NCBI GenBank assembly: GCA_027627705.1
Contig: CP091242.1
Span: 2,220,677-2,284,676, forward strand
Reading direction: 5' to 3'
DNA from: Hyphomonadaceae bacterium BL14
GTDB taxonomy: Bacteria; Pseudomonadota; Alphaproteobacteria; Caulobacterales; Maricaulaceae
Length of the DNA stretch: 64,000 nt
Part shown: positions 1-64,000 of the stretch, piece by piece
Numbering within the stretch: the first letter of the stretch is position 1
How the letters are laid out: the number at the start of each line of letters is the position of its first letter
The notes under the pieces: model-generated
Told to the model about the DNA's origin: nothing
What the model saw: only the letters and a program-made list of their open reading frames with translations
The model's database searches: none
Program-made: the position numbers and the translations under genes

Positions 1-353
1 TCATCAAACAGGCGCACCGAGATCGGCAGCGATTGCGCCGCCGCCCGCAATTCTTCCAGAGCCTCGACAAACTCCGCCGAGACTCGCCCGTCTCTTTGCC
101 CGCACCACCCGAGCTGCGCCACGATCTCAGCATCCATTGGCCGGTCCGGATCGCGCCACCAGGCGTCCAGAACCGGCTGGCCGGACGCTGAGATCTCGAA
201 AGCCGCGATCACCGTCTCGCCCGCCTCGGCGCGGGCAATAACCTGCCCGGCGAAATGACTGGCATTGGCGCGCACGCCATGGAGCTCTCCATGGAGTTCT
301 ATGGACGGCTGGGGGGCGGACGCCAGCGCCGCTGCAAAAATGGCCATGATCAT
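1..353 (-). CDS. N-terminal part of a secreted protein of unknown family (runs off left edge)
   Basis: Reading leftward from ATG at 353 the frame stays open to base 1, giving about 117 residues of an unfinished protein. It begins with a short hydrophobic stretch ending in Ala-Ser-Ala (MIMAIFAAALASA), which looks like a signal peptide, so export to the periplasm or beyond is inferred. The mature part is soluble and mixed charged/hydrophobic; I recognise no family. A GGGAG Shine-Dalgarno sits about 8 bases before the ATG, which supports this start; a second in-frame ATG lies at 347. The gene is leftward like the MsbA-like gene to its right, about 98 bases downstream of that gene's stop. Confidence 0.6.
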   Translation of the reverse strand, partial: MIMAIFAAALASAPQPSIELHGELHGVRANASHFAGQVIARAEAGETVIAAFEISASGQPVLDAWWRDPDRPMDAEIVAQLGWCGQRDGRVSAEFVEALEELRAAAQSLPISVRLFD

Positions 354-441
354 GTGGTGCGCTCCCGTGCCAGCGCGCGCCGCCGGGCGTGGCGCGCGCT
401 TGGTGATATCACCACAAAGGCGTCAACATGACAACTTTTGA

Positions 442-455
442 GTAGAGCGCTCTAC
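442..455. repeat. Perfect 14-bp palindrome GTAGAGCGCTCTAC at the msbA-like stop codon
   Basis: The sequence GTAGAGCGCTCTAC is its own reverse complement. The TAG stop of the leftward MsbA-like gene (452-454) is part of it. The TAGAGCG half-site recurs at the ends of two larger palindromic elements in this window (9584-9629 and 19415-19583), also at stop codons, so this may be a minimal or eroded copy of that family. Confidence 0.6.
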
Positions 456-2143
456 CCGCCCGTCAGCTGCAACGCGCTGAGGCGGGCGTAGAGGCCGCCG
501 GCCTGGGTGAGGCTGGCGTGATCACCCTGTTCGGCGATGCGGCCCTGATCCAGCACATAGATGCGGTCGGCCTTGCGCACGGTGGACAGGCGGTGGGCGA
601 TGACCAGCGTGGTGCGCCCCTCGGCCAGACGCTCCAGCGCCGCCTGCACGCGGGCTTCGGCCTCGGCGTCCAGGGCCGAGGTGGCCTCGTCCAGAAGCAG
701 GATGGGCGCATCTTTCAGTATGGCGCGGGCGATGGCGATGCGCTGGCGCTGACCGCCCGACAGGCTGGTCCCCTTGGGACCGACCCGGGAATCATATCCG
801 CCGGGCAAAGCCATGATGAAGTCGTGGGCGTCGGCGGCCTTGGCCGCTTCGATCACCGCATCCGGGTCCGCATCGGGGTGGCCCAGGGCGATGTTGGCCG
901 CAACTGTATCATCGAACAGAATAATGTCCTGACTGACCAGCGCCGCAGCACCGCGCACGCTTTTGAGGGTCGCCTCCCGGATGTCCTGACCATCAATGAG
1001 CACCCTGCCCTGCGACGGGTCATACAGCCGGGCGGCGAGGTTCAGGAGCGTGGTCTTGCCCGACCCGGACGGACCAACGAGGGCAATGTTCTCGCCCGCC
1101 TTTGCCTCCAGCGTCACGCCGTCAATCGCCGCGCGCACGCCGTCATAGCCGAAATGCACGTCCTCAAACCGCACCGCGCCGCCGTTCAGCACGAGATCGG
1201 GGGCGCCGGGCGCCTCTACAACTGTGTCGGTCTCGTCGATCAGGGCGAAGACCCGGTCGAGCACAGCAAAGCCTTCCTGCATCACCCCGGCCAGCGAGGC
1301 CAGTGCGCGCGCCGCGGGGCTGACCACCAGAATCGCGGCGATAATGCCCAGAAGCTGGCTGATCCCGCCCTCGCCCTGCAGGGCGCGCCAGCCCAGGATC
1401 ACGAACACGCCCGCCAGCGCGATCATGCCGGCGATCTCCATCAGCGGCTCGATGCGGGCGCGCTGACGGATCATGGACAGGAGCAGGCGGAAGCGCTCGG
1501 CGAAACGGGCCCGGGCGCGCGCATTGACCCAGTCTTCCAGGGTGAAGCTCTTGATCATCCGCGCGCCGGACAGGCTTTCATCAAGAAAGCTCGTTACATC
1601 GCCGGCCTGGGACTGCACCGCGTCGGCGCGCTTGCGGATTGCCTGGCCGATGCGCAGCACAGGCTGGCCCACCAGCGGCAGCACCACCAGCACGTAGAGC
1701 GCCAGCATCCAGTCGATCCAGAACATCCAGGCGATGCCCAGGATCACCATGAACAGATCGCGGGTGAGATTATTGGCCGCGCGCACCAGGCTCTCGCGCA
1801 GCATGGTGATGTCATTGGTGAAGCGCGAGATCAGCGAGCCCGTCGCCTCGCCCTGCAGGCGGGCGAAATCGGCGCTGACGAGGCGGGCATACATGGCGCT
1901 TTGCAGATCGCGCATGATCGACAAAGCCAGCTGATTGGTGGCGATGGTCTGGCCGTAGAGCGAGGCGGCGCGGATAATCCCCAGCGCGCCAATCAAAGCC
2001 GGCGCAGCCCACAGCACGCGCGGATCGGCCGCCTCGATCAGCTGGCTGGCCAGATGCACCGCCCCGGCATAGGAGGAACCGGCGGCTGCGGTGATCAGGG
2101 ACAGGACGACGCCCCAGCCGAACAGGGCGAACCGGCCCGGCAT
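452..2143 (-). CDS. ABC transporter, fused permease and ATPase (MsbA-like lipid exporter family)
   Basis: This is a half-transporter with an exporter-type membrane domain (about residues 5-285) followed by an ATPase. Walker A GPSGSGKTT is near residue 357, the Q-loop near 405, signature LSGGQ at 461, Walker B ILLLDEATSALD near 481, and the H-loop in VIAHRLS. The family includes MsbA, which flips lipid A core across the inner membrane; that substrate is likely but cannot be read from the sequence. The ATG at 2143 gives 563 residues. The same frame stays open about 26 codons further, into the end of the DUF4170 gene, without an ATG, GTG or TTG; the only near-cognate codon at the junction is CTG at 2219-2221. 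The true N-terminus may therefore be longer. It forms an operon with DUF4170 and the CysQ-like gene. Confidence 0.85.
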   Translation of the reverse strand: MPGRFALFGWGVVLSLITAAAGSSYAGAVHLASQLIEAADPRVLWAAPALIGALGIIRAASLYGQTIATNQLALSIMRDLQSAMYARLVSADFARLQGEATGSLISRFTNDITMLRESLVRAANNLTRDLFMVILGIAWMFWIDWMLALYVLVVLPLVGQPVLRIGQAIRKRADAVQSQAGDVTSFLDESLSGARMIKSFTLEDWVNARARARFAERFRLLLSMIRQRARIEPLMEIAGMIALAGVFVILGWRALQGEGGISQLLGIIAAILVVSPAARALASLAGVMQEGFAVLDRVFALIDETDTVVEAPGAPDLVLNGGAVRFEDVHFGYDGVRAAIDGVTLEAKAGENIALVGPSGSGKTTLLNLAARLYDPSQGRVLIDGQDIREATLKSVRGAAALVSQDIILFDDTVAANIALGHPDADPDAVIEAAKAADAHDFIMALPGGYDSRVGPKGTSLSGGQRQRIAIARAILKDAPILLLDEATSALDAEAEARVQAALERLAEGRTTLVIAHRLSTVRKADRIYVLDQGRIAEQGDHASLTQAGGLYARLSALQLTGG

Positions 2144-2217
2144 GAAGTCTCGCCACAGCCTCAGCGCCAGGGCGCGCGCGCCGGACCGGGTGGGCGCAGG
2201 CGGGACGGGCGGGGCGC

Positions 2218-2466
2218 TCAGGACGCGCCGCTCCGGCCCGGATCGAGCAGCTTGTGGGCGTGGATCACGAAAAAGCGCATATGCGCGTTGTCCACCGTGC
2301 GCTGGGCCGCTGCGCGCCAGGCATTTCGGGCGGTTTCGTAATCGGGATAGGCACCGACAAACTCGACCTGGGACAAATCCTTGAACTCATGGGCGCCGGG
2401 GCCGAGATCTTTCAGCTCACCGCCAATGACAAGATGCAGCAATTGGGGCGAATCAACATCGCTCAT
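2218..2466 (-). CDS. DUF4170 family small protein
   Basis: This 82-residue soluble protein matches the alphaproteobacterial DUF4170 family, with the pattern LHLVIGGEL near the start, FVGAYPDYETARNAWR in the middle and RFFVIHAHKLLDP at the end. No function is established. Its ATG overlaps the TGA of the upstream CysQ-like gene in a TCAT/ATGA arrangement (2463-2466), and the MsbA-like gene follows with almost no gap, so the three are probably translated from one transcript. The family is often seen next to inositol-monophosphatase and lipid-export genes, as here; a role in envelope lipid handling would be speculation. Confidence 0.8.
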   Translation of the reverse strand: MSDVDSPQLLHLVIGGELKDLGPGAHEFKDLSQVEFVGAYPDYETARNAWRAAAQRTVDNAHMRFFVIHAHKLLDPGRSGAS

Positions 2467-3242
2467 GGCGCGTCCTCCTGTGCGAGCCGCTCTAATAGCA
2501 AGGCATGCAGCGCCGGGCCAGCGGCCAGCGGCGCTGGCTGTCTGGGCGGGTCACCATCATAGCGCAGGGTCACGCCTGCGCGGTCGGTAATGCGGCCGCC
2601 CGCTTCAGTGATCAGAAGATGCCCGGCGGCCAGATCCCAGTCCCATTTGGGACGCACGGCGACGACGCCGTCGAACAGACCCGACGCAGCCAGCGCCAGG
2701 CGCAGCGCGGCCGAGTTGACCGTCGAAGGCGCGGCCCCCAGATCGCGCAACGCCGTCAGCCGGCCCGGATCGCCCAGAATGCGCGCACCGGCGATGGTGC
2801 CATGACCGCTCATGCGCACCGGGCGGCCGTTCAGGCGTGTCCCCAGCCCCAGAACGGCGTCCCACAGCCGCTCTGTGGAGGGGTCATAGATCGCCGCAGC
2901 GACAGGCACGCCTGCCTCAATCACGGCGATCGAGACCACGAACTCGGGCCGTCCCTTGATGAAAGCCCGCGTGCCATCAATAGGGTCAACCACAAACGTG
3001 CGCGCCGCGCTGAGGCGGGAGCGGTCGTCGGCGGTTTCTTCCGACAGCCAGCCATAGTCGGGGCGGGCGGGGATCAGATGGTCCTTGAGCAGGGCATCGG
3101 CGGCGAGATCGGCGTCGCTGACCGGATCGCCCGGCCCTTTGTGCCAGGCGCGCAGGCCGCGGGCGCGGAAAGCCAGCGCAAGCTGGCCCGCATCGCGCGC
3201 CGCGCGCGCGATCAGATCGCGATCGGCTTCATCGCCCGCCAA
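2463..3242 (-). CDS. Inositol monophosphatase family, 3'(2'),5'-bisphosphate nucleotidase (CysQ-like)
   Basis: This is a metal-dependent sugar/nucleotide phosphatase. The SEE metal-binding pair, the DPIDGT motif (in VVDPIDGTRAFI) and the late WDWDLAAG motif are all intact. CysQ-type enzymes hydrolyse PAP, a by-product of sulfate assimilation; the GRPEFVVSIA context fits CysQ better than SuhB, but substrate is not certain. The longest frame starts with ATG at 3290 and overlaps pmbA by 62 bases. A TTG at 3242 preceded by GAAGG at 8-base spacing overlaps by only 14 bases and gives 259 residues, close to family length, so I chose it. DUF4170 follows with a 4-base overlap. Confidence 0.82.
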   Translation of the reverse strand: MAGDEADRDLIARAARDAGQLALAFRARGLRAWHKGPGDPVSDADLAADALLKDHLIPARPDYGWLSEETADDRSRLSAARTFVVDPIDGTRAFIKGRPEFVVSIAVIEAGVPVAAAIYDPSTERLWDAVLGLGTRLNGRPVRMSGHGTIAGARILGDPGRLTALRDLGAAPSTVNSAALRLALAASGLFDGVVAVRPKWDWDLAAGHLLITEAGGRITDRAGVTLRYDGDPPRQPAPLAAGPALHALLLERLAQEDAP

Positions 3243-4614
3243 TCGACAGGCCTTCGACCAGCACGCTCGGCGCGTTGACCGAGCCTTCAAACTCCAGATC
3301 CGACCCGGGGATCAGGCGGGCGAAGATATCCACGAGATTGCCCGCCACCGTCACCTCGCTGACCGGACCGGCGCGCTGGCCGCCTTCAATCGCGAAGCCC
3401 GCCACCCCGACCGACCAGTCGCCGGTATTGGCGTTGAGCGAGGGCCCGAACATTTCGGTCACCAGCAGACCGTCTCCGGCCTCTGCAATCAGATCGTCCA
3501 GGCTCGCCTCGCCAGGCTCGAGATGCACATTGGCCGCGCGCACGCCCGGAGGCCCGCCCAGGCTGCGCGACGCGTGCCCGGTGAGCGCCATGCCCAGCTG
3601 GCGTGCGCTGGCGGCGTTGACGAGCCAGGTGGTGACCACACCGTCCTCGACCAGCGCACGCGGGCGGCAGGCCACGCCTTCGCCGTCAGCGGCGCGCGCG
3701 CCGAAGCTCCAGTCGCGCAGCGGGTCCTCGATGATATTGATCCCGTCGGCGAAAACCCGCTCGCCCAGACGGTCGCGCAGGAAGGATGTGCCGCGCGCAA
3801 TGGCCGGACCGGAGATCGCTCCCAGCAGCGCCGAGACGAAGACCGATGATTCGCGCCGGTCAAAGACCACGGACCGCTTGCCCGAGGCCAGCTTGCCCGA
3901 GCCCAGCCGCGCCACCGCGCGCGCTCCGGCGCTGCGGCCAATGGCGTCCGGGGATTTCAGATCGGACAGGCGGCGCGATGCGTGCGAATCATAGTCGCGC
4001 TCCATGACGTCACCCCGCCTGGCGATGGCGGAGACGCCGAGGCCGTAGCGCGAGCCGCGCCGGGCGATCTCGAACCCGTTGGAGGCCGCCGCCGCCGAGG
4101 CACCTGAACCCAGGCTGGCACCTGCCGAGCTGACCGTGCTGACGCCGTCCACCGACCGGGCGGCGGCTTCAAGCTCAAGCGCGGCGGCTTCAAGGCCCGC
4201 CTCGTCAAGACCCGCCGGCTCATAGGTGGCGATCTCAGGCAGGCGGCGCGCCAGCGCATCGCGCTCCACCAGCCCGCAATACGGGTCCTCGGGGGCGATG
4301 CGGGCCATGGCGATGGCGCGCTGGATGGCGAGCGCCTGCCCGGCATCGGACAAATCAGAAAAGCTGACCCCGGCCTGACGCTGGCCAATGAAAACGCGCA
4401 GCCCCGCCTCGCGGTTTTCCGACCGCTCCAGGCTTTCCAGCGCGCCGTCGCGCACACTGGCCTCCAGCGAGCGCGATTCACTCAGCGCTGCCTCGGCGTG
4501 GTCGGCACCGGCTTTCAGGGCCGCGTCGCGCAAGGCGCGGGCAAGGTCGAGGAGCGCGGCCGGATCGGGCGCGCCCTCACGGGTCGATTGGGAGGTCTGG
4601 CTCATGCCCGCCAC
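3229..4614 (-). CDS. pmbA: TldE/PmbA-type metalloprotease partner protein
   Basis: At 461 residues this has the length and layout of TldE/PmbA: an N-terminal alpha/beta domain with AEAALSESRSLEASVRDG, and a C-terminal part with SLNANTGDWSVGVAGFAIEGG near the end. TldE lacks the HExxxH zinc site of TldD, and no such motif is seen here. The TldD/TldE heterodimer cleaves unfolded peptides and matures some RiPPs and antitoxins. No tldD is in this window, which is normal as the two are often unlinked. The stop overlaps the start of the CysQ-like gene, suggesting co-transcription of pmbA, the phosphatase, DUF4170 and the exporter. Confidence 0.88.
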   Translation of the reverse strand: MAGMSQTSQSTREGAPDPAALLDLARALRDAALKAGADHAEAALSESRSLEASVRDGALESLERSENREAGLRVFIGQRQAGVSFSDLSDAGQALAIQRAIAMARIAPEDPYCGLVERDALARRLPEIATYEPAGLDEAGLEAAALELEAAARSVDGVSTVSSAGASLGSGASAAAASNGFEIARRGSRYGLGVSAIARRGDVMERDYDSHASRRLSDLKSPDAIGRSAGARAVARLGSGKLASGKRSVVFDRRESSVFVSALLGAISGPAIARGTSFLRDRLGERVFADGINIIEDPLRDWSFGARAADGEGVACRPRALVEDGVVTTWLVNAASARQLGMALTGHASRSLGGPPGVRAANVHLEPGEASLDDLIAEAGDGLLVTEMFGPSLNANTGDWSVGVAGFAIEGGQRAGPVSEVTVAGNLVDIFARLIPGSDLEFEGSVNAPSVLVEGLSIGGR

Positions 4615-4664
4615 ATAGCCCGCGCAGGCGCGCGGAGCAATGCAGCCCGGTCAGATCAAGGCGG

Positions 4665-5057
4665 TCAGATCAGCGCGTGGACCGCAAGTCCTGCGCCCAG
4701 CACGATATAGACGATCAGGGTCAGCAGCGCCCCCAACACCCGGCCAATGCTGCGGCCTGAATTACGCGACAGGCCCCAGCCGTGCAGGAGCCGCCCGGCA
4801 GTGAGCATGCCGCCAAGGATATGGATCGCCAGCACCGGGGCCCCGAGCGAGGCCGCAGCGATCAGGCCGATAAGCGCCGCCGGGGTCCACTCTGCGCCAT
4901 TACCGTGGGCGCGCGAGGCACGGATCAGCTTGTCATCGCCGCCATCGCCGATGCCCACTTTGGAGGTGTTGCGCTGCATCATGACCATCAGGCCAAGCAC
5001 CAGAAGAATGAGCAGATTAAGGCCGACATAGAGCCCCGCCGCCGTCATGGCCGTCAT
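4665..5057 (-). CDS. MAPEG family membrane protein
   Basis: This 130-residue protein has four hydrophobic segments (about residues 5-27, 55-75, 75-95 and 105-128) and the MAPEG hallmark region RASRAHGNGAEWTPAAL between the first two. MAPEG proteins include glutathione S-transferase-like membrane enzymes; bacterial members of this subgroup are mostly uncharacterised. GGGGAG seven bases upstream supports the ATG at 5057; an alternative in-frame ATG lies three codons in. It sits in the leftward block between pmbA and the DsbA-like gene and may share their transcript. Confidence 0.85.
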   Translation of the reverse strand: MTAMTAAGLYVGLNLLILLVLGLMVMMQRNTSKVGIGDGGDDKLIRASRAHGNGAEWTPAALIGLIAAASLGAPVLAIHILGGMLTAGRLLHGWGLSRNSGRSIGRVLGALLTLIVYIVLGAGLAVHALI

Positions 5058-5081
5058 GATGATACTCCCCTTTTGAGCCGG

Positions 5082-5753
5082 TCAGTCCTGTGACGCCGGT
5101 GATTTGGCTGCCTCGGCGATGGCGCCGGCCAGCACGTCCGGCGGTTCTGCCCCGGACACGGCAAACCGGCCATTGAAGATGAAGCAGGGCACGCCCTGCA
5201 CGCCCAACGACCGGTAGAATTGCTCTTCGCGCTGGACTTCAGCGGCGTCACGGCCGGTGCCGAGCAGATCGCGCACCACCTCTGCGTCCATGCCCGCTTC
5301 GCCTGCCAGCGCGGCCAGCACGTCCGGGGCACCGATATCACGCCGGTCTTCAAAGAAGGCCTTGTGGATCAGGTCCAGCACAGCTTCCCCCATCTCCTGG
5401 CCCTGGGCCCAGCGGATCACCCGGTGAGCGTCCAGCGTATTGGGGCGGATCTCGATAGCGTCGAAATTGAACACGATGCCGACGCCAGGGCCGGCCTGCT
5501 CCAGATGCGCGCGCATGGCCTTGAAGCGGTCGGGGGCACCGGGCGATGCGGCGGCGAATTTGCGCGCCATGTACGCGCCATAGGGCACACCGGCGCGCGG
5601 CACACCCGCATCCAGCTGGAAGGGACGCAGCACGGTTTCAGTCGCGATGTCAGGGACCATGGCGCGGGCCTCGCGCCAGTAGCGCAGGCCCAGCCAGCAC
5701 CAGGGACAGACCGGATCGGTCACCAGATCAACGGAAACGGGCGCATCGCTCAT
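5082..5753 (-). CDS. DsbA family oxidoreductase, FrnE-like (CPWC motif)
   Basis: This 223-residue protein has a thioredoxin-fold active site, CPWC, near residue 16 (VTDPVCPWCWLG) and the cis-proline region GVQGVPCFIFNG near the end. There is no signal peptide, so it is expected in the cytoplasm. FrnE-like members act as dithiol oxidoreductases or isomerases; the extra cysteine in GVPCFIF is common in this subgroup. The frame begins at ATG 5753. A 24-base gap separates it from the MAPEG gene, which suggests co-transcription and a possible shared stress or detoxification role, though that link is inferred. Confidence 0.87.
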   Translation of the reverse strand: MSDAPVSVDLVTDPVCPWCWLGLRYWREARAMVPDIATETVLRPFQLDAGVPRAGVPYGAYMARKFAAASPGAPDRFKAMRAHLEQAGPGVGIVFNFDAIEIRPNTLDAHRVIRWAQGQEMGEAVLDLIHKAFFEDRRDIGAPDVLAALAGEAGMDAEVVRDLLGTGRDAAEVQREEQFYRSLGVQGVPCFIFNGRFAVSGAEPPDVLAGAIAEAAKSPASQD

Positions 5754-5801
5754 GGACAGGACCCTAGCGTGATTGCGGCGGGAAGGAACAGGGTTTGCGC
5801 G

Positions 5802-6536
5802 TCAGAGAGCGGGCGCGGCGTCCCGGCGGAACCAGCCGGTGATCGCCAGGCGAGGCCCGGGCGCATAAGGTGCCACGATGCTGACGGCGTGGGGCTGGGG
5901 CACCTTGAACACGCAGAGCCGGTTGAATTTCGGCGTCAGGCCCGCACGCACATCACCCTCTTCACCAAGCAATTGCAGCACGCCGCCAAAGTCGGCGCAC
6001 CAGTCCCGGGCGAGATTGAGAACGAACGCCGCACTGCGATCCTTGCCTTGGGCAAAATCGTCATGAGCGGTCAGAAAATGACCCGGACGATACCGGGTCA
6101 GCTGACAGTCTGCGAACCGTATGGCCGGGTCGCCGGTCAGCTGCCGTCCCAGCGCGATGAACGTGTCCGATTCGATCAGGGTCGCCGCTTCGGCCAGAAC
6201 CGGATCGCTCAGCGCGCCCCGACGCCCGCGCTCGTAAAGATTGAGCTGGTCATAGAGGTAACAGAACCCCGCCTGGGCCTCGCGCGCGACCAGAGCGTCA
6301 AACGCGACCCGGCGTGACGAGTCCAGCCGGTCCATCTCAGCAGACACGAACTCGCGGTGCTGACCGTCGATGACGGTCACCAGGCTCCAGTCCTCGAAAG
6401 CGAGCCCCGCCCTGTACAGGCGCTCGGCGAAGGGCGCGGCCAGAACCGCATTCACGGCCGCAAACCCCGTCCCGGCATACAGCCGGGCCGCTTCGGTCAG
6501 ATCAATGTCAAGATTGAGTGGGCTCGGGCGGGTCAT
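5802..6536 (-). CDS. 2OG-Fe(II) oxygenase, prolyl-hydroxylase-like
   Basis: The C-terminal half holds the double-stranded beta-helix signature: RYRPGHFLTAHDD supplies the HxD iron ligands, a distal His lies in VPQPHAVS, and Arg in GPRLAITGWFRR fits the 2-oxoglutarate carboxylate contact. This matches the SM-20/PKHD-type prolyl hydroxylase family, also used for redox-sensitive hydroxylation in bacteria; the substrate is unknown. The open frame extends to ATG 6584, but the first 16 codons look non-conserved and have no Shine-Dalgarno, so I prefer MTRPSPLNL at 6536 (244 residues). Its neighbour rlmN ends 51 bases beyond this start. Confidence 0.82.
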   Translation of the reverse strand: MTRPSPLNLDIDLTEAARLYAGTGFAAVNAVLAAPFAERLYRAGLAFEDWSLVTVIDGQHREFVSAEMDRLDSSRRVAFDALVAREAQAGFCYLYDQLNLYERGRRGALSDPVLAEAATLIESDTFIALGRQLTGDPAIRFADCQLTRYRPGHFLTAHDDFAQGKDRSAAFVLNLARDWCADFGGVLQLLGEEGDVRAGLTPKFNRLCVFKVPQPHAVSIVAPYAPGPRLAITGWFRRDAAPAL

Positions 6537-6587
6537 GGTCAATTCGGCAACTGAAGGGATCGAGGCGCGCGCGCCTGTCTCCATGTC

Positions 6588-7778
6588 TTATTGTGGCAGG
6601 GTCTGTGGTGGTGTGTCGGCTCCTGCCTCACCCGCCCGCTCCAGCCTCAGGCGTTCGCTGGCGCGCAGCTTGACGCTTTCGCTCTTGAGCTGGCCGCAAG
6701 CGGCAAAGATGTCGCGGCCGCGCGGCGTGCGAACGGGGCTGGCGTATCCGGCCCGGTTCACCACGTCGGCAAAGCGCTCGATAGTCTCCCAGTCCGAACA
6801 CTCATACGGGCTGCCGGGCCAGGGATTGAACGGAATGAGATTGATCTTGGCCGGAATGCCCTTGAGCAGACGCACCAGCGCTTTGGCTTCGGCCAGCGAA
6901 TCATTGACGCCCTTCAGCATGACGTATTCGAACGTCACCCGGCGGGCGTTCGACAGATCGGGATAGGCGCGAATCGCGTCCAGCAACTGCGCGATCGGGT
7001 ATTTCTTGTTCAGCGGCACCAGCTCGTTGCGAAGCTCATCATTGGTGGCGTGCAGGCTGATGGCCAGCATGGCGCGGGTGCGCTCACCCAGCTCGGTTAT
7101 TTTCGGGACGACGCCGGAGGTGGACACCGTTGTACGCCGGCGCCCGATGGCCATGCCGTCGCCGTCGGAAATGATGTCGATGGCATCACTGACCGCGTCG
7201 AGATTGTATAACGGCTCGCCCATGCCCATGAAGACGATATTGGTGATCTTGCGGTCTTCGTTGGAGGTCGGCCATTCACCCAGATCATCGCGGGCGATCA
7301 TCACCTGGGCAGCGATCTCGGCAGCGGTCAGATTGCGCACCAGCTTCTGGGTGCCGGTGTGACAGAAAGTGCAGGTCAGCGTGCAGCCCACCTGGCTTGA
7401 GACGCATAGCGCGCCAGACCGGCCCACATCGGGGATGAAAACGGTCTCGGCCTCCACGCCCGGCGCAAAGCGGATCAGGTATTTGCGCGTGCCGTCCACA
7501 CTGACCAGACGCTCCACGATCTCAGGGCGCACCAGCGTGAAACAGGCTTTCAGCGCAGCGCGCAAATCCTTGGAAACATTGGTCATCGCGTCAAAATCGG
7601 TGACGCCGTAATGATAGATCCAGCGCCAGAGCTGGTCGGCGCGCATTTTCGCCTTGGCCGCGTCCACGCCGGCATCGGCGATCAGCGCATCGCGCAGCTG
7701 CGCGCGCGTCATGCCGGCCAGGCTTTGCGGGCCTGGCGCGGGACGATTGGCGAAGTCGAGGTTCAGGGCGGTGCTCAT
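6588..7778 (-). CDS. rlmN: 23S rRNA (A2503-C2) and tRNA (A37-C2) methyltransferase RlmN
   Basis: This is a radical-SAM enzyme that methylates C2 of A2503 in 23S rRNA and A37 in some tRNAs. The Fe-S cluster motif CTLTCTFC is at residues 132-139, with [10 protein letters not shown] and a GVNDS segment typical of RlmN; the C-terminal AACGQLK holds the methyl-carrying cysteine. The frame runs upstream to 8027, but those 83 codons cover the divergent DUF6065 start and look unlike the family; starting at MSTALNLDF (7778) gives 396 residues, the usual size. A 90-base gap to the divergent gene at 7869 probably holds both promoters. Confidence 0.95.
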
Positions 7779-7868
7779 AGCCGCGCGATATAGTCCAAAC
7801 GCGGCGAAAATGCGAGGGCGCAGGCAGGGCTCTTGAATGCCGCTGCGGCTTGGCGTCAAGTGCGGCCC

Positions 7869-8639
7869 ATGAAGCTGATCTGCCATACCCTGTCGGGCGA
7901 CGTCCCGCCGATTCGCCCCGCCTCCCAGAAGCGCCAGTGGATGGACGACACGCCGGAAGGCTTTGCCTATCGCTGCCTGCCGCTGGTGGTGGCCAATCAG
8001 CATGGCTGGGAGGTGTTTGCGCCCCACGGCCTGACGGCGCGCTGGAATGGCGGCGTGCGGGTGGAAGATGTGGAGGTGGTGCTGGACCAGCCACTGTCCA
8101 TGGGGCGGGCGGGCTCGGCCATGGCCAATTTCGGCTCAGGCATCCTCACCTTCGAGATGGGTTTTCTGCTGCGCACCCCGCCAGGCTGGAATATCTGGGT
8201 CCAGGGGCCGGTCAACCAGCCCAAGGACGGTATATCGCCCCTGACCGGCGTGATCGAGACTGACTGGAGCCCCTATACCTTCACCATGAACTGGCGCTTC
8301 ACCCGGCCGGGCGAGGTGCGCTTTGAGGCCGGCGAGGCGCTGGCCCATCTCTTCCCGGTGCGCCGTGATCTGTTCGAACGGGTGCAGCCCGAACTGCGCT
8401 CCATTCATGCCGACCCCAAGACCGCGAGCCAGATGGACACCTGGCGCGAGAGCCGCACCGATTTCATGAAGCGCCTCAAAACCCACGACCCCCAGGCGGC
8501 CGAGGAGAAATGGCAGAAGGGCTATTTCCGCGGCCTCATGCCTGACGGCTCCAAAGGCCCCGCCGACCACAAGACCAAGCTGCGCGTGAAACCCTTTGCA
8601 GACGCGCCGGACGCGGGGCAATCGAAGCGGCGCAGGTGA
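7869..8639 (+). CDS. DUF6065 family protein
   Basis: This 256-residue soluble protein resembles the uncharacterised DUF6065 family, with [16 protein letters not shown] near the N-terminus, [18 protein letters not shown] and [16 protein letters not shown] in the middle, and [18 protein letters not shown] near the C-terminus. The tail is basic (SKRRR). No catalytic motif is recognisable. I chose [10 protein letters not shown] at 7869 rather than the frame start at 7833, because the preceding 12 codons do not fit the family. The gene is alone and divergent from rlmN, so it probably has its own promoter. Confidence 0.8.
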
Positions 8640-8716
8640 CCGGAGGCCGTCCCGGAGCGTCCGGGCCGGGCGATATCCGGCTTCCCCGCACCTGAAAATT
8701 TTCCTATGTTTGGCTC

Positions 8717-9193
8717 ATGAGAGCGGTTTTTTCCCTATTTGCGTGTTCTTGGGTTTGGGCGCAACCGGCGGTCGCGCAGGAAATCCCGGGGCCTGTGCCG
8801 GCCGAGATTCTCCATATTGTGGATGGTGATACGGTGGGCGTGCGCGCCCATACCTGGCCGGGTCAGTATGTGGAGATCCGGGTCCGTCTGCGCGGTGCCG
8901 ATGCACCGGAGATTCGCCGTGTGGACTGCGAGGCCGAACGGGCCAAGGGGCACGAAGCCACCGAGTTTACCCGCGCATGGTTGAGCGCGCCCGGAGGTGA
9001 GGGCTTCGCACCGGTCATGCTGACCGAGATCGGGCCGGACAGCTTCTGGGGCCGGGTTGTCGCCCGCCTTGTGCGCGCCGGAGACGGAGCCGATCTATCG
9101 GAGGACCTGATCGCAGCGGGCCTGGCCGTGCCCTTTCGTCAGCGCGGTCCGTGGTGCGATGCGCCAAACGGGGCGGAGCCGTCTTTGCCCTGA
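8717..9193 (+). CDS. Secreted thermonuclease-like (SNase fold) protein
   Basis: A signal peptide (about residues 1-20, ending AVAQ) precedes a short staphylococcal-nuclease-like domain: ILHIVDGDTVGV, RVRLRGADAPEIRRVDC and SEDLIAAGLAVPF are family landmarks. Arg in RLRGADAPE and Arg in VVARLVRAG would correspond to two catalytic arginines of SNase; whether the catalytic Glu is kept is unclear. The likely location is the periplasm. Its last 55 bases overlap the convergent DUF2061 gene, unusual for two real genes in this compact region; both have good family signals, so I keep both. Confidence 0.8.
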   Translation: MRAVFSLFACSWVWAQPAVAQEIPGPVPAEILHIVDGDTVGVRAHTWPGQYVEIRVRLRGADAPEIRRVDCEAERAKGHEATEFTRAWLSAPGGEGFAPVMLTEIGPDSFWGRVVARLVRAGDGADLSEDLIAAGLAVPFRQRGPWCDAPNGAEPSLP

Positions 9194-9444
9194 TGGACGA
9201 CGGGCTGACGCTCCGCACGCGCCCAGGCGCGCTCGTGCAGCACATAGGCAAAGGTCTGCACGACCGGCTCAATCAGACCGACCGCCAGAGCGGCCCGCCA
9301 GTCGCGGGTCAGGGCAAACACCACCGCCATCGCCACGATCATGTGGGTGAGGCCGTAGCTCAACGTCTTGAGCAGGCCGCGCCGGACCGCCGGCATGCGG
9401 GCAGGAGCGGATTGATAAAACAAAGCGCGGGCAAGGGCGGTCAT
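9139..9444 (-). CDS. DUF2061 family small membrane protein
   Basis: Starting at MTALARALFY (9444) this gives 101 residues. The core RRGLLKTLSYGLTHMIVAM followed by RDWRAALAVGLIEPVVQTFAYVLHERAW matches DUF2061, a two-helix membrane family found in many proteobacteria without known function. The open frame continues upstream to 9660, but that extension is not family-like. The C-terminal about 18 codons overlap the end of the convergent nuclease gene and form a charged tail. It is separated from rph by about 180 bases that carry a palindromic element. Confidence 0.72.
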   Translation of the reverse strand: MTALARALFYQSAPARMPAVRRGLLKTLSYGLTHMIVAMAVVFALTRDWRAALAVGLIEPVVQTFAYVLHERAWARAERQPVVHQGKDGSAPFGASHHGPR

Positions 9445-9583
9445 GGCGAACCTCTCAACTCGGTGAAGGATGAGAATGTATCGCAATTGCGGCCAGAACA
9501 AGCGCGAGCGCCCCATCGAGCCCATGAATAATAAGGATCGGTGCGATAGAGCTGCACTATGACAGCTGCGCCTGAGCCATGTC

Positions 9584-9629
9584 AGAGCGTTATCCGGGAA
9601 GCGGTTGCCGGCTTTCAGACTGCGCTCTA
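9584..9629. repeat. Palindromic TAGAGCG-family element at the rph stop codon
   Basis: AGAGCG at 9584-9589 pairs with CGCTCT at 9623-9628, enclosing a partly symmetric centre (GAAGCGGTTGCCGGCTTTC). The TAG stop of leftward rph (9627-9629) is inside the outer arm. The arrangement resembles the larger element at 19415-19583, with the centre recalling its AACCGG core. It may act as a 3' hairpin for rph transcripts. Confidence 0.55.
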
Positions 9630-10343
9630 GCCCTTCAGCACCTCGCTCTGGGCGGCACACAGCGAGGTCACGCCCCGGCGGGCCAGCGCAAACAGTGCGT
9701 CGAACTCGGCCTGGCTCATCGGCCGGTCTTCGGCCGTGGCCTGTACCTCGACCACGCCGCCCGCTGACGTCAGCACGAAATTGGCGTCGGTTTCGGCGAT
9801 GCGGTCTTCTTCATATTCCAGATCGAGGCGCGGCTCGCCCGCGATGATGCCCGCAGACACCGCGGCGAGCTGGGCGTGGACGGGATTGGCCTTGATCACC
9901 CCCTCCTCGACCAGCCAGAGACAGGCTGACTTCAGCGCCAGCCAGGCACCGGTAACCGAGGCGGTGCGCGTGCCGCCATCGGCCTGGAGCACGTCGCAGT
10001 CGATGAGAATCTGACGCTCGCCCAACGCCTTGAGATCGATGCAGGCGCGCAGCGAGCGCCCGATCAGGCGCTGGATTTCCTGGGTGCGGCCCGACGGTTT
10101 GCCCGAATTGACCTCACGGCGCGTACGCTGATGGGTGGCACGCGGCAGCATGGCGTACTCCGCCGTCACCCAGCCGCGCCCCTGACCGCGCAGCCAGGGC
10201 GGGGTCGCTTCGTCCACGCTGGCTGTGCACAGCACATGAGTGTCGCCCATCTTCACCAGGCATGAGCCTTCGGCATAGGGGCTGAAGCCCATCTCAAACC
10301 GGATCGGACGCAGGGCGTCGGGCTGGCGACCGTCAGGGCGCAT
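9627..10343 (-). CDS. rph: RNase PH
   Basis: This is a phosphate-dependent 3'-5' exoribonuclease that trims tRNA precursors. Family landmarks are [53 protein letters not shown] (split here as two adjoining motifs), the catalytic [18 protein letters not shown] region and [12 protein letters not shown]. Residue count is 238 from ATG 10343, the family norm; GGAG six bases upstream supports it over the TTG-led extension to 10355. It lies between two convergent-looking structures: the palindrome at its stop and the TonB receptor terminator just upstream, so it probably has its own promoter in the short gap at 10344-10390. Confidence 0.95.
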
Positions 10344-10392
10344 GGGAGTCTCCAAAGATTGCTTCAGGGGCGTTGGTAGCGGCGCACGCGCA

Positions 10393-10429
10393 CAAAGAAA
10401 AGCGGCGCCGGGCAGGTGCCCGGCGCCGC
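10393..10429 (-). terminator. Rho-independent terminator of the TonB receptor gene
   Basis: A perfect 12-bp stem (GCGGCGCCGGGC, 10402-10413, with its complement at 10418-10429) and an AGGT/ACCT loop is followed on the minus strand by TTTTCTTTG. It lies 30 bases past the receptor stop and in the correct orientation. Confidence 0.9.
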
Positions 10430-10458
10430 AAAGAGAGCAGGCTTGAACCTGACGCCGC

Positions 10459-13107
10459 CTAGAAGCGGGCGCGCAGGGTCACACCGTACGTGCGCGGCTG
10501 GTTCGCATAGGTCGAGAACGAACCCGGCTGCAGCGTCGTCGGGAAGCCCGCCGTGTAGTATTCGTCATTGTTCAGGTTGCGGCCCCACAGCAGCGCCTCG
10601 AGGCCGTTATTGAGGTTGACCCCAAGGCCCGCGTTAAAGGTGCCCACTTGCCGGGTGAGCGTACCGGGCAAGCTGTTGCCAAGGTTCGTTTCCGACTCAT
10701 ACTGGTAATCAGCCCGGACAAAGGCTTGGCCGTAACTGACATCGCGCGTGTACTGGAAGCCGAACGAGCCCGCGAATTCAGGAATGCCGGCGACGGCGAC
10801 ACCGGACAGATCACCTCTGCCATCCGGCACACCGTCGGCCAGATCCTCGGGGCTGCCCGAAACCACCGGGGCACCCGGGAAGTCGTCGAACTCGGCGTCC
10901 ATCCAGATGCCCGACACACTGAGGGTCAGGCCCGGGATCGCAGACGGGCTGATGGCGGCGTCAAATTCCACGCCCCGCGCGCTCTGCTCACCAGCGTTGA
11001 TGACCGCGAACCCGGCCCCCTGGAAGATCGAGGACTGGAAGTCCACAATCGTCTGGTCGAAGAATGCCACGTTCACGAAGCCCCAGTCGAACTGGCTTTT
11101 GACCCCGATCTCGAACGTCTCGGTGATTTCCGGACGCGCGAAGCGCTGGTTGCCCGCCACGCCAAGGGCCTCGGCGGTGTTGACGATGGTGGGCAGGCCG
11201 AGCGCGTTGTCGGCGGCAAGCTGGCCAGCCGCACGCAGGGCGGCCACGTCGGCCGAGGCCGGACGGGTGTCAGGCGTCAGGTTCCAGGACGACGCTTTGA
11301 AACCGCGGGCGAACGACGCATAGACATTGAAATTGTCCGTGAGCTCATAGGCCGCACGCAGCGTGTAAGGCCAGTCAGAGTCGTCGGTCCGCCCGTCTTC
11401 GACGGCGTTCGGGAACGGCGTCATGGCGCTCAGCGGCTGAAGGCCCTGCTGGAACAGGGTGAGCAGCGGGTTGGACAGCGGCGCGCCGCTGCTGGGGAAG
11501 GTAGTGGACGCCGCCTGGATCGCCGCAAACGCCGCCGGGTTGGCGGCTGCAAATGCGCCGACTTGAGCCGGATCGTTAGGATTGGCAACGCCGGCACCTT
11601 GCAGCAGCAAGCCGAAGCCAACCTGAACGAGGTTCAGGTCAGAGAACGGGTTGTTGCGCACAACATTGGTGAAGTCGACCTCTTTCTCGCTCTGGAAATA
11701 GGCGAGGCCGGCCGTCAGCGTCAGGCGCTCGGTGACATCGAAATCAACCTGACCGAACAGCTGCATCTGGCGGTCAGATTGCTCCGCTGTGAAGCGCGTG
11801 CCGCGGCCGGCGCCATAGAACGTGCCGGCGGGGAAGCCGGTCGCCGCCTCGAGCGCGGTGATGGTGCTGGTCGCCGGGTTGGGAATAACCACGCCCGGCG
11901 CGATGGTGATGGTGCCGGTCGCCGTGAGCAGATCCACATAGGGCCGTGCGTCCGCGCCATAGATGCGCGAATCGGTCACTGTCATGTCTTCGTCGGAGAA
12001 GAACGCGCCGAGCAGGAAGAAGGCGCGATTATTCCAGTCACCGGTCAGACGGAATTCCTGGGTGAAGGTCTCCACGTCCAGACCGCGGGTGTTTTCACCA
12101 AGCAGCGCAAGCGTGGTGAAATCGCCTTCGAAGTCGACGAAGTCGTCGTAGATCCGGTAAGCGGTGATCGAGCTGAGCGCCAGATTATCGCTCAGATTCC
12201 AGTCGGCCTGAAGCGATATGCCGGCGTTCTGGATCTTGTTCTCGTTCGCGAAATCACTCGCGATCTGATACTCGAATCCGGCTCCGGCCGACGTCTGGCC
12301 GCCCAGCAGGTTGCGGATCAGCGGTGCCGTGACGCCGTCGATCACCCGGTCGGTGCCGCAGCAACGCTCGTCCAATTCATCCCAGTCGGCAATGAGACGG
12401 AACGAGAGATTATTGGTGGGCGTAAACAGGGCCTGGCCACGCAAGGCCCAGCGGTTGCGGTCATTGAAGTCGCCGCCGGTTCCGAGATTTTCGTAATACC
12501 CGCTGCGGGTATTGCTGCTGCCCGACAGGGAGAAGGCAAGGTTTTCAGTGAGCGGCCCGGTGACCGAGCCCCTGACGATGCGCTGGTTCAAATTGCCCAA
12601 CGTCACCTCGAGGGTGGAGCCAACCTCGAACTGGGGCTCCTGGGTGACGATGCTCACCACGCCAGCCGTGGCGTTTTTCCCGAACAGGGTCGATTGCGGG
12701 CCACGCAGGACTTCGACGCGCTCAATGCCCATCAGGTCGGACAGGGCCGAGCCGGCGCGCGGGCGGAAGACACCATCAATGTAAACGGCAACCGACGGCT
12801 CGATGCCGGGATTGTTCGCCCCATTGCCCTGGCCGCGAATGATGAAGGTCGTATTCGAGCTGCGCTCGAGCTGGCTGACCCGCAGGGACGGAATGACGGA
12901 TTGAAGGTCGAGCGCATCCACGATCTGTGCGTTCTGGATTGTCTCGGCCTGCACCACGGTCACCGCGATAGGCACTTCCTGCAAGGTCTGTTCGCGCTTT
13001 TGCGCGGTCACTGTGATGACATCGACCTGCGCTTGGGCGGCAGTGGTGACGAGTCCAGCGGCCAGTGCGGTTGCGCCAAGCGCGGCCGCTTTGGTAAATC
13101 GGTTCAT
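10459..13107 (-). CDS. TonB-dependent outer membrane receptor
   Basis: The 882-residue precursor has a signal peptide (to about residue 26, AAQAQ), then a TonB-box-like start [22 protein letters not shown], a plug domain with [20 protein letters not shown], and a 22-strand-type barrel ending in the outer-membrane signature VTLRARF with terminal Phe. The VTAQKREQ type is abundant in Caulobacterales, sphingomonads and relatives and usually imports sugars, siderophores or plant compounds; the ligand cannot be told. ATG 13107 is preceded by GGAGG at 8 bases and is preferred over 13143. It is monocistronic: a strong terminator follows and about 210 non-coding bases precede it. The nearby PQQ dehydrogenase hints at organic-carbon uptake, an inference only. 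Confidence 0.93.
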
Positions 13108-13190
13108 TCGGGCTTCCTCCCCCTGATGATGATGACGGGGCAACCGTGGGCCGGTTGTTCTCCCGCACGCTGCAAACCCTAAGCGGGCTT

Positions 13191-13207
13191 TACATCATTG
13201 TCATGTA
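13191..13207. promoter_or_regulatory. Inverted repeat TACAT-N7-ATGTA upstream of the TonB receptor
   Basis: In the gap of about 210 bases before the receptor start there is a 5-bp inverted repeat, TACAT at 13191-13195 and ATGTA at 13203-13207, about 85 bases from the ATG. It could be an operator for a regulator of the receptor; arms this short can arise by chance. No clear -35/-10 pair was identified next to it. Confidence 0.3.
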
Positions 13208-13318
13208 CTGATCTTGGGTGCCCGCCCTGCACCGTGCACGCCCCGCCATGACCGTGGCGCAAAGGCCACAGCCCGTCCGCGCGCCGTCCACAGCTGTTAA
13301 CCTTCAGGAAAGGCACGG

Positions 13319-13756
13319 CTAGCGGCGGCGGGCCAGCGCGGCATAGATGAAACCGGACAGGCAGCCCAGCCCCGCCTGGACGCCCTGACCGGCCAGGCTG
13401 CGGGCACCGGCGATGGGCTGGATGCCGAAAAAAACCGGCTCCATGGCCGCCAGCATCACGGCCATGGCGATCAGCCCGGCACCGCCATAGACGATGAAGC
13501 GTGGCAAGGGCGAAAACCGGACCACCAGACCACCCGCCAGAAAAGCGGCGGCAAAGGCGATGGCAATGAGCGCGCCATAGATCGGTGCCAGACCCGCCAG
13601 ATCCGCTGCGATCATGCCCAGCGCGTCACCGCTGGTGACCGGAGCGCCCACATCGGCCAGCGCCCCGAGCACAAATCCCGTCTGGACTGCGGTTCCGGCC
13701 AGCGCCATGAACACGACAGCGGCCAGCCAGGCGGCGGCAATACGGATAACGCCCAT
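13319..13756 (-). CDS. Uncharacterised four-helix inner membrane protein
   Basis: Translation from ATG 13756 gives 145 residues with about four hydrophobic segments (residues 5-27, 45-70, 78-100 and 115-140), Gly/Ala-rich, with GVQAGLGCLSGFIYAALARRR at the C-terminus. No family is recognised. A GGGGAGA element about 10 bases upstream favours this start; the open frame runs on to 14368 but that part lies antisense to the PQQ dehydrogenase gene and is not credible. The gene is divergent from the dehydrogenase, with about 145 bases between starts. Confidence 0.65.
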   Translation of the reverse strand: MGVIRIAAAWLAAVVFMALAGTAVQTGFVLGALADVGAPVTSGDALGMIAADLAGLAPIYGALIAIAFAAAFLAGGLVVRFSPLPRFIVYGGAGLIAMAVMLAAMEPVFFGIQPIAGARSLAGQGVQAGLGCLSGFIYAALARRR

Positions 13757-13900
13757 GGCGACGGTCTCCCCCGAAAATGGCGCGAACGGCACGTGCGCGC
13801 GCAGCCGAGCCGGTCTATGTTGGACCAGATGACACGAAAACGGAATGCGTTGGCGCGCTGAACGTGCGCGTGCCGTGCTCAATTGCCCGGGAGGCCTGCC

Positions 13901-15019
13901 ATGATGAGATTGTCCTGCGCCCTGAAGGCCGGCGCGCTGGCCCTGATTGCGGGTGCCTGTTCTCAGCCCGCCCCGGACCCGGCCCCGTCTGCGGACCCAA
14001 ACAGCTATCAGGTCGAGGTCTTTGCCCAAGGCCTGGATTTCCCGTGGGGGCTCGCCTTCCTGCCTGACGGTCGGCGTCTGGTGACCGAACGCAATGGCGC
14101 GATTCGTCTGGTCACGGCGGACGGGGCTGTGTCGGCCGATCCTGTCACAGGCGGCCCTGAGGACGCGTTTTCGGGCGGACAAGGCGGACTGCTGGACATC
14201 GTGCTGGCGCCGGATTTCGCGCAGAGCCAGATCATCTATCTCAGCTATTCGGCCGGAACCGGCACCGCCAATCATACCGCCCTCTACCGCGCCCGGTTTG
14301 ACGGCACGGCCCTTGTCGGGGGCGAAACCATTTTCCGCGCCGTGCCGGACCGGTCTACCGAGCATCACTATGGCGGGCGGCTGGCGTTTCTGCCGGATGG
14401 GAGCCTGATCCTGACCCTGGGCGACGGTTTCGCCTACCGCGAGCGTGCCCAGTCACGCGATGATCATCTGGGCGTGATCGTGCGGCTGGCGGCCGATGGA
14501 TCGGCGCCGCCCGACAATCCCTTCTTCGCGGACGGCGGACCCGCCGCGTTCGTCTACAGCTATGGCCACCGCAATGTGCAGGGCATCGCGCATGACCCTG
14601 AGACGGGCCGCCTCTGGTCCCATGAGCACGGACCGCAGGGCGGCGATGAACTCAATCTGGTCGAGCCCGGCGTGAATTATGGCTGGCCGATTGTCAGCCA
14701 GGGCATCGACTATACCGGCGCACAGATCACCCCGTTCAGCAGCCTGCAAGGGTTCGCCGAGCCGGCACATGTCTGGACCCCGTCCATCGCGCCCTCGGGA
14801 CTCGCGCTGCATCAGGGGGATATCTACGTGACGGCGCTGGCCGGACGGGCCCTGCACCGGCTGGAAATTGATGACAATGGTGCCGTGGTGCGCGAGACGC
14901 GTTTGCTGGCTGAGCGCGACGAACGGCTGCGCCATGTGCTGAGCGGTCCGGACGGGGCGCTGTGGGTTCTGACGGATGCCCCTGACGGCGCTATCCTCAG
15001 GGTGCGCCTGAGCGAATAG
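13901..15019 (+). CDS. PQQ-dependent sugar dehydrogenase (YliI/soluble GDH family), lipoprotein
   Basis: This is a six-bladed beta-propeller aldose dehydrogenase of the YliI/GdhB type. Landmarks are GLDFPWGLAFLPDGRRLVTERNG split over blade one, GGQGGLLDIVLAPDF, the YGGRLAFLPDGSLILTLGDG segment, SYGHRNVQGIAHDPETGRLW and HEHGPQGGDELN, which holds the calcium/PQQ-contact residues. MMRLSCAL at 13901 starts a lipoprotein signal with lipobox LIAGAC (Cys near residue 20), so the protein is probably anchored facing the periplasm, oxidising sugars and passing electrons to the respiratory chain. PQQ-synthesis genes are not in the window, so PQQ may come from elsewhere or from the environment. Confidence 0.9.
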   Translation: MMRLSCALKAGALALIAGACSQPAPDPAPSADPNSYQVEVFAQGLDFPWGLAFLPDGRRLVTERNGAIRLVTADGAVSADPVTGGPEDAFSGGQGGLLDIVLAPDFAQSQIIYLSYSAGTGTANHTALYRARFDGTALVGGETIFRAVPDRSTEHHYGGRLAFLPDGSLILTLGDGFAYRERAQSRDDHLGVIVRLAADGSAPPDNPFFADGGPAAFVYSYGHRNVQGIAHDPETGRLWSHEHGPQGGDELNLVEPGVNYGWPIVSQGIDYTGAQITPFSSLQGFAEPAHVWTPSIAPSGLALHQGDIYVTALAGRALHRLEIDDNGAVVRETRLLAERDERLRHVLSGPDGALWVLTDAPDGAILRVRLSE

Positions 15020-15119
15020 ACTGCGCGCGAGGACTGACTGGCGTTTCATTCGTGAAAGGTGTTCACTTCCGTTCCTGACGACTCGCCAGCTCAAGGCGGG
15101 CGCAAGGGGGAGGACATTG

Positions 15120-16388
15120 ATGCTCAATAGGATCCTGATTGGCGCGCTGGCACTGGTACTGGCCGCCGTCATCGCCGGCACCGGCTGGTATTACCGGCCC
15201 TGGTCGCCCTATTCGCCTGCCAGCATTCGGGCCATGGACGATCCGGATGCCTATCCGCAGACCTTCCAGCGCCTGGACTCCATCCTGCCCTCGCGCCCCA
15301 TCGCGGCGACAGCGCCTGCGCCCTTGCCGCGCGCCGTCACGCCGCTTGAGGTGTCCTATGCGTGGATGGGCGAAGAAAAACGCCTCGAGACCTATCTCGA
15401 AGAAGCCGGCGTCATCGGCCTGACAGTGTTGCATGACGGGGTCGTCACGGCGCAGGAATTCCGCCTGGGTGCCGATTCCGGGACGCGCTTCACCTCCTGG
15501 TCGGTGGCCAAAACCGTTGTCGCCGTACTGATCGCCAAGGCGATGGAGGACGGGCTGATCGACAGCCTTGATGATCCGGCTGGTCAGTACGCGCCGCAAT
15601 TTGCCGGAACCGATTATGGCGCGGTGAGCCTGCGCCACTTGCTGATGATGTCGGCGGGAGTGGATTTCAACGAGGAGTACTCGCCCGAGCGGCCGTCCGA
15701 CGTGCGCCCGCTTTTTTTCAATGCCTTCATTCTGGGGCGCAATGTGGATGCGATGGTCGGCGAGATCGCCAGCAATCGCGCGCCCGGCGAGGACATGCAT
15801 TATGTCAGCCCCAACTCCCATGTGCTGTCTGCGGTGGTGCGCGCGGTGTATCGCGCGCCGCTGGCTGAGATCGTCGAGCGCGAACTGTGGGCACCGCTGG
15901 GCATGACGGGTGAGGCCAGCTGGCTGCAGAACCTGGCCGGGGATCGTGGCGTGCCCATCGGCTATTGCTGCCTGCAGGCGACCAGCGAGGACTATGCCCG
16001 CTTCGGCCAGTTCCTGTTGCAGAACGGGATGTGGAACGGGGCGCGCATGCTGTCAGAAGGCTTTGTGGAGAGGGCGAGCACGCCCAATACGCCCTTTCAG
16101 GAGCCGGGGGCGACGCCCTATCCCGGCCGGGGCTATGGCCTGCATGTCTGGGTGCCCGAAGACCATGACGGGGAGTTCTATGCGGCGGGCGTGTTCGGCC
16201 AGTATATCTGGGTCGACCGGCGGCGCGGCGTGGTGATCGCGATGAATGCCGGCGATCCGGGTTTCGCTGAGCGGTATTTTGAGTCCGCCGCGGTGTTTCG
16301 GGCGATCGCGGAGCATGTCTCTCCGCTGGTGCCTCGGACCGGTCTTGCATCCGTTGATGATGACGGCGAAGGCGGGATCGAGCCGTGA
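15120..16388 (+). CDS. Membrane-anchored serine hydrolase, class C beta-lactamase fold
   Basis: An N-terminal membrane span (residues 2-26) is followed by a beta-lactamase/PBP-like hydrolase domain with the nucleophile motif SWSVAKT (SxxK) near residue 126, a YxN-like YVSPNSH motif in place of the second box, and a late HVWVPEDHDGEFYAAGVFGQ region corresponding to the third box. Such proteins are esterases, peptidases or 6-aminohexanoate-dimer-hydrolase relatives more often than drug-resistance enzymes. TTG at 15117 and ATG at 15120 are adjacent; GGGGGAGG just before supports this position. The stop overlaps the GTG start of the GMC oxidoreductase gene, so the two are co-translated. Confidence 0.85.
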   Translation: MLNRILIGALALVLAAVIAGTGWYYRPWSPYSPASIRAMDDPDAYPQTFQRLDSILPSRPIAATAPAPLPRAVTPLEVSYAWMGEEKRLETYLEEAGVIGLTVLHDGVVTAQEFRLGADSGTRFTSWSVAKTVVAVLIAKAMEDGLIDSLDDPAGQYAPQFAGTDYGAVSLRHLLMMSAGVDFNEEYSPERPSDVRPLFFNAFILGRNVDAMVGEIASNRAPGEDMHYVSPNSHVLSAVVRAVYRAPLAEIVERELWAPLGMTGEASWLQNLAGDRGVPIGYCCLQATSEDYARFGQFLLQNGMWNGARMLSEGFVERASTPNTPFQEPGATPYPGRGYGLHVWVPEDHDGEFYAAGVFGQYIWVDRRRGVVIAMNAGDPGFAERYFESAAVFRAIAEHVSPLVPRTGLASVDDDGEGGIEP

Positions 16389-17986
16389 GCGCGGTCCATG
16401 ACTACATCATCGCCGGCGCAGGCTCGGCGGGATGCGTGCTGGCCAACCGCCTGTCCGCAGACCCTTCGGTCACGGTCTGCCTGATCGAGGCCGGCGGCAG
16501 CGACAACAAGGCGGTCATCAGAACGCCCATGCTGCTGCAGTTTGCGATCACTCAGGAATCCATCAACTGGAATTACTGGACGCAGCCTCAGCGCCACCTT
16601 CACGACCGCAAGCTTTACTGGCCGCGAGGCAAGGCGCTGGGCGGGTCCTCTTCCATCAATGCCATGCACTACATGCGCGGCGCGCTGGAGAATTACGACG
16701 AATGGGAGCGGGCCTACGGGGCTGAGGGCTGGGGCCGGGAGGCGGCGCTGGAAGCGTTCAAGCGCGTCGAGCACAACGAGAACCATGGCGAACCCTGGCA
16801 CGGCCAGGGCGGACCACTGAATGTCAAGACCATTTCACCGCTCAACCCGTTGACCCAGCGCTATTTCGAGGCCTGCCGCCGGCGTCAGATTCCCGAAAAT
16901 CCCGACCATAATGGCGCGGCCCAGGAGGGGTTCGGCCCCTATCAGGTCACCCAGAAGGGTGCCAAGCGCTGCTCGGCGGCGGACGCCTTCCTCAAACCTG
17001 TGCTTGGCCGGCCCAATCTGACGGTAATCACCGGCGCGCTGGCCCGGCGCATCCTGGTGGAAAACGGCCGCGCCGCGGGTGTGGAAATCGAGGTGGAGGG
17101 TGAGGTTCGCATTATCGAGGCCGCCCGCGAGGTGATCGCGTCCGGAGGCGCGGTCAATTCGCCCCAGCTCCTGATGCTGTCAGGGATAGGTCCGTCCGAT
17201 CATTTACGCGAGCACGGCATTTCTGTCGAAGCCGATGTCCCGGGTGTGGGTGCCAATCTGCAGGACCATCTCGACATCATGGCCCGGGCCTCGACCAAGA
17301 TGGCGACATCGATCGGATACTCCTGGCGCAAATTCCCGGCGACGGCGCGCGATGTGCTTCAGTGGGCGCTGACGGGCACAGGAAAGTTCACCGTCAATCC
17401 GGTGCAGGGCTGCGGGTTTGTGAAATCCAGCCGGGCGCAGGATTTGCCTGACATCCAGCTGGTCTTTATCCCGGCGCGGGGCAGCCCCCACGGGCGCGAG
17501 ACCATGACCGGGCATGGCATGATGGTTCACGCCTGCCACCTTTATCCGCAAAGCCGCGGCCAGCTTCGTCTTGCCAGCGCCGATCCGCGCGATCCCGTCC
17601 TGATAGATCCCAACTACATGGATCACGAGGAGGATGTGGAAGTGATGACCGATTGCCTGGAAATCGCCCGCGATATCCTGTTGAGCGACGCCTTTGACGG
17701 TGAGTTCCAGGAACTGGAATTGCCCTCCGCCGCCAACGGCACACGCGCGCAGCTGCTTGATCATGTGCGGGCGAACGCCGAAACGCTCTACCATCCCACG
17801 TCGTCGTGCGCGATGGGAACAGGCGAGCTGGCCGTCACCGACCCCCAGTGCCGGGTGCGAGGAGTCGAAGGGCTGCGGGTGGTGGACGCGTCTGTCATGC
17901 CCCGCGTGGTGGGCGGCAATACCAACGCGCCGACCATGATGATCGCCACCCGTGCTGCCGATATGATCCTGGCCGACCACAGCTGA
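16385..17986 (+). CDS. GMC family FAD-dependent alcohol/choline oxidoreductase
   Basis: This 533-residue flavoprotein has the dinucleotide-binding GAGSAGCVLANRLS at the N-terminus, the GMC signature GGSSSINAMHYMRG near residue 80, the second signature AVNSPQLLMLSGIGP near residue 260, and the C-terminal active-site HPTSSCAMG and NTNAPTMMIATRAADMI. It oxidises an alcohol to an aldehyde; choline dehydrogenase and alkyl or aromatic alcohol dehydrogenases are close relatives. GTG at 16385 overlaps the preceding stop as GTGA. The aldehyde dehydrogenase that follows after 16 bases would take the product to an acid, so a two-step alcohol oxidation is likely. Confidence 0.92.
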   Translation: MSAVHDYIIAGAGSAGCVLANRLSADPSVTVCLIEAGGSDNKAVIRTPMLLQFAITQESINWNYWTQPQRHLHDRKLYWPRGKALGGSSSINAMHYMRGALENYDEWERAYGAEGWGREAALEAFKRVEHNENHGEPWHGQGGPLNVKTISPLNPLTQRYFEACRRRQIPENPDHNGAAQEGFGPYQVTQKGAKRCSAADAFLKPVLGRPNLTVITGALARRILVENGRAAGVEIEVEGEVRIIEAAREVIASGGAVNSPQLLMLSGIGPSDHLREHGISVEADVPGVGANLQDHLDIMARASTKMATSIGYSWRKFPATARDVLQWALTGTGKFTVNPVQGCGFVKSSRAQDLPDIQLVFIPARGSPHGRETMTGHGMMVHACHLYPQSRGQLRLASADPRDPVLIDPNYMDHEEDVEVMTDCLEIARDILLSDAFDGEFQELELPSAANGTRAQLLDHVRANAETLYHPTSSCAMGTGELAVTDPQCRVRGVEGLRVVDASVMPRVVGGNTNAPTMMIATRAADMILADHS

Positions 17987-18002
17987 AACAGGGACCACAC
18001 CC

Positions 18003-19418
18003 ATGAGCGACGCCGACGCCCTTGCGCGTATGAACGCCCTCCTCAAAGCCCAGAAAGCCGCCTTCGAGGCCGAGCGCCACCGCCCGGTGGGCGAGCGCAA
18101 ATCCGACCTGAAGAAACTGGAAGCCATGGTCAAGGCGCGCGGGGCGGACTTCGCCGCCGCCATCGACGCCGATTTCGGCCGCCGCTCCAAGGCCGAAACC
18201 GCCATCGCCGAGGCCGGGTTTGTCATCGCCAGCGCCAAGCATGCACGCCAGCATCTCAGCCATTGGGCCGCCTCACGGCGCAAGCCTGTGCCCATGACGC
18301 TGGCACCGGGCAAGGCCTATGTGCGCCGGGAACCCAAGGGCGTGGCGGGGATTGTCTCGCCGTGGAATTACTCCATGCAGCTGGCGCTGGCCCCGCTGGT
18401 GGCAGCACTGGCAGCCGGCTGCCGGGCGATGATCAAGCCCAGCGAATTCACGCCCCGCACGGCCGAACTGCTCCACGAAACCCTGTCTGAGCTGTTCAAC
18501 GACGATCATGTGGCCGTGATCACAGGCGGTCCGGATGTGGCCAAAGCGTTCTGCGCACTGCCGTTTGACCATCTTTTCTATACCGGCTCGACCCCGGTGG
18601 GCCGGCTGGTAGCCAAGGCAGCAGCGGAAAACCTCACCCCGGTAACGCTGGAGCTGGGCGGCAAGTCGCCTGCGGTGATCGCGCCAGACTTCGACCTGGA
18701 CCAGGCTGCCAAGACCATTGCCTGGGGCAAGTATTTCAATGCCGGCCAGACCTGCGTGGCCCCGGACTACGCCCTCGTCCCGCGCGGCGGCCAGCGGAAG
18801 TTCGCTGAAGCGGTGATGCGTGAGGCGGACGCCATGTGGCCTGACGTGGCGGGAAATGGCGACTACACGGCCATCATTTCCGAAAAGCATCACGCCCGCC
18901 TGACCGGCATGGTTGAGGAAGCGCGCGCAGCCGGGGCTGAGGTGCTCCAGGCAGACTTCGAACCGGGCAAGGCCGGCAATACGCGCATTTTCCCGCCGAC
19001 GGTGGTGATTGACCCCCCGCTGGACAGCGCCCTGATGCGCGAGGAGATTTTTGGTCCCGTCCTGCCGGTGCTGGGCCATGACGGGCTGTCGGATGCGGCC
19101 CGCTTCATCAATGACCGTGACCGGCCGCTGGCGCTGTATGTGTATTCAAAATCGAACGCCACGGCGCGCGATTTTCTGGCCCGAACGATGTCTGGCGGGG
19201 CAGGTGTGAACCTGCCCATGCTGCATCTGTCGGTGGAGGACATGCCCTTTGGCGGCGTCGGCGCATCGGGTCAGGGTGCCTATCACGGCGAGACCGGGTT
19301 CCTGACCTTCACCCATGAGCGTGCGGTATTCGAGGCACCGGTCTGGCACCCCAGCCGCCTGGTCTTCCCGCCCTATGGCAAGGTGTTCGAATTCTTCAAG
19401 AAATTGCAGGCCGGCTAG
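18003..19418 (+). CDS. NAD(P)-dependent aldehyde dehydrogenase, coniferyl-aldehyde-dehydrogenase-like
   Basis: The 471-residue protein has the ALDH fold with VSPWNYSMQLALAPLVAA, the catalytic Glu in TLELGGKSPAVI and the nucleophile Cys in FNAGQTCVAPDYALV. The N-terminal helices and C-terminal PYGKVFEFFKKL tail resemble the class 3-like group annotated as coniferyl aldehyde dehydrogenase and seen in fatty-aldehyde oxidation. Together with the GMC oxidoreductase upstream it suggests catabolism of an alcohol, perhaps aromatic or long-chain. Its TAG stop is supplied by the end of a palindromic element that fills the gap to the next, convergent gene. Confidence 0.92.
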   Translation: MSDADALARMNALLKAQKAAFEAERHRPVGERKSDLKKLEAMVKARGADFAAAIDADFGRRSKAETAIAEAGFVIASAKHARQHLSHWAASRRKPVPMTLAPGKAYVRREPKGVAGIVSPWNYSMQLALAPLVAALAAGCRAMIKPSEFTPRTAELLHETLSELFNDDHVAVITGGPDVAKAFCALPFDHLFYTGSTPVGRLVAKAAAENLTPVTLELGGKSPAVIAPDFDLDQAAKTIAWGKYFNAGQTCVAPDYALVPRGGQRKFAEAVMREADAMWPDVAGNGDYTAIISEKHHARLTGMVEEARAAGAEVLQADFEPGKAGNTRIFPPTVVIDPPLDSALMREEIFGPVLPVLGHDGLSDAARFINDRDRPLALYVYSKSNATARDFLARTMSGGAGVNLPMLHLSVEDMPFGGVGASGQGAYHGETGFLTFTHERAVFEAPVWHPSRLVFPPYGKVFEFFKKLQAG

Positions 19419-19583
19419 AGCGTTTTCAGCGAAAGTCGGAACCGGGTTCGCAGTTCGAAAGTGCGAAAAACCAAGCCTTAGAGCGTGATCCGGCCTGACT
19501 GCGTCAGGCCGCACACTCTACGCCTTTGATTGAGAGCGCAATTTATCCGAAAACCGGTTCCCACTTTTGCCGATGCGGTCTAG
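19415..19583. repeat. 169-bp palindromic element bounded by CTAG, carrying both neighbours' stop codons
   Basis: The left arm (from 19415, CTAGAGCG...GAACCGG) and the reverse complement of the right arm (to 19583, CTAGACCG...GAACCGG) align over about 36 bases with few mismatches. Between them is a perfect 8-bp hairpin GGCCTGAC-TGC-GTCAGGCC (about 19485-19503). The ends are CTAG, and the TAG of the rightward ALDH (19416-19418) and the TAG of the leftward TonB-like gene (19580-19582) both lie in them. The right arm carries the CCCACTTTTGC core also found in the tandem array at 38497-38726. It looks like a non-autonomous palindromic repeat that also acts as a bidirectional 3' end. Confidence 0.75.
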
Positions 19584-20731
19584 GGCTCGCCGGACGGATC
19601 GCGCGCGCGCTGCGGCGTGATGGGCGCGCGGAAGCCCTGGGCATCCGTGCGGTCGCCGGCGATCCGGTCCATTTCGCGCGTAAGGGCGGGCTGCTCGATG
19701 ACCGCCCGCCGGGCGGCGGCGAGCTGTGTCATGATGCGGCGGATCTGGCTGCCGCCAGCGCCCAGCTGGGCCAGCTCGAACTCCAGCCGGCTCATGTCTT
19801 CCAGGAAGCGCGGCGGGGTGGCGCCAAAACCCGTAAGTCCAAATTGCGCCAGATCAATCTCGCTCGCCGGGCCATGGTCGGGGCAATCTCCCGCCTCGCG
19901 GTTGGCGTCAGATGAGGACAGGCAGAAGGAATCGCGCACAACGAGGCGTGAGGCCACGGCACCCTGGATCATGCGGTAGTCGTCCGGGTCCAGCGAGATC
20001 GCCATCTGTGACATCAAGGCGTCGATATCGAGCGCCGATTCGCCTGCACCGCCAGGCTCGGCGCGCTGAGGCTGAAGCGTCGTCACCGGCGCGTCGGGGT
20101 CAGCCGGCGAGGGCACCGGGGCGGGGATAGTCGAGGGGCTATCAGCCCGCGACGGAGCCGGACGCGGCGCGGCGCTGTCCGCAGGCCTATCCCTGCTTTC
20201 CATGGGTTCAAAAACGACGCCTGTGGGGTCGTCCGGCTGTGTTTCGGGGTCATCAGGCCGGGTTTCGGGGTCTTCGGCGGGATCGGATGGCACAGGCGGC
20301 GTTTCGGCCTCGATTTCGGGCCCCTCGACAGGCTCGGCGCCTTGATCAGACTCTGAATCCGCCTCAGCCGTCTCGCCGGTGTCTCCCGCACCCGCATCGC
20401 CATCGCCCGAACCCTGACCGCTGCCCGCACCCTCGCCGCCGCCTGGCATTCCATCGGGGCCGACCTCGTCGGAAAGCGGCGGCTCGAACAGCGGCGCATC
20501 GCTCTGGGCACCATCGGCGACAAACACGTAGAAGGCACCCGGGCCTGACGCGGCGGGCGCGGGCTCGGGCGGGCGCACGACGGGGGGCAGGGCGATCAAT
20601 CCGGCCAGTGCCAACAGGTGGAGCGCACCCGCGCCGGCCAGGCCCGCCGCGCGCGGGGTTCGGGCGGCAGCGCGCCAGTCCGAAGGCCCCGGCCCGGCAG
20701 GCGGGCGGGCTGTAGGGGGATTTTCGCTCAC
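19580..20731 (-). CDS. TonB-like single-span protein with acidic proline-rich spacer
   Basis: This 383-residue protein has a short cytoplasmic N-terminus, one membrane span (about residues 28-51) and a long periplasmic stretch (about 52-240) rich in Pro, Glu, Asp and Gly, with repeats such as EDPETRPDDPETQPDD. It ends in a mixed domain (about 245-383) with two cysteines in FCLSSSDANREAGDCPD. The layout is like TonB or an energy-transducing spacer protein, but I do not see a canonical TonB C-terminal domain, and no exbB/exbD is nearby. The start is GTG at 20731 with no obvious Shine-Dalgarno. The function is unknown; a cell-envelope role is inferred. Confidence 0.7.
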   Translation of the reverse strand: MSENPPTARPPAGPGPSDWRAAARTPRAAGLAGAGALHLLALAGLIALPPVVRPPEPAPAASGPGAFYVFVADGAQSDAPLFEPPLSDEVGPDGMPGGGEGAGSGQGSGDGDAGAGDTGETAEADSESDQGAEPVEGPEIEAETPPVPSDPAEDPETRPDDPETQPDDPTGVVFEPMESRDRPADSAAPRPAPSRADSPSTIPAPVPSPADPDAPVTTLQPQRAEPGGAGESALDIDALMSQMAISLDPDDYRMIQGAVASRLVVRDSFCLSSSDANREAGDCPDHGPASEIDLAQFGLTGFGATPPRFLEDMSRLEFELAQLGAGGSQIRRIMTQLAAARRAVIEQPALTREMDRIAGDRTDAQGFRAPITPQRARDPSGEP

Positions 20732-20803
20732 AGCGACCAGACATGGCCGAGGCGCGGCCCCGCTTCAATTAAATTCACAGTGAGACTTGGAGCCCGCCGT
20801 GGC

Positions 20804-20956
20804 TCAGCGCTGGGCTGATGCCGCCGTGTCGGCGGCCACAAAGAGCGCGCCGGACTGACGCGGGCCGGCATGGAACATCCAGGCTGCGGCGATGAAGCAA
20901 AGCCCGGCGAGCACAACACCGGTCAGGCGGGTTCCAGTCGTATGGCGGGGCATCAT
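20804..20956 (-). CDS. Small single-span membrane protein (50 residues)
   Basis: This minus-strand frame from ATG-ATG at 20956/20953 to TGA at 20804 reads as a basic N-terminus (MMPRHTTGTR), one hydrophobic helix (LTGVVLAGLCFIAAAWMF) and a short polar tail ending SAQR. GGGAGGATGA directly precedes the start, giving a GGAGG Shine-Dalgarno at 4-7 bases. It lies 72 bases upstream of the TonB-like gene on the same strand, so the two may be co-transcribed. Two other overlapping frames here have weaker protein character. No family is recognised. Confidence 0.6.
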   Translation of the reverse strand: MMPRHTTGTRLTGVVLAGLCFIAAAWMFHAGPRQSGALFVAADTAASAQR

Positions 20957-21151
20957 TCATCCTCCCGGTCAGCGAACGTTCATACTGATGAACGCCCGAT
21001 GAAGGCAGGTTTCTCCCGGGCCGGGGCGACGCAAGGGCCGGATTGGGGCCGGTTCAAGATCAAACAAGGCCATTTGCGGGCGCCAGACCGGGATGCAGAG
21101 CCGGCCGCGCCGCTCTAGACTGCGGGCCTGAACACGATCGGGAGAGCGCTG

Positions 21152-22935
<1,784 letters not shown>

Positions 22936-22937
22936 GA

Positions 22938-22956
22938 CCATAGGCCGCGCCTATGG
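22938..22956. other. Perfect hairpin CCATAGGC-CGC-GCCTATGG after the aminotransferase gene
   Basis: An 8-bp perfect stem with a 3-base loop begins three bases after the aminotransferase stop. No T-run follows, so it is not a classical terminator; it may protect the 3' end of the mRNA or be a protein-binding palindrome. Confidence 0.5.
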
Positions 22957-23047
22957 CCAATGTCAGTGAAACCAGTTGGACACGATGGCGGCGGGCGGGG
23001 CACTATAGAGACATCGTATTCAAGCCACCCGAAGGAGGCATCCGCAC

Positions 23048-23515
23048 ATGGACATCAATATGGGCCTGTCGAAAGACCAGCGCGAAACCATGGCCAAGGC
23101 CGTGCTGGCGCTGCTGGCTGACACCTACGCGCTGTATTTCAAGACCCACGCCTATCACTGGAACGTGACGGGACCGCGCTTCCACGATCTGCACGCCATG
23201 TTCGAGGCCCAGTACACAGAGCTGTGGGCGGCCACCGACGAGATTGCCGAGCGCATCCGCGCGCTGGGCGTACTGGCGCCGGTGTCCTATGACGAGATGG
23301 CGGCTGCGGCCAGCATCAAGCATGACGCCAAGACCCCGGACGCCAACGCCATGCTGGCCAATCTGGTGGAGGGCCACGAGCAGGTGGTGCGCACCGCGCG
23401 CAAGGCGCTCAAGCTCGCCGAGGAACATGGCGATGAAGCCACCAGCGATCTGGTCGCCCCGCGCATCACCGCCCACGAAAAAACCGCCTGGATGCTGCGC
23501 GCCACGCTGGGCTGA
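23048..23515 (+). CDS. dps: Dps family ferritin-like DNA-protection protein
   Basis: This 155-residue mini-ferritin stores iron and protects DNA under starvation or oxidative stress. The inter-subunit ferroxidase ligands can be assigned: H37 in AYHWNVTG, H49, E53, D64 and E68 in AATDEIAERI, matching the spacing of known Dps proteins. The N-terminal tail is short with few lysines, so DNA binding may be weak. GAAGGAGG upstream gives a strong ribosome site, and a TATAGA at 23004-23009 is a possible -10. A good intrinsic terminator follows at 23540, so it is probably transcribed alone. Confidence 0.94.
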   Translation: MDINMGLSKDQRETMAKAVLALLADTYALYFKTHAYHWNVTGPRFHDLHAMFEAQYTELWAATDEIAERIRALGVLAPVSYDEMAAAASIKHDAKTPDANAMLANLVEGHEQVVRTARKALKLAEEHGDEATSDLVAPRITAHEKTAWMLRATLG

Positions 23516-23539
23516 TACGTGGCAGACTGGAAACGAAAG

Positions 23540-23572
23540 AGCCCCTGCAGCGGATGCTGCGGGGGCTTTTTT
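23540..23572 (+). terminator. Rho-independent terminator of dps
   Basis: AGCCCCTGCAGC (23540-23551) pairs with GCTGCGGGGGCT (23556-23567) with one G-T pair and a 4-base loop, followed by a run of six T. It lies 25 bases after the dps stop. Confidence 0.92.
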
Positions 23573-23597
23573 GTGAGGGCAGCGCGCGGGCCGCGAC

Positions 23598-23705
23598 AAA
23601 AGAAAAGGGCCGGCCCCGCGGATCGCGGTGACCGGCCCAGTTTAGCATACCCGTTCGGGGAGGAGACGGTATGCAAAAGGGGAAGGACGAACGTGTCGCC
23701 ATTCG
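23598..23705 (-). ncRNA. Putative small regulatory RNA with anti-Shine-Dalgarno loop
   Basis: On the minus strand, a promoter-like pair (see 23712-23740) is followed by about 108 bases ending in an intrinsic terminator. The terminator is a stem GGGCCGG/CCGGCCC (23632-23638 with 23607-23613) with an inner CCGCG/CGCGG stem, then TTTTCTTTT. Before it, GCATACC and GGTATGC (23645-23674) form a hairpin with one bulged base and an 11-base loop reading CTCCTCCCCGA, which is complementary to ribosome binding sites. A second C-rich stretch, GTCCTTCCCC, precedes it. Alphaproteobacterial sRNAs of the alpha-r14 and Cuckoo type expose CCUCCUCCC in loops in the same way. A 237-base ORF covers this stretch and stops just before the terminator, but the structure favours RNA. 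The remaining bases up to the DinB start hold nothing else I can support. Confidence 0.65.
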
Positions 23706-23711
23706 GGGCTG

Positions 23712-23740
23712 TATATGCGCAGGTGCCCGAGGGGATTCAA
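23712..23740 (-). promoter_or_regulatory. Sigma-70-type promoter of the small RNA
   Basis: On the minus strand TTGAAT (23740-23735) and CATATA (23717-23712) are separated by exactly 17 bases. A start about 7 bases downstream (near 23705) would give an RNA of about 108 bases ending at the intrinsic terminator. The match to TTGACA/TATAAT is 4 of 6 at each box or near it, so the assignment depends on the downstream structure. Confidence 0.5.
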
Positions 23741-24000
23741 GGCGGGTTCGCGAATAGCCGCCATGCAAAATCGCCGCACTGCAACAATGGTGTCAGATGT
23801 CTGCCGCATAGCCGTCACAAAGCGGCGCTGACGGTCTGACCGGGCGGGTCCGGGCCCAGCCGCGGCACCGGGCCGCACCCCGTCAGAGCGCGTCGAGACC
23901 GGCTTTCAGGACCACAAGACGCTGAGGGGCTGTCGCCTCACAGATCATGATAGGGTATGGCGGTATCTGACGGTTCAATGACGTGAAGGATGTCTCACGC

Positions 24001-24498
24001 GTGCTCGACCACTTCAAGCGCTTCGCCGCCTACAATGCCTGGGCCAATGCCCGGCTTTACGACGCCGCCACAGCGCTCAAGGATTTTGAGCGCAAGCGGG
24101 ATGTGAAAGCGTATTTCCGCAGCCTGCATGGCACGCTGAGCCATGTTCTGGTGGCGGACCGGATCTGGCTGCGCCGCCTGACCGGCGAGGGCGAAGCGCC
24201 CACACGGCTGGATGAAGAGCCCTACGCCCTGTTCGAGGATCTGCGCGCCGCGCGCGAGGCCGAGGACCAGCGCCTGAGCACCTATGTCGCGGGCCTGAGT
24301 ATGGACGATCTGGAGCGGGTTCTGGAGTACGCCAATACGCGCGGCGAGGCGAAGGCGCTGCCGGTGAAGATCATCCTCACCCATGTGTTCAATCACCAGA
24401 CCCATCATCGCGGTCAGGCGACCCACATCTTGCGCCAGCTGGGCGTGGCCGAGCCGCCGGCGCTGGACCTGCTCTATTTCGCGCTGCCGTCAGGCTGA
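24001..24498 (+). CDS. DinB family four-helix metal-binding protein
   Basis: This 165-residue protein has the DinB/YfiT fold: YNAWANARLYDAA in helix 1, the first ligand His in LHGTLSHVLVADRIWL, and the pair of His in HVFNHQTHHRGQATH. Members are putative thiol transferases or damage-inducible hydrolases, mostly uncharacterised. GTG at 24001 (VLDHFKRFAAYN) matches where family proteins usually begin and has GAAGGA about 10 bases upstream. The frame extends six more codons to GTG 23983, which has no ribosome site. It stands alone between the small RNA and the convergent DUF1499 gene. Confidence 0.86.
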   Translation: MLDHFKRFAAYNAWANARLYDAATALKDFERKRDVKAYFRSLHGTLSHVLVADRIWLRRLTGEGEAPTRLDEEPYALFEDLRAAREAEDQRLSTYVAGLSMDDLERVLEYANTRGEAKALPVKIILTHVFNHQTHHRGQATHILRQLGVAEPPALDLLYFALPSG

Positions 24499-24580
24499 GC
24501 CGTGCCGCAGAAAGCGGAGGCGGAGAAAGCGGAGCCAGAGAAGGGCGGGACCGGTTTCGCGTTCCGGCCATGCGGCACGC

Positions 24581-24979
24581 TCAGAGCCGGTCCTGCAACG
24601 CCGCGATCCAGCGCTCCAGACGGCGCTGATTGACCTTGAAGTCATAGCGCCCGACTTCGGCGCGCGAATAGGCCGCCAGCGCCGCGCCATCGCCTGTGGC
24701 CATGGCCTCTACCGTGATGCGGTCGGGGAATTTGAATATTTTCGATCGCTGCACGTATTCCGCCTGCCCCCCGCCATCGCGCATGCGCACGGTGCGCTCT
24801 TCAGCCAGCGCCACGGCGTCCACCGCCGAGAGCAGCGCCGCGGGCGTGCAGGCGAAGACCGGGCTTACGGCGTCCGGCTGCGCCGCGCTGACGAAGCCAG
24901 GCGGCAGGATCAGCCAGCGGCGCGGGCGCGTGTCGGGGATGAGGGCGGCGAAATCCAGCGGGAAAGGCGAAGGGGTCAA
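24581..24979 (-). CDS. DUF1499 family protein
   Basis: This 132-residue protein carries the DUF1499 pattern: VSPVFACTPAALLSAVDAVA, an internal YVQRSKIFKFPDRITVEA segment and the C-terminal AAYSRAEVGRYDFKVNQRRLERWIAAL. The function is unknown; family members are often membrane or lipoproteins, but no signal peptide is clear here. I chose TTG at 24979 because GGAG lies seven bases upstream; the upstream part of the frame (to 25027) is not family-like. It ends convergent with DinB and lies downstream of sbtB on the same strand. Confidence 0.78.
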   Translation of the reverse strand: MTPSPFPLDFAALIPDTRPRRWLILPPGFVSAAQPDAVSPVFACTPAALLSAVDAVALAEERTVRMRDGGGQAEYVQRSKIFKFPDRITVEAMATGDGAALAAYSRAEVGRYDFKVNQRRLERWIAALQDRL

Positions 24980-25071
24980 TGCTCGGCTCCTTGAAGCGGC
25001 GGCGCATCCTGGCAGGGGTGCGGACACAGACTGAACCGGAAACGCCGCCCCGGCCAGCCTCGTTGTAGCGC

Positions 25072-25392
25072 CTAGAATTTCTCCGGGCGCAGTACCTCGA
25101 CCTCGCTCATATACACAATGCCCGGGTGATCGGTGAAACAGCGCTGCGATACGGTCAGGGCGATGCGCTCGGCGGCGTCGCGGCTGGCCACGATCACCTC
25201 GATGCGCACGATGTTGAAGCCGGGGGCGATGCCGGGCCGGTCCGAACCGTGCAGGCCATGCTCGCCTTTGCCGGTGCCTTCGGTGACGGTGTAGCCCTTG
25301 GCCCCTTCCGCCTCGATGATGGCAACAACCCGGTCGCGCAACAGGCGCTCGACGACCAGAATGATCTTGGTGGCCTTGTGAAACGCGGTCAT
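25072..25392 (-). CDS. sbtB: PII-like protein SbtB
   Basis: The 106-residue protein has a PII ferredoxin-like fold with IILVVERLLRDRVVAIIEAEGAKGYTV, a T-loop region GTGKGEHGLHGSD and a second half with IEVIVASRDAAERIALTVSQR. It follows an sbtA-type transporter gene by 15 bases, the arrangement known from cyanobacteria, where SbtB binds SbtA and senses cAMP, ATP or AMP. The C-terminal cysteine-pair R-loop seen in many cyanobacterial SbtB proteins is absent: the chain ends LRPEKF. AGGAGA precedes the ATG. It is presumed to gate or signal through SbtA. Confidence 0.85.
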   Translation of the reverse strand: MTAFHKATKIILVVERLLRDRVVAIIEAEGAKGYTVTEGTGKGEHGLHGSDRPGIAPGFNIVRIEVIVASRDAAERIALTVSQRCFTDHPGIVYMSEVEVLRPEKF

Positions 25393-25407
25393 GGCGGTCT
25401 CCTGACG

Positions 25408-26412
25408 CTAGAGATCGAAGACAAGCTGGGCGAGGGCGACATAAAGCGGGATGCCCACGGCGATCGCCACAGGCGTGCCGATGCTGGTGGACGCCCCGAT
25501 ATAGGCAGACGGATTGGCGCCGGGTATGCCCGCGCGCAAGGTCGGCGGGCCGGAAATATCCGAGCTGGAGCCCGCCATCACCGCCAGCAACACCACCCCG
25601 CCGGGCGAAAAGCCCGTGGCGACATGCGCCACATAGCCCAGTGCGAACGCCGCCAGGCCGTGCACGATCGGGGAGATGGAGGCGTAGAGGGCGTACCAGT
25701 GGGCGACCTTTGCCAGCTCCGACAGGCGCGCCCAGGCCTCCATGCCCAGGATCAGCATCAGGATGGACAGAAGACCGCGGAACATCGGGTCGTAGAAATC
25801 TTCCACCACGCCGGCGGGCTGTGTGATCAGCCCCAGCACCATGCCCAGCAGCAGGGCCGAGATGGCCGAACCGCGCAGGCTGTCGAGAACAATCGCCTTG
25901 ATGTCGGCCTTGGCGCCGCCGGGTGAGTGGCGCTGGCGGGCAATGCCGGCCAGGACGATCGCGGCCAGAAGCGCCGGCAAATCCATGAAGGGATAGAGCG
26001 CCGGGGCCCAGGCCTCATAGGCAATGCCCTCCTCATCCAACACCACCATGGCAGCGGCGAGGGAGGAGGCTGATACCGCCCCGAACAGGCCGGCGGTGGC
26101 GTAGCCGTCATCCGCCTTCAGACCGGGCAGGCGCGTCAGCACCGCCGCGCCCACGGCCACAATCCCCAGGCCCAGCACCAGGGCGAACAGGCCGGGCAAG
26201 ATCATGCTGGCAAGATCGGCCTCGCGAATCTCCATGCCGGCCCTGAGCCCGATGGTCATCAGCAGCATGAAGACGATGAAGCGGTAGATCGGGTCGGGAA
26301 TGGTCAGCTGGCTGCCCAGGGCGGCAATCACCATCCCGCCGATCAGGAAGGCGAGCGTGGGCTTTTGCAGCTGGGCGGCGAAGGTGGCGGCAAAGTCGAG
26401 CAGAATGTCCAT
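25408..26412 (-). CDS. sbtA: Sodium-dependent bicarbonate transporter SbtA
   Basis: The 334-residue inner-membrane protein has about ten hydrophobic helices in two inverted halves. SbtA-family landmarks are the N-terminal LQKPTLAFLIGGMVIAA, GLFGAVSASSLAAAMVVLDE in the first half and VVLLAVMAGSSSDISGPPTLRAGIP in the second, the paired Ser-rich segments that bind bicarbonate and sodium in cyanobacterial SbtA. It would import HCO3- driven by Na+. sbtB follows in the same operon and a LysR gene diverges from it. Why a probable heterotroph keeps this is open: anaplerotic carboxylation or pH balance are possibilities. GGGAG before ATG 26412 supports the start. Confidence 0.9.
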   Translation of the reverse strand: MDILLDFAATFAAQLQKPTLAFLIGGMVIAALGSQLTIPDPIYRFIVFMLLMTIGLRAGMEIREADLASMILPGLFALVLGLGIVAVGAAVLTRLPGLKADDGYATAGLFGAVSASSLAAAMVVLDEEGIAYEAWAPALYPFMDLPALLAAIVLAGIARQRHSPGGAKADIKAIVLDSLRGSAISALLLGMVLGLITQPAGVVEDFYDPMFRGLLSILMLILGMEAWARLSELAKVAHWYALYASISPIVHGLAAFALGYVAHVATGFSPGGVVLLAVMAGSSSDISGPPTLRAGIPGANPSAYIGASTSIGTPVAIAVGIPLYVALAQLVFDL

Positions 26413-26501
26413 GGAGGGCTCCCGGCACAGGCGGCGGCGTGACCGGCCGGGACACTAGCCATGGACGCAGTTAGATAAATTACATATTCTACGTGTTATC
26501 A

Positions 26502-26516
26502 TTCGCTTCAGGCGAA
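26502..26516. promoter_or_regulatory. LysR-type operator (T-N11-A dyad) in the sbtA-LysR gap
   Basis: TTCGC-TTCAG-GCGAA is a perfect 5-bp dyad containing a T-N11-A core, as bound by LysR regulators. It lies 17 bases before the LysR ATG and about 90 bases from the sbtA start, in the only gap (26413-26532) between the divergent genes. The AT-rich stretch just to its left (TAAATTACATATTC) may hold the sbtA promoter. Confidence 0.6.
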
Positions 26517-26532
26517 CGATCTGGAGTGTGGA

Positions 26533-27447
26533 ATGAATTACAAGCACTTGCGCTATTTCGCAGCCGTGGCCCATGAGGGCCGCCTGACCCGCGCCGCGCA
26601 GCGGCTGAACCTGTCCCAGTCCGCCCTGTCCACCCAGATCCGCCAGCTGGAGACGCAGCTGGGCCATGATCTGTTCGAGCGCCGGGGCCGCACGCTGGTG
26701 CTGACCGAGGCGGGCCGGGTGGCGCTGGACTATGCCGACGCGATCTTCAGCGCCGGAGAGGAGCTGGAAGCGGTGATGCGCGCGGGGGCCGGGGCGCCGC
26801 GCCGGGCCTTGCGGGTCGGGGCGCTGGCGACATTGTCGCGCAATTTCCAGATGGATTTGCTGGCACCGGTGCTGGCCCGGGGCGGGGTGGAGATTCACCT
26901 GCGGTCCGGCTCCATGGGTGAGCTCATGGCGGAGCTGGCCGCGCATAATCTGGACCTGGTGCTGGCCAATCAGGCCCCGCTGCGCGAGGCCGACAGCGTC
27001 TGGACCGTGCACACCCTGGCGCAGCAGCCGGTGAGCCTGGTGGGTGCGCCGGACCGGGTCGGGGCGGTGCGCGATCTGCCCTCCCTGCTGGCCGCGCACC
27101 CGCTCATCGTGCCGTCGCGCCTGAGCGGCGTGCGTTCGGGATTTGACGCGCTGATGGTGCGCCTGGGACTGCGGCCGGAAATCATCGCGGAGGTCGATGA
27201 TATGGCGATGGTGCGCCTGCTGGCGCGTCAGGGCGCAGGCCTGGCTGTGGCACCACCCATCGTGGTGCGCGACGAACTGGCCAGCGGCCGTCTGGTGGAG
27301 GTCGTCACCCTGCCCGGCCTGACCGAGGCGTTTTGCGCCATCACGCTGGAGCGGCGCTTTCCCAACCCGCTGGTCGCCGCCATTCTGGCGCGCACGCCGG
27401 CACCGGGACAGCAGGACAGCCTTGCAGGCTTCCTGTCACAGACTTAA
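26533..27447 (+). CDS. LysR family regulator divergent from sbtAB
   Basis: This 304-residue protein has an N-terminal winged helix-turn-helix (LRYFAAVAHEGRLTRAAQRLNLSQSALSTQIRQLE) and a periplasmic-binding-protein-like effector domain from about residue 90. Its divergent placement next to sbtA with a T-N11-A dyad between them strongly suggests it controls sbtAB and itself. In cyanobacteria CmpR and CcmR (NdhR) fill this role; this protein may be a functional analogue, but orthology is not claimed. Its effector could be a carbon metabolite. GGAG lies about 6 bases before the ATG. Confidence 0.88.
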   Translation: MNYKHLRYFAAVAHEGRLTRAAQRLNLSQSALSTQIRQLETQLGHDLFERRGRTLVLTEAGRVALDYADAIFSAGEELEAVMRAGAGAPRRALRVGALATLSRNFQMDLLAPVLARGGVEIHLRSGSMGELMAELAAHNLDLVLANQAPLREADSVWTVHTLAQQPVSLVGAPDRVGAVRDLPSLLAAHPLIVPSRLSGVRSGFDALMVRLGLRPEIIAEVDDMAMVRLLARQGAGLAVAPPIVVRDELASGRLVEVVTLPGLTEAFCAITLERRFPNPLVAAILARTPAPGQQDSLAGFLSQT

Positions 27448-27524
27448 CTGGAACCCTGCTGCGCACCACTTTAATGACGGCGCGCATACGCGTCTGACCA
27501 AAGGTTCCGGGGGACCCAGCCGAC

Positions 27525-28490
27525 ATGACCGAATACGCCCTTGAGGTGAGCGGCCTGACCAAGAGCTTTGGCGGCCAGCCAGCGGTGCGCGACGTGTCGT
27601 TCCGCGCCGCGCGCGGAGAGATTACCGGCTTTCTGGGCCCCAATGGCGCGGGCAAGACCACCACGCTGCGCATGTCGCTGGGTGTGATCGCACCCGATTC
27701 GGGCACGGCGCGTCTGTTCGGCCGCACACCCGACGCAGCGGGCATGGACCGGGTGGGCTTTCTGCCTGAAGAGCGCGGCGTGTACCGCAAGATGACCGCC
27801 GAAGCCGTGATCGTGTTCTTCGCACGGCTCAAAGGCGTGCCGGCCGGCGAGGCGCGCAGGCGTGCGCGCGCCTATCTGGAACGCTTTGGCCTCGCCGACG
27901 CAGGGCGCAAAAAGATCAAGGAATTGTCCAAGGGCATGGCCCAGAAAGTCCAGATCATCGCTGCCATCGTGCACGAGCCGGACTTCATCATTCTCGACGA
28001 GCCGTTTTCCGGCCTCGATCCGGTCAACCAGTCGCTGCTGGAACAGGTGATCCGCGAACAGGCTGAGGCCGGACGCACAGTCCTGTTCTCCACCCATGTG
28101 ATGGAGCATGCCGAGCGCCTGTGCGACCGGATCATATTGATGGCGCGCGGACAGAAGGTCTTTGACGGCACGGTGGAAGAGGCGCTGGCCCGCGTGCCGC
28201 GCCAGATCCTGCTCGGTGCGCCGGCCAACTGCGATCTGCCGGGCGTGCTGGGCGCATTCGGCACGCTGGAGCGGGTGGGGGAGGACGGTGGCGAGGACGA
28301 CGGCGGCGTCTTGTGGCGGCTGGTGCTGGCACCGGGCGCAGATGCCCAGGGCGTGCTGCGCGCGCTGGTGGATGCAGGCGTGCGCCTGACCCGGTTCGAG
28401 CCGCGCCGCGCCCATCTGCATGATGCCTTCGTCGCCCTGGTGGGCGAAGAAGCCGCCGGTCCCGCCCAACCCGCCCGTCAGGAGGCCTGA
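27525..28490 (+). CDS. ABC transporter ATP-binding protein, ABC-2 exporter type (NatA/YhaQ-like)
   Basis: The 321-residue ATPase has Walker A GPNGAGKTT near residue 40, signature LSKGMAQKVQ, Walker B FIILDEPFSGLDP and a switch His in FSTHVMEHAE, followed by a C-terminal extension (about 220-321) of the DUF4162 type. It is paired with the membrane protein gene that follows after 3 bases. NatAB/YhaQP-type pairs export sodium or antimicrobial compounds; the substrate here is unknown. The 77-base gap from the LysR gene suggests its own promoter. Confidence 0.9.
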   Translation: MTEYALEVSGLTKSFGGQPAVRDVSFRAARGEITGFLGPNGAGKTTTLRMSLGVIAPDSGTARLFGRTPDAAGMDRVGFLPEERGVYRKMTAEAVIVFFARLKGVPAGEARRRARAYLERFGLADAGRKKIKELSKGMAQKVQIIAAIVHEPDFIILDEPFSGLDPVNQSLLEQVIREQAEAGRTVLFSTHVMEHAERLCDRIILMARGQKVFDGTVEEALARVPRQILLGAPANCDLPGVLGAFGTLERVGEDGGEDDGGVLWRLVLAPGADAQGVLRALVDAGVRLTRFEPRRAHLHDAFVALVGEEAAGPAQPARQEA

Positions 28491-28493
28491 GCC

Positions 28494-29969
28494 ATGCGCG
28501 CCATTTTGCTGATCGCCCGGCGGGAATACCTGTCTTACGTCGCCACCTGGGGCTTCTGGCTGTCCTTGCTGGCGGTGCCCGCCTTCGCGGCCATCGGTGC
28601 GGGCGTGCCCGCCCTGATCCAGGGCTCGCAGCCTGTGCGCTATTTCTCGGTCATCGACGAAACCGGGCGGGGCGTGGACGACATGATCCGGGCGCGCCTG
28701 GATTCCGAGCGCCGTGGTGCGGTGCGCGAACGGCTGGAGATCATGGCGCGTGCCAGCGCAGGCGATGAGACTGCCCGCGCCGCGCTGGAGGCGTTCGACG
28801 CCGATGCCGAGGGTCTGGGCGGACTGGACAACGCCATGGCTGCTGCGGGCCTGGAAAGCGCGCGCGGCGTGCTGACCGCCGGATCCTCACGGCGCTTTCT
28901 GGTCGAGGCACCCGGTGCCACGCTGGACGATTTACGCCCCTATCTGACAGGCGAATCCACCGTCACCACACCCGAGGGCGAGCGCCCGCTGTTTGCGGTT
29001 TTCGTCATGCGGCCGCACCCGGAGCGCGGGATTGCCATTGATTACGTGTCGGCCAATCTGACCAGCACGGGCCTGCGCAGCGACATCACCGTTTTCGTGA
29101 GGGACTTCCTGCGCCGCGACGCGCTGGAGACCCGCGGCCTGAGCGCACTGGAAGCCAATGCGCTGCTGACCCTGAGCCCCGAGGTAACGACGCTGGACGC
29201 CAGGCCCGGAGCCGCCGTGGACGCGGAGGTGACCACGGCCGACCGCGCGCCCTATGTGGTGGCGGTGGTGATCGCGTTTATCCTGTGGCTGGCCGTGTTC
29301 TCGGTGGCCAATATGCTGCTCACCAGCCTGATAGAGGAAAAGGGCGGCAAGATCATTGAAGTGCTCATGTCCACGGCGCGATTCCAGGACATCCTGATCG
29401 GCAAGCTGGCCGGGGTGGCGGCCATGTCCTTCACCCTGTTTGCGGTGTGGGGCGTGGTGGGCACAGGGCTGACCGTGTTCGCCGGGACCGCCCTTTCCGG
29501 GGCCGATCCGCGCATGATGGAGGTGATCGGCGCTGCCGCCGATCCGCAGCTCCTGCTTGCGGCGTTCATCTTCTTCATGGCCGGCTATCTGATGTTCGGG
29601 GCGATTTTCCTGGCGCTGGGATCGCTGTGCGACACGCTGCAGGACGCCCAGACCCTGATGGGTCCGGTGATCTGGATGCTGATCCTGCCGATCCTGTTCT
29701 TGTTCTTCTCGCTGGAGGCGTCCGACTCTCTGGTGGTTCGCGCCGCCAGCTGGGTGCCGCTGTGGACGCCTTTCCTGATGATGGCCCGCCTGCCTTCGGA
29801 CCCGCCGCTCTGGGAGCTTTTGGGGTCGGGCGCGCTGATGCTGATCACCACAGCCCTGGTGCTGTGGGGCGCGGGGATGGTGTTCCGTCAGGGCGCGCTG
29901 GGTCAGGCCAATGCCGACAGCTTCAAGCGCTGGTTCCGCTTCGGCCGAGGCCGCAAGACCGCGGACTGA
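28494..29969 (+). CDS. ABC-2 family transporter permease (NatB/YhaP-like)
   Basis: The 491-residue membrane protein has an N-terminal span (about residues 18-40), a large extracytoplasmic domain (about 45-255) and a C-terminal bundle of about five to six helices from residue 260, with the conserved ABC-2 segment EEKGGKIIEVLMSTARFQDILIGK between helices (positions 279-302, given here as landmark residues EEKGGK and LMSTAR). It forms the channel for the preceding ATPase. The final tail is basic and cytoplasmic. The gene ends inside a shared hairpin with the convergent glycosyltransferase gene. Confidence 0.9.
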   Translation: MRAILLIARREYLSYVATWGFWLSLLAVPAFAAIGAGVPALIQGSQPVRYFSVIDETGRGVDDMIRARLDSERRGAVRERLEIMARASAGDETARAALEAFDADAEGLGGLDNAMAAAGLESARGVLTAGSSRRFLVEAPGATLDDLRPYLTGESTVTTPEGERPLFAVFVMRPHPERGIAIDYVSANLTSTGLRSDITVFVRDFLRRDALETRGLSALEANALLTLSPEVTTLDARPGAAVDAEVTTADRAPYVVAVVIAFILWLAVFSVANMLLTSLIEEKGGKIIEVLMSTARFQDILIGKLAGVAAMSFTLFAVWGVVGTGLTVFAGTALSGADPRMMEVIGAAADPQLLLAAFIFFMAGYLMFGAIFLALGSLCDTLQDAQTLMGPVIWMLILPILFLFFSLEASDSLVVRAASWVPLWTPFLMMARLPSDPPLWELLGSGALMLITTALVLWGAGMVFRQGALGQANADSFKRWFRFGRGRKTAD

Positions 29970-29988
29970 GCCGGACCAGCCGGCTCAG
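29966..29988. terminator. Shared hairpin containing both convergent stop codons
   Basis: CTGAGCCGG (29966-29974) and CCGGCTCAG (29980-29988) form a perfect 9-bp stem with a 5-base loop. The TGA of the ABC permease (29967-29969) and the TGA of the leftward glycosyltransferase (29985-29987) are both in the stem. There is no T-run, so it probably ends or protects transcripts with other help. Confidence 0.55.
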
Positions 29989-31076
29989 CCACGCCGGCGC
30001 AGGCGCCGCAAGCGCCGCCAGAAGCGTTTGCGCTCGGGCCGGGGCTGGGGCTTGAGATTGCGCACAAACTCTTCCGCGCAGGCGCGCCAGGAGAAGCCTT
30101 CGGCGTATTCCCGGCACCGGGCCCGGTCCATGGTCAGGGCGTCGAGGCATGCCGTGCGCAGATCATCATGGACCGCGCCCGCGCCCGACCCGGGGATGAT
30201 GTCCTTGGGACCCGGCGCGATATAGGCTGCCACTGGCGTGCCGCAGGCCATGGATTCCAGAATCACCAGGCCGAACGTGTCGGTAAAGCTTGGGAACACC
30301 ATGACATCGGCGTCCGCAAAATAGCGCGCCAGCTCCACGCCGGACTTTGATCCGGGGAAGACCACTTTGGGATATTTGCGCTTGAGCTCGTCCAGCTGCG
30401 GTCCCGGCCCGACGACAACCTTGGTGCCGGGCAGATCGGTTTTGAGGAAGGCCTCGATATTCTTTTCCACCGCCACACGGCCGATATAGACAAAGATCGG
30501 ACCCTCCAGCCCGGCATAGACGCTTTCACCGTCCATGTGGCGCTTTTCCGGGTGGAAAAGCACGGTGTCCACGCCGCGCGTCCAGGGCGTGATGTTGTTG
30601 AAGCCACGCTTGGACAGCTCGTCACGCATGGTGGGCGTGGCCACCATCAGCCGGTTACCGGCATTGTGAAAGCGCCGCATGAAGGCGTAGCCCGCCGACA
30701 GGGGAATGAACGGGAAGCGCGCGTGCACATATTCGGGAAACTGGGTGTGATAGCTGGTGGAGAAGGGCAGTTTCCACGACAGGCAGATGCGCCGGGCCAC
30801 GTGGCCCAGCGTGCCCTCGGTGGCGATATGGATGGCCTCGGGCTCAAACGCCTTGAAGCGCGCTTCAAGATCATCGCGCGCGCCCAGCGCCAGCTTGATG
30901 TCGGGGTAGGTGGGCAGCGGAATGGTGCGGAAGCCCAGACCCGGATGGATCACCTCCACCTCATGACCCATGGCCCGGCACTCATCGACGGTACGCGACA
31001 GGGTGCGCACCACGCCGTTCACCTGGGGCTCCCAGGCGTCGGTGACGACAAGAATGCGCAGCGGCGAATCGTCCAT
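29985..31076 (-). CDS. Glycosyltransferase family 4 (GT-B), lipid-mannosyl/glucuronosyl type
   Basis: The 363-residue protein is a GT-B enzyme: an N-terminal domain starting RILVVTDAWEPQVNGVVRTL with the GEVxxHG-like IHIATEGTLGHVARR region, and a C-terminal donor site with FVYIGRVAVEKNIEAFL, VVVGPGPQLDELKRKYP and FPSFTDTFGLVILESMACGTPV. The DAWEPQVNGVVRT start is typical of alphaproteobacterial enzymes that glycosylate diacylglycerol, used for phosphate-free membrane lipids under phosphate limitation. The exact sugar is not readable. The C-terminus is strongly basic, consistent with membrane association. It is convergent with the ABC permease. Confidence 0.86.
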   Translation of the reverse strand: MDDSPLRILVVTDAWEPQVNGVVRTLSRTVDECRAMGHEVEVIHPGLGFRTIPLPTYPDIKLALGARDDLEARFKAFEPEAIHIATEGTLGHVARRICLSWKLPFSTSYHTQFPEYVHARFPFIPLSAGYAFMRRFHNAGNRLMVATPTMRDELSKRGFNNITPWTRGVDTVLFHPEKRHMDGESVYAGLEGPIFVYIGRVAVEKNIEAFLKTDLPGTKVVVGPGPQLDELKRKYPKVVFPGSKSGVELARYFADADVMVFPSFTDTFGLVILESMACGTPVAAYIAPGPKDIIPGSGAGAVHDDLRTACLDALTMDRARCREYAEGFSWRACAEEFVRNLKPQPRPERKRFWRRLRRLRRRG

Positions 31077-31117
31077 CAGGCAGGCTCCGGCCCTGTTGAG
31101 TATGACAGGGCGCGTGT

Positions 31118-31298
31118 CTAGCGCGTTTTGTCCGGGAGGCGAAGCGATCCCGGCGCCGCAGGGGCGAGGCCGTCGAGGCCGACCGAAAGGGCATCACTGA
31201 GGCGGCGCAGCGTGGCGAGGCTGGGCACCTTGCGGCCATGCTCGATCTCGCTGAGACAGGCCGGGCTGCGTCAAGCGCTGAACCACCGCACAGGTCAT
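31118..31298 (-). pseudogene. Frameshifted XRE-type HTH regulator remnant
   Basis: On the minus strand one frame gives LSEIEHGRKVPSLATLRRLS and then DALSVGLDGLAPA, ending at TAG 31118. This is the second half of a Cro/C1-type HTH domain. The first half of the domain appears in another frame just upstream (LRGWSAMTCAVVQRLTQPGLS), joined at about 31250-31260. Neither frame has a complete domain, so one or more single-base changes have broken the gene. It lies between the glycosyltransferase and putA, where it may once have regulated one of them. An assembly or sequencing error cannot be excluded. Confidence 0.55.
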
Positions 31299-31428
31299 CG
31301 CGCTCCACCCCCGTAGTCCCTTGTCCGGACATGCGTGCACGGCACCGCCATCAGCGTGATTCACTTGCGTGGAAAACGCGCGCATGCGCAATGTCGCGGG
31401 TAAAAACATCCCTTGGGAGGTTCACGCC

Positions 31429-34400
31429 ATGGCTGTATCCGCTGCTCGCGCAGACCTGCGCCCCGCCGCCATCGATTGGGATGGCCTTGACGCCCTGAAA
31501 TACGCCGATGAGCGCGAGGCGGCGCGCCGGATCGACGCTCAGGTCGGCCTCAATACCGACGCCCGGGCACGGGTGGGCAAGGCGGCGGTCGGACTGGTGG
31601 AGCATGCCCGCAAGGCGCGGCGCACCGCGGGGCTGATGGAGAGCTTTCTTCAGGAGTTCGGCCTGTCCAACAAGGAGGGGCTGGCCCTGATGTGCCTGGC
31701 CGAGGCGCTGCTGCGCGTGCCGGACGCCAAGACCGCCGACGCCCTGATCGCCGAGAAGCTGGGGTCAGGCGCCTGGGCCGAGCATGCCTGGAAATCGGAC
31801 AACTGGCTGGTCAACGCCTCCACGCTGGGCCTGATGCTCACCGGATCGCTGATGGATGTGGAGCCGGCCGCGCAGCGCGATCCGGCGGGCTATTTCCGCC
31901 GCCTCACCGGCCGGGTGGGGGAGCCGGTGATCCGCAGCGCCGTGCGTCAGGCCATGCGCATTCTGGGCGAGCAGTTTGTGCTGGGCCGCACCATGGCGGG
32001 CGCCCTCAAGCGCGGGCGGGCGTGGAAAAGCGCGGGCGGCATCAAACCGCTGTTCAGCTTTGACATGCTGGGCGAGGCCGCCCGCACGGACGCCGACGCC
32101 CGGCGCTATCACGAGCGCTATATGGGCGCCATCGCGGCGGTGGCGGCCAAGCGTCAGGACGGGCCGGTTGAGGGTGAGGACGGGGTCAGCGTCAAGCTGT
32201 CCGCCCTGCATCCGCGCTATAGTGCGGTGAAGCTGGCCGATGTGATGGACGCGCTTTACCCCAAACTGCTGGAACAGGCTGAAGCGGCGCGCGCGGCCGA
32301 TATCGGTTTCTGCCTGGACGCAGAAGAAGCCGACCGTCTGGTGCTGTCGCTGAAAATTCTGGAGCGTCTGGCGCACGAGCCGTCACTGGCGGGCTGGAAC
32401 GGGCTGGGTCTGGCGGTGCAGGCCTACCAGAAGCGCGCCCACGCGGTGATCGAGCGCCTGATCGCGCTGGCTGACGCCAGCGGGCGGCGGCTGATGGTGC
32501 GCCTGGTCAAGGGCGCCTATTGGGACACCGAGATCAAGCACGCCCAGATGGCCGGTCATGAGGATTTTCCGGTCTGGTCCACCAAGCCGGCCACCGATCT
32601 CAATTTCCTGGCCTGCGCGCGGCTCATGCTGGAAGCGCGCGGCGCCATCTATGGCCAGTTCGCCACCCATAACGCCCATACGCTGGCCGCTGTGCGCGCA
32701 CTGGCGGCCGAGGCCGGGCAGAGTGAATACGAATTCCAGCGCCTGCACGGGATGGGCGAGCCGCTCTATGACGCGGCAGCCGAAGCCTATGACGATCTCG
32801 CCCGCGTGCGGGTCTATGCGCCGGTGGGCAGTCATGAGGATTTGCTCCCCTATCTGGTACGCCGCCTGCTGGAGAACGGTGCCAATACCTCCTTCGTGCA
32901 CAGCTTCCTGGACCCCGACGTGCCGGCCGAAGACGTCGCCAGAGGCCCGTTCGCGGCCGCCGCGACGCTGGATCGCCATCCCTTCATCCCCGCCCCGCCG
33001 GCACTCTATGGCGAGAGCCGGATCAATGCTGCGGGCGTGGATCTGAGCCAAGCCAGCGTGCGGGCCCGTTTGGCCGAGGCCCAGAAGAGTTTTGACGCCG
33101 GTGCACCGTGGCCCTGCGGCCCCATCATCAGAGGCGAGGCGGTGACCGGCGGCGGCATCACGCTGTGCAGTCCTGCCGATTTCGCCTTCGCGGTGGCGCA
33201 GGTGCGTGATGCGGGCGAGGCCGATATCACCCGCGCCCTGGACGCCGCCCGCGCCGCCCAGCCCGGCTGGGACCAGCGGGGGGGTGCCAATCGCGCCGAA
33301 ATCCTGCGCGACATGGCCGATGCGCTGGAGGCGGAGACCGACCGGCTGATCGCCCTGATGACACGCGAAACCGGCAAGACGCTGGCCGATGGCGTGGCCG
33401 AAGTGCGCGAGGCGGTGGATTTCCTGCGCTATTATGCGGCCGAAGCCGAGACCAAGTTCGCCGCCCCGGTGCGCCTGCCCGGACCGGCGGGGGAGACCAA
33501 TCATCTGGGCCTGGCGGGGCGGGGCGTGTTCGTGTGCATCAGCCCGTGGAATTTTCCGCTGGCGATCTTCACCGGCGAGCTCTCTGCCGCGCTGGCCGCG
33601 GGCAATACCGTGCTGGCCAAACCTGCCGAGCAGAGCCCTCTGATCGCGTTTGAAGCGGTGAAGATTTTCCTCAAAGCCGGCCTGCCCGCCGACGTACTGC
33701 ACCTCCTGCCTGGCGATGGCCGGGTGGGTGCGGCGCTGACGGGGCTGGAGGATATTGACGGGGTCGCCTTCACCGGCTCCACACAGGTCGCGCGCCTGAT
33801 CAACCGGGCGCTGGCCGCCAAGGACGGGCCGATCGTGCCGCTGATTGCCGAAACCGGCGGGCTGAACGCCATGTTTGTGGACACCTCGGCCCTGAAGGAA
33901 CAGGTGATCGACGATACAATCCATTCCGCCTTCGGGTCGGCGGGCCAGCGCTGCTCGGCCATGCGCCTGATCATCCTGCCCCAGGAGAGCGCTGACGGGC
34001 TGATCGAGGGGCTGAAAGGGGCCATGGACGCGCTCCAGCTGGGCGATCCGTCGGACCCGGCCACCGATATCGGGCCGGTCATCGACGCTGACGCCGTGGC
34101 CATGCTGGACGCCCATCTGGACGCCATCACCGGCGCGGGCGCGCGCCTCCTGCACCGCGCGCCGCTGGACGCAGGCGTGAAGGCCAAGGGTCTGTTCTTT
34201 GCGCCGGCGCTGGTGGAGATCGACACGCTCGACCAGATCACCGAGGAGAAGTTCGGACCCGTTCTGCACGTGCTGCGCTACAAGCGCGCGGACCTGCCCG
34301 CGATCGCCGCCCAGCTGGCGGCCAAGCGCTATGGGCTGACGCTGGGCGTACACTCGCGCCTGGAGCGCTTCATGGAGATGGTGCGCGCGGCGGTGCCGGC

Positions 34401-34590
34401 GGGCAATGTCTATGTGAACCGGTCCATGATCGGCGCGGTGGTGGGCGTGCAGCCCTTTGGCGGCGAGGGCCTGTCGGGCACCGGCCCCAAGGCGGGCGGA
34501 CCCAATTATCTGGTGCGCTTCGCGGCGGAACGGGTGATCACCATCAACATCGCCGCCCAGGGCGGAGACCCGGAATTGCTGAGCTTGTAG
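31429..34590 (+). CDS. putA: Bifunctional proline dehydrogenase / P5C dehydrogenase PutA
   Basis: PutA oxidises proline to glutamate in two steps. The 1053-residue chain has an alpha-helical arm (to about 130), the FAD-dependent PRODH barrel with VSVKLSALHPRY, VQAYQKRAHAVIERL and LVKGAYWDTEIKHAQ, and an ALDH domain from about 520 with ISPWNFPLAIFTGE and nucleophile Cys842 in FGSAGQRCSAM. It lacks the N-terminal ribbon-helix-helix DNA-binding domain of E. coli PutA and the long C-terminal domain, so it is a short, non-regulatory PutA. ATG 31429 has GGGAGG eight bases upstream and is preferred over 31369. Regulation must be external; the adjoining broken HTH gene and distant LysR genes are candidates. 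Confidence 0.96.
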   Translation: MAVSAARADLRPAAIDWDGLDALKYADEREAARRIDAQVGLNTDARARVGKAAVGLVEHARKARRTAGLMESFLQEFGLSNKEGLALMCLAEALLRVPDAKTADALIAEKLGSGAWAEHAWKSDNWLVNASTLGLMLTGSLMDVEPAAQRDPAGYFRRLTGRVGEPVIRSAVRQAMRILGEQFVLGRTMAGALKRGRAWKSAGGIKPLFSFDMLGEAARTDADARRYHERYMGAIAAVAAKRQDGPVEGEDGVSVKLSALHPRYSAVKLADVMDALYPKLLEQAEAARAADIGFCLDAEEADRLVLSLKILERLAHEPSLAGWNGLGLAVQAYQKRAHAVIERLIALADASGRRLMVRLVKGAYWDTEIKHAQMAGHEDFPVWSTKPATDLNFLACARLMLEARGAIYGQFATHNAHTLAAVRALAAEAGQSEYEFQRLHGMGEPLYDAAAEAYDDLARVRVYAPVGSHEDLLPYLVRRLLENGANTSFVHSFLDPDVPAEDVARGPFAAAATLDRHPFIPAPPALYGESRINAAGVDLSQASVRARLAEAQKSFDAGAPWPCGPIIRGEAVTGGGITLCSPADFAFAVAQVRDAGEADITRALDAARAAQPGWDQRGGANRAEILRDMADALEAETDRLIALMTRETGKTLADGVAEVREAVDFLRYYAAEAETKFAAPVRLPGPAGETNHLGLAGRGVFVCISPWNFPLAIFTGELSAALAAGNTVLAKPAEQSPLIAFEAVKIFLKAGLPADVLHLLPGDGRVGAALTGLEDIDGVAFTGSTQVARLINRALAAKDGPIVPLIAETGGLNAMFVDTSALKEQVIDDTIHSAFGSAGQRCSAMRLIILPQESADGLIEGLKGAMDALQLGDPSDPATDIGPVIDADAVAMLDAHLDAITGAGARLLHRAPLDAGVKAKGLFFAPALVEIDTLDQITEEKFGPVLHVLRYKRADLPAIAAQLAAKRYGLTLGVHSRLERFMEMVRAAVPAGNVYVNRSMIGAVVGVQPFGGEGLSGTGPKAGGPNYLVRFAAERVITINIAAQGGDPELLSL

Positions 34591-34628
34591 GGGCGAATCT
34601 TGTACCAGCGGCCAATCCGGATTAGCTT

Positions 34629-34641
34629 AGTCAAGTTGACT
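34629..34641. promoter_or_regulatory. Palindrome AGTCAAGTTGACT, likely antitoxin operator
   Basis: AGTCAA-G-TTGACT is a perfect dyad 20 bases before the Phd-type antitoxin start, flanked by direct CTTAG repeats at 34626-34630 and 34640-34644. TTGACT inside it could also serve as a -35. Phd antitoxins usually repress their own promoter through such sites. Confidence 0.6.
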
Positions 34642-34661
34642 TAGCCAACCTGGAGGCCGCC

Positions 34662-34931
34662 ATGGCCCGCACCGTCACCGTCCATGAAGCCAAAACCCAT
34701 CTGTCGCGCCTCCTGCGCGCAGTGGAGGCGGGCGAGGAAATCATCATCGCCCGCGGCGACACGCCGGTGGCGCGACTGATCCTGGCAGACCCCGCCCCCG
34801 CCCCGCGCCATCAGCCGGGGGAGTGGAGCGATATCATCCTCACCGACGCCGACCATGAGGCGCTCGTCGCGCCAATGAGCGAGGAAGAGATCGCCCTGTG
34901 GGAGGCTGATCTGGAGCCCGAAACCGCGTGA
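34662..34931 (+). CDS. Phd/YefM-type antitoxin
   Basis: The 89-residue protein begins VTVHEAKTHLSRLLRAVEAGE and continues IIIARGDTPVARLI, the Phd/YefM N-terminal DNA-binding fold. The acidic C-terminus (SEEEIALWEADLEPETA) would wrap around and inhibit the toxin. GGAGG precedes the ATG. Its stop overlaps the GTG start of the PIN gene by four bases, giving the standard antitoxin-first operon. A palindrome just upstream is a likely autoregulation site. Confidence 0.9.
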   Translation: MARTVTVHEAKTHLSRLLRAVEAGEEIIIARGDTPVARLILADPAPAPRHQPGEWSDIILTDADHEALVAPMSEEEIALWEADLEPETA

Positions 34932-35317
34932 GCGTGGTGTGCGACACCCACGCCTATGTCTGGTTCGTGACCGGGGATCGAAAACTGAGCCCGGCTGCGC
35001 GCGAGCGAATGATCAACTCGGACTGCTGGCTCAGCGTCGTGTCAGTGTGGGAAATGTCGGTCAAGGCCGCTGCCGGACGCACGCCGGGCATGGCGGAGAT
35101 CGCCAGGCGCATGGCCCGCGACGGCGTCGGCAAGGGTTTTTCCCTGATGGGCGTGGAGATGGAGGATGCACTCGCGGCCGGCGCTCTGCCCTTGCATCAC
35201 CGGGATCCGTTCGACCGGATGATCATCGCGCAGGCGCAGCGGCGTGGCCTGCCGGTCGTCAGCGTTGACGCGGTTATGGACGCATACGGGCTGGAGCGGA
35301 TCTGGCGCAGCGCCTGA
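34928..35317 (+). CDS. PIN-domain toxin, VapC-like
   Basis: The 129-residue protein starts SVVCDTHAYVWFVTGD with the first metal-binding Asp, has SVVSVWEMSVKAAAG with the conserved Glu, and ends with HHRDPFDRMIIAQA and VVSVDAVMDAYG, which carry the remaining acidic residues. These residues bind Mg for RNA cleavage in VapC toxins. The Phd-type partner and this short PIN subgroup (LWFxxGDxKLS) form a common chromosomal pair. The start is GTG in a GTGA overlap with the antitoxin stop. It ends 3 bases from the convergent phytase-like gene. Confidence 0.9.
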   Translation: MSVVCDTHAYVWFVTGDRKLSPAARERMINSDCWLSVVSVWEMSVKAAAGRTPGMAEIARRMARDGVGKGFSLMGVEMEDALAAGALPLHHRDPFDRMIIAQAQRRGLPVVSVDAVMDAYGLERIWRSA

Positions 35318-35320
35318 ACG

Positions 35321-36334
35321 CTACTCCGGCAGATCAAAGCTCATCAGCAGCGTGCGCTGGGTGGCGCTGAAATTGTCATCGGAGATGAGGTAGAGGCGCT
35401 GACGGCCATCGACGGTCACCACGGCGGCGGCTTCGATATTGTCGACCGTCATGTCAGGCGTGATCTCGGCCAGCAGCTCACCCGCCGGGCGGTTGCGCGG
35501 ATCGAGGATGGCGGCTTCGGTTATGCGGCTGATGCGGATGCGATTGCCCACATCGCGCCGCCAGAAGCGCTGCACGGCCAGGAGCTGCCCATCGCCCAGC
35601 TCAGCAAACGCCACCAGCCCGAAGCCCGGCGCCAGCTGGACGCGGTGCCCGGTCGCCTGCGCGCCCGGATCGGAGAGATCGTAGCGGAAGACCGTGTGAA
35701 CGCCGGTAATGCCTTGCGGATATTCCACCCCCACCCAGGCGAAGCCCGACTGGACGGCGAGGGCTTCCAGAGAGCCGTTGTCAGGCAGATCATCCGCCCC
35801 CGGCGGCGGGGGCAGGCGGGTGGCGTTGGCCGAGCCGATCAGCGACCAGTCCTCGCCCAATATATAGGATTCCACCCGGTGATGACGTTCAAAGCTGACG
35901 AGATACACGCCGTCCGACCAATGGGCGAGGCCTTCAGCGTCGGCCCAGCGGCCCTCCAAAGGCGCGCCGTCGAAATCACGCAAGGGTGCCATGCGGGCAT
36001 TATCCAGCGCCAGCGGCGCGCCGTCCGCGTCATGGATGATGTCGGCGACAAGCCATTGCCCGCGATCGGAGATGGCCAGCAGGCGCGTGCCGTCAGCGCT
36101 GAGCTCCAGCGCTGAAAACCCGCCAAAGGCGGGATCGGGGGACGTCAGGGCGAGCCCGCCGCGATAGATGAGCGCGCCTGCATCGCGGCGCTCGGGATCA
36201 TCGGGATAGAGCGGGACGGAGACCGCCTCGATCATGACCGCGCGCTCTTCGCTTCGCGTATCGCCCGCTTGCGCGCCGCACGCCGCCGTCAGCGCCAGCG
36301 CGCCGGCCAGCCACAGGGGCTTGAGGTGCATCAT
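35321..36334 (-). CDS. Esterase-like / phytase-like beta-propeller lipoprotein
   Basis: This matches the family annotated as esterase-like activity of phytase. ATG 36334 opens a lipoprotein signal (HLKPLWLAGALALTAAC), so the mature protein would be membrane-anchored outside the cytoplasm. The body has GGLALTSPDPAFGGFSAL, LLAISDRGQWLVAD, WADAEGLAHWSDGVYLVSFE and NIEAAAVVTVDGRQRLYLISDDNFS, blade-like repeats with acidic metal-site residues. The substrate (phytate or a phosphoester) is unproven. The frame runs upstream to 36418 without signal-like character. It follows cobS on the same strand, where cobT would be expected. Confidence 0.8.
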   Translation of the reverse strand: MMHLKPLWLAGALALTAACGAQAGDTRSEERAVMIEAVSVPLYPDDPERRDAGALIYRGGLALTSPDPAFGGFSALELSADGTRLLAISDRGQWLVADIIHDADGAPLALDNARMAPLRDFDGAPLEGRWADAEGLAHWSDGVYLVSFERHHRVESYILGEDWSLIGSANATRLPPPPGADDLPDNGSLEALAVQSGFAWVGVEYPQGITGVHTVFRYDLSDPGAQATGHRVQLAPGFGLVAFAELGDGQLLAVQRFWRRDVGNRIRISRITEAAILDPRNRPAGELLAEITPDMTVDNIEAAAVVTVDGRQRLYLISDDNFSATQRTLLMSFDLPE

Positions 36335-36431
36335 GGGTCCGGCCCGCCTTGATCCGCAGCGCCTGCGCGCCTGAATGGACAGAGTATGGCCCGGTTCGGT
36401 GACGGTTTCAGCCCGCAAGCCGATAGGCAGA

Positions 36432-37421
36432 TCAGGCCGCCTGCACCGGCTTCACCGCGCTTTCGGGCAGGTCCTCGCCGAACACGCGCTGATAGAATTC
36501 CGCCAGAATCGGCCGTTCCAGCTCGTCGCACTTGTTCACGAAGGTCAGGCGGAAAGCCAGGCCCGGATCGCCGAAAATCGCGGTGTTTTCCGCCCAGGTG
36601 AGCACGGTGCGCGGGCTCATCACGGTGGACAGATCCCCGGCGATAAAGGCGTTGCGGGTCATGTCGGCGACTTTGACCATGTCGGCAATCTGCTTGGCGC
36701 CTTCGGGCGTTTTGGCGGTCTCGCCGATCTTGGCCGAGACGATGGCGCGCTCGGTCTCGGCGGGCAGATAATTGAGCGTGGCGACGATGGACCAGCGGTC
36801 CATCTGGCCCTGATTGATCTGCTGCGTGCCGTGATACAGCCCCGTGGTGTCGCCCAGACCCACCGTGTTGGTGGTGGCGAACAGCCGGAAATGGGAGTGG
36901 GCGCGGATCACCCGGTTCTGGTCCAGCAGGGTCAGCGAGCCCGAGGCTTCCAGCACGCGCTGGATCACAAACATCACATCGGGGCGGCCGGCATCATATT
37001 CATCGAACAGGAGGGCGACCGGGCGCTGTACGGCCCAGGGCAGTATGCCTTCCTGGAACTCGGTAATCTGCTGGCCGTCGCGCACCACGATGGCGTCCTT
37101 GCCCACCATGTCGATACGGCTGACATGGCTGTCCAGATTGACCCGGATCATCGGCCAGTTGAGGCGCGCGGCCACCTGCTCCACATGGGTGGATTTGCCG
37201 GTGCCGTGATAGCCCTGGATCATGACGCGCCGGTTGAACGCAAAGCCCGCCAGAATGGCGCGCGTGGTCGCCGGATCGAACACATAGGTGGGGTCGATCT
37301 CCGGCACGTGCTCGCCGCGCGTGGAGAAAGCAGAGACCTTGAAGCCGGGATCAAACCCGAACAGGGCCTGGCAATCGGCGGTCGTATCGGGGGTGGCGGA
37401 AAGCAGGGCGTCGTCGGTCAT
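36432..37421 (-). CDS. cobS: Cobaltochelatase subunit CobS-like AAA+ ATPase
   Basis: The 329-residue AAA+ protein has Walker [10 protein letters not shown] near residue 74, Walker [11 protein letters not shown] and sensor LFATTNTVG, matching CobS of the aerobic CobNST cobaltochelatase, which inserts Co2+ into hydrogenobyrinic acid a,c-diamide. CobS and CobT normally sit side by side, with a DnaJ-like gene and bolA in front, as here; but no cobT follows, and the next gene is a phytase-like lipoprotein. The protein may therefore act with a distant cobT, or in another MoxR-like chaperone role. The start ATG 37421 lies about 100 bases after the DnaJ-like gene. Confidence 0.9.
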
Positions 37422-37519
37422 GTGGATCCGGCTTTAATCTGGCAGGAGGAACAGGTCAGGTGCATCTGGTTGAACGTAACTAGCGCGCCAGGCCGGGCGG
37501 CGCCACCGCAGAGGCGCCA

Positions 37520-38152
37520 TCACGCCATCCCGGCATTTTTCAAAATCTGATAGCTCGCGACGACCCTTTGCAATTGCTCTTCCATGGAGCGGTCGCCGCC
37601 ATTGGAGTCGGGGTGATAGGCGCGCACCAGCTCGGCATAGCGCTTGCGCACCTCGCCGCGTGTGGCGGTGCGTTCCAGGCGCAGGGTCTCCAGCGCGCGC
37701 TGGTGCAGGCGGCCAAGGCCCGGTTCCGGGTCTGCCGCGCGCTCGCGCGCCCGCTCTGCGCCGGGCGGCGGGCGGTCGCCGAACAGGGAGAAGGGGTCGA
37801 CGAACCCGTCCTGGAAGCTTTTGGCCGCGCGCTCGGCGCGCTTGCGCGTGCCCGACCCGGCGGAGAAATTCCAGGTGGGGCGGTGGCCGTACTGGTCGGC
37901 GCGGGCATGGGCGCGGGCCTCCTCCTCGCTCATGCCCTCAAAGAAATTCCACGCCTTGTTGTACTCGGCGGCGTGGGCGGCGCAGAACTGATAATACTCG
38001 CCGGGCAGGGCCGGATTCTTCGGCGAGCGGGCTGTCGCCTTGGCGCGGCATTGCGGATAATCGCACACGCGTTCGCGCGGCCCGGCCGCGTCACGCGGGG
38101 GCTTGATGCGGATGTCGACAAACCGCGGGCGGTATTTGTAATCGCCGTCCAT
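37520..38152 (-). CDS. DnaJ-domain protein with N-terminal cysteine motif
   Basis: From MDGDYKYRPR (38152) the product is 210 residues. The C-terminal 60 residues form a J-domain with the HPD signature (VRAYHPDSNGGDRSMEEQL), while the N-terminal half has CDYPQC and YQFCAAHAAEYN, a possible zinc site, and FFEGMSEEEARAHARADQYG. This is the alphaproteobacterial DnaJ-like protein encoded next to cobS and bolA. It probably recruits DnaK to a specific client; which one is unknown. The frame extends to 38338 but that part overlaps the divergent bolA and is not credible. Confidence 0.87.
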   Translation of the reverse strand: MDGDYKYRPRFVDIRIKPPRDAAGPRERVCDYPQCRAKATARSPKNPALPGEYYQFCAAHAAEYNKAWNFFEGMSEEEARAHARADQYGHRPTWNFSAGSGTRKRAERAAKSFQDGFVDPFSLFGDRPPPGAERARERAADPEPGLGRLHQRALETLRLERTATRGEVRKRYAELVRAYHPDSNGGDRSMEEQLQRVVASYQILKNAGMA

Positions 38153-38204
38153 GGGGGCAAGTATGGGGTGCGTCCGGTTTGCGGGCAATGAACGGGTGAC
38201 GCGC

Positions 38205-38474
38205 ATGACCACAATCGCGCAGCAGATCGAGACCGCGCTGACCGCCGCCTTCGCGCCGGCGCAGCTGGCCGTCATCGATGACAGCCATCTCCATGCCGGC
38301 CATGCCGGCGCGCGAGAGGGCGGGGAAAGCCATTTCACGGTGGAGATTGTGGCGGACGCCTTCGCCGGTCAGAGCCGGGTGGCGCGCCACCGTCTGGTCA
38401 ATACCGCGCTGGCCGATCTGCTGGCCGGGCCGGTGCATGCGCTGGTGATTCGCGCGAAAGCGCCGGGGGAGTAG
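38205..38474 (+). CDS. BolA family protein
   Basis: From MTTIAQQIETAL (38205) the protein has 89 residues with the BolA class II KH-like fold: AVIDDSHLHAGHAGAREGGESHF holds the conserved His residues (landmarks DDSHLHAGH and GGESHF), and RLVNTALADLLAG is the C-terminal helix. BolA proteins work with monothiol glutaredoxins in Fe-S cluster handling or as transcription factors. The frame opens at 38151, but the upstream part overlaps the divergent DnaJ-like start. This alphaproteobacterial neighbourhood (bolA divergent from dnaJ-like-cobS) is conserved. A palindromic tandem array follows the stop. Confidence 0.92.
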   Translation: MTTIAQQIETALTAAFAPAQLAVIDDSHLHAGHAGAREGGESHFTVEIVADAFAGQSRVARHRLVNTALADLLAGPVHALVIRAKAPGE

Positions 38475-38496
38475 GCGCCAGACTTTGGTCGGCCGC

Positions 38497-38726
38497 CTTT
38501 TCGAACCGCAAAACCGGTGCCCACTTTTGCTGAAAAGGCTTCAGTTTTGGTTTGCCGCCTTTTCGAACCGTAAAACCGGTGCCCACTTTTGCTGAAAAGG
38601 CTTCAGTTTTGGTTTGTCGCCTTTTCGAACCGCAAAACCGGTGCCCACTTTTGCTGAAAAGGCTTCAGTTTTGGTTTGTCGCCTTTTCGAACCGCAAAAC
38701 CGGTGCCCACTTTTGCTGAAAAGGCT
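38497..38726. repeat. Four tandem copies of a 62-bp palindromic unit
   Basis: Units begin at 38497, 38559, 38621 and 38683, a period of exactly 62 bases, with only two base differences among the full copies; the fourth is cut after about 44 bases, and a diverged partial copy precedes the first. Each unit contains nested inverted repeats: GCCTTTTC pairs with GAAAAGGC, and GCAAAA with TTTTGC, around CCGGTGCCCAC. The array fills the gap between convergent bolA and the LysR gene. The CCCACTTTTGC core is shared with the element at 19415-19583. Short ORFs across it are just translations of the repeat. Confidence 0.92.
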
Positions 38727-38727
38727 C

Positions 38728-39618
38728 CTAATTCTCCCACCGCCGCGCTTCCTCAATGATGAAGCTGGCGAAGGCGGCGACGCGGCGTGAGCCGCGCAGC
38801 TCTTCGGGATAAATCAGATAGGTCTCGAACACCGGCCCACTCGTCTCGGGCAGGATGCGCAGGAGGTTGGCGTTCTCGCGCGCAACGTAGTCGGGCAGGC
38901 CTGCAATGCCGATCCCGGCTTCGCACAGGCGCATCACGCCCTTGATGGTGTTCACCTCTGCGACGGGTTCGCGCGGCTTGCGCCCGTCGCGCCCGATCAT
39001 CAGCGGCCAGCCCAGCTGCGGGATCGGGGCGAGATGGCGCGGCCCGTAGGCGATCAGGCTGTGATCGTCGAGATCAGCCTCGATCAGGGGCGCGCCGCGC
39101 CGGGCCAGATAGGCCGGGGACGCGTAGAGATGCTGGCCGGCGTCCATCAGCTTGCGCTGGATGACATCCTTCTGGGTGGGTGCCCAGGGCCGGATCGCCA
39201 CATCGGCCTCCAGCCGCGCAATATCCAGCTCGTGATCGGTGAGCAGGAGGCGAAGGCGGATATTGGGGAAGGCGGCGTGAAAGCCCGCCAGGCGCGGCGC
39301 CAGCCAGATGGAGCCCAGCGCCGTGGGCGCGGTGATGCGCAGCAGCCCGCTGGGCTCGTCGCGCACGTCCTGAACCGCGCCTTCGGCCAGCGCGATGCGT
39401 CCGGCGATATCGCCCGCCGCCTCGAACAGGACCCGGCCCGGCTCGGTCAGCAGGAGCCCGCGCGTATGCCGGTGAAAGAGCTTCACCCCGAGACTGTCTT
39501 CCAGCGCGGAGATCTGCCGGCTCACCGCCGACTGGGACAGGTTCAGCGTCTCCGCCGCACCGGTGAGCGAGCGCGCCTCGGCGGCGGCGTGGAAGGATTT
39601 CAGCTTGTCCCAGTCCAT
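38728..39618 (-). CDS. LysR family regulator, LsrB/VtlR-like
   Basis: The 296-residue protein starts MDWDKLKSFHAAAEARSLTG and continues AAETLNLSQSAVSRQISALE, the winged HTH, followed by an effector-binding domain (GLLRITAPTALGSIWLAPRL onward). The MDWDKL start and FHRHTRGLLLTE segment are typical of the alphaproteobacterial LsrB/VtlR group, which in rhizobia and Brucella controls oxidative-stress, lipopolysaccharide or sRNA genes and is encoded beside trxB. Here trxB is 3.3 kb upstream on the same strand with three genes in between, which supports the assignment. It lies 10 bases after the ABC permease gene, so it may be the last gene of that operon. Confidence 0.85.
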   Translation of the reverse strand: MDWDKLKSFHAAAEARSLTGAAETLNLSQSAVSRQISALEDSLGVKLFHRHTRGLLLTEPGRVLFEAAGDIAGRIALAEGAVQDVRDEPSGLLRITAPTALGSIWLAPRLAGFHAAFPNIRLRLLLTDHELDIARLEADVAIRPWAPTQKDVIQRKLMDAGQHLYASPAYLARRGAPLIEADLDDHSLIAYGPRHLAPIPQLGWPLMIGRDGRKPREPVAEVNTIKGVMRLCEAGIGIAGLPDYVARENANLLRILPETSGPVFETYLIYPEELRGSRRVAAFASFIIEEARRWEN

Positions 39619-39628
39619 CGGCCGCCCC

Positions 39629-40888
39629 CTAAACCCGGATCGTCATGCCGTCGGCCAGCGACTGGCGATAGGCCCGCCAGGCCGGGACCATGCCCAGAAG
39701 CCCCGCCGCGCCGGTGACGGCTGCAATCACGATCAGGTCCTGCAGGCCGGGCCCGGTCCCGATCAGCACGATGCCGAACCGGGCTTCCAGCAGTGGTGCT
39801 CCGATATAGAGCGCGCCATGGGTCAGGCCTGCGCCGATCACCGCGCCGGCCAGCGCCAGCAGGACGGCCTCGGCCACCAGGAGGACGAAGATATGGCGTG
39901 GCCGGGCACCCAATGCACGCAATATGGCCATCTCGCGCCGGCGCTCATTCAGGCTGGTCAGGATGGAGATCAGGATGGAGATGAGGCCGGTGAGCACCAC
40001 GAAGGCGGCGACCGCAGCCAGAGTGGTTTCCGCTGCGCCCACCACCTGCCAGAGCTGGGCCAGCGCCACGCCGGGCATGATCGCCTGCAGCGGCTCTCGC
40101 GGATAGGTGTTCACCGCCCGTTGCAGGCGCAGCGCGCCCACGGGGCTGTCGAGCCCCACCAGAAATGCCGTGATCTGGTCAGGGCTGAGATCCATGGCCG
40201 CCAGCTCGTCCGGCGTGCGCGCCGAGCCCCGGCCCGTGGCCCCGTCCAGATGGATCGCCTCGATGGCTTCCAGCGACACGAACACCGACCGGTCCACCGG
40301 CGTGCCGGTAGGGGCCAGAATGCCGGTCAATGTGAACGGGTTGAGATCATGCTCGATGAAGCTGACCGGGCCGGAGCCATGGGCGACCACGATCTCCTCT
40401 CCGACGTCATAGCCCAGCTGGCGCGCGACTGTGGCCCCGGCGACCGCCTCGAACAGGCCGTCAAAAGGTTCGCCGCCGGCGAAGCTCAGCGGCCGGCGGC
40501 CGGCATATTGATAGCGCTCGAAGAACTCGGCTGTGGTGCCCACGACCCGGAAGCCGCGATGGGAGTCACCCAGGCTGATCGGCACGGTCCAGGCCACGCC
40601 CGGCGCGCCCGCCACCTGCTGATAGCTGTCCCAGGTGATGTTGTTGGTGGCGTCCCCGATATGGAACACCGAATAGAGCAGGAGATTGACCGGGCTGGAG
40701 CGCGCCCCGACGATCAGGTCGACGCCCGAGATCGTGTTCTCAAAGCTGGCGCGCGCGCCCTGACGCGCCTTCTCGACGCCCAGATAGAGCATCACCGACA
40801 CGGCCACGATGGCGACAGTCAACGCCGCCGTGAGGCCCCGGCTGAGGATGGAGCGCCAGGCCAGCGAGACGATCGGGGCCGCGCTCAT
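39629..40888 (-). CDS. FtsX/MacB-type ABC transporter permease
   Basis: The 419-residue protein has an N-terminal helix (about residues 15-38), a periplasmic domain (about 40-270) and three C-terminal helices (about 280-305, 330-355 and 375-400) with the FtsX signature ERRREMAILRALGARPRHIFVLL. This is the topology of LolC/E, MacB and DevC mechanotransmission permeases, which move lipoproteins or peptides out of the membrane rather than through it. Its ATPase gene overlaps it by 4 bases. No membrane-fusion protein gene is next to it, so the substrate is open. Confidence 0.9.
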   Translation of the reverse strand: MSAAPIVSLAWRSILSRGLTAALTVAIVAVSVMLYLGVEKARQGARASFENTISGVDLIVGARSSPVNLLLYSVFHIGDATNNITWDSYQQVAGAPGVAWTVPISLGDSHRGFRVVGTTAEFFERYQYAGRRPLSFAGGEPFDGLFEAVAGATVARQLGYDVGEEIVVAHGSGPVSFIEHDLNPFTLTGILAPTGTPVDRSVFVSLEAIEAIHLDGATGRGSARTPDELAAMDLSPDQITAFLVGLDSPVGALRLQRAVNTYPREPLQAIMPGVALAQLWQVVGAAETTLAAVAAFVVLTGLISILISILTSLNERRREMAILRALGARPRHIFVLLVAEAVLLALAGAVIGAGLTHGALYIGAPLLEARFGIVLIGTGPGLQDLIVIAAVTGAAGLLGMVPAWRAYRQSLADGMTIRV

Positions 40889-41607
40889 GACAGCACCCCT
40901 GCGCGCTGCACATGGTTGAGCGCGGCGAGGTCTTCGGCGCGGTCAAAATGGCCCGCCAGCGATCCGTCATGACTGACAAAGACCAAAGCTGCGCCCGAGG
41001 CGGCGCATTCTTCCATCAGCAGGGTGATGAAGGCATCGCGGCTGTCGGCGTCCAGCGCGCTGGTGGGCTCGTCGGCCAGAATCAGGCCGGGCCTGCCGAT
41101 GAGGGCGCGGGCCGCCGCCACGCGCTGCTGCTGACCTACCGACAGGGCGCGCGCCGGGCGGTTCCAGACCTGGTCCGGATCAAGGCCCAACCGGGCGAGC
41201 AGGCGCCGGCCTTCAGCCTCCAGCGCGGCCGGCCCGTCCGGGCGGCGCTGATCGGAGAAGCGGCCCGGCAGGGTGATATTCGCCCCGGCCGGCAGCCAGG
41301 GCAGGAGGTTGAACATCTGAAAGATCACGCCCAGCCGGTCGGCGCGGAAGCGGTCGCGGCGCGCCGCGCTCATGGCCGACAGGTCTTCGCCCAGCACCCG
41401 CACACGGCCGTCGCTGGCATCAAGGATCCCGGCGATCAGGCCCAGCAGGGTGGATTTGCCCGAACCGCTGGCGCCTTTGAGGAACACGCGCTCTCCGGCA
41501 GACACGGTGAAGCGGTCGATGGCGATCACGGCAGGTGCGCGCCGCCCATAGGCGAAGCGCACCTGGTCAAGATCGATGGCGGGGGCGCCGGGCGGGACAG
41601 AATTCAT
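40885..41607 (-). CDS. LolD/MacB-type ABC transporter ATP-binding protein
   Basis: The 240-residue ATPase has Walker A LKGASGSGKST, signature LSVGQQQRVAAARALI, Walker B LILADEPTSALD and the switch His in FVSHD. The family partners FtsX-like permeases; the ATGA overlap with the downstream permease gene shows the pair acts together. The Walker A sequence GASGSGKST instead of GPSGSGKST is common in this group. It may be part of the same transcript as DUF547 and lsrB-like. The start ATG 41607 is conventional. Confidence 0.92.
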   Translation of the reverse strand: MNSVPPGAPAIDLDQVRFAYGRRAPAVIAIDRFTVSAGERVFLKGASGSGKSTLLGLIAGILDASDGRVRVLGEDLSAMSAARRDRFRADRLGVIFQMFNLLPWLPAGANITLPGRFSDQRRPDGPAALEAEGRRLLARLGLDPDQVWNRPARALSVGQQQRVAAARALIGRPGLILADEPTSALDADSRDAFITLLMEECAASGAALVFVSHDGSLAGHFDRAEDLAALNHVQRAGVLS

Positions 41608-41658
41608 GACCCATCACCTAGCGTGAACGGCCGGTCCGGCCAAGCGCCCCGGTATGCC

Positions 41659-42867
41659 TCAGTTCGAAATCTCGTCACCCTCGGTGGTGACGCGGCGCGC
41701 GCCGCCTTCACTTTCCGGCGTGGTGTCCACATCCCGGATGGTGACCGAGCCGAAGCGTCCCTGACGCAGGAATTCCAGGCGGCGTTCGATGACCGTCACG
41801 ACAAGGTCGCGGGCATGGGGCGGCAAACCGCTGCACGGGTTGGACGCGGTCGCTCCCATTTCACTGCCCGTCGACACGACGTTGAAGCCGCTATCGCCGC
41901 CACAGCGGTGCACGCCATTGGTCAGGTCCGCAATCAGCGTGTCATAGGTCAGGAAATCCGGCAGCTGGCCGATACTGATGGACTGGCGCGCATCCCCGTC
42001 GGCGAAGGCGGTCAGATGGCTTTCCAGATCCTGGGGCCATTGCGCGAACAGGCTGTCGCGCCATTCCTGATACAGGGGCGAGATCCGATAGCCCTGGTTG
42101 ACGTCCTCGACACCGCGCAAGGCGTTCACGAACTCGCCCGCGCCGGCGGACAGCTGGGCCCAGACACGCGCGCCTTCAAACGGCTGGCGCTGAATGCTCG
42201 GACCACCGACCGACCCGGAAAAGAAGCCATACATCACGCGCGGATCGGACCAGTTGGCCCCGACCACATTGAAGCGGATATCGTTGAGGCTGAGACGCTG
42301 ACCTTCGATCGTGACCAGCGGCGCGTCATGCAGCGGCTGGCCGTCAATGCGCAAGCGCGCCACATTCGTCACCGGATAGCGCCGGGCGATTTCATCAATC
42401 ACCACGATATTGTGCAGGTTCAGCCAGTAGGCCAGCTGCTCGTCGGGAGACAGGCTGGCCAGCGGCACATGGCTGGGCAGGCTTTCCAGCTCGGCGCGAT
42501 ACTGGGAGATGACGTCCTTGTGCTCACGCGACATCGTGTGGAACACGACGCGATTGCCTTCATACCGGTAGCGCGACGTGCTGCCCAGATTGATCCGGGT
42601 GCCGGTGCGTTCCACGCGGCCGCGGCCCGGAATGCGGTCCGACCGGCCCACTTCGTAGACACTGCCGCCGAGAATCTCGCTCATGGCAGTATAGTCGATC
42701 CGGATGCGGCTGTCCTGATCATGCTCGGCAAAGCGGGCAAAGGCCGGATCGGTGGCGGCCATGGCCGCCGGCGCGCTGACGCCCGCCAGAGCAAGGACGC
42801 AAACAGCGGCGGCAGCGTGGCGGCGCCAGCGCTGAAGCGCAGGGCGTTGATCGAGCAAGGCGTTCAT
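41659..42867 (-). CDS. Exported DUF547 domain protein
   Basis: From MNALLDQRPAL (42867) the 402-residue precursor has a signal peptide (hydrophobic AAAAVCVLALAGVSAPAAMA, cut near residue 38) and a DUF547 domain with FHTMSREHKDVISQYRAEL, LASLSPDEQLAYWLNLHNIV, RLSLNDIRFNVV and DPRVMYGFFSGSVGGPSI. The domain resembles transglutaminase-like folds and is common in bacterial periplasmic proteins with unknown function. The longer frame start at 42882 is a TTG with no gain in family match. It lies between trxB and the ABC pair, all leftward. Confidence 0.86.
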   Translation of the reverse strand: MNALLDQRPALQRWRRHAAAAVCVLALAGVSAPAAMAATDPAFARFAEHDQDSRIRIDYTAMSEILGGSVYEVGRSDRIPGRGRVERTGTRINLGSTSRYRYEGNRVVFHTMSREHKDVISQYRAELESLPSHVPLASLSPDEQLAYWLNLHNIVVIDEIARRYPVTNVARLRIDGQPLHDAPLVTIEGQRLSLNDIRFNVVGANWSDPRVMYGFFSGSVGGPSIQRQPFEGARVWAQLSAGAGEFVNALRGVEDVNQGYRISPLYQEWRDSLFAQWPQDLESHLTAFADGDARQSISIGQLPDFLTYDTLIADLTNGVHRCGGDSGFNVVSTGSEMGATASNPCSGLPPHARDLVVTVIERRLEFLRQGRFGSVTIRDVDTTPESEGGARRVTTEGDEISN

Positions 42868-42961
42868 GGCGGCAATCCCCAAAAAAGGTTGTAACAGGCG
42901 CGCTGTATACGCGGGTCATGCCCGCGTCGTTGTTACACCCCGATGAAATTCGTGTAATTCA

Positions 42962-44410
<1,449 letters not shown>

Positions 44411-44827
44411 ATGAATTCCCACGAAGAATACACCTACATCATTCATACAAACCCCAACATTATTTACACAATGGTGGGCGCTTACGAGCGCCATGACGAA
44501 ATTGTACGAGATATGCTTGTAATATTATCAGATATTAAAGCAAAACGCATAAGTGGAATGATTATTGATTTCCGCAAGGTAAACAATCCACTAGATCATT
44601 ATGAGCACATTGATCTTGCCAATCGCACGCGTCTATTTTTCAACGACTACACACCGACAGGATGGATTACTGACGCAGCGGGCGCAGGTCATGCCGGGGA
44701 TATGGTGCGGCTGCTGCGGGACAGGGGTATGAACACCAGGATGTTTACGAGCTGGGCGGTCCTCACAAAATGGCTGGGCTGCCCGCGGGCGGCTGATCCG
44801 TCCATCAAGGATACGCTGGAGCTCTGA
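44411..44827 (+). CDS. Orphan STAS-like-size soluble protein with AT-rich 5' part
   Basis: The 138-residue product (MNSHEEYTYIIHTNPNIIYT...) has alternating strand and helix character, with AKRISGMIIDFRKVNNPLDHYE and ANRTRLFFNDYTP. This is loosely like SpoIIAA/STAS-type proteins; no firm family is recognised. The first about 250 bases are strikingly AT-rich, using codons such as ATA, TTA and AAA that are rare in neighbouring genes, while the last third (AGHAGDMVRLLRDRG onward) has normal GC-rich codon use. This suggests an imported or recombinant gene. It stands alone, with a possible terminator after it. Confidence 0.65.
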   Translation: MNSHEEYTYIIHTNPNIIYTMVGAYERHDEIVRDMLVILSDIKAKRISGMIIDFRKVNNPLDHYEHIDLANRTRLFFNDYTPTGWITDAAGAGHAGDMVRLLRDRGMNTRMFTSWAVLTKWLGCPRAADPSIKDTLEL

Positions 44828-44879
44828 AAACTGCGCAGCGGTCTCGCCAACCGCCGTGGCAGCAGGCGCTGGGTCGAAC

Positions 44880-44899
44880 ACCGGCGGGGTGCCGGTTTT
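44880..44899 (+). terminator. Possible terminator after the AT-rich gene
   Basis: ACCGGC (44880-44885) and GCCGGT (44891-44896) form a 6-bp stem with a 5-base loop, followed by TTTTGATT. It lies about 50 bases past the stop of the rightward gene. The stem is short. Confidence 0.5.
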
Positions 44900-45021
44900 G
44901 ATTGACCGCTCCAAAAGCACTCACCTGGTCCGGACACCGTGCGTTCCGGGACGCGTGCCGGCATCCTTCGGTCTGGCCGGTTTCGCGTGCCTGAGTCCCG
45001 CCCCGGAGACCCCGCGCCGCA

Positions 45022-45951
45022 TCAGGCGGCTCTCATGCCGCAGCGCGCGTCCAGCATCTCAAGCATGCGCTGCGCCGCCCTCTCGGTTTCGTGAAGCGGG
45101 ACATAGGTCCAGCGCTCCAGCGCGCCCAGAAAGGGACGCACCGCACCATGACCTTCCAGCGCGGCGTAAAGCCGGCGGAACTTGCCGGGATTCCCGTCCA
45201 CGCCCAAGCGGTAGACCGGCGTTCCGGTGGCCGCCGCCTCGGTGAGCATGTTGGTGGAATCCTCCGTGACGAAAATCCAGTCGGCGCCCGCGAGAAAGGC
45301 GAAATACGGGTTCGGACCGTCGTCCTGGTGCAGCCAGATATCGGGCTGTTGGCCATAGCGCGCGCGGATCAGGGCTGCGAACCCGTCCGGCGTGCGCCGC
45401 GACAGGGTGATCAGAAGGCCAATGCGATGCGCGCGCAGCGCCTCGATCCGGTCAATCAGATAGGCGCAGGCGCTTTGCGAAAACCGGTGATGCCTGGACT
45501 CCCCGCCGATCAGCACCGCCGCGCGGGGCGCGCGGATCTGAGCCAGCCGGTCGGCAAAGGCGATCCGCTCGGCCTCAAGCAGTTCCGGCGTCACCCGGTT
45601 GGGCGAGCCGATGAGGGGCAGCACATTGCGGCCTGCGAGCCGGTCATGATGCGGCGGCACGATGAGATCGAACACCTCATGATGCGCACGGGGATCCTGG
45701 ATATAGACCATCAGCGCCCTTGGATACGCCGCCCGCACCGACGGCGCGGCGCGCACGGCGGCGCGTCCGCACCCGATCCAGATATCCGGCGCCGGGGCGT
45801 CCGGAACCGCCCGAGGCCCGGTGCGCGCCAGCGTGACCGGCGTGATCGCCAGCGGCGTCCGCCGCGCCAGCGCCTGCGCCAGGCCCAGCACCTGGCTGGC
45901 CATCCCGGCGCGGCCATCCGAAACGGCCCAACAGATGCGCGGTTTTGTCAT
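45022..45951 (-). CDS. ELM1/GtrOC1 family glycosyltransferase-like protein
   Basis: The 309-residue protein matches the mitochondrial-fission ELM1 family: ICWAVSDGRAGMASQVLGLA at the start, IWIGCGRAAVRAA, VYIQDPRAHHEVFDLIVPPHHD and the C-terminal WIFVTEDSTNMLTEAAATGTPVYRL, which looks like a GT-B donor site. Bacterial members, mainly alphaproteobacterial, are thought to be glycosyltransferases acting in lipopolysaccharide or envelope assembly; the plant homologue affects mitochondrial division. No lipopolysaccharide cluster is nearby. It is divergent from the BlaI gene with about 100 bases between starts. Confidence 0.88.
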   Translation of the reverse strand: MTKPRICWAVSDGRAGMASQVLGLAQALARRTPLAITPVTLARTGPRAVPDAPAPDIWIGCGRAAVRAAPSVRAAYPRALMVYIQDPRAHHEVFDLIVPPHHDRLAGRNVLPLIGSPNRVTPELLEAERIAFADRLAQIRAPRAAVLIGGESRHHRFSQSACAYLIDRIEALRAHRIGLLITLSRRTPDGFAALIRARYGQQPDIWLHQDDGPNPYFAFLAGADWIFVTEDSTNMLTEAAATGTPVYRLGVDGNPGKFRRLYAALEGHGAVRPFLGALERWTYVPLHETERAAQRMLEMLDARCGMRAA

Positions 45952-46000
45952 AGCGCCATGGTGGCTGCGGGCGCGGCGAGGTCAAGCGAGGAGCGCGCAA

Positions 46001-46032
46001 TTGACAGGTGACGCGCACATGCTACACTTGTC
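46001..46032 (+). promoter_or_regulatory. Promoter with overlapping BlaI-type operator
   Basis: TTGACA (46001-46006) and TACACT (46023-46028) are 16 bases apart, a strong sigma-70-type promoter 25 bases before the BlaI start. An inverted repeat, GACAGGTG (46003-46010) and CACTTGTC (46025-46032), with 7 of 8 bases symmetric, covers both boxes. A BlaI dimer bound here would block transcription of its own operon. Confidence 0.65.
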
Positions 46033-46053
46033 GCGCACGTCAGACTGGAGCCG

Positions 46054-46455
46054 ATGATGACAACACCCGAACCCAATCCCAGTGAGCTGGCCGTACTCAA
46101 GGCGCTGTGGAGTGCAGAGCGGCTCAGCGCCCGTGAAATCCATGACCGGATCGGCGCGGATCAGGGCTGGAGCCATTCCACCACCCGCACCGTCATCCAG
46201 CGCATGGTCGACAAGGGCCTTGTGCTTCGCGAGAGCCTGCATGGCCTCGCGGTCTTCGCACCTGCCTCGCGCAAGGTGGATCTGATCTCGTCGCTGGTGC
46301 GCAGTTTCGCCGCCCGCGTTCTGGAGGCCGACCCCGCCGCCCTGCCCGCCTCAGCCTTCGCCGGCAGCCGCCTGCTCGATGCGGCCGAGCGCGCCGAACT
46401 GGAAGCCTTGCTCAAAGCCCAGCCGGACTCACCCACAGATGAGGAGACACTCTGA
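46054..46455 (+). CDS. BlaI/MecI/CopY family repressor
   Basis: The 133-residue protein has the BlaI winged helix: PNPSELAVLKALWSAERLSA, the recognition segment WSHSTTRTVIQRMVDKGLV and a dimerisation tail. In BlaI/MecI systems a membrane metalloprotease partner cleaves the repressor between the two domains on signal. That partner is the next gene, which overlaps by one base (TGATG). CTGGAG precedes the ATG. A promoter with a dyad operator lies just upstream. The system is probably envelope-stress responsive rather than for beta-lactam resistance, because no beta-lactamase of class A or PBP2a is adjacent. Confidence 0.92.
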   Translation: MMTTPEPNPSELAVLKALWSAERLSAREIHDRIGADQGWSHSTTRTVIQRMVDKGLVLRESLHGLAVFAPASRKVDLISSLVRSFAARVLEADPAALPASAFAGSRLLDAAERAELEALLKAQPDSPTDEETL

Positions 46456-48014
46456 TGACCCTTGCACAGATTCTCACCGCGGCGGCGCTGTGCGTGCCGG
46501 CCGCTTTGTGCGCCTGGGCCGCCGCCCGCGCGCTGGAACCGCGCCTGTCGCCACGCGCCGGCGTTCATCTCTGGCGCGCCGCGCGTCTGGCGCTTGCCGC
46601 GCCGCTCGCCGCGCTCGCCCTGCCGGCCCTGGCCGGGCTCATGCCCGCGCCTGTGGCGGCGCAAGGCGGCGTCCCGGCCGCCCCGGCCCAGCCTGTCGCC
46701 GCCCCGATATTCCAGCCGGCGATCGAGTTTGCCCAGACCCTTGGCGGCGGTATTCCGCAGGGCGTGCTCTGGCTGATCGTGGCGCTTTACGCGGCCGGTT
46801 TCGCCTTCGCTGTCTCCCGGGCGGTGTCGCGCCGGGCTGCTCTCGCGAAGCTCACCGCAGGCAGCCGGCCGGCCACCGCCGCCGTTGCCGACATCGCCGT
46901 GCGCTGGCGGTCCCGGCTCTCCCTCCCGGACAACATAGCTCCGGTGCGGGTGGCCGATTTTGACGGCTCGCCCTTTGTCGCCGGGCTGCGCCCGGTGATT
47001 TTCGCCCCCGCCGCGCTGGCCAATGACCCGGCCTGCGAAGCCGCCCTCGCCCACGAGCTGACCCATGTGAAGCGGGGCGACGAGGCCGACCGCCTGCTGG
47101 GCGAAGCGCTGGCGGTGCTGTTCTGGTTCAATCCGGCGGTCTACGTCATTGAACGGCGCCTGGCCGGGGCGCGTGAGCTGGCCTGCGACGCCGAAGTGCT
47201 CGACCGGGCCGAACCGGCCCTGCGCCGGGACTATGCTACGGGAATCGCGCAGCTGGCGCCCGGCGAAACGGCGGCGACCGCCTTTCTGTCCGATCTGCCG
47301 GATTTGCGGCGGCGCCGGGTGAAAGCCGCCCTCGCCCATGACGGGCGCAGGGCCGGATGCGCCGCCGCAGCGCTGGCAGGGGCGCTGGTGCTCGCAGCGG
47401 CTCTACCGGCCGCGGGTCTGGCGGCGGCGCTCAGCGAGCGCGTGCAGGCGGCGACGGACGCGCCGCACACGCTCTCCGCGGGGGTGAACGAGGCGATACT
47501 CGACGCGCAAGAGGCGATGGAGGCGAGAGATTACCGGCGCGCGCTCGCCATTCTGGACGGCGCACCGGCATCAACACCCCGAGAGCAGAGCGTGGTTCAG
47601 CGGATGCGCGCCAACGCACTCTATCTTCGCACCCGCACCGATGAGGCCGCGCAGGCGCTTGAGGACGCGGTCGACGCGGGCGGGCTGACGCCTGAAGAAG
47701 AGCGCTCGGTACGGTCAAGTCTGACAGGGCTCTATATCAGCCAGGGCCACAACGACCGCGCTATCAGCACATTAAATCCGCTGCTGGCGGGTGGTTTCGG
47801 GCAGAATCCTCAAGAGGCCCGGAGCGCTGCTCTGTACCTTCTCCAGCTCGGCGAACCGGCCCGGGCGCTACCCTTTATCGGGACATTCCTGAGCACAACC
47901 GCGAACCCGATTCACGCTGATCTGAATCTAGCGCGGAGGATCTATCAACAAACAGGGCACGAGGCCGAAGCCGAGGCGATGGCCGCCCGCATCGCGGACC
48001 TGTACGGCGAATGA
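46455..48014 (+). CDS. M56 family (BlaR1-like) membrane metalloprotease with C-terminal TPR-like repeats
   Basis: The 519-residue protein has membrane segments at about 5-25, 45-65 and 100-122, a cytoplasmic zinc protease domain with HELTH at 200-204 and the third ligand in ARELACDAEVL near 241, then another membrane span at about 305-330. In BlaR1 a penicillin-sensing domain would follow; here residues 345-519 instead read as helical repeats (NEAILDAQEAMEARDYRRALAIL, VVQRMRANALYLRTRTDEAAQALEDAVDAG split across two repeats, YLLQLGEPARALPFI), like TPRs. The signal sensed outside the membrane is therefore probably a protein. It would cleave the BlaI encoded just upstream. Confidence 0.88.
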   Translation: MTLAQILTAAALCVPAALCAWAAARALEPRLSPRAGVHLWRAARLALAAPLAALALPALAGLMPAPVAAQGGVPAAPAQPVAAPIFQPAIEFAQTLGGGIPQGVLWLIVALYAAGFAFAVSRAVSRRAALAKLTAGSRPATAAVADIAVRWRSRLSLPDNIAPVRVADFDGSPFVAGLRPVIFAPAALANDPACEAALAHELTHVKRGDEADRLLGEALAVLFWFNPAVYVIERRLAGARELACDAEVLDRAEPALRRDYATGIAQLAPGETAATAFLSDLPDLRRRRVKAALAHDGRRAGCAAAALAGALVLAAALPAAGLAAALSERVQAATDAPHTLSAGVNEAILDAQEAMEARDYRRALAILDGAPASTPREQSVVQRMRANALYLRTRTDEAAQALEDAVDAGGLTPEEERSVRSSLTGLYISQGHNDRAISTLNPLLAGGFGQNPQEARSAALYLLQLGEPARALPFIGTFLSTTANPIHADLNLARRIYQQTGHEAEAEAMAARIADLYGE

Positions 48015-48044
48015 TATCAGCCGTTACGCAGCGTCAGACCAAAG

Positions 48045-48079
48045 ACGGCCGGCGCCTTGAAGCGCCGGCCGTTTCTTTT
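48045..48079 (+). terminator. Terminator of the BlaI-M56 operon, possibly bidirectional
   Basis: ACGGCCGGCGC (48045-48055) and GCGCCGGCCGT (48062-48072) form a perfect 11-bp stem with a 6-base loop followed by TTTCTTTT on the plus strand. Greater symmetry on the other strand is poor in T (CTTTGG), but the hairpin also sits just past the convergent greA stop. Confidence 0.88.
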
Positions 48080-48081
48080 GA

Positions 48082-48555
48082 TTAGACCCACTGCACTTTC
48101 AGGATCTCGTACGTTTTCACGCCGCCGGGCGCGGTGACTTCCACCACGTCGCCGGTTTCCTTGTTGATCAGGGCGCGCGCGATGGGCGAGGAGATGGAGA
48201 TCTTGCCCGATTTCACGTCCGCCTCGTCATCGCCGACGATCTTGTAGGTCGCCTCGGCGTCGGTGTCCTCGTCCACCACGGTGACCGTGGCGCCGAACTT
48301 CACCGTGTCGCCCGACAGCTTGGAGGTGTCGATGACCTGGGCGCGCGCCAGCTTGTCCTCAAGCTCCTGGAGGCGGCCTTCAATCCAGCCCTGGCGCTCC
48401 TTGGCGGCGTGATACTCGGCGTTTTCCGACAGATCGCCATGGTCGCGCGCTTCGGAAATCGCCTGGATCACCGCCGGGCGCTCCACGGACTTGAGGTGCC
48501 TGAGTTCATCGTCGATGGCCTTGTGGCCCTCGGCGGTCATGGGGATCTTCTGCAT
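48082..48555 (-). CDS. greA: Transcription elongation factor GreA
   Basis: GreA rescues backtracked RNA polymerase by stimulating transcript cleavage. The 157-residue protein from [10 protein letters not shown] (48555) has the N-terminal coiled coil with acidic tip ([20 protein letters not shown]) and the C-terminal FKBP-like domain ending [15 protein letters not shown]. The DLSEN tip residues that reach the polymerase active site are intact. The frame continues to 48675 into carB but this is not part of the family. A terminator lies between carB and greA, so greA probably has its own promoter in the gap of about 60 bases as well as read-through. Confidence 0.95.
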
Positions 48556-48585
48556 GGATGTCCCGTTTCGCGTATTGAACGCCTG

Positions 48586-48617
48586 TAAATCAAAGCCTGC
48601 CCGGATCAGGGCAGGCT
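48586..48617 (-). terminator. Rho-independent terminator directly after carB
   Basis: On the minus strand AGCCTGCCC and GGGCAGGCT (48617-48609 and 48602-48594) form a perfect 9-bp stem with a 6-base loop, followed by TTTGATTT. The carB stop TGA abuts the stem. It would limit transcription from carB into greA. Confidence 0.8.
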
Positions 48618-51600
48618 CATTGCGATCTACTAGAATAGGATTGGAGCGAGCGCGGTTCAAGCTGGCCGGCATCAATCACCGCAATTGACTTGATCGCGGC
48701 GCGCGCCGCCGAGGCGGTGGTGTAGCACGGAACGCGCATGTCCAGCGCCGTGCGGCGGATGGAATAGCTGTCGATCAGCGAGCGCTGGCCCTCGGTTGTG
48801 TTGAAGGCGAGCTGGACCTCGCCATTCTTGATCGCGTCGACGATATGGGGCCGGCCTTCAAACACCTTGTTGACCCGGCGCACCGCCACGCCCGCCGCTT
48901 CCAGCACGTCCGCCGTGCCGCCCGTGGCCAGCACTTCAAAACCCAGCCCGGTGAGGGTGCGGCATGGTTCGATCATCGCCGCCTTGTCGGAGTCTTTGAG
49001 CGAGACGAACACCCCGCCCGTGCGGGGCAAATTCACCCCGGCGCCCAGCTGGGCCTTGGCGAAGGCGGCCTCGAAACGGGCATCAATGCCCATCACCTCG
49101 CCGGTGGAGCGCATTTCCGGGCCCAGCACCGGGTCCACGCCGGGGAAGCGCGCGAACGGCATCACCGCCTCTTTCACCGACACATGCTTGGGATCGCCTT
49201 TGGGCAGGTCAAAGCTGCTCAGCATGCGTCCTGCCATCACCTGGGCGGCGATGCGCGCCACAGGGGCACCGATGGCCTTGGCCACGAAGGGCACGGTGCG
49301 GCTGGCGCGCGGATTGACCTCAAGCAGGAAAATCTCGCCGTCCTTGACCGCGAACTGCACGTTCATAAGCCCCTTCACCTTGATCGCGCGGGCCAGGGCC
49401 TCGGTTTCACGACGCAGTTCGGCCACGGTCCCGGCCGACAGCGAATAGGGCGGCAGGACGCAGGCGCTGTCGCCCGAATGCACCCCGGCCTCCTCGATAT
49501 GCTCCATGATCCCGGCGACCCAGACGGTCTCGCCGTCACACACCGCGTCCACATCCACTTCCGAGGCGTCAGACAGATAGCGGTCCAGTAGGAGCGGCGA
49601 TTTGCCCGACACATGCACCGCCTCGCGGATATAGCGCTCGAAGCTTTCCTGTTCGCGTACGATCTCCATGCCCCGTCCGCCCAGAACGTGGGAGGGGCGC
49701 AGCACCAGCGGGAAGCCCAGCGTGCGCGCTGCTACCGTGGCTTCTTCCACCGAGCGGGCGATGACGTTGGGCGGCTGTTTCAGGCCCAGCTCGTCCAGCA
49801 GCGCCTTGAAGCGCTCGCGGTCTTCGGCCAGATCGATGGCGTCCGGGCTGGTGCCCAGGATCGGGATGCCCGCAGCCTCCAGGTCGGCGGAGAGCTTCAG
49901 CGGGGTCTGGCCGCCATACTGCACGACCACGCCGATGAGCTCGCCGTTGGCGCGCTCGGTCTCGATCAGCTCGATCACATCCTCGGCGGTCAGCGGCTCG
50001 AAATACAGCCGGTCGGCGGTGTCATAGTCTGTCGAGACGGTCTCGGGGTTGCAGTTCACCATGATGGACTCGATGTCCATGTCGGCGAACGCGAACGCCG
50101 CGTGACAGCAGCAATAATCAAACTCGATGCCCTGACCGATGCGGTTCGGACCGCCGCCCAGGATGATCGCCTTCTTGCGGCCTGTGGGCTCGCTCTCGCA
50201 GGCTCCGCCGGTCTCGTAGGTGGAGTACATGTACGGCGTCACCGCCGCGAACTCCGCTGCGCAGGTATCCACCCGTTTGTAGACCGGACGCACGCCCAGT
50301 GCGCGGCGCGCCGACGCGACCCCGGCTTCGGCGGTGCCCGTGATGGCGGCCAGGCGCGCATCGGAAAAGCCCATGGCTTTGAGACGGCGCATGCCGTCGG
50401 CATCGCCGGGCAAGCCCAGCATACGTACATCCTCTTCTGCCGCCACGATCTCCTCGATCTGGCGCAGGAACCAGGGCTCATAGGCGCAGGCGGCCTGGAT
50501 GCTCTCCATGCTCAGCCCCTCGCGGAACGCCTGGGCGATCACGCGCAGCCGGTCCGGGGTGGGCAGCGACAGCGCCGCCAGCACCGCCTGGCGGCGCGCC
50601 GCATCATCCTCGGCGGTGTCGACGCCGGGGATCGCAATCTCGTCAAAACCCGACAGGCCGGTCTCCAGGCTACGCAGCGCCTTCTGGACGCTTTCCTGGA
50701 AGCAACGGCCAATGGCCATGGCCTCGCCCACCGATTTCATCGACGTGGTCAGGCTGTCCTTGGCACCGGGATATTTCTCGAAGGCAAAGCGCGGGATTTT
50801 CGTGACCACATAATCAATGGCCGGCTCGAAGCTGGCCGGCGTCGCGCCGCCGGTGATGTCATTGTCGATCTCGTCCAGCGTATAGCCCACGGCCAGCTTG
50901 GCGGCGACACGGGCAATGGGAAAGCCGGTAGCCTTGGACGCCAGCGCCGAGGAGCGCGACACGCGCGGGTTCATCTCGATGACCAGCATGCGGCCATCAG
51001 CCGGATTGACGGCGAACTGCACATTGGAGCCGCCGGTCTCCACCCCGATCTCGCGCAGCACGGCGATCGAGGCCGAGCGCATGCGCTGGTATTCCTTGTC
51101 CGTGAGGGTGAGCGCCGGTGCCACGGTAATGGAATCGCCCGTATGCACGCCCATGGGATCGATATTTTCGATGGAGCACACGATGATGCAATTGTCCGCA
51201 CGGTCGCGGACCACCTCCATCTCGTATTCCTTCCAGCCAACCACGCTCTCCTCGATCAGCACTTCGGTGACCGGGGAGTTGTAGAGGCCCGAGGCGACGA
51301 TCTCGCGAAATTCCTCGACATTATAGGCGATGCCCCCGCCCGTGCCGCCCATGGTGAAGGAGGGGCGGATCACCGCCGGCAGACCCAGCTCCTCCAGCAC
51401 GATCTCGGCTTCGGCCAGGGTGTGGGCGGTGCGCGATTTGGGGCTTTCCAGCCCGATGGAATCCATGGCGTTGCGAAAACGCTCGCGGTTCTCGGCCTTG
51501 TCGATGACGTCGGCGCGTGCGCCGATCATTTCCACCCCGAACAGCTCCAGCACGCCGCGACGGTCCAGTTCCAGCGCGCAGTTGAGGGCGGTCTGCCCGC

Positions 51601-51871
51601 CCATGGTAGGAAGGAGCGCGTCAGGGCGCTCCTTCTCGATCACCTTGGCGACCATTTCCGGCGTGATCGGCTCGATATAGGTGGCGTCGGCGAGCCCGGG
51701 ATCGGTCATGATCGTGGCCGGGTTGGAGTTCACCAGAATCACCCGGTAGCCCTCTTCCTTCAGCGCCTTGACCGCCTGCACGCCCGAATAGTCGAACTCG
51801 CAGGCCTGACCGATCACGATGGGCCCCGCGCCGATGATCAGGATGGACTGGATGTCAGTGCGTCTGGGCAT
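48617..51871 (-). CDS. carB: Carbamoyl phosphate synthetase large subunit
   Basis: CarB makes carbamoyl phosphate from bicarbonate, ATP and ammonia delivered by CarA, for pyrimidine and arginine synthesis. The 1084-residue chain begins [20 protein letters not shown] and has two ATP-grasp halves: [17 protein letters not shown] in the first and [15 protein letters not shown] in the second, and a C-terminal MGS-like allosteric domain ([39 protein letters not shown]). The length is normal. carA is 5.5 kb upstream on the same strand, separated by four unrelated genes. A hairpin terminator abuts the stop. The SbtA bicarbonate importer in the same window might support its substrate, which is speculative. 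Confidence 0.97.
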
Positions 51872-52013
51872 GGGCTCGGCCTTTCAGTCAGACGCGCGCA
51901 AACCCGGCCCCCGGATGGGTCCCGGGAGGGGCGTGCGGCGCGGGTTCAATCGCTGAAACCCGTGTCTAACGCCTGCCGCCGCGCTTGGCGAGAGCCGGTT
52001 TACAGGGCCGGGC

Positions 52014-52484
52014 TCAGCCCGTCTTCAGCCGCGCCCCGGCTAGGGCCAGCCAGAGGGCGATGGCAGCCAGGAAGACCTGATATTCCATGCCGCCCATGGG
52101 GTGGGTTTCGGTGGCCATGAAGGCCCACTGACCCCAGTGAAGGGTCGCAATCGCGCCCAGCAGAACCGGCAGGGCCGCCAGGCCGGCCAGCCGCGTGGCC
52201 AGCGCACCGGCTGCGCCGCTGATGAGCCCGCCGGCCAGGATCGCGGCACCGGCGAAGAGCTCGGCAAACGCGACAAGGCCCGCCAGTACGAGCGCGGGGA
52301 CGCCCTCCACGCCGAAGTTCGGCGTGATCATCATCATGGCGAACGGCTCGAGGCCCATGCCAAACAGCTTGCCCAGCCCCTTGTGCAGGAATACAGCGGC
52401 GAATCCGGCGCGCAGCACCCAGTGGGCGGCGGGCAGGGCGGGCGCGGCCGCGCGGTTGAACAGGGTTTCGGCTCTGGCGAACAT
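52014..52484 (-). CDS. DoxX family membrane protein
   Basis: From MFARAETLFN (52484) the 156-residue protein has four hydrophobic helices and the DoxX pattern VLRAGFAAVFLHKGLGKLFG, FAELFAGAAILAGGL and MGGMEYQVFLAAIALWL. DoxX proteins are small quinone- or redox-associated membrane proteins with poorly known roles. GGAG six bases upstream of the ATG supports this start over 52562. It lies alone between carB and the peptide-binding lipoprotein gene on the same strand. Confidence 0.87.
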   Translation of the reverse strand: MFARAETLFNRAAAPALPAAHWVLRAGFAAVFLHKGLGKLFGMGLEPFAMMMITPNFGVEGVPALVLAGLVAFAELFAGAAILAGGLISGAAGALATRLAGLAALPVLLGAIATLHWGQWAFMATETHPMGGMEYQVFLAAIALWLALAGARLKTG

Positions 52485-52648
52485 GACAGTCTCCTGATGA
52501 ATAGCGATGGCGCAGGGCCTTTCCCCGCGCCGCGGGGGCAAACTCGCCCACGCGCTGCTCACTTGGAAATCAGCTCTCGGAGAGCCGGGCGTGACAATGG
52601 CTCACGCCGCTGTGACGGGGCGGGGCCAGCGCCCCGGCCCCCATCGCC

Positions 52649-54229
52649 CTACCCCAACCGCAAATCCCGCCACAGATGGGGCGGGATGTCATCGCGGGCG
52701 CGCACGCGCGGGGCGACCAGCCACCAGGCGCGTTCGTGCAGGAGCGGGATGTTCGGCATATCGGCGAGCAGCTCGGCCTCGGCCTCGCGGTGCAGCTGCG
52801 CGCGGCGGGTGCGGTCGAGCTCGCCGCGCGCCTCGCGCATCAGCGCATCAAAGGCGGGGCGCCGTCCGCCTTCCCAGTTGGTATTGTCGGCAAAGCCCTC
52901 GCGGGCGAACGGCTGAAGCATGAAATCCGGATCGGATTTCAGCCCGCGGTCAAAGCGCGCGAGCGCCAGATCATACTCACCGCCATCCACTGCCGCATAC
53001 AGGTCCAGCGGATAGGTGGCCAGAAGCTCGCAGGCCACTCCGGCCCGGCGCCAGTCATCAATGATCGCCAGCGCCACCCGGTCGCGGTCACCGGCACTGG
53101 CACGCAAGGTGAGGCGCAGCGGATTGCCCGGGCCATACCCGGCGTCCTCCAGACGCGCGCGCGCCGCGTCCAGGTCCGGCCCGGCGCTTTCGGCCTCGGG
53201 ATCGGGGATAACGCGGTCTGCAGGCGTGGACAGGCCGTGGAAGAAATGGGTGTTGAGATAGGCCCGGTCGATGGCCAGGCTCAGCGCCTGGCGCACGCGG
53301 ACATCGCGCAGGCGCGGGCTGGCGCAATTGACCTTGATATAGGTGAGGATCGGCGCGGGAAAGCTGCGCAGCTGGTCGCCGATACGCTCGCGCAACAGGC
53401 CCAGCTGGTCGCCCGGCGGGCGGTCCACCAGATCGTAATCGCCCGCGCGGAACCGGCGGGCGCGCGCGGCACCGTCATCGATCACATCCACGCGGATGGT
53501 GCCGATGCGCACGCCTTCAACGCCGGCAAAGCGCGGGTTCTTCTCCAGCCGGTAGCTCATGGCGCCCTGGTCGGCCAGCAGATAGGGCCCGGCGCTGACC
53601 CAGTGCTCAGGGCGCGTCCAGTCATCGGGCCGCGCCTCCACGGCGTGGCGCGGCAGGGGATAGAACTCGCGCATCAGGACCGGAAACAGGCTGACGGGCC
53701 GGTCAAGCTCGAACACCACCGTGTGCGCGTCCGGCGCGCTGACACCAATCTCTTCAGGCGCGATCTGGCCGAGCAGCGCTGCGCGCGCGCCCCTTACCGC
53801 GAAGAAATCGCCCAGATCCGCGAACCCCGTGCGCGGGTCCACCGCGCGGCGGGCTGTCCAGACTACATCGTCGGACGTGATCGGCGCGCCGTCGGACCAG
53901 ACCAGGCCCGGCGTCAGACCGAAGGTCCAGGTGCGGGCATCGTCGCTGCGCCACGACGCCGCCAGGCCCGGTGCCAGCCCGCCTGACGGCGAATACTCTG
54001 TCAGGGGCGCGTGCAGCTGCTTGTACAAAAGCGCCGCGGAGGCGAACTGGCCCTTCAGGGGGTCAAGGCTGTCGGCTTCGGAATCGATGGCCACACGCAG
54101 CATGTCCGAGGGATCGCCGCTCTTGCCGCAGGCGGCCGCGCCTGCCAGCGCCAGAGACGAGGCCACCAGACCCCGCCGGGTCAGGCGTGCCTGCTCAGGC
54201 CACCGGCCGGAAAATGAAATTATTGACAT
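52649..54229 (-). CDS. Extracellular solute-binding protein family 5 (peptide/nickel type), lipoprotein
   Basis: From MSIISFSGRW (54229) the 526-residue protein has a twin-arginine-like LTRRGLVASSLALAGAAAC lipoprotein signal and an SBP_5 domain: DSEADSLDPLKGQFASAALL, GLAASWRSDDARTWTFGLTPG, WSDGAPITSDDVVWT and VRQALSLAIDRAYLNTHFF. It should bind oligopeptides or a similar solute for an ABC importer, but no permease or ATPase gene of the Opp/Dpp type is adjacent. It overlaps the preceding FkbM gene by 35 bases from this start; a later start would lose the leader. The orphan status suggests use with a distant transporter or as a sensor. Confidence 0.83.
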   Translation of the reverse strand: MSIISFSGRWPEQARLTRRGLVASSLALAGAAACGKSGDPSDMLRVAIDSEADSLDPLKGQFASAALLYKQLHAPLTEYSPSGGLAPGLAASWRSDDARTWTFGLTPGLVWSDGAPITSDDVVWTARRAVDPRTGFADLGDFFAVRGARAALLGQIAPEEIGVSAPDAHTVVFELDRPVSLFPVLMREFYPLPRHAVEARPDDWTRPEHWVSAGPYLLADQGAMSYRLEKNPRFAGVEGVRIGTIRVDVIDDGAARARRFRAGDYDLVDRPPGDQLGLLRERIGDQLRSFPAPILTYIKVNCASPRLRDVRVRQALSLAIDRAYLNTHFFHGLSTPADRVIPDPEAESAGPDLDAARARLEDAGYGPGNPLRLTLRASAGDRDRVALAIIDDWRRAGVACELLATYPLDLYAAVDGGEYDLALARFDRGLKSDPDFMLQPFAREGFADNTNWEGGRRPAFDALMREARGELDRTRRAQLHREAEAELLADMPNIPLLHERAWWLVAPRVRARDDIPPHLWRDLRLG

Positions 54230-54953
54230 AGCCCGCCTCTCCCGCCCGTCCGCGATGGTCGCGCGCCACATCCAGCGCCTCACGGCTGATGACCGTACGG
54301 TCGCGGATCGCCTGCGTGATGTAGCCAAGCGACTCGACAAAATCGAGGGCCGAGTCGAGATCGCTGCCGGTATGGCGCTCCTCGATTTCGATAATCATCA
54401 CCGGCCGGTCACGGATGATGACGCCGCGCGCGCCCTCCAGAACGGCCCGCTCATGGCCCTCCACATCAATCTTCATGAAGCCCACGGGTGGCGGATCAAG
54501 CGCATCCAGCGGCGCGGCGCGCACCGGGACACACATATGGGCCGCGCCGGCGATCTTGTCCGGGTTCAGAGACGCACCCTGGTTGGAATAGCGCCCGTCC
54601 GCGCCGGGGATCATCAGCTCGGCTTCGCCGTCTGCGTCCGACAGGGCGATGGCGTGGCAGGTCACGCGCGGACCAGCCGCGCGGTGCAGGAAGTCATAGA
54701 GCTTCGGGTTCGGCTCGAACGCCCAGACCGCCGGGCAGAGCCGGGCCATCTCATGGGCCCAGATACCGCGATTGGCACCGATATCGACGGCCAGGCGGTC
54801 AGGGTCGACCAGATCGGGCAAAAGCCGCAGGCCGTACTCGCCCTTGTGCCGCTCGCGCGCAACAATGCGTTTGAGCTCCAGCCGCGGGGGCACGAGCGCG
54901 CGCTTGAGGCGCTCCTCCAGAGTCAGCGGCGGGCCGGACGCCCGGGTCACCAC
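54195..54953 (-). CDS. FkbM family SAM-dependent methyltransferase
   Basis: The 252-residue protein has a Rossmann methyltransferase core: DPDRLAVDIGANRGIWAHEM is the SAM-binding motif I, VWAFEPNPKLYDFL follows, and VGFMKIDVEGHERAVLEGA with VMIIEIEERHTG are FkbM-type landmarks. Members O-methylate sugars, polyketides or glycans; the target is unknown. GTG codons at 54953 and 54950 overlap the stop of the protease gene. It lies between the subtilisin-like protease and the solute-binding lipoprotein, all leftward and overlapping, so the three are probably one transcript. Confidence 0.87.
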   Translation of the reverse strand: MVTRASGPPLTLEERLKRALVPPRLELKRIVARERHKGEYGLRLLPDLVDPDRLAVDIGANRGIWAHEMARLCPAVWAFEPNPKLYDFLHRAAGPRVTCHAIALSDADGEAELMIPGADGRYSNQGASLNPDKIAGAAHMCVPVRAAPLDALDPPPVGFMKIDVEGHERAVLEGARGVIIRDRPVMIIEIEERHTGSDLDSALDFVESLGYITQAIRDRTVISREALDVARDHRGRAGEAGYVNNFIFRPVA

Positions 54954-57289
54954 TGGGTCCGGATTCCCGCCCAGAGCAGGCCTTCGGACGGGGCGCCGGC
55001 GATATGGCCGGGTTCACGCGTCAGGCGGGCAGCCAGGCTGGCGGCGGTCGCGCCGCCAAGCTGTACCCGCCAGGCGGCCTCCATGGAGATCTCACGTCCC
55101 GACGGGGCGAGACTGGCGTAGCGGCGCTCGTACAGGGTCACATTGTCTTCATCCACCAGCACCGGCACCAGCGCTGACACGGCCCCGCGCTCCACGCGCA
55201 GGGGCTGGGCCAGGGTGAACCCCAGACGCCCGCCCGCGAACGCCCGGTCCGCGCCGATGCTCCACGCGCTGGCACCCAGCGCCTGTTCACGCTGCAGGGC
55301 CAGCGGCAGGGCGATCTCGCCGGTGACATGTTCGACGCGTGCTGCGCCGCGCCAGCCCAGAGGCAGCGCGCCGCTCCACAGCCCGGCGGCGAAGCGCGTT
55401 TCCGATCCGTCCTGCTCGCCAAAGCGCGCCGCCAGGAACCCGCCCAGCGACCGGTAGGTCTCGCGGCCCGAGCCGGTCTCGAAGCCAAGGGTCTGACCCT
55501 CGCGCGTGAAGGTCAGCGCCGCAGCCTGGAAGGCCGAGGCGTCACCGCCTGACGCGCGCACATGGAAGCCCAGAGCGCCATCCAGCACCGGCGTACGGTA
55601 GCTCACCGCCGCCCAGTCGCGCTGGCCGGTCAGGCGCGCCACCGCGCCGGAAAACTGGGTCTCTGACAGGACGGACACGCCCGCCCCGCCCGCCGGCGCG
55701 GGCGTTGCAAAGCCCCGGCCCGCCTGCAGGCTGAGCCCGCCCTGACGGAAGGCGAAGGAGAGATCAGGCTGGGTCTGATAGATGTCGCTGGGCAGATTGC
55801 GCAGGGCGTGCGGCCGGTCCGGGGTCAGACGCATCATCACTTCAGCCGGGCCCGCGCGCGTCACGCCGGTACGCGCCAGGCTGGACGCCGCCGCGCTTTC
55901 CATGGCGTCCATGGCGCTGGCGTTGGAGACCGCATCGGGGCGCGCGGCGTCAAAGCGGAACGGCCGGCGGAATTTGTCGCGCAGAACCGCGCCCTCCACC
56001 AGGCCACTGCGCCACATCCAGTCGCCATAAGGCCCCGTCGGCGCCTGCAGCAACGCCCCCAGCGGCACGGCCTCTGCCGTGGCGAAGCTCACCGAAGAGC
56101 TGCCCACAGGCTGGAAAGCGGCGGCCAGATCAATCAGGCCCCGGCCATAGACTTCGTCCGTTCCGGGATCGCCGAGATCGCGCGCAGTCTCGAACAGGAT
56201 TTGCAGCGCCTCATTGCCCCGAAGATGCGGGAAGGCCTGCAGCAGCAGCGCCAGCGCCCCCGCCACATGGGGTGCAGAGAAGCTGGTGCCGGAATAGCGG
56301 GCGAGCTGGGGGTCGCCATCCTCGTTATTGAGGAAGGGCGTCAGGATGCGGCTGCCCGGTGCCATCAGGTAGACGCCGGCCGAGCCGCCCGCGCGGTTCG
56401 AGAAAGGCGTGATCACGGCCTCGTCGGGCGAACAGCCCAGCTCCCGGCCGGGACATTCCACCGCGCCGACCGCCACGGCAAAGCCCATGGCCTCGGCGGT
56501 GCGGGCAAAATTGGCGGGATAGTTCGGGTTGGTGGCGTCTGCCTCGTCGTCCTCACCGTCATTACCCGCAGAGATGACGAGGAATATTCCGGCGTTGACC
56601 GCCCGGCGCATGGCCGCAAAGGTCCGCGACAGCGCGTCATTGTCCCCGACCTCGCGGCCCAGCGACAGGTTGATCACCCGGGCCCCGTTATCGATCGCGT
56701 AATCGATGGCGGCCGCGACATTGGTGTCCGAATACCGGCAGCCACCATCTTCCTCATCGTCGTTTTCGCAGCTGTCCGGGGTGTCGGCGCGCAGCGCCAT
56801 CACAGAGCTCTGGAACGCAACGCCATGGCCGCCACGATTATTCTTGTTGGCAGCGATCACGCCGGCCACGCCGGTTCCGTGGCCGTCAGTATCCTCAAGA
56901 CTGACGCGTGAGCCGACAATGTCTGTACTGGTGGGGTGGATGCGCCCGGTCAGTTCGGGATGCTCCTGGACGATGCCCGTATCCACCACGGCAACGATTA
57001 TGCCCTCTCCGGTCGCACCGGCAGCATAGGCGGTCGAGGCGTTGATCAGACCCAGACCGTATTGCTCGTTGTATTCCCCGGTTTCAAACGAGGCCGGGTT
57101 GCCCGGTGGCGGCGGTGGCGGTGGCGGTGGTGGCGGGGGAGGCGGCGGTGGCGGAGGCGGTGGCGGCGCAGGACTCGCGATCGGCCCGGAGGCCCCGCCG
57201 CCGCCGCCACACCCGGTCACGACGACCGCCGCAGCGGCTGTGAACACCGCCGCCAGCAGCGCCCGGCGCAGGCCCTTGGAGTCAGTCAT
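54947..57289 (-). CDS. Subtilisin-family (S8) serine protease lipoprotein with C-terminal barrel-like region
   Basis: The 780-residue precursor begins with a lipoprotein signal (VVVTGC, Cys27) followed by a poly-Gly stretch and 21 consecutive prolines (42-62). The S8 domain has Asp103 in VVDTGIV, His137 in DGHGTGVAG and Ser336 in SGTSFSAPHVAG, all three catalytic residues present. Residues about 400-780 are beta-rich with an aromatic terminus (GLLWAGIRTQW), as in autotransporter or outer-membrane-associated subtilases. It is likely a surface or periplasmic protease whose proline spacer spans the envelope. The polyproline codons alternate CCG/CCA/CCT, so they are a tract prone to slippage. GGGAGA precedes the ATG. 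Confidence 0.9.
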   Translation of the reverse strand: MTDSKGLRRALLAAVFTAAAAVVVTGCGGGGGASGPIASPAPPPPPPPPPPPPPPPPPPPPPGNPASFETGEYNEQYGLGLINASTAYAAGATGEGIIVAVVDTGIVQEHPELTGRIHPTSTDIVGSRVSLEDTDGHGTGVAGVIAANKNNRGGHGVAFQSSVMALRADTPDSCENDDEEDGGCRYSDTNVAAAIDYAIDNGARVINLSLGREVGDNDALSRTFAAMRRAVNAGIFLVISAGNDGEDDEADATNPNYPANFARTAEAMGFAVAVGAVECPGRELGCSPDEAVITPFSNRAGGSAGVYLMAPGSRILTPFLNNEDGDPQLARYSGTSFSAPHVAGALALLLQAFPHLRGNEALQILFETARDLGDPGTDEVYGRGLIDLAAAFQPVGSSSVSFATAEAVPLGALLQAPTGPYGDWMWRSGLVEGAVLRDKFRRPFRFDAARPDAVSNASAMDAMESAAASSLARTGVTRAGPAEVMMRLTPDRPHALRNLPSDIYQTQPDLSFAFRQGGLSLQAGRGFATPAPAGGAGVSVLSETQFSGAVARLTGQRDWAAVSYRTPVLDGALGFHVRASGGDASAFQAAALTFTREGQTLGFETGSGRETYRSLGGFLAARFGEQDGSETRFAAGLWSGALPLGWRGAARVEHVTGEIALPLALQREQALGASAWSIGADRAFAGGRLGFTLAQPLRVERGAVSALVPVLVDEDNVTLYERRYASLAPSGREISMEAAWRVQLGGATAASLAARLTREPGHIAGAPSEGLLWAGIRTQW

Positions 57290-57434
57290 TGTGCGTCTCC
57301 CGCAAGCACGGATATCCCGTAACCGCGCGCATGAAGCCCCTCATCCAAGTGGAGGCTAGACCGCCCAGGGGCCCGGTGCCAAACGGTAACTGCTGTTTCA
57401 GGAGACGTCGCTTGCGCCCAGGGCTGATCGCCGG

Positions 57435-58634
57435 TTAACGCAAACCAGCGACGAACTGGTCAAAGACCGCATAACTGTCCTGTGGGCCCGGGCTGGCTTC
57501 CGGGTGATGCTGCACGGCGGAGACTGGCTTGTCGGTGAGCCGGAAGCCGCAATTGGTGCCGTCGAAGAGCGAGACATGGGTCTCGACGGCCGTCGCGGGG
57601 AGACTGTCGCGGTCCACGGCAAAGCCGTGATTCATCGACACGATCTCAACCTGGCCGGTCTCGAGATTCTTCACCGGATGGTTGGCCCCATGGTGTCCCT
57701 GGGTCATCTTCAGGGTCTTTGCGCCGATAGCGAGCGCGAGCATCTGGTGACCGAGACAAATGCCCAGAACCGGCACGCCTGCATTGATCACGCCGCGCAG
57801 CGTGTCCAGCGCATAGGCACCTGTGGCCGCCGGATCGCCCGGCCCGTTGGAGACCACCACGCCCGCAGGCTTCATGGCCAGCACATCAGCCGCCGAGGCC
57901 GATCCCGGCGCGATGCGCACGCGGGCACCGGCGCTGACGAGGCGGCGCAGGATATTGGCCTTCACACCGTAATCGAGCACCACCACCAGCGGGCCGGCTT
58001 CAGGCCCGCCGGTGTAACCGGCCGGCCAGTCCCATCCGCCTTCAGACCAATCGGCATTTTCGGTATTGGCGACGGCGCGGGCCAGCTCGCGGCCCTCCAT
58101 GGACGGCGCACCGGCGGCCAAAGCGGTCAGGGCGTCGATATCAAACTGGCCGTCACGGGCATGCTGCAGTGCGGCCATGGGCATGCCGGTTTCGCGAATG
58201 CGCCGGGTGATGGCGCGGGTGTCAACCCCGGTGATGGCGGCGATGGCGCGCGAGGCGAGCCATTCATCAAAACCCTGCTCGGCACGCCAGCTGGCCGGCG
58301 CGGTGATAGGCGCACGCGCGACCATGCCCACGGCGGCCTTGCGGCCCGGCGCACTGGCTGATTCCTCGTCCTGGGCATTGGCACCCACATTGCCCACATG
58401 CGGGAAGGTGAAGCAGACGATCTGTCCGGCATAGGACGGGTCGGCCAGAACTTCCTGATGACCCGTCATGGCGGTGTTGAAGCACAGCTCGCCCACGACA
58501 GTTCCGGACGCGCCGGCCCCCTGTCCGTAGAACACGGTTCCGTCCGCCAGAACCAAGGCCGCACTGGCACCTGGAGGGGCCGCGCTCACAGGCCCGGACG
58601 AGGGACGGTCTTGATTCTGGACCGCTGATGCCAT
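57435..58634 (-). CDS. carA: Carbamoyl phosphate synthetase small subunit (glutamine amidotransferase)
   Basis: CarA releases ammonia from glutamine for CarB. The 399-residue protein has the CarA N-terminal domain (LVLADGTVFYGQGAGASG, FNTAMTGHQEVLADPSYAGQ) and a class I amidotransferase domain with nucleophile Cys in VPVLGICLGHQMLALAIG and the His-Glu of SAVQHHPEASPG. The N-terminus is about 20 residues longer than usual and low-complexity. It is divergent from yqeY with a dyad in the gap, the alphaproteobacterial arrangement. carB is not next to it, which is notable. The C-terminus is a normal AGLR. Confidence 0.96.
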   Translation of the reverse strand: MASAVQNQDRPSSGPVSAAPPGASAALVLADGTVFYGQGAGASGTVVGELCFNTAMTGHQEVLADPSYAGQIVCFTFPHVGNVGANAQDEESASAPGRKAAVGMVARAPITAPASWRAEQGFDEWLASRAIAAITGVDTRAITRRIRETGMPMAALQHARDGQFDIDALTALAAGAPSMEGRELARAVANTENADWSEGGWDWPAGYTGGPEAGPLVVVLDYGVKANILRRLVSAGARVRIAPGSASAADVLAMKPAGVVVSNGPGDPAATGAYALDTLRGVINAGVPVLGICLGHQMLALAIGAKTLKMTQGHHGANHPVKNLETGQVEIVSMNHGFAVDRDSLPATAVETHVSLFDGTNCGFRLTDKPVSAVQHHPEASPGPQDSYAVFDQFVAGLR

Positions 58635-58760
58635 AACTCACCGCCTCCACGCCGCCCGCGCGCTTCCCGGATGGGAAGGGACCCGGCGGTCAAACGCGCG
58701 GACCCTACGCGCGCCACGGGCGCGGGTCAAGAATGTGCTGCGTGCGCGAAGACGTTATAT

Positions 58761-58779
58761 TTCAAGGGCTTGACTTGAA
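58761..58779. promoter_or_regulatory. Dyad TTCAAG-N7-CTTGAA between carA and yqeY
   Basis: The 6-bp perfect inverted repeat lies in the divergent gap, about 130 bases from carA and 32 from yqeY. A TTGACT (58770-58775) inside it could be a -35 for yqeY-dnaG-rpoD, and TATAAC on the minus strand (58759-58754) a -10 towards carA. A regulator bound here could act on both directions. Confidence 0.45.
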
Positions 58780-58810
58780 TGTACAGGCGGCCCTCACACC
58801 CGGGTGAACC

Positions 58811-59278
58811 ATGTCGCTCAGAGAGCGGATTACTTCGGACCTGACCGACGCGATGCGCGCGCGCGACGCCGTGCGCCTGTCGACGTTGCGCCTGATCCAG
58901 GCTGCCATCAAGGATCGCGACATCGCGGCACGCGCCGAAGACCGGTGCAAGGGCTGCGGCGAGGATGAGATCCTCGCCATCCTGCAAAAACTGGTCAAGC
59001 AGCGCGAGGACAGCGCCGCGGTCTATGAGACTGCCGGACGGCTGGATCTCGCCGAGCGCGAGCAGCGCGAAGCGGAGATCGTGCTCAGCTATCTGCCCGA
59101 ACCCATGGATGACCGCGCGATTGCGCTGGCCGCCCGCGAAGTGGTTGCCGATCTCGGCGCGGCTGGTCTCAAGGATATGGGCCGCTGCATGGGCGAGCTG
59201 AAAGACCGCTATACCGGGCGCATGGATTTTTCGCGCGCCGGCAAGGAAGTGCGCGCCCTGTTGCAAAAGCCCGCCTGA
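58811..59278 (+). CDS. GatB/YqeY domain protein
   Basis: The 155-residue protein matches the YqeY family: SLRERITSDLTDAMRARDA at the start, LVKQREDSAAVYETAGRLDLAEREQ in the middle (landmarks QREDS and GRLDLAE) and a C-terminal LGAAGLKDMGRCMGELKDRY with the GatB-like helical domain. YqeY is thought to assist tRNA-dependent amidotransfer or tRNA binding; the direct role is unproven. It is the first gene of the yqeY-dnaG-rpoD operon, a conserved alphaproteobacterial order. The start ATG 58811 directly follows the intergenic dyad. Confidence 0.92.
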   Translation: MSLRERITSDLTDAMRARDAVRLSTLRLIQAAIKDRDIAARAEDRCKGCGEDEILAILQKLVKQREDSAAVYETAGRLDLAEREQREAEIVLSYLPEPMDDRAIALAAREVVADLGAAGLKDMGRCMGELKDRYTGRMDFSRAGKEVRALLQKPA

Positions 59279-59350
59279 CGCGCAGGGCGGGTGCGTTCTG
59301 GCACCAAGCGCGCTAAAGTCCGCGATCATGCGGGAGCGGCAGCATACAGT

Positions 59351-61180
59351 ATGGCGATACCCGACGGCTTCATTGACGAGATCAAGGCGCGCATTCGCCC
59401 GTCCGAACTGATCGGGCGGACGGTGGCGCTCAAGCGTCAGGGGCGCGAATTTGCAGGTCTGTCCCCGTTCAAGAAAGAGCGCACTGCGTCGTTTTTCGTC
59501 AATGATGACAAGGGATTCTACCATTGCTTCGCCAGTCAGGAGCATGGCGACATCTTCACCTGGCTGCAAAAAACCCAAGGCCTGAGCTTCATGGAAGCGG
59601 TTGAAACGCTGGCTCAGGAGGCCGGGCTGGACGTGCCCAGGTCCGAGCCCGCTGACCCCGAGCGCGAGGCCCGCCGCCAGCGCACGCTGGACTGGAATGA
59701 AGCCGCCCAGGAATGGTTTGCCCGCCAGCTGGCTTCGCCAACCGGGTCTGCAGCGCGCGCCTATCTGGAAGGCCGGGGCCTGAAAGCGGCCGATTTCGCC
59801 CGGTTCGAGCTGGGCTTTGCCCCTGAATCCCGCCGGGGCCTGACCCAGGCCCTGATGCAGAAAGGGGCCAGCGTGCGCGATCTGGCCGAGGCCGGCCTGG
59901 TGATCGAGCCGGACGATGGCGGCGAGGCTTATGACCGGTTCCGCGGGCGGATCACGTTTGCCATCCGCGATCCGCGCGGGCGCATGGTGGCGTTCGGGGC
60001 GCGCGCCCTGTCCAGGGACCAGCGTGCGAAATACCTCAACTCGCCCGAGACGGCGCTGTTTCACAAGGGCTCGACCCTCTACCGCTATCCCGAAGCACGG
60101 GCCGCTGCCAGCGATCCCAAGTCCGGCGCCTCGGGCCTGATCGTGGCGGAAGGCTATATGGACGTGATCGCATTTGCCCGCGCCGGCCTGAGCCATGCCG
60201 TGGCACCGCTCGGCACAGCACTGACGGAAAACCAGATGGCGCTGCTCTGGCGCGCCGGCGGCGAGCCTGTGATCTGTCTGGATGGCGACGGGGCGGGCCA
60301 GCGCGCCGCCGCGCTGGCGGCTGAACGCGCGCTGCCGCTGATCGCGCCGGGCAAGACACTGCGCTTTGTCTTTCTGCCCGACGGGGCTGACCCCGATGAT
60401 CTGTTGCGCGACAAGGGGGCCAGCGCGCTGCGCGACGCGGTATCCCAGCCCCGCCCGCTGATCGATGTGTTGTGGGAGCGCGAACTGAATGCCGGCCCGC
60501 TGGACGATCCTGATCGGCGCGCGGCCTTCCGCAAACGGCTGCGCGAGCTCACCGCGCGGATCACCGATCCGGATATGCGCGCGGAGTACCGCGCCGAGTT
60601 CGACGCCCGCGTCAACACCCTGTTCGCCCGCGCGCCCCGCCAAACTGCCCGGACCGACCGGCGGTCTGGACGCTTTGAGCCGCCGCCCGCACCGGGTCAG
60701 GATGTGGTGAATTCGGCACGTATGGCGGACTCCGAACGCGCTGCGCCCATGGCGCGCCAGCTGCTGGCCGGGGCCGTCGAATACCCGCAGATCGCTGCCG
60801 CCGAGGCCGAGACTTTGGCCGAATTGCCTTTCGGGCCGCTTGACAGCCTGCGCGATGCAGTTCTAGACGCCTGCCTCGATCCGGCGTTCGAGCCGGAAGA
60901 GGGATTGGCCACGAGGCTGGCAGCGCGCGGGTTTTCCGGTGCGCTGGCCCGTCTGTCTGCCGACCGGGCCGCGGCCCGGGCCGGTCTTGGGGGAGAGGAC
61001 GCCAGCGCCGATGACCGTCTTGAGGCTTGGCGCAGGCTTTCGGCTTCCTATATGGAGCAAGTTGCATTCGTAGTCCGCAAAGCCGAGGATCGCGCCCGCA
61101 TCGAGGACGCCTTCAACAGCGGCGACCCTGACGCCTTCAAATCGTGCCTCGCCGCCTTGCGGCGGGGCAAAACGCGTTAG
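59351..61180 (+). CDS. dnaG: DNA primase
   Basis: DnaG makes RNA primers for replication. From MAIPDGFIDEIKARIRPSEL (59351) the protein has 610 residues: an N-terminal zinc-finger-like domain, the TOPRIM core with VAEGYMDVIAFARAG and CLDGDGAGQRAA, and a C-terminal helicase-binding domain. The zinc ligands expected as C-x2-H...C-x2-C read Ser38, Lys41, Cys59 and Ser62, so three of four are lost, a pattern I believe also occurs in other alphaproteobacterial primases. The open frame extends to 59291. rpoD follows 51 bases later. Confidence 0.96.
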   Translation: MAIPDGFIDEIKARIRPSELIGRTVALKRQGREFAGLSPFKKERTASFFVNDDKGFYHCFASQEHGDIFTWLQKTQGLSFMEAVETLAQEAGLDVPRSEPADPEREARRQRTLDWNEAAQEWFARQLASPTGSAARAYLEGRGLKAADFARFELGFAPESRRGLTQALMQKGASVRDLAEAGLVIEPDDGGEAYDRFRGRITFAIRDPRGRMVAFGARALSRDQRAKYLNSPETALFHKGSTLYRYPEARAAASDPKSGASGLIVAEGYMDVIAFARAGLSHAVAPLGTALTENQMALLWRAGGEPVICLDGDGAGQRAAALAAERALPLIAPGKTLRFVFLPDGADPDDLLRDKGASALRDAVSQPRPLIDVLWERELNAGPLDDPDRRAAFRKRLRELTARITDPDMRAEYRAEFDARVNTLFARAPRQTARTDRRSGRFEPPPAPGQDVVNSARMADSERAAPMARQLLAGAVEYPQIAAAEAETLAELPFGPLDSLRDAVLDACLDPAFEPEEGLATRLAARGFSGALARLSADRAAARAGLGGEDASADDRLEAWRRLSASYMEQVAFVVRKAEDRARIEDAFNSGDPDAFKSCLAALRRGKTR

Positions 61181-61231
61181 CGCGCCTCACGCCGCGCTTA
61201 TAAAGCCGCCCATTGGGAGCCCGACCCCCGC

Positions 61232-63310
61232 ATGACGAAAGCCGCTGCCGAGACGCCTGACGCCCCCGCCGAGACCCAGGACGGGCCGCTGCTGGATCTG
61301 ACCGATTCCACCGTCAAGGCGATGATCAAGGCGGCGCGCAAGCGCGGCTATGTCACCCATGACGAGCTGAACAAGGTCCTGCCCAGCGAAGAGTTCAGCT
61401 CCGAGCAGATCGAGGATATCCTCGCTCAGCTCTCGGAAATGGGCATTACGGTGGTGGATTCCGAAGACGACGTGGAAACCGATGAAGCGGCGCCCGAAGA
61501 GGCCGAGGACGACGACGACGAGTCCCGCCCGCGCGCCGTCGCCAAGAAGGCCAAGTCGGAAGTCGCCGGTCAGAACACCACATCCGCCCAGGACCGCACC
61601 GATGACCCGGTGCGCATGTATTTGCGCGAGATGGGCACGGTGGAGCTGTTGTCGCGCGAGGGCGAAATCGCCATCGCCAAGCGCATCGAGGCCGGCCGCA
61701 ATGCGATGATCCGCGGGCTGTGTGAAAGCCCGCTGACATTTGAAGCCATCATGGTCTGGCGCGACGAGCTGCAGTCCGGTCAGGTGCTGCTGCGCGACAT
61801 CATCGATCTGGATGCCACACTGGGCGGCATTCGCGGTGAAGCCGCCGCCGCCGAAGCGGCTGATGACGACGAGGACGCTGACAGCGACGGCGATGACGCC
61901 GCCAGCGCAAAGCCGGCCGGCGAGGCCCGCACCGCCGAGGCCAAGAAGGCCGGTGACGACAGCGCGAGCGAAGACGACGGCGACGGCGACGGCGAGAAGA
62001 CCGGTCGCGAAAGCACAGACGACGACGATGAGGATGACGGCGCCAACATGTCGCTGGCCGCCATGGAGGCCGAGCTGCGCGACGGCGTGATGGTCACCCT
62101 GGACGCCATCGCAGTGGATTTCGACGCCTTCCGCCGCCTTCAGGACAAGCTCGTTGCCCTGCGTGTCGCCGGCAAGGATCTGTCGGCCAAGGATCGCGAG
62201 ACCTATGACGGCGTGTTCGAGCGCATCGTGGCCAATCTCAACTCTCTGCATTTGAACAATGCGCGCATCGAGGCACTGGTCGAACAGCTGGACGCGATCA
62301 ACAAGCGCCTGGTGGGCCTGGAAGGCAAGCTGTTGCGCATGGCCGAAGCCCATGGCGTGCCGCGCGGTGACTTCCTGGCGGTGTATCAGGGCCACGAGCT
62401 GGACCCGGCCTGGCTGGACGATGCCAATGGCCGCTCTGCGGCCTGGACGCGCTTCATCCAGCGCGAAGCGAGCGAAGCCGGCGCCATCCGCGACGAAATC
62501 TCGTCGCTGGCGCAGGAATCAGGCGTGCCGGTGGATGATTTCCGCCGCATCGTCGCGACTGTCCAGAAAGGCGCGCGCGAGGCGCGCATCGCCAAGAAGG
62601 AGATGGTCGAGGCCAATCTGCGCCTGGTGATCTCGATTGCGAAGAAATACACCAATCGCGGCCTGCAATTCCTGGATCTGATCCAGGAGGGCAATATCGG
62701 CCTGATGAAGGCGGTGGATAAATTCGAATACCGCCGCGGCTATAAATTCTCCACCTATGCCACCTGGTGGATCCGGCAGGCCATCACGCGGTCCATCGCC
62801 GATCAGGCGCGCACCATCCGCATTCCGGTGCACATGATCGAGACGATCAACAAGATCGTGCGCACCAGCCGCCAGATGCTCCACGAGATCGGCCGCGAGC
62901 CGACCCCGGAGGAACTGGCCGAAAAGCTCTCCATGCCCCTGGAAAAAGTGCGCAAGGTGATGAAGATCGCCAAGGAGCCGATCAGCCTTGAAACGCCCAT
63001 CGGCGACGAGGAAGACAGCCATCTGGGCGACTTCATCGAGGACAAGAACGCGGTCCTGCCCATCGATGCGGCGATCCACTCCAACTTGCGTGAAACCACC
63101 ACGCTGGTGCTCGCCAGCCTGACCCCGCGTGAAGAGCGCGTGCTGCGCATGCGCTTTGGCATCGGCATGAACACCGACCACACGCTGGAAGAAGTGGGCC
63201 AGCAGTTCAGCGTGACCCGCGAACGGATCCGCCAGATCGAAGCCAAGGCCCTGCGCAAGCTGAAACACCCGAGCCGGTCACGCAAACTGCGCAGCTTCCT
63301 CGACAGCTAA
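61232..63310 (+). CDS. rpoD: RNA polymerase primary sigma factor RpoD
   Basis: RpoD directs RNA polymerase to housekeeping promoters. The 692-residue protein has region 1.1 (about 20-80, [20 protein letters not shown]), region 1.2 ([16 protein letters not shown] at 125), a long non-conserved linker with an acidic run (about 204-270, rich in Asp, Glu, Ser and Lys), region 2 ([37 protein letters not shown]), region 3 ([20 protein letters not shown]) and region 4 with [20 protein letters not shown] and a C-terminal [10 protein letters not shown]. The length and acid linker are typical of alphaproteobacteria. It ends the yqeY-dnaG-rpoD operon. Confidence 0.98.
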
Positions 63311-63531
63311 GGGGCTGCCGCCGGTCCTGCGTCACGAATGTGAGGCGGCTGGCCGGTTTGCTCAGACGCGGCCGCCCGGTCTTGCTGGTTGTGCAGGCGG
63401 GCGCGGTCCGATCCGGCGGCGTAGGCGATGGCGAACACCATCGCGACCGTCACCCAGAACCGGCCTGCGAACACGGCGCGCCATAGCGCTGGCAGGGCAT
63501 CAGCGATGGTCGGACCGTGTGAGCGGCGCAT
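63307..63531 (-). CDS. Small single-span membrane protein of unknown family
   Basis: From [13 protein letters not shown] (63531) the 74-residue product has one hydrophobic segment (about 24-41, [16 protein letters not shown]) and a polar, charged C-terminus ([19 protein letters not shown]). AGGA lies five bases before the ATG. It overlaps the end of the convergent rpoD by four bases. No family is recognised. The longer frame to 63621 adds a basic, unlikely N-terminus. The remaining 63532-63752 bases hold nothing else I can support. Confidence 0.5.
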
Positions 63532-63752
63532 GGCTGTCCTCACGCCTTGGAACGGTTGGAAAGGGGCAAACTTCATGCTGATTGCCCGCGCCGCTACAGG
63601 CTTGGCGCGTGTCTTTTGCAAACCCGGATTTCAACGCGACCGAACATATGAGTCAAGCGGGTGAATATCGTGGCCAAGTTGTCCGGCACGCAACCGTTTT
63701 CAGGCGCACGCCAGAGGGCGCGCGGCTCAATCAACCCATCAAAAACTGAAAT

Positions 63753-64000
63753 CTAGAACCGGAATGCCGACTCAAAGCGGATTTCCGGGCGGCGCTCATC
63801 GCCCTCTTCACCGAAAATCTCGTCTTCGGGGGAGGTGAAGCGCACCTGGCCGCCCAGACGCACCCGGTCGGACAGGCTGAAAAAGGCACCGGCGGAGAAA
63901 TCTTCAAGGCCGAAACTCTGCTGGCGCCGCTCGCTGTCGGCATAGCCCAGCGTGACACCCCAGCGCGCACCCGCCTGGATCTGGAATTCCTGCACCGAAC
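63753..64000 (-). CDS. C-terminal part of an NtrZ-like periplasmic protein (runs off right edge)
   Basis: The leftward frame enters at base 64000 and ends at TAG 63753, giving about 82 C-terminal residues. The pattern RWGVTLGYADSE, FGLEDFSAGAFFSLSDRVRL and the final PEIRFESAFRF resembles the NtrZ family of Caulobacterales and relatives, small periplasmic beta-barrel-like proteins that modulate the NtrY sensor kinase. A short outer-membrane protein is the alternative, since both end in aromatic beta strands. The start and signal peptide lie outside the window. Confidence 0.6.
   Translation of the reverse strand, partial: SVQEFQIQAGARWGVTLGYADSERRQQSFGLEDFSAGAFFSLSDRVRLGGQVRFTSPEDEIFGEEGDERRPEIRFESAFRF

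Follow-up and report, generated by a model that had tools for sequence, protein, structure and literature searches.

The window analysed here (the whole 64-kb stretch of DNA) carries a predicted small RNA (sRNA) gene of about 108 nt on the minus strand (23598..23705). Three neighbouring genes were scanned for domains (an aminotransferase, dps and DinB); the ferritin-like dps (23048..23515, plus strand, PF00210) lies tail-to-tail with the sRNA, and the gene for a DinB-family protein (23983..24498, plus strand, PF05163) is divergent from it. Direct reading of the minus strand from promoter to terminator confirmed the layout put forward in the original prediction, namely a promoter, a C-rich part, a hairpin with its loop and a terminator. 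The −35 hexamer TTGAAT (23735..23740), whose TTG is kept in the g1 relatives displayed, is separated by 17 bases from the −10 hexamer CATATA (23712..23717), and CATAT or a similar hexamer is found in many loci of the family. Counting 7 bases behind CATATA, the sRNA is predicted to start near 23705. It then comprises the 5′ C-rich stretch GTCCTTCCCC (23679..23688), a degenerate second anti-Shine-Dalgarno (anti-SD) motif with motifs at the equivalent place in relatives; the anti-SD hairpin GCATACCGTCTCCTCCCCGAACGGGTATGC (23645..23674; arms GCATAC..GTATGC); a TAAACT spacer; and an intrinsic terminator (23598..23638) made up of a stem (23638-23607) and the T run TTTTCTTTT (23606-23598), all on the minus strand. 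The loop of the hairpin holds the motif CTCCTCCCC (23657..23665, minus strand), which is complementary to GGGGAGGAG and is kept in relatives.

The 108-nt transcript folds with a predicted energy of −47.3 kcal/mol vs −32.1 kcal/mol for shuffled sequences (z −5.1; 0/200 shuffles as good). Neither the focal promoter nor the terminator appeared in the output of a simple consensus scan, in our reading because the scan rules cover neither a −10 hexamer with a final A nor a bulged terminator stem; the case for the sRNA therefore rests on comparison.

DNA similarity at E ≤ 1e-5 was detected in 17 of the 61 genomes searched (own included), including 12/15 genomes of the focal genus. The covariance model R1 matched 14/15 genomes of this genus and 87/137 genomes of the family in 16 of its 19 genera (E ≤ 0.1, at which the weaker matches are unproven); the focal sRNA scored 105 bits with R1, of which it is itself a part. 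R2, a model rebuilt from 64 sequences, many of them from the very genomes on which it was run, matched 49 of the 50 family rows among those listed in an order-wide draw of 249 genomes, G019 being the row with no match; a few of these matches were weak, at E 1e-7 to 1e-4 (G035, G154 and G107 near 1e-4). The exact hairpin pattern was present in 10 loci, from Oceanicaulis (Maricaulaceae in the NCBI taxonomy), Alkalicaulis, Marinicauda, Hyphobacterium and further bins, including one labelled Rhodobacterales. On the basis of these contigs, we assign the window to the family Maricaulaceae. CTCCTCCCCGA was present in all 18 first relatives aligned, which were anchored on this motif in the alignment but had been found by whole-query similarity, and CTCCCC occurred in 65/66 rows of alignment A2, that is, in 65/65 sense rows, the exception being the antisense row L130:1973-2051. 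This antisense match was dropped, as were L317 (terminator cut off) and L277 from alignment A4; the counts over 64 family loci given below exclude L134 and L137 (R1 matches to a different RNA) and L139 and L090-L099 (repeats or similar loci).

While the loop is almost invariant across the family, the stems change, and both were checked for compensatory changes, as had been suggested at the outset. Among 63 distinct sequences, 19/20 stem pairs showed two-sided changes (7/7 in the anti-SD hairpin and 12/13 in the terminator), with 217 two-sided cells vs 50.7 in shuffles (0/500 shuffles reaching this value; slid controls at most 32), in an alignment that was fitted to the model and so leans towards it. 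In the free MAFFT alignment A1, 8/20 pairs were two-sided, with 20 cells vs 4.0 in shuffles, beyond any of 500 shuffles. This conservation among relatives is the deciding evidence that the element is real. Together with the fold and the kept loop, the covariation supports the proposal of an unannotated minus-strand sRNA with an exposed anti-SD loop; exposure in the predicted fold and conservation among relatives are the features by which we class it as an anti-SD sRNA. From these sequence comparisons, we conclude that the locus almost certainly harbours a real, uncatalogued sRNA gene.

A class-wide search with R1 returned matches in 57/385 genomes at E ≤ 0.1 (own included). The 29 places that were read were mostly terminator matches and none had dps within 1.5 kb; four (L061, L062, L065 and L075) hold a C-rich motif resembling the focal one, and none of the 29 was counted as a member. 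Separately, G116 and G118 contain a hairpin with a ACTCCTCCCCGG loop and a terminator behind an apparent coding-gene end (L134, L284), which is distinct from the dps-linked RNA present in the same genomes.

The family layout combines a core hairpin carrying YUCCUCCCC, or a sequence close to it, with a downstream terminator, the two often being separated by a spacer of the A(G/A)ACT type. The C-rich stretch before the hairpin, to which attention had been drawn from the focal letters, proved to be meaningful, as many relatives possess a further UCCUCCCC-like motif, either at this place or in the hairpin after it, and two anti-SD motifs are present in many lineages of the family. In genera g7 and g9, the second hairpin exposes CTCCTCCCC or one of its variants in its loop. 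An upstream GTCCTCCCC, placed in a 5′ hairpin, is usual in g2, g8, g12 and g19; at the place of this upstream motif, g11 has CTTCCCC and the focal genus the degenerate GTCCTTCCCC or a shorter stretch. In G119, two neighbouring copies of the sRNA (L138, 1735-1821 and 2001-2088) lie beside dps.

Anti-SD sRNAs under the control of LsrB/VtlR are known to adjust nutrient uptake in rhizobia, Agrobacterium and Brucella. Upstream of the focal promoter lies a conserved LysR-type, LsrB/VtlR-like box, GGCG-ATTTT-GCATGGCGGCTAT (23754..23775, minus strand), which the original prediction had overlooked. Its GCAT-GGC-GG-CTA-T portion occupies positions −61 to −49 relative to the predicted start, and the commonest letters in the family are GCAT-AGC-TG-ATA-T (the choice of GCAT copy slightly favours this result). 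GCAT[AG] is present upstream of the sRNA in 64/64 family loci (10.2 expected from mononucleotide shuffles), GC[AG]-N5-GCAT[AG] in 62/64 (0.31 expected from the same shuffles; L110 and L114 lack it), the relaxed box GCAT-N4-G-N3-T in 46/64 (1.17 expected) and the exact consensus GCAT-N3-TG-N3-T in 11/64 (0.24 expected). Among the 39 loci in which a −10-like string was recognised by the script, 30 have a distance of 49 from the box to the −10. In the 64-kb window there are two occurrences of the loose box pattern, a number also reached by 13/100 shuffles; the loose box alone therefore proves little, and its conservation is the evidence.

As described in the available parts of the published accounts, the LsrB/VtlR consensus is GCAT-N3-TG-N3-T, and the LsrB site of the S. 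meliloti PabcR1 promoter, CTTGAC-N17-CTATAT, spans −61 to −49 (PMC8844928, PMC7486931); the focal box has GG where this published consensus has TG. The focal TTGAAT-CATATA also resembles the RpoH1 consensus CTTGAA-N16-CCTATAT given in the part of PMC8844928 available to us. Judged by its letters, the focal promoter would be sigma70-like and possibly heat-shock-like. That an LsrB/VtlR-like regulator drives the sRNA is, on the box and its position, an evenly balanced proposition.

The focal RNA matches no Rfam family at cut-off, and no match at cut-off was obtained in the 20 + 20 relative loci tested. Membership of alpha-r14 (RF02344), the likeness proposed from the initial reading, was not borne out by the covariance check: the focal RNA scored 22.0 bits vs a cut-off of 58.8, with the match extending over part of the dps terminator, and it has one CTCCTCCCC hairpin and a degenerate C-rich stretch vs three CCUCCUCCC hairpins. 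Per the accessible part of its description, NfeR1/alpha-r14 is alike in its anti-SD motif in hairpin loops, sigma70-like promoter and upstream LysR-type box, and represses by covering the ribosome site; in addition to its three hairpins, it differs in the LsrB box, which is TGCA-N6-GCAT at −72 to −60 (PMC10746234). The focal RNA probably works like alpha-r14, though it is not a member.

Other known systems share some features with the focal RNA, again as far as the portions of the sources at hand describe them. The LsrB/VtlR-activated AbcR1 (alpha-r15)/VrsA RNAs have anti-SD motifs and a box at −61 to −49 (PMC8844928, PMC7486931), the place of the focal box as counted from the predicted start; the focal RNA differs from them in the GG of its box and in having no Rfam match at cut-off. 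The Cuckoo/CcsR cluster of Rhodobacter has anti-SD hairpins, a link to stress and an RpoHI/HII promoter, and the focal promoter carries CTTGAA; the Cuckoo/CcsR RNAs, however, form an operon with the DUF1127 gene ccaF1 and are processed from it (PMC3927594, PMC10253847), whereas the focal gene encodes a single RNA between dps and dinB and no DUF1127 gene is present among the three focal neighbours scanned (aminotransferase, dps and DinB). GsrN of Caulobacter pairs a C-rich loop with G-rich mRNA leaders under stress but has six tandem C, is activated by sigmaT and has homologs usually near GSR genes, with BLAST matches restricted to Caulobacteraceae in the part of that report available (PMC5869019). 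Among the literature matches listed, no paper deals with a Maricaulaceae or dps-linked sRNA.

The alternative that survives best concerns origin: the focal RNA could be a divergent copy of alpha-r8 (suhB/MmgR/SisA) that came to sit behind dps and gained a LysR-type box, making it a sibling of SisA that is maybe sponged likewise. We consider this a real possibility, albeit the less probable course. In the accessible part of their description, the alpha-r8 RNAs (MmgR/suhB; SisA-D of Caulobacter) are alike in their UCCUCCC anti-SD core and an ACU(U) before the terminator, but have no conserved motif upstream of sisA-D and usually lie beside an FGase gene, not dps (PMC12559287). The focal AAACT before the terminator (AGACT in relatives) fits the AgACUU of suhB. 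Membership of alpha-r8 (RF00519, suhB) was nonetheless rejected, the focal RNA reaching just 13.5 bits vs a cut-off of 41; moreover, the UUUCCUCCCU core of alpha-r8 is single-stranded behind a weak hairpin, and the focal CTCCTCCCC is presented by a strong hairpin, in its loop. The suhB model gave no match at E ≤ 1 in four further family loci (L009, L118, L124 and L286), and the best suhB match of the focal genome is weak (27.9 bits) and lies elsewhere than the sRNA locus. Canonical alpha-r8 genes scored over the cut-off in 14/136 family genomes; none of the 14 has the box (relaxed box, 0/14) and none has dps within 1.5 kb. Two genomes (G017 and G034) carry both a focal-type RNA and a canonical alpha-r8 as separate genes, which also speaks against this origin.

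Evidence in favour of an alpha-r8 origin comes from RNAs beyond the family. The weaker order-wide matches of R2 led to family f2, where an sRNA-like unit comprising GATTGGGCGTTTCCTCCCC and a GCAT box lies next to aminotransferase-dps at L277, L281 and L283. The pattern TGCA-N5-GCAT-N80-110-TCCTCCCC was found in 46/249 genomes of the order (47 places) vs 1 for the reversed control, and the focal genome has no match to this strict pattern. These 46 genomes belong to f2 (26), f1 (10) and f3 or f4 (10). One of the ten f3/f4 matches was accepted (L292, in f4); the six f3 matches have letters that suggest chance hits in coding sequence, and the other f4 matches that were read look unlike the focal RNA. 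A full dps match is nearby in 11/26 of the f2/f4 loci and a partial one at L292, the exact consensus box is present in 9/26 and the relaxed box in 16/26. Most of these RNAs have two motifs, TTCCTCC in a hairpin and then TTTCCTCCCC; L277, L281, L283 and L292 have a single motif. The similar box, the UCCUCC motifs and the seat behind dps of the f2 RNAs had all been overlooked in the original prediction. The suhB model aligns in register with each of the four f2/f4 RNAs on which it was run, at scores below its cut-off of 41 (L292, 34.3 bits; L281, 28.4; L305, 26.5; L300, 24.8), and R3, a model built from 24 f2/f4 RNAs, also recovers alpha-r8 RNAs from other parts of the class (L321, L329, L334 and L337, 60-69 bits). 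R3 has no match in the focal genome, however; the link between the two groups therefore rests on seat, box and motif and not on the model.

R2 matches in genus g22 of f4 (L271-L275) were set aside as a different RNA, since these hairpins lie just behind a coding gene. Around position 1500 of these loci, a hairpin, ATCCTCCCCGAT, and a terminator directly follow a coding gene whose product we read as ending in ..LAGYN; this is perhaps a 3′UTR-derived anti-SD RNA.

The position of the sRNA raises a second alternative, namely regulation of dps in cis, by antisense or read-through, with the loop merely part of a two-way termination region. A tail-to-tail seat with dps is seen in 36/64 family loci, which favours it; yet the sRNA stops short of the dps terminator and shares no bases with dps itself, and 28/64 loci have no dps within 1.5-2 kb (the flanks read in both counts, some cut by contig ends), among them every one of L117-L133 (17 loci; g2, g8, g11, g12, g18 and g19). 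The loop, the terminator and the box persist in loci that have no dps, which argues that the RNA is an independent unit, and cis regulation of dps is accordingly very improbable. The DinB gene is near the sRNA in just 5/64 family loci, all close relatives. Many of the dps-less loci (L118, L120-L124 and L126-L132) have ATTAAC(C/G) or ATTAA shortly behind the sRNA terminator, which resembles a CtrA half-site or a neighbouring promoter.

The coding potential of the locus was assessed on both strands. Across 14 loci, the focal one among them, the minus-strand frame of 78 aa, from which a dual-function RNA had been suggested, is not kept: in L006 and L009 a stop codon interrupts it ahead of the hairpin, in L010 and L011 it terminates two codons sooner, and it is open in L002-L005, with its upstream letters little kept. 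On the plus strand, GGGGAGGAG-N5-ATG resembles a ribosome site and start in many relatives, and the ORF behind it spans 2-8 codons in L008, L010, L011 and L041 and is startless in ten rows. Hence a short protein, encoded either by the 78-aa minus-strand ORF or by a plus-strand ORF behind GGGGAGGAGACGGTATG, is hardly credible even with so good a ribosome site and ATG in many relatives, as neither frame is kept and the stem changes are compensatory. Since the overlapping frames are not kept, we regard the locus as an RNA gene.

Our preferred reading is of an RNA that acts in trans, and we searched for ribosome sites complementary to its loop. GGGGAGGA-N4-12-ATG occurs at 18 sites in the focal genome (one being the sRNA gene itself) vs 1 for the reversed pattern, a control that ignores the general G-richness of ribosome sites. 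CTCCTCCCCG showed no clear enrichment (11 sites vs 7 for the reversed pattern), and bare GGGGAGGA was not enriched in the 64-kb window (4 vs 2.85 expected). Nine of the 17 non-self GGGGAGGA sites (genome G000) are not claimed as targets: three precede copies of one transposase-like ORF and six precede ORFs of ≤106 aa (L141, L142, L143, L145, L154 and L155). The three transposase-like copies (G000:C1:9086, 1390471 and 2864812; L140, L147 and L156; 326 aa read) are identical in the stretch displayed, each behind GGGGAGGACGACGCATG. In the 25-nt leaders of the 49 window ORFs, the loop complement reaches 8 at most. Two GGGGAGGA ribosome sites in the window, before a TonB-receptor-like gene (13105-13122, minus strand) and before a 422-aa gene (15107-15122, plus strand), each hold an 8-nt complement of the sRNA loop.

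The longest loop complement, the 14-nt TTCGGGGAGGAGAC, precedes the gene for a HapK-like protein (PF11639), and a 12-nt complement precedes that for an AMP-binding (acyl-CoA-synthetase-like) enzyme (PF00501); by a rough estimate, one 12-nt match per genome is unsurprising given the GGAGG core, which leaves the 14-nt match as the notable one. In the focal genus, the HapK-like gene is present in 9/15 genomes and the AMP-binding enzyme gene in 14/15, and at least GGGAGGA is kept in 9/9 and 14/14 of the respective orthologous leaders (four read by eye). The complement lengths are 14, 12, 12, 10, 10, 9, 9, 9 and 8 in the HapK leaders (the last, L378, by eye) and 13, 12, 12, 12, 11, 10, 10, 8, 8, 8 and 7 in the AMP-binding leaders, three more of which (L387, L388 and L391) have GGGGAGGA when read by eye; for the leader L383, the ATG used by the script lies within the spacer. 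We fetched 60 target sites, 41 of them non-self sites of genus g1 among the matches listed and 19 from three other genera. Recurring GGGGAGGAGA leaders precede genes that we read as TonB-receptor-like (4 genomes), sodium-transporter-like (4) and bile-acid-symporter-like (2), and the recurring predicted targets differ between species groups. As leads, we propose the HapK-like and AMP-binding genes of this genome and the TonB-receptor-like and sodium-transporter-like genes of relatives as predicted targets.

The sRNA probably acts in trans through its anti-SD loop. In the model that we favour with reasonable, if somewhat lower, confidence as a whole, the locus encodes a trans-acting, box-activated anti-SD sRNA that represses uptake and metabolism mRNAs. 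A LysR-type activator of the LsrB/VtlR kind would bind at −61 to −49, on the box GCAT-N3-(T)G-N3-T, and bring RNA polymerase to a promoter of sigma70-like and possibly heat-shock-like type. The sRNA would display CUCCUCCCC in a strong hairpin, and its loop may pair with the G-rich Shine-Dalgarno sites (GGGGAGGAG) of mRNAs close to their start codons, keeping ribosomes off and so lowering the translation of several metabolism and uptake mRNAs. This mode of action is of a known kind; as far as the Rfam comparison and the literature matches listed show, the lineage, the seat and the combination are new.

The locus thus places a promoter box and a loop like those of known regulator-sRNA pairs in a marine lineage, beside a stress gene and in an RNA that falls in no Rfam family at cut-off, which bears on whether the pairing of regulator and sRNA is ancestral. 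It may also be a case of a promoter box, a neighbour gene and a seed outlasting the rest of an RNA. More speculatively, and somewhat against the odds, there could be an old circuit spanning the whole (GTDB) order, in which an LsrB/VtlR-like LysR regulator drives a dps-seated anti-SD sRNA of alpha-r8 stock, the box, the seat and the anti-SD letters having been kept across at least two families while the body and stems were rebuilt. If this were true, the rhizobial LsrB/VtlR-AbcR/NfeR1 system would be one branch of a class-wide wiring from oxidative or nutrient stress to uptake genes.
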